From: Bacteroidota bacterium
Lineage (GTDB): Bacteria > Bacteroidota > Bacteroidia > UKL13-3
DNA length: 33,425 nt
Reading direction: 5' to 3'
NCBI GenBank assembly: GCA_030680835.1
Contig: JAUXUD010000072.1
Coordinates: forward strand, 1 to 33,425
The notes under the pieces were generated by a model. That model worked only from the letters and a program-made list of their open reading frames with translations, was not told the DNA's origin and did not search any database. Shown here piece by piece: positions 1 through 33,425 of this stretch (position 1 is its first letter; every line of letters starts with the position of its first letter). Both the position numbers and the translations under genes were made by a program.

Positions 1-365
1 TAAGTTCCGCCTCCAGTAGAGGTATTATTAACTGTTCTTGTATTGGCACAAAAATCTGTTGTTGCTGTTACGGTTACGCCTGCAACAACGCTTGCTCCTG
101 CTGCTACCGAAGTAAAGCTGAGCTGTGTTGCACTTGCCGGACATCTGCCGTCAGCCGTTACTACCAAATCAACAGTTGCTGCTGCGGCAGATCCATAGGT
201 TCCGCTGATACTTGAAGTAGTAGACGGTGCGGTTGGCGTAAATACAGCTGCTCCGCCAAATGACCATGCATAGGTTAATGTTTGTCCTGTTGATACATTG
301 CTGAAAGTATATACATTGCCGCATGCACTCATTGTTGAAGTGATTGCTCCAACAGATGGAGTGGT
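1..365 (-). repeat. Second copy of a 1503-bp-period internal adhesin duplication
   Basis: This stretch matches 1504-1868 at about 97 percent, with roughly ten single-base differences and no indels. The offset is exactly 1503 bp, or 501 codons, so the frame is kept. Beyond about base 365 similarity falls sharply, although the modules remain homologous. This fits a recent duplication or gene conversion between PKD blocks. The repeat may continue past the window edge. Confidence 0.9.
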
Positions 366-3300
366 GGCCACAACCACAGTATGGCTCACGCTGGTTGAAC
401 CATTAATGGTTAAAGTTACGGTATAACTTCCATCAGCTGCATACGTATGTGTTGGACTGGTGCTGGTTGAAGCCGGGCTTCCATCTCCAAAATTCCATGA
501 GTTGCTTGAACTGGAAACTGAAGTATTGGTGAATGTTACATCACGGTTTGTACAATTATTGGTAGATGCCGAAAAGGCAGCTGATGCTGCAGCGGTCACA
601 ACAACCGTTTGCTGGGTAACATCAGTACATCCATTTGATGATACTGCTGTGAGTGTTACGGTATATGTACCTGCCGATGCATACGTTTTACCATAGATAA
701 ATGTATTGGTACTTGTTGTAGCATCACCAAAATTCCATGTATAACTGGTTACCCAGCCAAAGCCCATATGCTGGGTGGTATTAAAGAAATTAAAATTATT
801 ACTTGCCAATATTTGTGGTGTGCTGTTCACAGTGAATCCTGCTGCAGGTCCGTTTGCTGAAGATGAAATAGATACACTTGCTGTGGCAACACTCGAACAA
901 GCACCATTTGTTGCTGTTAATGTTACAGTAAATGGTCCGGCACTTCCATAACCTTTTAACGGACTGGTTTCAGTTGAAGTATTTCCATCGCCAAAGTTCC
1001 ATGCATAAGTTGATCCTACCCCGCTGGAAGTATTTGTGAACTGAATTCTATTGGCACAAGTTCCAGGTGCCACTGCTGAAGTAAAGCTTGCTATTGGACC
1101 AGCTGTTGCGCTTACAGCTACTGCTGCATTGGTTGAACTTGCTACACAACCACTACTGGCGGTTGCTGTTAAAGTTACTGTTTTGGTTCCACCCGTTGCA
1201 AAAGTAAACGAAGGAGAAGTACTGGTTGAAGTACCTTCACCCGAATTGAAATTCCATGAATAGGTGGTTGTTCCGGTACCTGTTGAGGTGCTTGTATTGG
1301 TAAATGCAACTGCCTGACCACAGGTTGCTGCAGAATAGGAGAATGATGGTGTTGGTACTGAAACATCAAAACTTGCTGTTGCAGTTGTTATGCATGAACC
1401 ATTGGTTACACGAATGGTAACACTATGTGTTCCTGCACTCAATCCGCTTAGTGCATATGGGAACCCTACGCTGGCAAAGCCTGCACCGTCAATATCCAAT
1501 TCATAAGTTCCGCCTCCTGTAGAGGTATTATTAACTGTTCTTGTATTGGCACAAAAATCTGTTGTTGCTGTTACGGTTACGCCTGCAACAACGCTTGCTC
1601 CTGCTGCTACCGAAGTAAAGCTGAGTTGTGTTGCACTTGCCGGACATCTGGCGTCAGCCGTTACTACCAAATCAACAGTTGCTGCTGCGGCAGATCCATA
1701 GGTTCCGCTGATACTTGAAGTAGTAGATGGTGCGGTTGGCGTAAATACAGCTGCTCCTCCAAATGACCATGCATAGGTTAATGTTTGTCCTGTTGATACA
1801 TTGCTGAATGTATAGGTATTGCCGCATGCACTCATTGTTGAAGTGATTGCTCCAACAGATGGAGTAGTTGCAACCACAATAGTTTGTGGTGCCGAAACAA
1901 GGGATCCGTTGATGGTAAGTGTAACTACATACGACCCGTTTGCAGCATAAGTATGGGTTGGGTTTGCCAATGTGGATGTACTTGCATCACCAAAATCCCA
2001 CAAATAAGTACTGGCTGAAACGGAAGTGCTTGTAAATGCAACATCTTTGTTGGCACAGCTATTCGGCACGTAGGTAAATGATGCCGAAGCTCCCGGTGTT
2101 ACCGTAACATCCATGTAAGTGGTATCGGTACAGCCTGTATTTGTATAAGTAATTAAATGAACCCTGTAATCGCCTGCTGATGTATATACTTTCGGGATAA
2201 ACAATTGGTTGGTAGTTGAGGTACCATCTCCAAAATTCCATAATGAACTGGTAATAAAAGATGGATGACGGTTTTGAGAGCCATTACCAAACGGGAAACT
2301 ATTTGTTGCCAATGGCTGGCTTGTTGAAGGCGTTAAATTGATAATGGCATCAGGTCCGTTCTTAATGTCTCTGGAAATAGCAGTGCTGGTGGAACAACCA
2401 ATATTAGAAACTGCAGTCATTCCGATAGTATATCTTGTATTTGGGAAAGCTGCATCAAACCAGTTGATGCCATAATTTACAGGATACTCATGTTTAACAT
2501 TTTCAGTTGTAGTGGTAGTGGTTGTGGTAGCATCTCCAAAAGACCATAGATATGAAACAATGCTACCGGAAGGAATGGTAGATGAATTATCAAATACCAC
2601 TTTGCCATGACACAATAATTGTCCGCCGTTTCCATTGTCTAGAACAACGCCATATAAACCTTGTGTGCCAATTGTTGGAGTACTAATTGCGGGCACCGGA
2701 TAGGGATGAACATAAATATGGGTACCCGGACTGGTTTCATTGGTACAACCATTATTATCTGTAACGAGTAAGGTATATAAGTAATCATCCGGATTGGTGA
2801 TTCCGGTAACTACGGGTTCATACAAACTGCTTGTTGAACCTGCTCCAGCATTACTTCCGTCAACCTTATACTGATAAGATAAACTGCTTGCACCAAATCC
2901 ATAAGTTGAAGCGGCTCCTGTAAAATGAACAACAGCACCGGTACAGATGATATTGTCATTATTGGTATTGCCAGAAGATTCTGTTGTTGCAAATGAAGCA
3001 GTTGGGTGTTGGTATACGGTTATGTTATTTGTATAAGAGGTTGCGTTTGTACATAAATTACCATCTGTAACAGTTAAATTAACCGTTTTGAACCCATAAG
3101 CTGCATAAGCAGTTGTATGCGGACCCACACCTGTTTCTGTAGCGTTTGTGGCATCAGTGGTTGACCAGGCCCAGGTAGTAATAGCACTTGAACCATTGGT
3201 TGAAGCATTGGTAAGGGTAAAGCTATTGCCTATTAAACACTGGGTATTGTCATTGATGGTAAAAGCCGCAACCGGATTAGACCATACTGTAATATTATTG

Positions 3301-5336
3301 CTATATGAGGTGCTGTTTGTACAACCATTATCATCAGTTACGGTTAAATTCACGGTTTTACTTCCTGCACTTGCATATGAGAATGTATGCGGACCAACAG
3401 TGGCAGCAGGCACAGGCAATGCACCTGTTGCACTCCACGACCATGCATTGATAGTACCTGTTCCATTACTTGAAGTATTGGTTACAGTGTAACTATTTGG
3501 AGTTAAGCATTGGTCGAAATCGTTGATGGTAAAGGAGGCTGTTGGGTTTTGATTTACTGTTACAGTTAATACATTACTTATTTCCTCACATGCAATTGCA
3601 TTTAAAGTACTTATACTTACTCTGCGGTACTGAGTAGTTGATGTTAGAACTCCTGCATCATAAGTGATTAATGTTGCTCCGTCAATGGTGCTCCAGCTTG
3701 GTACGGCTATGTTGGTATTTACTTCCCATCTGTAAGTTATGGCTCCATCAGAGGTTGAAGCAGTAGTTTCGGTAAATGCTGCCGGATCAAATCCTGAACA
3801 GATGGTTTGTGAACCTGCAATGACTCCCGCAGTTAAATTATTTACAGTTACTGTCCGTTCTGTGCTGGTAGATTCACATGCTACCGAGTTCAGTGTGCTG
3901 ATTGTTACCCTGCGGTATTGTGCATCGGCTGTTAACACCCCTGCATTATACGTGGTTGACGTTGCTCCGCCTATGGTGCTCCAGCTTGGTGAACTGATAT
4001 TGGTATTTAATTCCCAACGATATGTTAGTGCTCCGTCACCGGTTGAACCAGTACTTTCAGTAAATGCAGCCGGGTCTCCGCCTGAGCAAATTGTTTGATC
4101 TGCAGCAATTACTCCTGATGTTAACCTATTTAAAGTTACAACCATCGCATCATTTACTGATGGACATGGGCCTGCAGGATCATTGGTGGTTAAAGTAAGG
4201 GTTACTGTACCGGCTGTTATATCGGCTCCGCTTGGGGTATAGACTGCTGTTAATGATGTAGCAACATCAAAAGTTCCGGTTCCGCTTGTGGTCCAGGTTG
4301 AACTTGATGCTCCACCTCCGATGCTACCTGCAAGTGTTACTGCAGGTGATGATGAACATACGGTCTGGTCTACGTTTGCACTTACTGTTGCTGCAGGATT
4401 GATGGTTACAACCATCGCATCATTTACTGATGGGCATGGGCCTGCAGGATCATTAGTAGTTAAAGTAAGAGTTACTGTACCGGCTGTAATATCCGCTCCG
4501 CTTGGAGTATAGACTGCTGTTAATGATGTAGCAACATCAAAAGTTCCGGTTCCGCTTGTGGTCCAGGTTGAACTGGATGCTCCACCTCCGATGCTGCCTG
4601 CCAGTGTTACTGCAGGTGATGATGAACATACGGTCTGGTCTGAATTTGCATTTACTGTTGCTGCTGAATTAATGGTTACAACCATTGCATCGACCGCTGC
4701 CCCACATGGGCCTGCTGGGTCATTGGTGGTTAAGGTAAGCGTTACGGTACCTGCTATTATATCTCCGGCCGATGGAGTATAAACTGCTGCCAATAAGGAA
4801 GTATTGTCAAATGATCCTGTGCCTGATGTTGTCCAAAGGCTGGACGTAATATCTGTACCTGACTTTGAGCCAGCTAGAGTCACTGACGGTGATGTTGAGC
4901 AAACCGTTTGGTCAGACCCTGCGTTTGCTACCGCATCATTCACTGTAATAGTAATATCGTTAGCGTTATCAGATCCAGTATATGCAACATCTGTACTAAC
5001 TACCCGTACACGATACCCAGAACCTGCAGTGTTTGGAAAAGTAACGCTAATTGTACCAGATGTGGCTGTGGACGCAACAGTTCCAATTATTGTTGGTGTT
5101 GTAAAATCTCCTGCAGCATCACTTAACTGTACGTTAAAATTGTTTCCTGCATTAAATGTAGGTCCACCTGCCGTAGTATAATCGACGGTTGTTGTACTTC
5201 CTCCACAGACACTTGTACCTGAAGCAGGATTTGTAGTTGAAATGGTTTGCCCAAAAACTCCCGTTGGAAGTATCAAAACCAAACAGCTTAAAACTACCAG
5301 TTTAAAGCGGTTAATGAGTAGAAAATTAGAATTCAT
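1..5336 (-). CDS. Giant secreted PKD-repeat adhesin (N-terminal part, runs off left edge)
   Basis: One open frame runs from an ATG at 5336 to the window edge with no stop, giving 1778 complete codons of an unfinished protein. Residues 1-29 are a signal peptide ending 'LPTGVFGQ'. Residues 30-125 resemble a Bacteroidota surface domain ('SVCGGST...FNAGNNF...GSGYRVRVVS'). About 130-399 are three 90-residue repeats, each with a GxDQTVC-type start. About 403-599 are two 97-residue modules with 'QTICSG' and 'QYRRV'. The remainder is roughly a dozen PKD-like domains with cores such as 'YAWNFGDGNT', 'SWNFGDGSP' and 'YLWDFGDAST'. The family is exported and displayed on the cell surface, usually by type IX secretion; the C-terminal sorting domain would lie left of the window. 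Role in adhesion or gliding is inferred. Plus-strand ORFs across this region are antisense shadows. Confidence 0.93.
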   Translation of the reverse strand, partial: MNSNFLLINRFKLVVLSCLVLILPTGVFGQTISTTNPASGTSVCGGSTTTVDYTTAGGPTFNAGNNFNVQLSDAAGDFTTPTIIGTVASTATSGTISVTFPNTAGSGYRVRVVSTDVAYTGSDNANDITITVNDAVANAGSDQTVCSTSPSVTLAGSKSGTDITSSLWTTSGTGSFDNTSLLAAVYTPSAGDIIAGTVTLTLTTNDPAGPCGAAVDAMVVTINSAATVNANSDQTVCSSSPAVTLAGSIGGGASSSTWTTSGTGTFDVATSLTAVYTPSGADITAGTVTLTLTTNDPAGPCPSVNDAMVVTINPAATVSANVDQTVCSSSPAVTLAGSIGGGASSSTWTTSGTGTFDVATSLTAVYTPSGADITAGTVTLTLTTNDPAGPCPSVNDAMVVTLNRLTSGVIAADQTICSGGDPAAFTESTGSTGDGALTYRWELNTNISSPSWSTIGGATSTTYNAGVLTADAQYRRVTISTLNSVACESTSTERTVTVNNLTAGVIAGSQTICSGFDPAAFTETTASTSDGAITYRWEVNTNIAVPSWSTIDGATLITYDAGVLTSTTQYRRVSISTLNAIACEEISNVLTVTVNQNPTASFTINDFDQCLTPNSYTVTNTSSNGTGTINAWSWSATGALPVPAATVGPHTFSYASAGSKTVNLTVTDDNGCTNSTSYSNNITVWSNPVAAFTINDNTQCLIGNSFTLTNASTNGSSAITTWAWSTTDATNATETGVGPHTTAYAAYGFKTVNLTVTDGNLCTNATSYTNNITVYQHPTASFATTESSGNTNNDNIICTGAVVHFTGAASTYGFGASSLSYQYKVDGSNAGAGSTSSLYEPVVTGITNPDDYLYTLLVTDNNGCTNETSPGTHIYVHPYPVPAISTPTIGTQGLYGVVLDNGNGGQLLCHGKVVFDNSSTIPSGSIVSYLWSFGDATTTTTTTTENVKHEYPVNYGINWFDAAFPNTRYTIGMTAVSNIGCSTSTAISRDIKNGPDAIINLTPSTSQPLATNSFPFGNGSQNRHPSFITSSLWNFGDGTSTTNQLFIPKVYTSAGDYRVHLITYTNTGCTDTTYMDVTVTPGASASFTYVPNSCANKDVAFTSTSVSASTYLWDFGDASTSTLANPTHTYAANGSYVVTLTINGSLVSAPQTIVVATTPSVGAITSTMSACGNTYTFSNVSTGQTLTYAWSFGGAAVFTPTAPSTTSSISGTYGSAAAATVDLVVTADARCPASATQLSFTSVAAGASVVAGVTVTATTDFCANTRTVNNTSTGGGTYELDIDGAGFASVGFPYALSGLSAGTHSVTIRVTNGSCITTATASFDVSVPTPSFSYSAATCGQAVAFTNTSTSTGTGTTTYSWNFNSGEGTSTSTSPSFTFATGGTKTVTLTATASSGCVASSTNAAVAVSATAGPIASFTSAVAPGTCANRIQFTNTSSGVGSTYAWNFGDGNTSTETSPLKGYGSAGPFTVTLTATNGACSSVATASVSISSSANGPAAGFTVNSTPQILASNNFNFFNTTQHMGFGWVTSYTWNFGDATTSTNTFIYGKTYASAGTYTVTLTAVSSNGCTDVTQQTVVVTAAASAAFSASTNNCTNRDVTFTNTSVSSSSNSWNFGDGSPASTSTSPTHTYAADGSYTVTLTINGSTSVSHTVVVATTPSVGAITSTMSACGNVYTFSNVSTGQTLTYAWSFGGAAVFTPTAPSTTSSISGTYGSAAAATVDLVVTADGRCPASATQLSFTSVAAGASVVAGVTVTATTDFCANTRTVNNTSTGGGT
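1504..1868 (-). repeat. First copy of the 1503-bp-period internal adhesin duplication
   Basis: This is the partner of bases 1-365, corresponding to about residues 1157-1278. It encodes a PKD-like block with 'TYAWSFGGAAVF' and 'VTATTDFCANTRTVNN'. The few differences from the other copy are scattered single bases, for example near 1518, 1624, 1653 and 1725. Confidence 0.9.
4139..4949 (-). repeat. Three tandem 270-bp (90-residue) adhesin repeats
   Basis: Units lie at about 4680-4949, 4409-4679 and 4139-4408. The last two are nearly identical in DNA, and the one nearest the N-terminus is more diverged. Each encodes a start like 'AGADQTVCSSSPAVTLAG', a 'WTTSGTGTFD' core and an end 'LTLTTNDPAGPC'. 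Similarity rising along the array suggests serial unequal duplication. The function is structural, probably a stalk of beta-sandwich domains. Confidence 0.88.
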
Positions 5337-5580
5337 AAAAGGTTGATTTATGTGAGATAAAGGTTAGTTTATTTAGATTATCACACTCTAAAATTATTTA
5401 TCTTAGGTAAGAGCATATAATAAATATGATAATTGGATGTGAAGCGTAAGTTGACCAGCGTCATTATTATATGAGTTGCTGAAAATGATGTCGCACTTAT
5501 TGAGCCATTATGGGAAATAATTAGCTAATTGTATCAAAATGAGAAAATTAGTGAACTGCCAAATTTGTGGAATAGCCTAT

Positions 5581-6804
5581 TTAAACCGGAATAATCAGGC
5601 GATGGTAAAGCTGTAGTAATTTAAGCGCTTCTGCTTCCCAGTTATATTCTAATTCAGACCAAAATATATTATTATTTGAAAAAGTTTCCTGCAATTCATT
5701 TGAAAATAAAATCTGCTCAATTGCCTGTGCAATTTCTTCCGGTTTTTTTAAATCAACACATAATCCTACTTCGCACTTTTGGTTCAATGACTGATAAATA
5801 TGTGTGTTGCAAAAAACAGAAGGCAAACCGATTGCCATATACTCGAATAATTTGCGTTCGTGAGATACAAGCATTGATTCCGGTTGATTTTTTAAACAAA
5901 TTCCAACCTTGCATGTTTTTGAAATTTCATAGGCTTCTTCCATTTCTAAAAATCCATGAAATATAACCAAAGCTTTTATGACATTCCAATGTTTATGCTT
6001 TTTAAAATCTTTGCCCGTCATTGCTCCAAAATATCCGATACAATGCAAATGCGTTTCAATCCCTTTTTGCTTTAAAATATAAAGGGCATCAAATAATTTA
6101 TCAATATCATAATACATGTCCCGGATCATACCTATATAAAACAAATTGTTTCCCGGTAACCCGCTTCTGTTACTTACTCTGTACTTTTTTAAAGCACCGG
6201 TATCCGCATAATTTTGTATGATTGAATATTGATTTTCTTTTACATAAAAATCTTTCAAAAATTCAGGATCAGCTATTACAACAATATAGTGCATAAAATA
6301 ACTACCCAACTGTAAAACAATCCGGTAACAAAATGCAAAAACAGATCTGAGCTTGGCCGGCAACCATGGTTTTAATAAAATATCCTGATAGGTATTTTCA
6401 TGAATATCATAAATTACTTTTTTGCCTGAAAGGGATAATACGATTCCAAATAAAATCATTTCAGCATCGTGAATATGATAGATGCTTGCATCGGTTTTAA
6501 TTGCTTCGCCAAATACCTTAAATATTGTATGAATAAACCTTATCAGGTAATTTCCGGGTTTTGGAATTCCTATCATGAAAACCCCATCTTTCATTCCGGT
6601 ATAATTTCCAATGCCTATAAAAGTCACATCATAAACCTTTGCCAAACTTCTGCATTCACGGTAAAATACGCGCGTGTCTGTTTGGCTGTGAACCGATGAA
6701 AAATGACAAACTTTTATCCTCGACAAAATTATAGTTTTACTAGAGTTAAACTTTGTAAAATCAAGTATAGCATTATTGAATTCATTAAAAAAGCCAGCGG
6801 CCAA
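5581..6804 (-). CDS. Glycosyltransferase, GT4-like
   Basis: This is a two-domain GT-B glycosyltransferase. The N-terminal half has 'IKVCHFSSVHSQTDTRVF' and the acceptor-side pattern 'HIHDAEMILFG...GKKVIYDIHE'. The C-terminal half has 'NLFYIGMIR' and a donor-binding block 'ESMLVSHERKLFEYMAIGLP', the E-x7-E-type region of retaining GT4 enzymes. It probably adds a sugar to a surface polysaccharide or glycoprotein; donor and acceptor cannot be told. It starts 33 bp after the acyl-CoA dehydrogenase gene, so co-transcription is likely. The start is uncertain: the frame opens with a TTG, there is no nearby ATG, and the first 26-28 residues do not look like the family. A TTG at 6726, just before 'SRIKVCHF', is an alternative. 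Confidence 0.85.
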   Translation of the reverse strand: MAAGFFNEFNNAILDFTKFNSSKTIILSRIKVCHFSSVHSQTDTRVFYRECRSLAKVYDVTFIGIGNYTGMKDGVFMIGIPKPGNYLIRFIHTIFKVFGEAIKTDASIYHIHDAEMILFGIVLSLSGKKVIYDIHENTYQDILLKPWLPAKLRSVFAFCYRIVLQLGSYFMHYIVVIADPEFLKDFYVKENQYSIIQNYADTGALKKYRVSNRSGLPGNNLFYIGMIRDMYYDIDKLFDALYILKQKGIETHLHCIGYFGAMTGKDFKKHKHWNVIKALVIFHGFLEMEEAYEISKTCKVGICLKNQPESMLVSHERKLFEYMAIGLPSVFCNTHIYQSLNQKCEVGLCVDLKKPEEIAQAIEQILFSNELQETFSNNNIFWSELEYNWEAEALKLLQLYHRLIIPV

Positions 6805-6837
6805 AGGCTAATTGCCAAAAGCTTGTTCCCTGCATTC

Positions 6838-7983
6838 TTATTCTTTTAATACAGCGCGGGAAATAACCAGTTTCTGAATTTCACTTGTGCCCTCTCCTAT
6901 TGTGCAAAGCTTTGAATCGCGGTAGAATTTTTCAACAGGGAAGTCTTTTGTATAACCATAACCTCCAAATATCTGCACGGCTTCATTGGATGCCCAAACT
7001 GCTACTTCACTGGCATAATACTTTGCCATTGCGCTTTGTTTGTTTACGCTTTTATTTCTGTTCTTCAGATCGGCTGCTTGCAAAATCAGAAGTTCAGCTG
7101 CTTCAATACGTGTTGCCATATCTGCCAGCTTAAATGATATTCCCTGAAAATTGCTGATGGGCTGACCAAATTGATGGCGTTCTTTTGAGTATTTTAGTGC
7201 CGCTTCAAAAGCCCCTTTTGCAATTCCCAGCGCGAGTGATGCAATTGAAATTCTGCCTCCGTCTAATACTTTCATTGCTTGTTTAAAGCCTTCACCTACA
7301 TTTCCTAAGATATTTTCTTTGGGAACCCTGCAATCCTCAAAAATGAGTTCAGCGGTTTCGCTTGCACGCATGCCTAATTTATTCTCTTTTTTACCTCCTC
7401 TAAAACCGGGTGTTCCTCTCTCAACTACAAAAGTTGTTATCCCATTGCTATCCAATAAATCACCGGTTCGTGCCAAAACCACCACAATATTCCCGCTGAT
7501 TCCATGGGTAATCCAGTTTTTTGTTCCGTTTATTACCCATGAATCCCCGTCCTCTTTGGCTACACATTGCATACGCATGGCATCACTGCCGGTATTTGCT
7601 TCTGTCAATCCCCAGGCACCTATAGCTTCACCACTTGCAAGCTGGGGCAACCATCTTTTCTTTTGCTCCTCTTTGCCAAAATACATGATGTGTCCGGTAC
7701 ATAAACTGTTGTGTGCAGCCATGCTCAATCCAACCGATCCACAAACTTTCGACAATTCAACTATTGCAGTTACATACTCAAAATATCCAAAACCTGCGCC
7801 TCCATATGCTTCGGGCACCAAAACACCCAGTAAACCCAATTTACCCATTTCTTTAAACATCTCAGCAGGAAATGTTTGCGCTTCGTCCCAAAGCATTATA
7901 TTGGGTCTTATATGTTTCTCGGCAAAATCATGCACCATTTGTGCAATCATTTTTTGGTTTTCGGTCTTTTCGAAACTCAGCAT
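6838..7983 (-). CDS. Acyl-CoA dehydrogenase
   Basis: This is a 381-residue FAD-dependent acyl-CoA dehydrogenase, full length for the short/medium-chain family. It oxidises acyl-CoA to trans-2-enoyl-CoA in beta-oxidation or branched-chain amino acid breakdown and passes electrons to ETF. Visible signatures are '[14 protein letters not shown]' (FAD/substrate binding, about 122-135), '[12 protein letters not shown]' (269-280), '[20 protein letters not shown]' (339-358) and the catalytic glutamate in 'GEGTSEIQ' (E364). The ATG start is clear, with an AT-rich 102-bp leader. The substrate (butyryl-, isovaleryl- or other acyl-CoA) cannot be set from sequence alone. The glycosyltransferase gene lies close downstream. 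Confidence 0.95.
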
Positions 7984-8085
7984 AAATTGAAATAAAAAAT
8001 TTTACAATAATAAAGCAATTAACCTTAATTTATTTGTTTTTGTTAATGGCAAATTAATGTTAGTCAAGGTGCACTTGCCGAGTCT

Positions 8086-8820
8086 TTATTCAATCATGGA
8101 ATAGGGTGAAATTCTGATGATTATTGAATCGTTAACCAGTTTTATTTTTTTAAGTTCATTCATGCTGTGATAATTACCATGTTGTTTCCGGTAATTTATA
8201 ATTGCCTGCGATAAATTAATTTTAAAATAAGGATGCTGCTTAAGTTCTTCAAAACTCACTGTGTTTAAATTAAATATTTTAATTTTTTTTGGATCCACAA
8301 AAATTTTACCTTCCAGATCATATAAAAGATCTGTATCAAATCCCCATATTTCTGTTAGTTGGTTCAGGCTGATAAAACCTCCCAATTTATTTCTGTAGCT
8401 GACTATTTTTGATGCCAATACCGGACCAATTTTATACAATTTAACCAACGAAATACTATCAGCTCCGTTTAGTTCCAATGCTTCTAATTTCTTTTTTGGG
8501 TATTCAGGGTAAATTGTGTCTTTTTTATATTTCGAAAATAAAGGTTTGGTTCTGTATTCAAACTTTTTTTGATTGTGCTGAACCGAATCGGTTGAATAAT
8601 TGCTGTATGGGTCGGTATCATCCTTTTCATTTTCCAATGAATCCATTGCGGCTAATGTTTCTAGGCTCAACTGTATGGGTTCAGACGGAATTAAATAACT
8701 AAAACTCCACTTAATACCAAGTGTTAATACAATCAATCCCAGTAATAAATAAATTCCTTTACTTTCGTTTTTATTGAAATAAAAATACGTTTTAATAAAC
8801 TGCTCAATCCTCTTTTTCAT
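8086..8820 (-). CDS. Membrane-anchored helix-hairpin-helix protein
   Basis: The protein has 244 residues. One membrane segment lies at about 24-44 ('YLLLGLIVLTLGIKWSFSYL'), followed by a polar, Asp/Lys-rich linker. Two helix-hairpin-helix units follow at about 115-165 ('LYKIGPVLASKIVSYRNKLGGF') and 180-235 ('LNTVSFEELKQHPYFKINLSQAI'). This matches ComEA-type proteins, which bind DNA non-specifically outside the inner membrane during uptake. Here the N-terminus is probably inside and the HhH part periplasmic. The start overlaps the 3' end of a 53-codon ORF by 17 bp, implying translational coupling. A role in natural transformation is an inference; no other competence genes lie adjacent. Confidence 0.85.
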   Translation of the reverse strand: MKKRIEQFIKTYFYFNKNESKGIYLLLGLIVLTLGIKWSFSYLIPSEPIQLSLETLAAMDSLENEKDDTDPYSNYSTDSVQHNQKKFEYRTKPLFSKYKKDTIYPEYPKKKLEALELNGADSISLVKLYKIGPVLASKIVSYRNKLGGFISLNQLTEIWGFDTDLLYDLEGKIFVDPKKIKIFNLNTVSFEELKQHPYFKINLSQAIINYRKQHGNYHSMNELKKIKLVNDSIIIRISPYSMIE

Positions 8821-8965
8821 CGTTTTTTGGGGGCCTGTTTATTTTGGGATTCTTAACTATAAAAAAGTACAGCAGTGCAAACACTATTGCTGCACCCACT
8901 GCTTCTGTTATAAACCAAAAACCAAAGCTGCTGGGTTCAGCAGCATCCAATAATATTAATTGCAT
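8804..8965 (-). CDS. Small single-span membrane protein, 53 residues
   Basis: An ATG at 8965 opens 53 codons ending with TGA at 8804. The product begins 'MQLILLDAAEPSSFGFWF', has one hydrophobic span 'AAIVFALLYFFIV' (about 25-37) and ends in a charged, basic-acidic tail ('KNPKINRPPKNDEKED'). It sits between the RmlD-like gene and the HhH gene, overlapping the latter by 17 bp, which suggests coupled translation. Short one-span proteins of this style are common in Bacteroidota. No family was recognised. Membrane span, sensible tail and tight packing make it a probable real gene. Confidence 0.6.
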   Translation of the reverse strand: MQLILLDAAEPSSFGFWFITEAVGAAIVFALLYFFIVKNPKINRPPKNDEKED

Positions 8966-8967
8966 TT

Positions 8968-9020
8968 TGAGTTATGAGTTATGAATTATGAATTATGAGT
9001 TATGAGTTATGAGTTATGAG
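8968..9020. repeat. Heptamer tandem repeat TGAGTTA/TGAATTA
   Basis: There are seven uninterrupted 7-bp units: TGAGTTA twice, TGAATTA twice and TGAGTTA three times, plus a partial TGAG. The array covers the last codons and stop of the RmlD-like gene (9000 onward) and the leader of the 53-codon ORF. Because the unit is not a multiple of three, copy-number change would alter the C-terminus of the reductase. Confidence 0.9.
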
Positions 9021-9917
9021 CTTAGTTAATTGTTGATCAAGTAGTGCAAGGCCTTCCTCAAAACTATGGGGTATATACCCAAGATCATGCATTGCTTTAT
9101 CGAGCCTGAATCCCGTTATTGGCGGGCGCTTGGCCGGTTGTTTGATCCCATCACTGCTTGCCAGGTTCAATAAACTTTTATCAAGCTTCCAAAAATCAGC
9201 AACACGGTATACCAAATCAAACACACTCATAAAATCATTGCCGCTGATATTGTAAATTCCATTAGCTTTTTTTTCAGCAATTAACAAACAACCCAAAGCC
9301 AGATCTTCAGCTAAAGTAGGTGTTCGAAACTGATCAGCAACCACATTAATCTGTTTGCCACTTTCCAACGAATTTTTAGCCCACAATACAATATTGCTCC
9401 TGCTCATATCGCTTACAATTCCATACACCAAAATGGTTCTCACAATCGACCAGTTATTGCTATATTCCATTACTGTCTTTTCTCCTTTCAACTTCGATTC
9501 ACCGTAGTAACTCAATGGCTTTGGAATTTCGCTTTCTGTTAGCGGACCATGCGTACCGTCAAAAATAAAATCGGTTGACAAATGAATAATATGGGTGTTA
9601 AATAGATTACAAGCCTCCACCAGGTACTTTACAGCTTGTATATTCAACAAGTCACAGGCTTCTCTTTCCGTTTCACATGCATCTACATTGGTCATGGCAG
9701 CCGTATTAATTACCGCATCGGGTTTGTGTTTGGCTACAATCAATTTTACTTCTTCGGCATTTGTTATATCAAGACTTTCGTATAAATAACCTGTTTGATC
9801 CGGGTACCGGTCGATACCCCGGGCCGTAGCGATGAGGTTTATATTGCTGCGTGCTTTTAATAAATCTACTAACTTTTGGCCCAGTAGGCCGTTGCTTCCC
9901 GTAATAAGAACTTTCAT
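9000..9917 (-). CDS. RmlD-like NAD(P)-dependent sugar-nucleotide reductase
   Basis: This is a 305-residue short-chain dehydrogenase of the dTDP-4-dehydrorhamnose reductase (RmlD/RfbD) group, which reduces the 4-keto sugar in nucleotide-sugar synthesis. The Rossmann glycine motif is at 6-13 ('TGSNGLLGQ'). The catalytic triad region is 'LSTDFIFDG' (113-121) and Y138xxxK142 in 'YYGESK'. The substrate-side segment 'VVADQFRTPTLAEDLA' is typical of RmlD. It may supply rhamnose or a related sugar for surface glycans, matching the glycosyltransferase in the same strand run, but no rmlA, B or C lies nearby, so the true substrate is open. The C-terminus ends within the heptamer repeat. Confidence 0.87.
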   Translation of the reverse strand: MKVLITGSNGLLGQKLVDLLKARSNINLIATARGIDRYPDQTGYLYESLDITNAEEVKLIVAKHKPDAVINTAAMTNVDACETEREACDLLNIQAVKYLVEACNLFNTHIIHLSTDFIFDGTHGPLTESEIPKPLSYYGESKLKGEKTVMEYSNNWSIVRTILVYGIVSDMSRSNIVLWAKNSLESGKQINVVADQFRTPTLAEDLALGCLLIAEKKANGIYNISGNDFMSVFDLVYRVADFWKLDKSLLNLASSDGIKQPAKRPPITGFRLDKAMHDLGYIPHSFEEGLALLDQQLTKLITHNS

Positions 9918-10064
9918 GAAAAAATAACTATAGATTGAAAAATATTGATCATTATATATTCTTCAATAATAAGCTACCCGTTTCAAATTGCAGAATTTAA
10001 GATTCCGTTCATCAAAAAATAGCTTATTTATGTAAGTTTTCTGCCACTATGTCAGAACTTATTT

Positions 10065-10072
10065 TATCTTTG
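10065..10072 (+). promoter_or_regulatory. Candidate -7 promoter element for the miaB operon
   Basis: TATCTTTG matches the Bacteroidota -7 consensus TAnnTTTG at all fixed positions and lies 29 bp before the miaB ATG. No clean TTTG -33 box is seen at the right distance, only a TTTTC near 10037, so the call is moderate. Confidence 0.45.
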
Positions 10073-10101
10073 CAGCCCTTTAAAAAAGTTAAATATAAGA
10101 T

Positions 10102-11481
10102 ATGAGAGGTGTATTAGCCGATATAGTTCCGGAAAAAGCAAGCAGAAATTTATATATCGAAACCTATGGTTGCGCCATGAATTTGGCTGACAGTGAGGTT
10201 GTAGCTTCTATAATGGCTGATAAAGGTTTTAAAACTACTCAGGACATTCAGGAAGCGGATGTGGTTTTTGTAAACACCTGTTCGATTCGCGATAATGCGG
10301 AGGCCCATGTTTGGGGACGTTTGCGTGAAATAAAACATCAAAAGAAAACCAACCCCGGAATGATTGTAGGTGTTTTGGGCTGTATGGCTGAACGCTTAAA
10401 AACTCAGTTTTTAGAGAAAGAACAAATTATTGATTTGGTTGTAGGGCCCGATGCATACAGGGATATTCCCCAATTGATTGCCCAGGTAGAAGAGGGTCAA
10501 AAGGCTGTAAATGTTTTGTTATCAAGGGAAGAAACATACGCCGAAATTACTCCGGTTAGACTGAGCAGCAATGGCGTTACCGCATTTATAAGCATTATGC
10601 GTGGCTGCGATAATATGTGTTCGTTTTGTGTGGTACCTTTTACCAGAGGACGTGAAAGAAGCCGTGATGCCGCATCCATTGTTCATGAAGCGACCGAACT
10701 CTATAAACAGGGTTATAAAGAAGTAACTTTATTGGGTCAGAATGTTGACTCCTATAAAGAACTCGATTCTGATGGAAATGTATTGAACACGTTTGCACAA
10801 TTGCTGGAACAAGTTGCCCTGATTGCCCCTGATTTGCGCATACGATTTAGCAGCTCACATCCAAAAGATATTACCGATGATGTGTTATATACCATTAAAA
10901 AATACAATAATATCTGCAACTATATCCATTATCCATTGCAGTCTGGTAACAGCAGAATTTTAGAATTGATGAACCGCACCTATGACAGCAATTGGTTCAA
11001 AACACGCCTGAATAAAATAAGAGAAGTATTACCCGATTGCGGGATTTCGAGCGATGTAATTACCGGATTTTGCAGCGAAACGGAAGCAGAGCATCAGGAC
11101 ACCCTTGAAATGTTTAAGTATGCAAATTTTAATTTTGCCTATATGTATCAGTATAGCGCAAGAGCAGGTACACTGGCCTCACGCAGGTATGTCGATGACA
11201 TTCCGGCTGTTGTAAAATTGCGCAGGCTCAATGAAATTATCACGGTCCAGAGTGAAATCAGTATGAAAAAAAACCAGGCTGAAATCGGCAAAATTCAAAC
11301 GGTTTTGATAGAAGGCTTATCTAAAAAATCGGATCAGGATTTTAGAGGAAGAAATGACCAGAACACCGTTGTTATTTTTCCAAAAGAACACTACAAAAAA
11401 GGGGATTATGTTCATGTACTTGTTGAAAAATGTACACAAACAAGTCTCATTGGTAAAGTTGTTGAACAAGTGAAATTTTAA
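10102..11481 (+). CDS. miaB: tRNA-2-methylthio-N6-dimethylallyladenosine synthase MiaB
   Basis: This 459-residue radical-SAM methylthiotransferase converts i6A37 to ms2i6A37 in tRNAs that read codons starting with U. The N-terminal UPF0004 domain has the three cysteines of the auxiliary cluster: C24 ('YGCAMN'), C60 ('NTCSIR') and C94 ('LGCMAE'). The radical-SAM triad is C169-x3-C173-x2-C176 in '[10 protein letters not shown]', followed by '[10 protein letters not shown]'. '[10 protein letters not shown]' is typical of MiaB rather than MtaB or RimO. The C-terminal TRAM domain contains 'LIEGLSKKS...GRNDQN'. It is the first gene of a three-gene operon, and its pairing with a sigma-54 activator is common in Bacteroidota. 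Confidence 0.97.
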
Positions 11482-11509
11482 ATTAAACAGTACGTTAGCT
11501 ACCATAAAC

Positions 11510-12802
11510 ATGCAGCCCGATACTTTTTTCAATACATGGGATTCCTTTTTGTACAATTATCATTTGTATTACAGAAACCTCAGTCAAAAAGGTAAAGAAC
11601 GTTTCATGAAAAGGGTTGAATCTGTTTTAAACAATACCATTATTATCGGCAAGGAAGAACTGGAACTCAATGAACAAATTGAGATACTGGTTGTTGCCAA
11701 CTTGGTTCAGCTTACCTTTGGATTAAAACAATTCTGGTTATATGGTTACGAATACATTTATATATATCCGGATGAATTCACGATTGAGGCAACCGGTCAA
11801 ACAGTAGGAGGTTCAACCTATAACAATAAAATCATTTCATTATCCTGGAAAAATTTTGCACTCGACCATTTAAGACCCAAGGATGGGAAAAATATAAGTT
11901 TCGCGCAATATGCCCTTGCGCTGATAAGAACAGTTTTAAACGGGAAAAGATTTGACTTGTCTTTTGGCAGTTACCTGGATACCTGGTTTGGAATAATTAA
12001 AAAAGAGAGTGCCAATAAATCAGACATGGAAGCGGTTAATAACCTGTCAAACAACAACGATGATCTGGCCTTTGTATTTGCGAAATGTACTGAATTATTT
12101 TTTGAAAAACCCGAGCTGTTTAAAAAAGAATTACCTTCCTCCTATGCACATTTTTGCCTGCTATTAAACCAGGATCCCCTGAATATAACAGAAGATTATG
12201 CATATAATAGAAAACGCCTGAATAAAGTTACGCTGAAAGAACCCCTTCCTCCCTACATAACCCGAAATTATAAATACAAAACCTGGCACTGGAGCTATAA
12301 CCTGGCCTTTTTCGGCTTTGCCATCTGCCCCATGATATTGTATTTTTTGACAGACAACATTCTCATAAACCCACATCAAATATTAACTACAATCATTGCA
12401 ATCGGGATTGTTTTTGCAGTAGTATTTTATTTCCCACTCAAAAAAGCAGGCTTATACAACAATCCTGTTTTGCTTTTAATGAATAGCCTGTTCGGTATTT
12501 CACCCTGTATGATAACCCTTTACTTAATTTTAAACAGTATGTATGGTTATCCTTCTACCAGTCAGATTTCACGACATAAAATTGCGAGTTACTACCAGAC
12601 CCATTCCATTAGATACGCAAATGGAATTTCAACAACTTTTAATTTCAGCGATAGCTTTTTAACGGATTACCCGAAAGCAAGAACATTTGAAACATTTGAG
12701 CAACAAACTTTAAGGGTAGCTACTTTGTTTAATGGAGTTGAATACGAAATTCGAACCGGTTTACTCGGACTTCCCATATTGATAAACAGAAAATTATACT
12801 AA
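11510..12802 (+). CDS. MtfA-related (M90-like) membrane protein lacking the HExxH motif
   Basis: The 430-residue protein resembles the MtfA/M90 zinc-peptidase family in its N-terminal part: 'LSQKGKERFMKRVESVL' (24-40), 'VVANLVQLTFGL' (61-72), 'YEYIYIYPDEF' (80-90) and 'STYNNKIISLSWKNF' (102-116). In active members a 'HEFAHAL' zinc motif follows; here the aligned residues 132-138 read AQYALAL, so both His ligands and the Glu are missing. Three hydrophobic segments follow at about 262-282, 290-309 and 318-342, then a soluble C-terminus. It is therefore probably a non-catalytic membrane protein, perhaps a binding or scaffold factor. It lies 28 bp after miaB, and its stop overlaps the next start (TAATG). 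Confidence 0.72.
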   Translation: MQPDTFFNTWDSFLYNYHLYYRNLSQKGKERFMKRVESVLNNTIIIGKEELELNEQIEILVVANLVQLTFGLKQFWLYGYEYIYIYPDEFTIEATGQTVGGSTYNNKIISLSWKNFALDHLRPKDGKNISFAQYALALIRTVLNGKRFDLSFGSYLDTWFGIIKKESANKSDMEAVNNLSNNNDDLAFVFAKCTELFFEKPELFKKELPSSYAHFCLLLNQDPLNITEDYAYNRKRLNKVTLKEPLPPYITRNYKYKTWHWSYNLAFFGFAICPMILYFLTDNILINPHQILTTIIAIGIVFAVVFYFPLKKAGLYNNPVLLLMNSLFGISPCMITLYLILNSMYGYPSTSQISRHKIASYYQTHSIRYANGISTTFNFSDSFLTDYPKARTFETFEQQTLRVATLFNGVEYEIRTGLLGLPILINRKLY

Positions 12803-14040
12803 TGATGCACATACAGGATATTAAACAACGCTTTGAAATAATCGGAAACTCACCCCTATTAAATATTGCATTGGAAACCGCTGTTAAAGTGTCAACAACC
12901 GACATAACTGTGTTGATTAACGGTGAAAGCGGAGTTGGAAAAGAAGCTTTTTCAAAAATTATTCATGGTTTAAGCAATCGTAAACATGGCCCATTTATAG
13001 CAGTTAACTGTGGTGCCATTCCTGAAGGAACCATCGACAGTGAATTATTTGGGCATGAAAAAGGCTCATTTACCGGAGCGCATGATTTGCGAAAAGGTTA
13101 TTTTGAAACGGTAAGCAGTGGTACTATTTTTTTGGATGAAATTGGTGAATTGCCTTTAGAAACCCAGGCCCGCTTGTTACGGATTTTGGAGAGTGGCGAA
13201 TTTATTAAAGTAGGTTCAAGCAAGGTGCAAAAAACAGATGTGCGGATTATCGCCGCATCAAATAAAGATTTATTGGAACTTGCTGCCAATGGAAGGTTTC
13301 GGGAAGATTTGTATTACCGCCTGTCTACAGTTCCCATAAAAGTACCGCCATTGCGTGAACGGAAGGAAGACATTCATTTGTTATTCCGGAAGTTCAGTGC
13401 CGATTTTGCTGAAAAATATCATTCAAAACCTGTAGTGCTTGAACCCGATGCCCTTAATTTATTGCAGAATTACCGCTGGCCCGGAAACATCAGGCAGTTA
13501 AAAAATATCGCCGAACAATTGTCGGTTTTGGATGAAGATAAGGTTGTGAACGGGAAAGAATTATCCCGTGTATTGCCAGCAGAAAGGTCGGCATTGCCAA
13601 TGTTGATGGGTAACGGCCCCCTTGAACAACAATTTAGTGAGCGTGATATTTTTTATAAGGTATTATACGATTTACGAAAAGATTTAAGCGATTTAAAATC
13701 CATCGTATTCGACATGATGCAGGGAAACAATGCAAATAATATTCCAAAACAGGAAAGTACCTTTACCCATCATTTTAGCTCGCACGACCGGGAAGCAAAT
13801 GCCGCCCAGCCCAATATTGTACCCTTATCAAATACTGCTGTTCCTTCGGCCAATAATCAAATTATCGATATCACCGAAGCACAAAGCGAACCGGAATCCT
13901 TAAGTCTGGAAAGCAAAGAAATTGAGCTGATCACCAAATCTCTTAAAAAGCATCATGGCAAACGCAAAAAAGCTGCACAGGAACTTGGGATTTCGGAAAG
14001 GACGCTTTACAGGAAAATTAAACAGTACGACCTGGAGTAA
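12802..14040 (+). CDS. Sigma-54-dependent transcriptional activator without receiver domain
   Basis: This 412-residue bacterial enhancer-binding protein starts almost directly with the AAA+ domain. Walker A is 'GESGVGKE' (41-48), the sigma-54 contact loop is 'GSFTGA' (88-93), Walker B is 'FLDEIGE' (110-116) and the arginine-finger region is 'FREDLYYRL' (166-174). After a variable linker, a Fis-type helix-turn-helix fills about 375-412 ('HGKRKKAAQELGISERTLYRK'). It uses ATP to open RpoN promoters. With no receiver or sensor domain, activity must be controlled by level, partner or another input; the overlapping membrane protein gene is a candidate. The start overlaps the previous stop; a second ATG at 12805 is equally possible. 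Confidence 0.94.
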   Translation: MMHIQDIKQRFEIIGNSPLLNIALETAVKVSTTDITVLINGESGVGKEAFSKIIHGLSNRKHGPFIAVNCGAIPEGTIDSELFGHEKGSFTGAHDLRKGYFETVSSGTIFLDEIGELPLETQARLLRILESGEFIKVGSSKVQKTDVRIIAASNKDLLELAANGRFREDLYYRLSTVPIKVPPLRERKEDIHLLFRKFSADFAEKYHSKPVVLEPDALNLLQNYRWPGNIRQLKNIAEQLSVLDEDKVVNGKELSRVLPAERSALPMLMGNGPLEQQFSERDIFYKVLYDLRKDLSDLKSIVFDMMQGNNANNIPKQESTFTHHFSSHDREANAAQPNIVPLSNTAVPSANNQIIDITEAQSEPESLSLESKEIELITKSLKKHHGKRKKAAQELGISERTLYRKIKQYDLE

Positions 14041-14047
14041 GCCTTAA

Positions 14048-14175
14048 GAAGCGAGATTTCGAGAGGTGAGAAACGAGACAAGAAATAAGTATGTGATAGG
14101 AATGAGAGGTTGAAATGAAAATCCAGATAAGAATTTTTATTAGTCTCGTCTCTCGATTCTCACTATCTCGATTCT
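14048..14175. repeat. Imperfect inverted repeat of 'cgaga' words between convergent genes
   Basis: Arms at 14048-14081 and 14142-14175 match as reverse complements at about 25 of 34 positions, each made of degenerate repeats of the words cgaga, tcgag and gtgag. It separates the sigma-54 activator gene from the convergent thioredoxin-like gene, so the transcript could fold into a terminator-like hairpin from either side. It could also be a non-coding repeat element. Confidence 0.6.
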
Positions 14176-14188
14176 GGATTTCCCGATT

Positions 14189-14659
14189 CTATTTCTTTCC
14201 GTAGAATTTTTGTTTGATATCAGCTAAAACATTAGCCATCTGCTCTTCGTTTTTGTAACCAACCACAACTTCAGATTTTTTGGCTTTCGGGAATATAAAA
14301 ACAGTTGTTGGATATCCCGAAATCTGGTGATTACTGATGGCTCCGGCCAGTTGTTCACCGGTATATGATTTTCCTTCAAAAGTATACATTACCCCTGTAA
14401 TTTCAGGATTGAACTTAATGGCAATAAAATCCTTGTTTACCAAATCAGAAACTCTTGGCTTTGCATATGCATCCCTGTCCATCCGTTTGCACCAGCCACA
14501 CCAGTCGGTATATACATCAACCAGCATTATTTTATTTTTCTTTTTGGCCAGCTCATAACCTTTATTAAAATCAACCCATTTAATCTCTTCAGCTGTTTTA
14601 AATGAAGTTGCAAACAAGGTTACCACAGACAGTAATAGTATTTTGAATTTATTGTTCAT
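14189..14659 (-). CDS. Periplasmic thioredoxin-like protein (CGWC)
   Basis: The protein has 156 residues, with an N-terminal signal sequence at about 1-20 ('FKILLLSVVTLFATSF') and then one thioredoxin fold. The redox motif is C54-G-W-C57 in 'YTDWCGWCKRM' and the cis-proline is P117 in 'GYPTTVF'. This motif and the short 'DFIAIKFN' strand fit the thioredoxin_7/DUF255-like group, which reduces or shuffles disulfides in the envelope. It may be a lipid-free periplasmic protein, since no lipobox is seen. It is a single gene, convergent with the sigma-54 activator. Partner proteins are unknown. Confidence 0.88.
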   Translation of the reverse strand: MNNKFKILLLSVVTLFATSFKTAEEIKWVDFNKGYELAKKKNKIMLVDVYTDWCGWCKRMDRDAYAKPRVSDLVNKDFIAIKFNPEITGVMYTFEGKSYTGEQLAGAISNHQISGYPTTVFIFPKAKKSEVVVGYKNEEQMANVLADIKQKFYGKK

Positions 14660-14868
14660 ATTTTGAAATTAATTTAAAGTTTCTTCTCTAAAAGTACATT
14701 CTGATTTGACATATATCATGCCAGAATTTATATTTTCAAATAAAAACAAAATTTTTAAATTTTTCTTAAAACTAATCAACAAGGCAGGTAATTGGCGATC
14801 GGTGGTCCGTGATCGATAATTAGTGATCAGTTGTCGGTAATCGTTAACGGGTAATTGGGGTGCAACTG

Positions 14869-14896
14869 GTAAAGACGCGATTAATCGCGTCTCTAC
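14869..14896. repeat. Perfect 20-bp palindrome inside a 28-bp hairpin
   Basis: Bases 14873-14892 (AGACGCGATTAATCGCGTCT) are a perfect palindrome. One mismatch outwards, the pairing extends to 14869-14896 (GTAA...CTAC). It stands in the 281-bp gap between the thioredoxin-like and oxoamine synthase genes, which also holds degenerate 'atcggtaat' words at 14790-14860 with a reverse copy at about 14900-14920. It is probably a REP-type intergenic repeat; it could also serve as terminator for the oxoamine synthase gene. Confidence 0.75.
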
Positions 14897-14940
14897 AGGT
14901 TATCACCGATTACCTTTCTTTAACTGGTTACTTTCCCCTC

Positions 14941-16188
14941 CTAGTCGGCCATTGAAATCACCTTCTGAGCCGTATAACTGCCATTCTTCAGTTTTTCGCG
15001 GATTTCGGTAAAGGCACTTATGGTTTCGGCTACCTGCTCCAGGTTATGTACTGCAGTTGGGATCAGCCTTAATAAAATCATTCCCTTTGGAATAACGGGA
15101 TATACTACCACAGAACAGAAAATATTGTAATTTTCACGTAAATCATGTACTACCGATGCCGATTCTGCCACAGTTCCATGCATGATAACCGGAGTTACAC
15201 AGCTGTTGGTTCTGCCCAAATCAAATCCCTGTTCACGCAATCCTTTTTGCAAAGCGGTCACAATTTTCCACAAATCGGCTTTGAAACCGGGATTTTTTCT
15301 AATCAGATCCAAACGTTTAAGCGCACCAATTACCATAGGCATCGGAACCGATTTGGCATAAATCTGAGAACGTAAATTATAACGTAAAAACTTCACAACA
15401 TCTTTATCAGCAGCAATAAAGCCACCGATTAAAGCCATTGATTTGGCAAAAGTGCCAAAATACATATCTACTCCATCCTGACAATTTTGTTCTTCGGAGG
15501 TACCTGCTCCGGTTTTACCCATGGTACCAAATCCGTGGGCATCATCTACAAATAAACGGAATGAGTATTTTGATTTTAAAGCCACTATATCTGCCAAACG
15601 CCCCTGGGCACCTGTCATTCCAAAAACACCTTCTGTAATTACTAAAACAGCCCCACCCGATTCTTCTGTTAAGCGGGTAGCGCGTTGCAACTGCTTTTCC
15701 AGACTTTCCATATCATTGTGTTCAAACACAAAGCGTTTGCCCATATGTAAGCGTACTCCGTCAACAATACAAGCGTGACTTTCAGCATCATACACAATCA
15801 CATCATGACGGTCAACGATGGCATCAATGGCACTGATCATGCCCTGGTAACCATAATTAAGTAAAACGGCATCTTCCTTATTTTCAAAAGCAGCCAGTTC
15901 CCGGTCCAATTGTTCGTGGTATACACTGTTTCCGCTCATCATGCGGGCTCCCATCGGGTAACCCAGGCCATATTGGGCAGCAGCTTCTGCATCCACTTTC
16001 CGCACTTCAGGATGATTGGCCAGCCCCAGATAATTATTCAAACTCCAGTTTAACATTTCCTTACCTCTAAATGTCATGTAAGGTCCGATTTCGCCTTCCA
16101 GCTTGGGGAACATGTAATAACCATAGGCATCATCGGCATACTGACCCAGAGGACCCACTCTTTGTTTCAATTTCTCAAATAAATCCAT
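14941..16188 (-). CDS. Alpha-oxoamine synthase, probable serine palmitoyltransferase
   Basis: This 415-residue PLP enzyme of the alpha-oxoamine synthase family condenses an acyl-CoA with an amino acid, with loss of CO2. Features are 'NWSLNNYLGLANHPEV' (47-62), 'YDAESHACIVDG' (133-144), 'LFVDDAHGFGTMG' (212-224) and the PLP lysine K249 in 'FGTFAKSMALIGG'. The 'LFEKLKQRVGPLGQYA...FPKLEGEIGP' opening resembles Bacteroidota serine palmitoyltransferase, the first step of sphingolipid synthesis. KBL (2-amino-3-ketobutyrate CoA ligase) or BioF are alternatives. The ATG at 16188 is preferred over a TTG at 16212 because the TTG lies within the -7 box of a good promoter. Confidence 0.87.
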   Translation of the reverse strand: MDLFEKLKQRVGPLGQYADDAYGYYMFPKLEGEIGPYMTFRGKEMLNWSLNNYLGLANHPEVRKVDAEAAAQYGLGYPMGARMMSGNSVYHEQLDRELAAFENKEDAVLLNYGYQGMISAIDAIVDRHDVIVYDAESHACIVDGVRLHMGKRFVFEHNDMESLEKQLQRATRLTEESGGAVLVITEGVFGMTGAQGRLADIVALKSKYSFRLFVDDAHGFGTMGKTGAGTSEEQNCQDGVDMYFGTFAKSMALIGGFIAADKDVVKFLRYNLRSQIYAKSVPMPMVIGALKRLDLIRKNPGFKADLWKIVTALQKGLREQGFDLGRTNSCVTPVIMHGTVAESASVVHDLRENYNIFCSVVVYPVIPKGMILLRLIPTAVHNLEQVAETISAFTEIREKLKNGSYTAQKVISMAD

Positions 16189-16209
16189 AATTACAATTTC
16201 TGATTTTGG

Positions 16210-16241
16210 CAAAAGTAAAGGAATAGGGAACTAATGGCAAA
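16210..16241 (-). promoter_or_regulatory. Bacteroidota-type promoter for the oxoamine synthase gene
   Basis: Read on the minus strand, TTTG (16238-16241) is followed after 20 bp by TACTTTTG (16210-16217), matching TTTG-N17-23-TAnnTTTG. Transcription would begin at about 16203, just before the ATG at 16188. This decides the start codon. Confidence 0.65.
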
Positions 16242-16265
16242 TGATAATTATCAATGAAGATTAAG

Positions 16266-16300
16266 TATGAGGTATTAGGTATGAGGTATGAATTATGAAT
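16266..16300. repeat. Five-unit heptamer repeat TATGAGG/TATGAAT
   Basis: Units are TATGAGG, TATTAGG, TATGAGG, TATGAAT and TATGAAT. They share the 'TATGA' heptamer core seen at 8968-9020, 7 kb away. The array lies upstream of the oxoamine synthase promoter. Confidence 0.75.
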
Positions 16301-16323
16301 TAATGTCGTTTGTTGATGTTTTG

Positions 16324-16398
16324 TTCGACCCCGATGGGGTCGCATGTTTATAGCAGGTTGCATGTATTCTATAAACCTACGACCCCATCGGGGTCGAA
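16324..16398. repeat. REP-like inverted repeat with self-palindromic arms
   Basis: Left arm TTCGACCCCGATGGGGTCG (16324-16342) and right arm (16380-16398) are perfect 19-bp reverse complements, and each arm is itself a small hairpin (CGACCCC/GGGGTCG). Pairing continues inward with 'gtttatag'/'ctataaac'. This double-hairpin form is like REP/BIME elements moved by RAYT transposases. No transposase gene is in the window. It could also block read-through between 16188 and 16460. Confidence 0.85.
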
Positions 16399-16459
16399 TA
16401 CGGCAAGCATTCCCCTTAATTAAACAATATTGATTTACGATTAAGGATTGACATGAATC

Positions 16460-16597
16460 ATGAACGGTTTTTGTTTTTCCTTTTTGTATGTTTGTCTGGC
16501 ATTTCCAACTAATACCAATTTTGATGAGGCGCTAAAAAAACAAGGTGAAAAGTTGGAAAGTCTGCGAGACAAAATTGAGAAATTAAAGGAGGAATAA
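16460..16597 (+). CDS. Candidate 45-residue peptide with coiled-coil tail
   Basis: ATG at 16460 to TAA at 16597 encodes a hydrophobic start ('MNGFCFSFLYVCLAFP') and a charged helical tail ('LKKQGEKLESLRDKIEKLK'). An ORF in another frame from 16453 gives 'MNHERFLFFLFVCLSG', a better-looking signal peptide, before a stop, so this may be the remnant of a longer secreted protein disrupted by a frameshift. It ends 20 bp before the lipoprotein gene. No family recognised, and it may not be translated. Confidence 0.3.
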   Translation: MNGFCFSFLYVCLAFPTNTNFDEALKKQGEKLESLRDKIEKLKEE

Positions 16598-16617
16598 TTT
16601 TTAAAATAATTATTGAC

Positions 16618-17040
16618 ATGAAAAATTCCTTGCATAAAATAATTTTACACGGCAAATTGCTTTTTTTGTCAATTTTACTTTTGGTAGTTGCCTGTAAGAA
16701 GGATAATAAAACCTCAAACAATTCAAATAATATTAAAATTTATTCGGGATATGGAGTAGTAGGGCAGACAGCTGGAGGTTGCACTAAAATAATTAAGCTG
16801 TATCAGGGCTATGAAAACATTATAATTCTATTTAGAAATGATGTTTTAATGGATAGTTCGGTTACTTCAACCCGAAACGATACGATTTATGGAAGATGGG
16901 GATTACCAGGCGAAATGAGTTTAGGTGATTCCATATATTTTGAATACAGGGTTGAATATAACCTAAGTCGATGTTTTGGTACAGGTATGGATATCTATCC
17001 TCCAAATGTTTTCGTTACAAAAATCAGTATATTAAAATGA
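16618..17040 (+). CDS. Small lipoprotein, unknown function
   Basis: The protein has 140 residues. A signal peptide with a lipobox ends at 'LLVVACKKDN' (Cys at about 26), the classic Bacteroidota lipoprotein start. The rest is a compact, probably beta-rich domain with 'YSGYGVVGQTAGGC' and 'MSLGDSIYFEYRV', ending 'PPNVFVTKISIL'. Parts match the lipoprotein at 17321-17689 ('LIIGDTIQFYYRL', 'APPHFEFFISKAL'), so the two are probably diverged paralogues. Its stop overlaps the ATG of the broken gene downstream. No function is recognised. Confidence 0.75.
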   Translation: MKNSLHKIILHGKLLFLSILLLVVACKKDNKTSNNSNNIKIYSGYGVVGQTAGGCTKIIKLYQGYENIIILFRNDVLMDSSVTSTRNDTIYGRWGLPGEMSLGDSIYFEYRVEYNLSRCFGTGMDIYPPNVFVTKISILK

Positions 17041-17242
17041 GAAAGCTATTTGTTCTTTTGGTCTTATTTTTTTAGGAGCAAATAAATGGGGGTTTGCACA
17101 AACAATGGGTTGGGTATCACTTCCAAAGAAACTTTTAAACCCTTCAACAACAATAACAGATTTTGATTTTAAAGGAATTTTTATTTGGAAGCTTGAAGAT
17201 GATGAAAGACAAATTAAAACAGGGAAAATAATTGTAGAATAA
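17037..17242 (+). pseudogene. Frameshifted remnant with signal peptide and T9SS-like C-terminus
   Basis: An ATG at 17037, overlapping the previous stop, encodes 'MRKLFVLLVLFF' and then hits TAG at 17073, right after a run of seven T (17067-17073). With one more T the frame would continue as 'LGANKWGFAQTMGWVSLP' and run to TAA at 17242, ending 'FKGIFIWKLEDDERQIKTGK' then 'IIVE'. That end resembles the type A C-terminal sorting region of T9SS cargo. Signal peptide and sorting tail are only about 25 residues apart, so the functional middle is also missing. It is either a decayed gene or a sequencing indel in a homopolymer. Confidence 0.6.
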
Positions 17243-17320
17243 CAATAACTAAGTAAATGCTCATACTTTTTTTGTCATATTATATTCCGTAACTTCGTTT
17301 ATTAATCCATTGGCAGGAAT

Positions 17321-17689
17321 ATGAAACCTCATCTTTTAAAAATTGCCTTTTTTCTTCTTTTAGTTAATTTATTTGCATGCAAAAAAGATGAGCCAATAGC
17401 GTGTAAATACGCTATTGGAGTTATTAAAACCAAAGCCTGGAATGAAATGAACGGTACAATAACTGTATTAGAGGGAATTGAAAACTTGCGTAAGAACTAC
17501 CCAAGTTGCGGTTATGTAATTGAAAGTATGTGGTGCGACAGTTTAGCCAGCAATGGCCAATTAATAATTGGAGATACCATACAGTTTTATTACCGCCTAC
17601 CCAAACCGGAAGAAGTGCCATTTCGCATTGAACAAGGCATAGCCCCACCACATTTTGAATTTTTTATTTCAAAGGCATTACTCCATTGA
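17321..17689 (+). CDS. Small lipoprotein, unknown function
   Basis: The protein has 122 residues with a lipobox 'LLLVNLFACKKDEP' (Cys at 20). The body contains 'CKYAIGVIKTKAWN', 'GTITVLEGIENLRKNYPSCG', then 'IIGDTIQFYYRLPKP'. Its layout and several short blocks resemble the lipoprotein at 16618-17040, suggesting an old duplication. Three body cysteines (in 'CKYA', 'PSCG' and 'MWCD') could form disulfides in the periplasm. No known family. It stands alone, 78 bp after the pseudogene and convergent with the HhH-barrel gene. Confidence 0.75.
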   Translation: MKPHLLKIAFFLLLVNLFACKKDEPIACKYAIGVIKTKAWNEMNGTITVLEGIENLRKNYPSCGYVIESMWCDSLASNGQLIIGDTIQFYYRLPKPEEVPFRIEQGIAPPHFEFFISKALLH

Positions 17690-17754
17690 TATCTTCTAAA
17701 TTTTCTTTTCTTACAAAACCTTTTTTTAATGTTTGTTAAGAGGCAACAAATCTA

Positions 17755-19815
17755 TCACAACACCACCCTCAACTGCACCTTCATCTCCTGCAATTTGTTG
17801 CCATTAATCTGCTCCAGGCCTGAACCTAATGTATTGATATTTGAATAGCTTGTTTGTCCATATTTTAAATAAACATCCAACTTTTTCGATAGCTTGTAAT
17901 GAACCAAAACATAAAATCGCCAGCCCCGGTTTTGAAATTGCGGGATGGAATAATTATACATCACATCACTTTCGGTGGCATATACACGGGCATCGTAGGT
18001 ATCAATATCAAACCAGGCTAATCTGGTGGTTATGCCTAATTTTGTGTGAAATAATTTTACATGCACATCCTGAAAAAACAAGCTGCCTGTTTGGGTTGCT
18101 TCACCGGGTTTATCAAAAAAAACTTCTTCCAGTCTGGTTTTAAAGGTGAGTTCTTTATTAAATGCATAGCTTGCCTGAAACCTAATTTGCTGCCGTTTCC
18201 TGTTGCCCAATACATCCATTTTATTTTGTGAATCACTTACATTTCTTGGCTTCTGCTCATACTTATACCTGAACTCAAATTGCAAGGTTTTTGAAACTGA
18301 ATATTGTGCATTGATTAAATATTCCTTTCCATGTGATGGCGCATTTACCAAATACCGAAGCCAGGGCGATTCAAAAAAATCTGCATACACACTGAGTAAC
18401 ATTGAATTTTTAGGCTTTAACATCAATGCCATATAAATTCCCTTTTCATTGCTACAACCTCCGTACTCACTAAATGCATTTGCAAAAACACTTTGATATG
18501 CGGTTCCGTAATTTCTAAACAAAACCATAAAATCGGCTTTAGAATGCAACGGAACCAAAACTTCGCCAAAGCCTGCAAACGCGTTGTTTGAACTGCGCGA
18601 AAACTCTCCGGATAAAGAAACATTTTTTACCTGAACCTGAGCAAATACTCCGGCATTTTGCAATAAACTTTCGGGCTTTTGAAAAAGCTGGTAAGGCTTA
18701 TCTTTTGAACCCAAACCGATACTGAATTGCGAAACAATATATACCAAACCCATCCTGTAATTTGGCTTCACATATTCAAGGTTCAAACCCGCAATTTGTT
18801 GTGTGCTGTTATTGCGTTTTGCAATTTCTGTTGCCGTTCGGTGCAGTCCGTTCAAAGCAATACTTGAAATAGATTGTCCCTCTGCAGAAAAAGAATCCGG
18901 CACCAAAGTAGAACTGATTTTTTTTGAAGAGGCAAACATGGTTAATCCGATATTGTTTTTATTTAATGTAACAGCCGCACCACGCAAAAATCCACTTTCG
19001 TTTACCGAGCGGTAAGGTCTTAGCGTTTCATAAAAGTTGCCTCCGTTTAAAACCAACGCCGATTTGCGCGCTGCCATGCCACTACCAAATGTTAAGCCCT
19101 TGCCAAAGTTTGCCTGAAAATCGCCAATGGCAAGGCTTTTCATCAAGCCCTTTCCCCGGTAAAACAAATAGAATGTATTGAAATCGAAGAGGGATATTGG
19201 CGAAGAACCCAATTGTTCTCCCATGTCTTTTTCTCCCGAATAACCAAATACCAATCGCTTGTTATAGGCAAATCGGTAACGTATTACTTCGCGATACGGC
19301 GAGCCTAAATAATTGCTGTTTGAATTTCCATCAATACTTATATACCCTTTGCGTTTTTGAAACTCCTGTTCATGCAAATAAATCATTTCATGAGTGCCCT
19401 TTTTAAGCATTTCCAAGGGCTTCTCATAATCGCTTTGGTTGGCTTCTGTTACGGTAACAAAACATGACAGCAACATCCAGCTTTGTTCATCCAAACCTTC
19501 CACTGCCTGCAATTCGTAAATACTCAGAAAGGGTCCGTACAATTTTTTATGTTGCATGAGCGCTTTTATTTCTGCCTGACTTAAAAAAAACAAAGCTGCC
19601 AAATCCATTTCAGTTGCATGGTTTAGGTTCAGCTTATTTAAAATCAATTGCTCCAGTTGCGTTTGCAAATCACTGTAATCTATACCCTGTTCAGAAGTTT
19701 CGGTGAGTCGTTCCATCACCTGTTCAAGTACTTTTTTCTCTTTTGGATTCAGTACGTTTTGAGCCAACACTTGACACTGCAAAATGATTAAAAGTAAAAG
19801 TGACAGGTACCTCAT
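17755..19815 (-). CDS. Secreted helix-hairpin-helix plus outer-membrane beta-barrel protein
   Basis: The protein has 686 residues. The signal peptide is 1-18 ('LLLLIILQCQVLAQ'). Residues about 58-122 form an HhH-like region ('LNLNHATEMDLAALFFLSQAE', 'YGPFLSIYELQAVEGL'). From about 150 to the end the sequence alternates like a transmembrane beta-barrel, with 'SLAIGDFQANFGKGLTFGSG' and many aromatic-ended strands, closing in 'KLQEMKVQLRVVL'. Such HhH-barrel proteins are widespread but poorly characterised in Bacteroidota; outer-membrane location is inferred. The HhH portion would lie on the periplasmic side and could bind DNA. Its start overlaps the stop of the PorV-like gene by 4 bp (ATGA), so the two are translated together. 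Confidence 0.82.
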   Translation of the reverse strand: MRYLSLLLLIILQCQVLAQNVLNPKEKKVLEQVMERLTETSEQGIDYSDLQTQLEQLILNKLNLNHATEMDLAALFFLSQAEIKALMQHKKLYGPFLSIYELQAVEGLDEQSWMLLSCFVTVTEANQSDYEKPLEMLKKGTHEMIYLHEQEFQKRKGYISIDGNSNSNYLGSPYREVIRYRFAYNKRLVFGYSGEKDMGEQLGSSPISLFDFNTFYLFYRGKGLMKSLAIGDFQANFGKGLTFGSGMAARKSALVLNGGNFYETLRPYRSVNESGFLRGAAVTLNKNNIGLTMFASSKKISSTLVPDSFSAEGQSISSIALNGLHRTATEIAKRNNSTQQIAGLNLEYVKPNYRMGLVYIVSQFSIGLGSKDKPYQLFQKPESLLQNAGVFAQVQVKNVSLSGEFSRSSNNAFAGFGEVLVPLHSKADFMVLFRNYGTAYQSVFANAFSEYGGCSNEKGIYMALMLKPKNSMLLSVYADFFESPWLRYLVNAPSHGKEYLINAQYSVSKTLQFEFRYKYEQKPRNVSDSQNKMDVLGNRKRQQIRFQASYAFNKELTFKTRLEEVFFDKPGEATQTGSLFFQDVHVKLFHTKLGITTRLAWFDIDTYDARVYATESDVMYNYSIPQFQNRGWRFYVLVHYKLSKKLDVYLKYGQTSYSNINTLGSGLEQINGNKLQEMKVQLRVVL

Positions 19816-20642
19816 CTTTTTAGCTTTTTATCCATATTAAAAACCAAAGAAAAATGTGGGGTAATGCCTAATACCTCATGTCTGCTGGCCGTAATACTCC
19901 ATCTTGTTTTTTTGTAATTAAAGCCTGAACCAAAACAAATAAGTTGTGGGTTTTGAGCCCAGCCGGTATAAAAGGTAAAGGCCGGGACCGGGGTATATTC
20001 AAAACCAAATTTGGGTATGTTTCCAAAAATAATTCTGTGTTCAAACTCTCCTAAAAATTTTAATTGTGCAGAAAACATGTAACAGAAACCAATACGTACA
20101 AAAGCGGGTATGGGTTCAGGAATACTTTGCTTGAACTTGACCTGTGTTGGATTAAACACATAACAACCAAATATTAAAGCCTTGTTTGGCTTGAATATCA
20201 AACCCATTTCTGCCAAAAAGTTTCCCTTATATTCCTGTTCGGCAATATGGGTTCCTAAAAAAGTAAAATTTATCCCCATCGATACCTGTGGGTTCAGTAC
20301 TTTGGCAATACTTATATTTATTTTTTGCTGATTAAAATTACCGGTACCCTGTTGAACCAAGCCAAACCCGGTATTGACAAACTTTCCAGGCTTTATTACT
20401 GACAATGCCGAAAGCGTTAATGCTGCCTGCCGGTACCTGATTTCCTGGTACAATCCTATTTTAAAATTGTTTATCAAAGCAATGCTGGCCGGGTTGTTTT
20501 GAACCCCAAATACCGAAATGCTTGTAACTGATTGACCGCCTGTACCCCAGCTTTCGGCTCCAACAGGCACCCAGCACACTTGAGCATGCATTAAATACGG
20601 GTTCAATAACAACCCAAAAACGCTGACGATTATACTTTTCAT
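19812..20642 (-). CDS. PorV/UPF0164-like outer-membrane beta-barrel protein
   Basis: The protein has 276 residues with a signal peptide ending about 20 ('LLNPYLMHAQ'). The mature part opens 'GTGGQSVTSISVFGVQNNPAS' and then shows FadL/PorV-like strands: 'GLYQEIRYRQAAL', 'VSMGINFTFLGTHI', 'GFEYTPVPAFTFYTGW', 'ITPHFSLVFNM'. The 'NNPAS' start and barrel pattern are typical of the PorV/PorQ/UPF0164 group, whose members include T9SS shuttle proteins. Whether it works in type IX secretion or with its overlapped HhH-barrel partner is unknown. It is the first gene of the two-gene unit and is divergent from hppA across 150 bp. Confidence 0.75.
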   Translation of the reverse strand: MKSIIVSVFGLLLNPYLMHAQVCWVPVGAESWGTGGQSVTSISVFGVQNNPASIALINNFKIGLYQEIRYRQAALTLSALSVIKPGKFVNTGFGLVQQGTGNFNQQKINISIAKVLNPQVSMGINFTFLGTHIAEQEYKGNFLAEMGLIFKPNKALIFGCYVFNPTQVKFKQSIPEPIPAFVRIGFCYMFSAQLKFLGEFEHRIIFGNIPKFGFEYTPVPAFTFYTGWAQNPQLICFGSGFNYKKTRWSITASRHEVLGITPHFSLVFNMDKKLKR

Positions 20643-20722
20643 TTTTCGCCCATGAAGGTAAACATCTGCTTTATTAGTTTTAACAAACTGATAGTTAGGG
20701 AATCATACAAAAAGAAATTCTA

Positions 20723-20754
20723 TTGTAATAATTTGCTGGCAAACCCTATTTTTG
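20723..20754 (+). promoter_or_regulatory. Bacteroidota-type promoter for hppA
   Basis: TTG (20723-20725), then 21 bp, then TATTTTTG (20747-20754), a full match to TAnnTTTG. The hppA ATG lies 39 bp downstream. The -33 box is only TTG, so strength is moderate. Confidence 0.5.
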
Positions 20755-20792
20755 CAGGCTTTAAAAGAAAATACTATTTATAGGATAAAATT

Positions 20793-23279
20793 ATGAACGA
20801 ACTGGTTTACCTGATTCCTGCGCTGGGCGTAGTTGGCCTTTTGGTAATGGCTGTAAAAAGAGCGTGGGTTATTAAACAAGATGCAGGAGACCCTAAAATG
20901 CAGGAGCTTGCAGGGTATATAGCAGACGGAGCAATGGCTTTTTTGAAAGCAGAATGGAAAATACTTTCTTATTTTGTGGTAATTGCTGCAATTCTATTGG
21001 CCTGGAGCGGAATGGCTACAGGAACGCCTGAACATCCCATTCACAGCAGTCCGATTATAGCGATATCATTTATTATTGGGGCCGTATTTTCGGCAACCGC
21101 CGGATACATTGGAATGAATGTGGCTACTAAAGCCAACGTTCGTACCACTCAGGCTGCAAGAACCAGTTTGAGCAAAGCACTGAAAGTATCTTTTACCGGT
21201 GGTTCGGTAATGGGTTTGGGCGTTGCAGGATTAGCCGTAATGGGTTTAGGCGGATTATTTATTGTATTGTATAAATTATTTGTACCCGAAGGTGCATTGG
21301 CTACAGGCGTTGAAATGAGAAAGGCAATAGAAGTATTGGCAGGTTTCTCTCTGGGTGCTGAATCCATTGCCTTATTTGCCCGCGTGGGTGGAGGTATCTA
21401 TACCAAAGCAGCCGATGTGGGTGCCGACCTGGTGGGTAAAGTTGAAGCCGGAATTCCGGAAGACGATGTACGTAACCCCGCCACCATTGCCGATAATGTA
21501 GGCGATAATGTAGGAGATGTTGCAGGTATGGGAGCCGATTTATTCGGTTCATACGTTGCCACCATTTTAGCAACCATGGTTTTGGGTCAGGAAGTAGATG
21601 CATCAGGCGATAAATTTGGGGGCTTGTCTCCTATCTTGTTGCCTATGCTGATAGCAGGCATGGGAATTATTTTCTCCATCATCGGAATGTGGTTTGTAAA
21701 AATTAAAGATGAACACGGAAACGTACAGGGTGCATTAAATATGGGTAACTGGAGTTCTATTGCCATTACTGCTGTTGCATCTTACTTTTTAGTGATGTGG
21801 ATGTTGCCTGCCGAACTTTCAATACGTGGTGAAGCTTTTACCAATATACAAGTGTTTTACGCAATTATTCTGGGTTTGGTAGTAGGTACTTTAATGAGTA
21901 TGATTACCGAATATTATACAGCTATGGGTAAGCGCCCTGTGCTTTCAATTATTAAACAATCGGGAACCGGTCATGCTACCAATATCATTGGCGGACTTTC
22001 GGTTGGAATGGAATCCACCGTTGCCCCTATTTTGGTTTTGGCAGCAGGTATTTACGGTTCTTATGAACTGGCAGGTTTATACGGAGTAGCAATATCCGCT
22101 GCCGGTATGATGGCCACTACTGCCATGCAATTGGCCATTGATGCTTTCGGACCTATTGCCGACAACGCAGGTGGTATTGCCGAAATGAGTCAGTTGCCTG
22201 AAGAAGTTCGCGGACGTACCGACAACCTGGATGCCGTTGGAAATACAACTGCTGCTACCGGAAAAGGTTTTGCCATTGCATCGGCTGCATTAACATCACT
22301 GGCTTTATTTGCTGCGTTTGTAGGCATTGCCGGAATCGATTCCATTGATATTTACAAATCAAATGTACTTGCCGGATTATTTGTAGGCGGTATGATCCCA
22401 TATATATTTTCATCGCTGGCAATTGCGGCTGTAGGCAGAGCTGCCATGGATATGGTAAATGAAGTGCGCCGCCAGTTTAGAGAAATGCCGGGAATTATGG
22501 ATTATACTCAAAAACCCGAGTACGAAAAATGTGTTGCCATTTCAACCAAAGCTTCTTTAAGAGAAATGATGGCACCCGGAGCTATTGCGCTGATTACGCC
22601 TATCATTGTTGGTTTTACCTTTGGACCTGAAGTGTTGGGTGGTTTACTGGCAGGTGTTACCGTAAGTGGGGTGTTAATGGGTTTGTTTCAATCAAACGCC
22701 GGCGGTGCCTGGGACAATGCAAAAAAATCATTTGAAAAAGGTGCCCTGATTAATGGTGAAATGTTTTACAAAAAATCGGAACCGCATAAAGCATCTGTAA
22801 CCGGTGATACCGTTGGCGATCCGTTTAAAGATACTTCGGGTCCGTCGATGAATATCCTGATCAAATTAATGTCGATCGTATCCTTAATCATTGCACCGCA
22901 TATACATGTAGAAGGTGGAATGAAAATGGATAAAGCGCGTTTGATGATGCATGGTGAGCAGATGGAAAACTGTGATATGAGCAAAATGGATATGGGCAAT
23001 TGCGATTTGGATCGTTGCATGAAAATGACTCCAGAAGAATGCGCTGCTTATTGTGATAGTTTGAAGTGCACCCCGGAGCAAAAAGAAGCCTGCCAGACAA
23101 TGCTAAAATGCCGCAAGGACATGAAAGATGGCGGCTGCATGAAAGGTTGTACCAAGGGCTGCAAAACAGAAGCCGAATGTCAGAAAGTTTGCGGCGATGC
23201 CTGTGCAAAATCACATAAAGCAAAAGCCAAATGCTGTGCAGAAGGCGAAGAAATGGGTGATTGCAAAGGCATGGAATAA
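20793..23279 (+). CDS. hppA: K+-dependent membrane pyrophosphatase with Cys/Met-rich C-terminal tail
   Basis: This membrane pyrophosphatase couples PPi hydrolysis to Na+ and/or H+ export. Core motifs are '[11 protein letters not shown]' (208-218), 'DNVGDNVGD' (234-242) and '[10 protein letters not shown]' (483-492); Ala at the GNTTA position and Gly before KG fit the K+-dependent type. The core ends near residue 702 in '[16 protein letters not shown]', where the family normally stops. A further 126 residues (703-828) follow with 17 Cys, 15 Met and several His, for example '[19 protein letters not shown]', '[11 protein letters not shown]' and '[13 protein letters not shown]'. Both termini of this family face the periplasm, so the tail should be periplasmic and could bind copper, zinc or other soft metals; this is inferred. 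The frame is intact through the tail. Confidence 0.96.
22899..23276 (+). other. Metallothionein-like tail region of hppA
   Basis: Codons 703-828 of hppA. Cysteines occur about every 7 residues, mostly singly or in C-x3-C and C-x5-C spacing, mixed with Met-x-Met pairs at the start (GGMKMD, SKMDMG). There are no long hydrophobic stretches. The composition differs abruptly from the 16-helix core, and base use shows no frameshift or stop. Confidence 0.85.
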
Positions 23280-23302
23280 TATTAGAAAAGAATCCATAAA
23301 CA

Positions 23303-23339
23303 GAAAAGGCTATCTCAAAAATTTGAGGCAGCCTTTTTT
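23303..23339 (+). terminator. Rho-independent terminator of hppA
   Basis: AAAAGGCTATCTCAAA pairs with TTTGAGGCAGCCTTTT with two mismatches, followed by a T-run. It lies 24 bp after the hppA stop. The following 235 bp to the next gene hold no ORF or clear promoter that I can identify. Confidence 0.8.
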
Positions 23340-23575
23340 GTTTAGAATTACCACGCTTTATCAGATTCTTTTCAGTTGTCTTAATGGCTAAAATATTGAT
23401 AGAAAATTGTGGGATCAATTATATTTTTAGTCCTGTTAATGTCGAAATAGAATCATTCCAGATTACAATATATTTAGAATCAATTTGCATTTCTCATTTA
23501 TTATCTCAAGTTTTACATGGCAGAATAAGAATATGTTTATTCGCATGAAGATGCATCCTCAAATTATTTAATAAA

Positions 23576-24277
23576 ATGAAAAATCTTTTAAGTTTAATCT
23601 CTCTTTTTTTATTGCTTCAGGTTAATGGTATTGCGCAAGACTCAGGGTATTTTGCAATTTCAAGAGGCATTAGTTACCCCCAAGGCAACTTTGCAAGTAA
23701 TGACCCAAATAACAATTTAGCAGGTTATGCTGAATCTGGTGGATTTTTGAACCTCTCATTTACATATAAGTTTAACAAATATTTAGGGGCAACTATTTTA
23801 TATAATTTACAGGCATATGAAACAGATGGAGAACCTATGACAATCAACTTTACTCAAACCATAGGGGTTCCAATGGGAATAGAATATGTTTACGGTTCGT
23901 CCACATGGTCCATGGGATCTTATTTAGCAGGTATACATGGCTCTTTTACTATTTTAAAAAAGCTATGTTTTGAATCAAACTTATTAATTGGATATTCAAA
24001 TGTTTGGTGTCCTTCAATTTCTCATTTAGTTTATGTTGGCCCCTGGGAAGTGCGACAAGGGAAAAAAAATTCAACAATTTCTTTTTTAATTGGTGCCGGT
24101 TTAAAGTATAATATTATAGGGCATGTATGTTTATTGGCAAATGCCGAATATATGGTCGCAAGACCTGAATTTAAGAATGTTGAAATAATCAAGAGTGATG
24201 GACCTGATCTTTATATCTCATTCAGTAAACCCATCCAGGTGCTTAATTATTCATTGGGTTTGGGATATAGACTTTGA
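23576..24277 (+). CDS. Outer-membrane beta-barrel protein, unknown function
   Basis: The protein has 233 residues. The signal peptide is 1-21 ('LLSLISLFLLLQVNGIAQ'). The mature part has amphipathic strands spaced like an OmpA/OmpW-type eight-stranded barrel ('FLNLSFTYKFNKYLGATILYN', 'TIGVPMGIEYVYGS', 'ISFLIGAGLKYNIIG', 'VCLLANAEYMVARP') and ends 'LNYSLGLGYRL', a typical outer-membrane insertion end. No ligand or function can be assigned. It stands alone between the hppA terminator and an inverted repeat. Confidence 0.78.
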   Translation: MKNLLSLISLFLLLQVNGIAQDSGYFAISRGISYPQGNFASNDPNNNLAGYAESGGFLNLSFTYKFNKYLGATILYNLQAYETDGEPMTINFTQTIGVPMGIEYVYGSSTWSMGSYLAGIHGSFTILKKLCFESNLLIGYSNVWCPSISHLVYVGPWEVRQGKKNSTISFLIGAGLKYNIIGHVCLLANAEYMVARPEFKNVEIIKSDGPDLYISFSKPIQVLNYSLGLGYRL

Positions 24278-24315
24278 GAATTAAAAAGTAAGCATATTGA
24301 AAAATAGTTTTTTCT

Positions 24316-24382
24316 GCTACAAAGCAACAAAGAAACAAAGTTGTAACTTAAATTCATTTTTGTTTCTTTGTTCCTTTGTAGC
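24316..24382. repeat. 21-bp inverted repeat of 'acaaag' words
   Basis: Arms at 24316-24336 and 24362-24382 pair with one mismatch; the left arm is built of repeated CAAAG words. The loop is 25 bp. It sits 36 bp before the ABC ATPase start and 38 bp after the barrel gene, so it could terminate the barrel transcript or act on the ABC leader. There is no clear T-tail. Confidence 0.8.
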
Positions 24383-24417
24383 TATAATAGCTCGTACAAA
24401 TAACCAATATCATACAA

Positions 24418-25191
24418 ATGGAACCCATCATCAGCATAAAAAACCTCTACAAAAATTATGGGAAAAAGGAAGTTCTGAAAGGAATCAATCTTGATATTTA
24501 TCCGGGACAAGTTATTGGTTATATAGGACCCAACGGTGCCGGCAAAAGTACCACTGTAAAAATTCTGTGCGGCTTACTTCCCGATTACCGGGGGGAGGTA
24601 ATCATAAAAGGTTTGAATTTGAAAACCGACTCAATCCAGATAAAAAGATTGTTGGGTTATGTACCCGAATTGGCCGAATTATATGAGGTTCTTACTCCGG
24701 CTGAATTTCTTTCGCTGGTAGGTGATTTGTATGAACTTCCACCTGAAACCACAAAAACCCGGATGGAAAAAATTCTGGCGGCATTGGATTTAAAAGATAA
24801 TCTCCATCAACGCATGGATACATTCAGTAAAGGGATGAAACAGAAGGTACTTATTGCGTCCGCATTAATCCATAATCCTGAAATTATAATACTTGATGAA
24901 CCTCTAAACGGACTGGATGCCAATACAGTCATCATCATTAAACATCTTATTAGCAATTTGGCTAAGGAAGGCAAGACCATTTTTTATTGCAGTCACATGA
25001 TGGATATCGTAGAAAAAGTAAGTGAAAAGATTGTGCTCATTAATGACGGCAGAGTAGTTGCGAACGGAACCTTTTTGGAACTGAAAGATCAACTGGGCGA
25101 TAAAAGCCTGGAACAAATGTTTGCCGGCCTCACATCCGGTAATTCCCTGAGCGGAGCTGCCGAAGAAATCATTTTAGCTATGAATCAATAA
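24418..25191 (+). CDS. ABC transporter ATP-binding protein
   Basis: This is a 257-residue ATPase of an ABC-2-type transporter. Walker A is 'GPNGAGKST' (37-45), the signature is 'FSKGMKQKV' (136-144), Walker B is 'IIILDE' (156-161) and the D-loop is 'NGLDANT'; the switch His is in 'YCSHMMD'. The start at 24418 puts 'IISIKNLYKNYGKK' where family members begin. It is followed after 7 bp by the permease gene, so the two form one complex. The substrate is unknown; ABC-2 systems of this kind export drugs, lipids or peptides. Confidence 0.93.
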   Translation: MEPIISIKNLYKNYGKKEVLKGINLDIYPGQVIGYIGPNGAGKSTTVKILCGLLPDYRGEVIIKGLNLKTDSIQIKRLLGYVPELAELYEVLTPAEFLSLVGDLYELPPETTKTRMEKILAALDLKDNLHQRMDTFSKGMKQKVLIASALIHNPEIIILDEPLNGLDANTVIIIKHLISNLAKEGKTIFYCSHMMDIVEKVSEKIVLINDGRVVANGTFLELKDQLGDKSLEQMFAGLTSGNSLSGAAEEIILAMNQ

Positions 25192-25198
25192 TCGGATC

Positions 25199-26902
25199 AT
25201 GAGTAAACACCTTACTAAATTTATTCTGTGGTTCGTACTCTTACCAGCTTCTCTGTACAAAAAGTTTGGCGTAGAAATTCCCAAACTCAAATCCATTCTT
25301 AATGCCAAATTACTTATGGACGACAGAAGGGTAAATGGATTATACAAAACCAAATCAGGCCAGCATGATCATAATGTTTCTTCGGCAACCCTGATTACCA
25401 TGTTTATTTCTCTGATCATGGGTGCTGTGTTTTTAACGGCTTTTACTTTTGAAAAAGATCTTACTTGTTTCACCGTTTACTTTTCATTTGTTATTATTAT
25501 CCTCAGTCTATTTCTCATTACTGATTTTACACAGGTACTTATTGATGTGAAAGACAATTACATCATTCTTCCTAAACCCATCCGGGCGAATACTTTTATA
25601 GCAACACGCCTGTTACATATTTTCATTCATGTTTCCAAAATAGTCATTCCCATGTCGCTGCCCGCACTCATAATGATAGGAATCACAAGAAGTGTATGGG
25701 GTGCTTTTTCATTTATTCCGATCATGATTCTGCTTACCACATTTACCTTATTTTTGGTAAATGCCATCTATCTGTTCATTCTGAAAATATTCTCCCCCGA
25801 AAAATTTAAATCTATCATCACAAGCGTGCAAATCGTTTTCGCTATTGTAATTTACGGTAGTTTTCAGCTTATGCCGCGAATGATGAATGAATCCGGATTG
25901 AATGAGGCTGATATAACTGATTATACTTTTATTTGGCTTATTCCATCGTATTGGTTTGCGGGAGCATGGAAATTTATTTATTCGTTCACGCCAGATATGA
26001 ATTTAATGATTTGTGCCTTGCTGAGTGTCGCTGTTCCAATAGTAAGCATCTGGTTGGTTATAAAATATTTTGCACCTGCTTTTCAGAACAAGTTAACATT
26101 AATTTCATCCGGGAGTAGCAGTAAGCAAATCAAAGCAGACACCCAGGACATCACAAATATCCATCCTGGGTATTCACTGCTGTTGGCAAAAATATTTACT
26201 CAAAATGTTGCTGAACGCGGCGCTTTTTTATTCACCTGGAAAATGACGACCCGAAGCCGGGATTTTAAAATGAAAGTATATCCTCAATTTGGTTACCTTA
26301 TTGTAATTATTGCATTGATGTTCTATAGATCTGTCAGTCATCATTCAATAAATGCCTTGCTAGATGGAACTGCAGATATCAGGATTCCGCTACTCACATT
26401 AATTTACCTGAGTAGTTTCATTCTGCTCGGGGCAATTACTCAACTTCCCTATAGCGAAAACTTCAATGCATCATGGCTCTTCCATACATCCCCATTAAAA
26501 AATCCGGGACAAATTATTAGCGGCAGTATAAAAGCAACTATCGTAAAATTTTGTTTACCTATAATACTTTTTGTAATGCTTGCAAGTATATCTGTTATAG
26601 GTACTCAGCTAATTCCCAATCTCTTGTTCGGGTTTGTAAACACCATGCTAATTTCTTCCATAATAGGACGTATTATGATGAATAAGCTTCCTTTTTCAAG
26701 TCCAAGGAAAAACATGAGTGAAGGTCAGAATACCGCAAAAGGATTTTTTATGCTTTTTGTTTTTGGTGCATGTGCAATCCCTCATTATTTTTTATTCAAT
26801 TTCAATTGGGTAATTTCTATTTTTACAATTATATCTGCAGGCGGTACCCATATGGTTTTGCAAAGCATAAAAAACATTAGCTGGAGCGAATTAAAAGAAT
26901 GA
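25199..26902 (+). CDS. ABC transporter permease, large multi-span
   Basis: The protein has 567 residues with about ten hydrophobic spans, for example 'TLITMFISLIMGAVFLTAF', 'FSFVIIILSLFLITDF', 'ALLSVAVPIVSIWLVIKYF', 'LTLIYLSSFILLGAITQL' and 'FGFVNTMLISSIIG'. A hydrophilic loop lies near 300-350. There is no ATPase motif. It is the membrane partner of the ATPase gene just upstream. It ends 7 bp from the stop of the convergent vWA-LRR gene, so the two transcripts probably overlap at their ends. The exported substrate cannot be inferred. Confidence 0.87.
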   Translation: MSKHLTKFILWFVLLPASLYKKFGVEIPKLKSILNAKLLMDDRRVNGLYKTKSGQHDHNVSSATLITMFISLIMGAVFLTAFTFEKDLTCFTVYFSFVIIILSLFLITDFTQVLIDVKDNYIILPKPIRANTFIATRLLHIFIHVSKIVIPMSLPALIMIGITRSVWGAFSFIPIMILLTTFTLFLVNAIYLFILKIFSPEKFKSIITSVQIVFAIVIYGSFQLMPRMMNESGLNEADITDYTFIWLIPSYWFAGAWKFIYSFTPDMNLMICALLSVAVPIVSIWLVIKYFAPAFQNKLTLISSGSSSKQIKADTQDITNIHPGYSLLLAKIFTQNVAERGAFLFTWKMTTRSRDFKMKVYPQFGYLIVIIALMFYRSVSHHSINALLDGTADIRIPLLTLIYLSSFILLGAITQLPYSENFNASWLFHTSPLKNPGQIISGSIKATIVKFCLPIILFVMLASISVIGTQLIPNLLFGFVNTMLISSIIGRIMMNKLPFSSPRKNMSEGQNTAKGFFMLFVFGACAIPHYFLFNFNWVISIFTIISAGGTHMVLQSIKNISWSELKE

Positions 26903-26909
26903 TTTAACA

Positions 26910-29063
26910 TTAAAAAATAATCTGAACCAAAGGCAGCTCTTTTCTAATTCGCTCCTTTTCATCTTCACTTAAATTATTTCCGGCAAGATTCATGGATTTT
27001 AATTTCCTTAAACGGTATAAATATTTTGGTAATACTTCCAGTTCGTTATTCTCCAGATTCAGTTCCTCGAGCTTGGTTAAACCTATAAATGTTTTCGGAA
27101 GGCTTTCAATGCGGTTATTCGAAAGGTCTAATACTTTAAGGCGTTTTAGCTGATTGATCGTAAAAGGAATTTCCCTTATCTGGTTATAAGACAGGTTCAA
27201 ACTAAGTGCATTTTTTAGCAGGTTAATATCTTTTATTTCACTAACCTGATTGTTTGAAATATCAAGTACCCGCAAATAGAAAAAACTTGCAAAAAACGGA
27301 TTAATACCAGTGAGTTGGTTGTTGCTCACATTTAAATATTCAAGATATTTTATATCCAGGAAACGGTTGGGGAATTTCTTAATCTGGTTACCTGAAATGT
27401 TTAACTCAGTCAGACTTTTCAGTCTCTTTAAATTTCCCGGTATCTGAACAAGCTGATTATCGCTCATATTTAAATGAAAAAGATGCTCCATTTTTAATAT
27501 TTCAGATGGCATCATTTTTAAATCCTTTCCACGCAAATCGAGCTTTCTTATCTTAAAGGGTTCTTTTGATGCTGAGTCCAGATCGGTATAAACAGGTATA
27601 TTTTCTTTCTTTGCTTTTACAAACAAATCAACATTGGTACAATTCAGCATATTGAGTCCAAATCGTTTGTCCTTTATACTTTTTATTTCTCCGTTGGAAC
27701 TCAATTCAACTTTCAGGTTTTCAAAATCTCTTTCTAAGGTATATAAACCGCCATTAGTAATTTTAGCCAGGTAAACCAGGTGCGGGTTGATCCCAAATCC
27801 ATCCAGGTAACCACAGATAATTATTTTTACAGGCTTACCAATTTTAGGTGCCAGTTCTATATCGCGGATGCAGGCTAAATTATCGGCAATCAAAACAATT
27901 TCCTTATGTTCGGGATAACGTTTTTGTGTTTCTAAAATGGCTTCAATATCATTCTCCTGCCGGTCGCCCCCGCTGCCGTTAATTCTAACCAGATTAAACA
28001 GATTAATGATTTGAGGGATATCTGCAGATTCAGCAGAATATATACCTCCGGTTTCACCAATTTTTTTCTGGTTCGACATTTTACGGTCACCATCATTAAA
28101 CAAAGTCAGAAAACGAATGGGAGAGTTTTGATAATTCATTAAATGCCAATGCAGCACCTGTGCTCCATATCCATACATGCTGCCGGTCCAGTCGTTTACA
28201 ACTGCTATATCGGTCCATTCCGGATGCCTGTTAAAAACTTTCCATACCACCGAATCCGAAAAAGGATTATTCTTCATAAACAAGTGCACCTGTCTTTTAT
28301 ACAAATTTATTTCCTGCGGACTTCGCTCCAAAAGTTTTATAGATGAATTCTTTCTGACAGCAATTTCAAAATGTTTCTTTAAAATGGTATTTTGTTCATC
28401 AAGCGGTTTGTTTTTCAAAACCACCCGCAATGAATCGTTAATGGCATCAGAGTTTTTTACCGCTTCAATGTCCTTTTCATATTCTTTATAGCTGCCCTGA
28501 ACATTAATTTCCAGGCGAGGTTCCAGGCTTAGTACTTCCGCTGAATCCATGTCCTGGTTTATCGCATTTTCTTCCTGCCGGGTTCTGTACCAGATAACAA
28601 TTCCATGAAATAAACCGTTCACCTGATCATCATCATCACAATGGGTTTGCAATACGGTATTCCATTCCAATTTTTCATCATTCAATGATGGGTCGAGTTC
28701 AAACAAATGCTTAAGCCGATCGAAAAGTAAGGGATATATTTCGTAATATGCTCCATCTCTTACCGGATAGCGTGAATAAACGATATCTATGCGGTATGGA
28801 AAAACAGTATCACTGATTTCATCCCAATGTTCAGGATTTACAAATTTTGCAGTCCGGAGTCCATTTTTTAAAAACAGTACATGTTTTCCCTGAGTGGTCT
28901 TGTATTCATAGATTAGGTTTTGCTTAAATTCTGCAGTTACAGAAGGACCATATTTTACAGGATTTTTAAGTTGATTCAGTTCAAATTTATTTTGACCCAA
29001 AATTATATTGGGAAAGAAAGTCAACAGACAATAAATCAAAAAAAGTGATCGTCTTTTTTCCAT
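26910..29063 (-). CDS. Secreted protein with vWA-like and leucine-rich-repeat domains
   Basis: The protein has 717 residues. The signal peptide is 1-24 ('FLIYCLLTFFPNIILGQ'), and the ATG at 29063 is chosen over a TTG at 29102 because it gives a clean signal peptide. Residues about 280-460 look like a von Willebrand A fold: 'IAVVNDWTGSMYGYG' (286-300, MIDAS-like D-x-T-G-S), 'RFLTLFNDGDRK' and 'EIVLIADNLA' (388-397). About 503-717 are some nine leucine-rich repeats of the 'L..LN.S.NQ...IP' type. A hydrophilic N-terminal domain fills 25-280. The pairing suggests an envelope or exported recognition protein. Localisation and function are inferred; no sorting tail was seen. Confidence 0.82.
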   Translation of the reverse strand: MEKRRSLFLIYCLLTFFPNIILGQNKFELNQLKNPVKYGPSVTAEFKQNLIYEYKTTQGKHVLFLKNGLRTAKFVNPEHWDEISDTVFPYRIDIVYSRYPVRDGAYYEIYPLLFDRLKHLFELDPSLNDEKLEWNTVLQTHCDDDDQVNGLFHGIVIWYRTRQEENAINQDMDSAEVLSLEPRLEINVQGSYKEYEKDIEAVKNSDAINDSLRVVLKNKPLDEQNTILKKHFEIAVRKNSSIKLLERSPQEINLYKRQVHLFMKNNPFSDSVVWKVFNRHPEWTDIAVVNDWTGSMYGYGAQVLHWHLMNYQNSPIRFLTLFNDGDRKMSNQKKIGETGGIYSAESADIPQIINLFNLVRINGSGGDRQENDIEAILETQKRYPEHKEIVLIADNLACIRDIELAPKIGKPVKIIICGYLDGFGINPHLVYLAKITNGGLYTLERDFENLKVELSSNGEIKSIKDKRFGLNMLNCTNVDLFVKAKKENIPVYTDLDSASKEPFKIRKLDLRGKDLKMMPSEILKMEHLFHLNMSDNQLVQIPGNLKRLKSLTELNISGNQIKKFPNRFLDIKYLEYLNVSNNQLTGINPFFASFFYLRVLDISNNQVSEIKDINLLKNALSLNLSYNQIREIPFTINQLKRLKVLDLSNNRIESLPKTFIGLTKLEELNLENNELEVLPKYLYRLRKLKSMNLAGNNLSEDEKERIRKELPLVQIIF

Positions 29064-29159
29064 AATTGAAATGCCAATATAGCTAAACGCTTGAAAAGGC
29101 AAATACAGATATGCTAAAATAAAATTTTATGTACCACAGGAGGCAACATATATACAAAA

Positions 29160-29193
29160 AAAACTGCCCCGGAATAATCTCCGGAGCAGTTTT
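29160..29193 (-). terminator. Terminator downstream of the Ig-like lipoprotein gene
   Basis: AAAACTGCCCCGGA and TCCGGAGCAGTTTT pair with one mismatch around a 6-base loop. Read on the minus strand it is followed by a T-run, consistent with terminating the gene ending at 29225. It would insulate the vWA-LRR gene that follows. Confidence 0.8.
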
Positions 29194-29224
29194 ATTATAA
29201 GAAAACTAAATTATTTAATTAGTA

Positions 29225-30145
29225 TTAATCCTGGCTGATTACCACTAGTGTAGCAGAACCTTGATTGTCGCTGGCAGTTGTTAAAAACTTGATTAAACCT
29301 TTTTTGCCACTTGCAGTTTGAAATGAAATAACATCATTGTTTTTCAAATCTGTCATTTTACTAACTGTTGCAGTATTAAAATCTATGTTTTTAAAACTGT
29401 CATCCACTTTGGTATTGTCTTTTATAACATCAAATTGAGAAGCAGTTATTGTAGTTGCTTTAAATTTGGTGTCATTTTTAGTGGTCCATGAAGCAATTTC
29501 AGAACTCCAGATAACCTGTGCACCATCTGTGTTTGTAGGTGAAGCAAATGAATTTTTGTCAGTATTACCATAGTAATATACAAAATCAATTTTTTCTGAG
29601 TTTGCTTTTGCTGTTCCGGTTGCACCCGCAGTATAACTTGCAAAATTATTTGCTATACCCAAAAACTTATATTCAACCGTTGTATTGCTTTGGGCTCCCA
29701 AAACAACTGTGCTTGAAGTTAATATATTATTGGTTTGTATAAACTTTACAGTAAAAATCTGAGTGGTAACCAAATCTTTATTGTCAGTTGCAGTTATACT
29801 ATAGGTAACGGTAACATTCGCAGAAACCATACCTGCAATACTATCCTGATGCGAATAGGTAACCTCATTTTTGTCGGGAGAAGCCGTGTAGATTTTAATA
29901 GTTGAAGAACCCGGTATTGCTCTGTCAATAGTAAGCGTTTTAATGGTTCTGTCCGTTCCGGCTACAGCTTTTATATCAATTGTAACCTGTTTAGTTATTG
30001 CCAAATCCAGTTCAATGCTGGTATTTCCTCCATTAACTGTTACAGTTGGAGCAGCAACCGTTGTTTCATCTTTTTTACAAGATGTAAAAGTGAGGGCTAT
30101 GCCCAAAAGCATCATTGTGCTTGTTCTGATTATATTGTTTTTCAT
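29225..30145 (-). CDS. Lipoprotein with Ig-like N-terminal domain
   Basis: The protein has 306 residues. A lipoprotein signal ends 'LTFTSCKKDE' with the lipidated Cys at 23; the ATG at 30145 is chosen over a GTG at 30220, whose extra 25 residues would spoil the signal peptide. Residues about 35-140 resemble a bacterial Ig/PKD-like fold ('TSIELDLAITKQVTIDIKAV', 'NVTVTYSITATDNKDLVTTQ'). The C-terminal half is a Thr/Asp-rich domain without a known match. It is probably anchored to the outer membrane. It is divergent from the second ABC operon. Confidence 0.8.
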   Translation of the reverse strand: MKNNIIRTSTMMLLGIALTFTSCKKDETTVAAPTVTVNGGNTSIELDLAITKQVTIDIKAVAGTDRTIKTLTIDRAIPGSSTIKIYTASPDKNEVTYSHQDSIAGMVSANVTVTYSITATDNKDLVTTQIFTVKFIQTNNILTSSTVVLGAQSNTTVEYKFLGIANNFASYTAGATGTAKANSEKIDFVYYYGNTDKNSFASPTNTDGAQVIWSSEIASWTTKNDTKFKATTITASQFDVIKDNTKVDDSFKNIDFNTATVSKMTDLKNNDVISFQTASGKKGLIKFLTTASDNQGSATLVVISQD

Positions 30146-30334
30146 ATATGTTCTGCAAATATCAAACTTTATGCCAAAAAAGTCAAAATAAAATGTTACA
30201 TAATTTAAAGCTTTTTTCACCTCTTAATTCCTTTCAATATGAAACCCAAATATATATGAGATAATATTTTTTCTACCCTGTGGTTTGTATTTTCATCCAT
30301 TCTATCCATCATTTTTAGCTTTAGTAAAATAAAA

Positions 30335-30365
30335 TTTGCATTTCTAAATTACATTATTACATTTG
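30335..30365 (+). promoter_or_regulatory. Bacteroidota-type promoter for the ABC/GntR operon
   Basis: TTTG (30335-30338), 19 bp, TACATTTG (30358-30365): a full match to TTTG-N17-23-TAnnTTTG. Transcription would start near 30371, 20 bp before the ATG at 30392, supporting that start over the upstream GTG at 30368. Confidence 0.65.
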
Positions 30366-30391
30366 TAGTGTACTATTTAACTAATACACTA

Positions 30392-31231
30392 ATGATTGAA
30401 ATAAAAGATTTGTCATTTGGGTACAATAAAAATAAATTATTGTACAAAAACCTGAATCTAACCCTTGAAAATGGCTGCATTTACGGACTATTGGGCAAAA
30501 ATGGAGCAGGGAAATCAACCCTTTTAAAAAACATCATCGGATTATTGTTCCCCAATTCAGGTGAAATTTCGGTGAATGGGTTCAAACCTAAAAAACGACT
30601 GCCCGGCTTTCTCGAATCCATTTATTTCATACCCGAGGAAGTGGATGTACCTCCATTAAGTATTAAACGTTATCTGAACCTATTCACTCCCTTTTATCCA
30701 AAATTTGATGAAAAGCTCTTTTATGAATATCTCAATGATCTGGAAATTGAGTCCAACATAAAACTTTCATCCCTATCGCTGGGTCAGCAAAAAAAATTCA
30801 TCATTGCATTTGCACTTGCAAGCAATACACAGGTATTAATTATGGATGAACCCACAAATGGATTGGATATTCCTTCTAAAAGCTGGTTACGAAAATTGAT
30901 TGCTTCAATTGTAAATGAAGATCGTATTATTATCATCTCAACGCATCAGGTAAGAGACCTCGATAATTTGATTGACCGGGTAATTGTGGTTGATGAGGGC
31001 AATTTATTGTTGCATGCATCGATGTTTGATATTGCGCAAAGACTATGCTTTAAAACAGTTACAGAAGCAAACATAAATGAGCAGGTTTTTTATTCTGAGG
31101 AGTCCATGAAAGGATATTCTATAGTGACAAAAAATACATTACAGGAAGATAGCAAGGTAAACCTTGAACATCTTTTTAATGCAGTAACTCGATATGGTAA
31201 TGAAGTTAAAACCCTTTTTAACAACGTATAA
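30392..31231 (+). CDS. ABC transporter ATP-binding protein (GntR-linked operon)
   Basis: This is a 279-residue ATPase. Walker A is 'GKNGAGKST' (35-43), the signature is 'LSLGQQKK' (128-135) and Walker B is 'VLIMDE' (148-153) with 'PTNGLDIPSK'; the His switch is in 'IISTHQVRD'. The start 'MIEIKDLSFGYNKNK' is standard. It resembles the YtrB/YhcG group, whose operons carry a small GntR regulator, as here. The permease starts 4 bp after the stop. It is transcribed from a strong predicted promoter. The natural substrate is unknown; related Bacillus operons respond to cell-wall-active compounds. Confidence 0.92.
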   Translation: MIEIKDLSFGYNKNKLLYKNLNLTLENGCIYGLLGKNGAGKSTLLKNIIGLLFPNSGEISVNGFKPKKRLPGFLESIYFIPEEVDVPPLSIKRYLNLFTPFYPKFDEKLFYEYLNDLEIESNIKLSSLSLGQQKKFIIAFALASNTQVLIMDEPTNGLDIPSKSWLRKLIASIVNEDRIIIISTHQVRDLDNLIDRVIVVDEGNLLLHASMFDIAQRLCFKTVTEANINEQVFYSEESMKGYSIVTKNTLQEDSKVNLEHLFNAVTRYGNEVKTLFNNV

Positions 31232-31235
31232 AATC

Positions 31236-32033
31236 ATGACAAATAATATTTTTAGTTTAAAACGATTTTTGAACCTTTTGAAAAAAACAATTTTCGAAAG
31301 ACCTACCCAAACATTTGGGCTTACCTTTCTGGTGATGGCACTTGTGCTAATTTTATATACTTCATGCCGCTTTATATTTGGATATGAAACCACGCAGATT
31401 ATTACCTTTTTTTTAGGATTGATAGCAGGTGGCTATTTTCTGGCAGGTACGGTTCTGGGTAATTATGCTGCATATCCAACAGGTTCTTCTTTTTTAACAT
31501 TACCGGCATCATCTTTCGAAAAATGGCTTTGTGGTTTAACGATTATTCTGTTGTTGTTTTTACCCTTCTTTTTAATATTCTACCGTATCATGGATGCAAG
31601 TTTGGTAACACTGTACCACAATAGTCTGAATCCAAATAAAGCAGATTACCAGAAATTATTTGACAGTGCCAAAATACTGGTTTTTGACAGGGAAGAAATG
31701 AAATATATTTTCCCATTTTTCTTCAATATAACCGGTGTTATGCTTGTGGGTTCACTTTATTTTAATAAAATCAGTATTATCAAAGTGGCTTTATTGTGCG
31801 CTGCCATTTTCTTTGGTGCCTTTGGGATCAACTACTTAATAGCAGGATCCCTTTTTGACAATCTTAATAGTGCTGCCCCTTTTCAAAGAGTTCGGTTAAA
31901 AATTGATGATGATTACTGGTGGATTGAACTACCCGACAAAGCATCCAGTTTAGTTGGAATCTCATTTCAATACATATTGCCGGTTGTTTTGTATATCCTG
32001 TCTTATATCCGCTTAAAGGAAAAAGAATTTTAA
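31236..32033 (+). CDS. Membrane protein, probable ABC permease
   Basis: The protein has 265 residues with about five hydrophobic spans ('TFGLTFLVMALVLILYTSCRF', 'TFFLGLIAGGYFLAGTVLGNY', 'GLTIILLLFLPFFLIFY', 'ALLCAAIFFGAFGINYLIAG', 'YILPVVLYILSYIRL'). The ATG at 31236 is 4 bp after the ATPase stop and preferred over an ATG at 31194 that would overlap it. 'AAYPTGSSFLTLPASSFEKWL' is a pattern seen in Bacteroidota ABC-2-like permeases. It should form the transporter with the upstream ATPase. Confidence 0.82.
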   Translation: MTNNIFSLKRFLNLLKKTIFERPTQTFGLTFLVMALVLILYTSCRFIFGYETTQIITFFLGLIAGGYFLAGTVLGNYAAYPTGSSFLTLPASSFEKWLCGLTIILLLFLPFFLIFYRIMDASLVTLYHNSLNPNKADYQKLFDSAKILVFDREEMKYIFPFFFNITGVMLVGSLYFNKISIIKVALLCAAIFFGAFGINYLIAGSLFDNLNSAAPFQRVRLKIDDDYWWIELPDKASSLVGISFQYILPVVLYILSYIRLKEKEF

Positions 32034-32043
32034 ATTACAGATT

Positions 32044-32415
32044 ATGGAATTCAGAGAAAAACAAGCCATTTACATTCAGATAGCCGAATATGTTTGCGAA
32101 CAGATTCTACTTAAAAAATGGAATATTGGCGATAAAATTATCAGCATCCGGGAGCTCGCCATATCTATGGAAGTGAATCCAAATACCGTGCAACGTGCTT
32201 ACGATTTTTTGCAGCAACTTGGAATAATCAGCAATAAAAGAGGCATCGGTTATTTTGTAGAAAATGAGGCAGAAGGCAGAATACTTTTATTTAGAAGAGA
32301 ACAATTCATTAAAAACGAATTGCCTCAATACTTCAGGAATATCTATTTGTTAAAGATGGATCTGAATGAGCTCAACAAACAATATCAACAATTTTTAATT
32401 GAAAATTTTAAATAG
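32044..32415 (+). CDS. GntR-family regulator, YtrA type
   Basis: This 123-residue short GntR regulator has a winged helix: 'IYIQIAEYVCEQILLKKWNIGD' (9-30), the HTH 'ISIRELAISMEVNPNTVQRAYDFL' (about 33-56) and the wing 'GIISNKRGIGYFV' (60-72). The C-terminus is a short helical part with no large ligand domain, which is the YtrA subfamily form. Such proteins usually repress their own ABC operon and are released by envelope stress or a ligand. It lies 10 bp after the permease gene, so it is co-transcribed. The operator was not identified; the region around 30335-30390 is the obvious place. Confidence 0.93.
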   Translation: MEFREKQAIYIQIAEYVCEQILLKKWNIGDKIISIRELAISMEVNPNTVQRAYDFLQQLGIISNKRGIGYFVENEAEGRILLFRREQFIKNELPQYFRNIYLLKMDLNELNKQYQQFLIENFK

Positions 32416-32421
32416 TTAACC

Positions 32422-33150
32422 ATGAAACTTAGCAATAAAATATTAACAGGCCTGGCTTTTATTTCACTAATCGGAATCATTTCTTCCAACCTGATTTTAA
32501 AAGCGGAATACGAAAATTCCGATAAAACAGATCCTTATAACTGGTCATATAAAAAGATTTTGGAACAGCCTTTTAAACATATTAAAATATTGGGAGGAAA
32601 TGTTGCCTGGGTGGTTTTTGAACCTAATAAATTTTACTCTGTTAGAGTATTCAAACAAATGAATGATATTCAAAAAAAAGAAATCAAAATATACATAAAA
32701 AGTGATACTCTTTATGTTTCATTTCCGTATTTTTCAAAAAAAGATGCTAAACAAAAACATTTAAGGTATAGTTATAGAGTACGTATTTTTTCTCCTGAAA
32801 TTACTTCTATTACGGCTTTTAATGCAGATATTGAACTTGATAAACTAAAACAAAAAAAATTAGTACTAAATTTAAAAGGAAACTCCAAACTTGGTATTGA
32901 AAGCAAACTCATGGAAATGGATAGTCTTTGGATATCATTAAGTGATACTTCAGAATTTCATATTTATGCTCCACAAGATAAAATTCAACCACCCATAAAT
33001 TTTAAAACGGTTCAGGCATATGTTAATGGTTCTTCAGCATTAAACCTTGGAAATTCCAAAATCAAATCGCTACAATTATCTATTGATGATAATTCAGCCA
33101 TTCAACTATCAGGCGATGCATTAAAAGAATTTGGAAAAATTAAAGAATAG
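32422..33150 (+). CDS. Membrane-anchored GIN/DUF2807-like protein
   Basis: The protein has 242 residues with one N-terminal hydrophobic segment ('ILTGLAFISLIGIISSNLIL', signal or anchor) and a beta-rich body. 'FKHIKILGGNVAWVVFEPNKF', 'KSDTLYVSFPYF' and repeated strand-turn patterns later ('LVLNLKGNSKLGIES', 'LQLSIDDNSAIQLSG') resemble the GIN (DUF2807) auto-transporter-like fold often found last in Bacteroidota ABC/GntR operons. It lies 6 bp after the gntR stop. It may be a periplasmic accessory to the transporter; this is an inference from context. Confidence 0.65.
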   Translation: MKLSNKILTGLAFISLIGIISSNLILKAEYENSDKTDPYNWSYKKILEQPFKHIKILGGNVAWVVFEPNKFYSVRVFKQMNDIQKKEIKIYIKSDTLYVSFPYFSKKDAKQKHLRYSYRVRIFSPEITSITAFNADIELDKLKQKKLVLNLKGNSKLGIESKLMEMDSLWISLSDTSEFHIYAPQDKIQPPINFKTVQAYVNGSSALNLGNSKIKSLQLSIDDNSAIQLSGDALKEFGKIKE

Positions 33151-33342
33151 GAAAAAGCCATGTAACGAGTGCTGAAGGATTGTTTGTACTTGATAACTAT
33201 GGTTCGGCAAGCTACCAATGACATCTTTTGTATGTGTTTGAAAAACAAGCACTTCATTTGGATGTCATTACGTTCAAAAATTATGGGTTGACCCATAAGT
33301 AATCCCTCACCATGACAACCCATTTCGGATATATGTCAAAAT

Positions 33343-33390
33343 AAAAGGACAGAATAATTTTTTGCATGCAAAAAATTATTCTGTCCTTTT
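33343..33390. repeat. Perfect 48-bp palindrome near the right edge
   Basis: Two 24-base arms meet at TGCA/TGCA with no mismatch; with one bulged T at 33391, pairing extends to about 33336-33398. The hairpin is followed on either strand by an AT-rich T-tract, so it could be a strong bidirectional terminator for the ABC operon, which ended 192 bp earlier. The gap before it also has an 18-bp inverted repeat with a 2-bp spacer (33281-33298) and an AATGACATC/GATGTCATT pair. A transposon or island end is also possible but unsupported. Confidence 0.85.
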
Positions 33391-33425
33391 TATTTTGATG
33401 CTGCGAACCTGTAGAGCTGTCATCC

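Follow-up and report, generated by a model that had tools for sequence, protein, structure and literature searches.

In our study, an M90 (MtfA-type) peptidase homologue without the HExxH motif was found to be encoded between miaB and the gene of a sigma-54 activator in a contig of a Bacteroidota bacterium, and proteins of the same form were found in 28 genomes of one GTDB family. The whole stretch of 33,425 nucleotides that was analysed is called the window, and the protein is called pseudo-M90. We tentatively prefer the view that pseudo-M90 is a non-catalytic membrane protein that acts, most likely, as the partner of the activator in trans. The coordinates of the gene, its parts and its neighbours are given in Table 1. 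As the preliminary description had stated, the gene lies between miaB and the activator gene, and its stop overlaps the activator start; all three genes are on the + strand, and the overlap was found to be a single base, common to the TAA stop (12800-12802) and the ATG at 12802. The activator was also found to be receiver-less as described, its AAA+ domain starting at residue 13 with no receiver or other N-terminal domain ahead of it in the Pfam search. The genome of the window contained one rpoN match, and pseudo-M90 was its sole match to PF06167 at E up to 0.001.

Table 1. Positions of the pseudo-M90 gene, its parts and its neighbours in the window.
Feature	Positions	Strand	Remarks
miaB, upstream neighbour	10102..11481	+	UPF0004, Radical_SAM and TRAM; named by family and domain order
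pseudo-M90 gene	11510..12802	+	430 aa; MtfA relative without zinc site, three C-terminal hydrophobic spans
M90 domain, residues 5-215	11522..12154	+	Pfam PF06167; PDB MtfA chains 9srw_E and 3dl1_A by profile
AQYAL, residues 132-136	11903..11917	+	HExxH position of M90 peptidases, by alignment
E195	12092..12094	+	aligned to third-zinc-ligand position; kept in 23/25 aligned orthologues
Three hydrophobic spans	12311..12529	+	maxima at residues 268-286, 291-309 and 322-340 (hydropathy scan)
C-terminal tail domain, residues 341-430	12530..12799	+	predicted to face outward; without a Pfam match above the cut-off
TAATG stop/start overlap, pseudo-M90/activator	12800..12804	+	sequence
Sigma-54 activator	12802..14040	+	AAA+ from residue 13, Fis-type HTH at end; without regulatory domain (Pfam)

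Judged from sequence profiles, pseudo-M90 is an M90 homologue, in agreement with the preliminary description. The match to Pfam PF06167 (Peptidase_M90) reached 60.3 bits against a cut-off of 26.2, and the PDB MtfA chains (two distinct sequences) were matched at a best E of 1.8e-6 by sequence alone and of 2.4e-8 with the orthologue profile. The score against the NCBIfam MtfA equivalog model was 40 bits, below the cut-off of 400. AlphaFold2, run on a two-sequence alignment, gave a mean pLDDT of 35.4, so the homology is based on the profiles. The HEFAH of the aligned M90 proteins corresponds to A132-Q133-Y134-A135-L136, which bears out the claimed loss of HExxH at the zinc site, and from the motif we infer that catalysis has been lost. 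E195 aligns with the 'SEYFF' Glu of MtfA from the PDB, a residue which we take to be the third zinc ligand of M90; it is substituted by Val in two of the 25 orthologues (L022 and L028). The H214, H260 and H356 residues were invariant in all 25.

When the 64 genomes of the GTDB family were searched for relatives, 36 contained matches and 28 of these held the operon form. The frame was whole or nearly whole, with no internal stop, in 26 of the 28; the copy of G003 was split over two contigs and that of G010 was cut by a contig end. HExxH was found in the operon form of none of the 28 genomes, and the motif loss is thus lineage-wide by the alignment check that had been proposed. The 25 operon copies in the alignment (A1) contained 13 different five-letter strings at the HExxH position, and the copies outside it contained AQYAL (L004 and L029) or AQYAQ (L006). 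The other readable M90 proteins of the family kept HExxH in 16 of 16 cases, 12 with C-terminal spans and four short; L046, whose frame was not found, was left out of the counts. Both kinds of M90 protein were present in nine genomes (G001, G005, G007, G035, G037, G039, G040, G044, and G054), and the genome of the window contained the operon form only. In a tree of 97 M90 domains made by a quick method, the 27 operon copies long enough to be included were placed on one side of a branch with an SH-aLRT of 100; M90 hits of 70 bits or less were left out of this tree, among them L078, a fragment that begins downstream of the motif. By sequence, the clade without HExxH is a pseudo-peptidase clade of M90. 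The 105 pattern matches in viral contigs contained no relative of pseudo-M90, and the scan of genome contigs gave one relative, L032, identical in sequence to L003.

The whole-gene dN/dS ranged from 0.028 to 0.194 in eight of ten pairs, the other two being saturated; the activator gave values from 0.004 to 0.051 in those eight pairs. Pseudo-M90 exceeded the activator 2.6- to 27-fold in this ratio in seven pairs, and the two were equal in the eighth, L012-L015 (0.028 and 0.029). The M90 domain had a lower dN/dS than the spans and tail in 8/8 pairs. Pseudo-M90 is constrained yet faster-evolving than its neighbour genes, and its distances follow the species. The copy in the window is not a lone decayed gene, a case that the preliminary description had allowed for and that was ruled out by the 28 genomes and the low dN/dS (0.03-0.19 in eight pairs).

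The three spans were located as hydropathy maxima in 19-residue windows. At the threshold used, 12 of 27 operon proteins showed two C-terminal spans only, and in four proteins from two other genera (L017, L022, L025, and L028) a further N-terminal span may exist if the upstream start is right. Over the 25 orthologues, the 16 residues ahead of span 1 contained 3.2 Lys plus Arg on average, and the later stretches contained 0.4 (nine residues, from span 1 to span 2), 1.8 (11 residues, from span 2 to span 3) and 1.4 (17 residues behind span 3). This simple charge pattern fits a predicted topology in which the M90 domain is cytosolic and the tail faces outward (N-in/C-out). Neither the tail of the pseudo-M90 copy in the window nor eight lone tails gave a Pfam match above the cut-off. 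The preliminary description had said that the protein gained three membrane segments; their presence was supported by hydropathy but not their gain, since relatives bearing HExxH have both the spans and the tail. Acquisition of the spans along with the motif loss was ruled out by the alignments with the HEFAH paralogues and the HExxH relatives. As M90 proteins with HExxH share the full architecture, the spans and tail are ancestral and probably preceded the zinc-site loss; the lineage-specific traits are this loss and the place in the operon.

In a class sample of 296 genomes, 114 matched the operon profile. The better matches of those 114 genomes were read, and matches that were not fetched were dropped before the counts. 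Fifty-four M90 domains from outside the family were placed in the tree; the HExxH pattern was present in 51 and absent from L091, L092, and L098, and a tail domain was detectable in 14 of the 54 proteins. An alignment of the operon clade with twelve of the fourteen tailed M90 proteins spanned 416 columns (probability 100, E 2.4e-79), and one with ten of the family's HEFAH paralogues spanned 337 columns and reached as far as the third span. L098 was grouped with a HELAH protein, L066 (SH-aLRT 97), which implies that HExxH was lost at least two times in the membrane-tailed architecture; L091 and L092, on very long branches, probably had a separate loss. The three proteins without HExxH (L098:4995-6302, L091:4872-6305, and L092:4413-5867) contain hydrophobic C-terminal parts, and the gene of L091 lies, by reading, behind a cluster resembling ribosomal protein genes and rpoA. 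The tail domain also exists as a separate protein, encoded by frames of 184-222 aa (E 9.6e-22 in a comparison with nine of these); two such frames (L069/L079 and L076) lie next to an M90 gene. These stand-alone tails, in L080-L088, L069:2790-3368, and L076:2249-2833, are related to the C-terminal part of pseudo-M90. In 98 further loci with an M90 gene or a lone tail gene, which represent about 81 distinct places with flanks of 1.5-5 kb, shorter at contig ends, no sigma-54 activator was found, and none lies near the genes of L098, L091 and L092. A DUF255-type gene was seen by motif near four of the 14 tailed HExxH proteins (L185, L186, L193, and L196), and in three of those four an LEA_2-like gene was also near by motif, with a Pfam check in L185 only.

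Within the family, the gene stays beside the activator, as the neighbourhood check proposed earlier found in 27 of 27 testable loci: the activator lies directly 3' with a spacing of -23 to +9 bp, the start codons having been chosen by rule. G010 was untestable because of a contig end, and L025, in which the activator frame is broken, was counted as having the activator downstream. The miaB gene lies directly 5' in 26 of 27 testable loci, the exception being G054, where the two are about 1.56 kb apart; G018, which starts at a contig end, is outside this count. Twenty of the 36 gene-less genomes of the family were fetched. In 18 of them miaB and the activator were separated by a gap of 2-139 bp, and in the other two the slot was filled, each filler overlapping the activator start. 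The filler of G062 is a Fic-domain gene (L135:2400-3749; PF02661, 84.9 bits) and that of G046 encodes a 119-aa protein without a Pfam match. In G046 (L137:3781-7280) the order was miaB, the 119-aa protein, the activator, an LptE-like gene (5399-5914) and a SecG-like gene (6921-7280), the last two by reading; the LptE match of the window's genome lies on another contig. Among the 16 gene-less genomes that were not fetched, the best miaB and activator matches of five (G031-G034 and G052) lie on different contigs, so the miaB-activator pair is not universal. Of the 64 genomes, 58 had a strong activator match (E of at most 6.4e-65), five had a weak one, which may represent another activator, and one had none. 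As the operon form was not found in 36 of the 64, some of them incomplete, the activator does not need pseudo-M90.

On a tree of miaB and the activator from 44 genomes, the presence of the gene requires nine changes, seven of them forced by the starred branches, and gain and loss are not told apart by it. The single clade, the single place and the species-like distances favour, at the level of sequence, one gain followed by many losses. A single event, inherited since, probably placed all copies beside the activator, and the 27 linked loci are therefore not independent cases. The full-slot locus L024 and the empty-slot locus L125 were 97.6 percent alike upstream and 93.1 percent alike downstream. 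L124, L125, and L126 are empty alleles with a nearly identical short junction and are close relatives of the full L024; the shared junction suggests allele exchange by recombination, and close relatives may have swapped full slots for empty ones or vice versa.

We also compared the evolution of pseudo-M90 with that of the activator. In a mirror-tree analysis of 23 of the 28 genomes with miaB as the sole control, the partial correlation was 0.83, and 0 of 2000 permutations were as high. When rpoN and lptE were added as controls, it was 0.35 (0 of 1000 permutations as high) in 21 of the 23 genomes, G013 having no lptE match and the rpoN of G016 being cut. The activator linker alone gave 0.47 (0/1000) and the M90 domain against the AAA+ domain gave 0.10 (175 of 1000 permutations as high). 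The control pairs lptE/activator and rpoN/activator gave 0.35 and 0.60, both at 0/1000, and the distance correlations of pseudo-M90 were 0.88 with the activator, 0.86 with rpoN and 0.82 with lptE. As the control genes match or pass 0.35, the signal singles nothing out and is not support for a link; a mirror-tree link between pseudo-M90 and the activator was dropped. In at least three of the five comparisons made, 27 of the 412 activator positions differed with the absence of the gene. The fast linker (residues 263-366) contained 24 of the 27, and these changes formed no clear surface. The sigma-54 consensus with up to two mismatches gave 22 matches in the scan against 20.7 expected, with no + strand match from 3.5 to 12.9 kb, and the sigma-70 scan gave 16 against 15.0 in shuffles.

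The activator has no regulatory domain, so its control probably comes from elsewhere, and the examples of PspA-PspF and MtfA-Mlc make pseudo-M90 a good candidate for a partner that would hold the activator at the membrane. Under this preferred reading, an M90 clade would have lost its zinc site and come to lie between miaB and a sensor-less activator, and purifying selection would then have kept pseudo-M90 as a non-catalytic membrane protein. The dead, cytosolic M90 domain would bind the activator and hold it inactive or off DNA, and the three spans and the outward tail would relay an envelope signal that frees it. The binding, the direction of control and any signal are parts of the model that we infer. 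The clean absence of the gene in many relatives in which miaB and the activator are retained, and the use of the slot by unrelated genes, speak against a partner of the activator. These observations would suit a selected non-catalytic membrane protein with an envelope or cytosolic target of its own, which shares the operon because the junction is transcribed and tolerates insertions. We regard this as nearly as probable as the partner reading, given that the slot also holds the Fic gene and the 119-aa protein, that many relatives cleanly lack the gene and their activators bear no clear mark of its absence, that the co-evolution signal is not specific, and that the 98 loci (about 81 places) with other M90 or lone tail genes contained no activator. 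However, the pseudo-M90 stop and the activator start are -23 to +9 bp apart in 27/27 testable loci, and the search of the 64 family genomes found the operon form at no other place; neither result favours an independent target.

Pseudo-M90 could also still be an enzyme or a metal protein in which E195, H214, H260 and H356 replace HExxH, as the presence of E195 in 23/25 and of the three His in 25/25 orthologues might indicate. We consider this improbable. H260 is placed at the edge of the membrane and H356 in the tail, which is predicted to face outward; the HEFAH paralogues likewise have His at the position of H214; and because His-Trp 260-261 is common, and His 356 occurs in some cases, among relatives with their own HExxH, these residues need no role in a replacement site. 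A decaying pseudogene is far less credible still: its absence in close relatives would suit decay, but 26 of the 28 frames are whole or nearly so without an internal stop, the dN/dS is 0.03-0.19 and the distances follow the species.

Pseudo-M90 resembles MtfA in the M90 domain and in the Glu at the third-ligand position, and differs from it in having no HExxH and in having the spans and tail beyond the 267-287 aa of the PDB MtfA chains. The tailed HExxH proteins of Bacteroidia, an unnamed family (L051-L062, L065, and L073), have the same domain order as pseudo-M90, whereas they keep HExxH (by pattern) and their flanks are without the activator. MtfA is described as the Mlc titration factor and itself acts on Mlc, a transcriptional regulator (PMC5798407), which provides a precedent in the M90 family for action on a DNA-binding regulator. 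PspF is described as an activator without a regulatory domain that is controlled in trans by the membrane-linked PspA, a predicted coiled-coil protein (PMC3128695); the likeness of pseudo-M90 to PspA would be one of way of working. With the inactive metallopeptidase homologues, pseudo-M90 shares the loss of the catalytic motif and the retention of homology, and the known examples in a 2024 review are described as working via protein-protein interactions (PMC11266112). A term search of the main text of that review gave no mention of M90 or MtfA. In the open-licence PMC literature, no account of M90 proteins without HExxH was found, nor a paper on pseudoprotease and MtfA together, nor one with all the terms for sigma-54/RpoN enhancer-binding in Bacteroidetes.

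Should pseudo-M90 control the activator, it would represent the conversion of a peptidase into a membrane sensor that serves sigma-54 transcription in Bacteroidia. The fuller model, in which a dead cytosolic M90 domain binds a sensor-less AAA+ activator and the outward tail, derived from membrane-bound M90 peptidases, senses the envelope, would be a new kind of one-protein transmembrane control, and we consider it unlikely though worth stating. Relatives with and without the gene, which otherwise have the same miaB-activator pair, offer a ready natural comparison. A survey of 2013 listed HExxH in 100 percent of PF06167 members (PMC3650047), and even without control of the activator, the lineage-wide loss of HExxH was found in that family. 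The analysis also exposed a membrane tail domain without a Pfam match that occurs fused to M90, beside M90 and alone.

Several repeats were seen in the window. The purine-rich stretch at 14036-14190, behind the activator gene, has eight weaker matches in the genome and is a dispersed repeat. A tandem repeat with a 270-base unit in 2.4 copies was present at 4135-4789, and the heptamer TGAGTTA was repeated 7.6 times at 8968-9020, across the 3' end of an RmlD-type gene (9000-9917).
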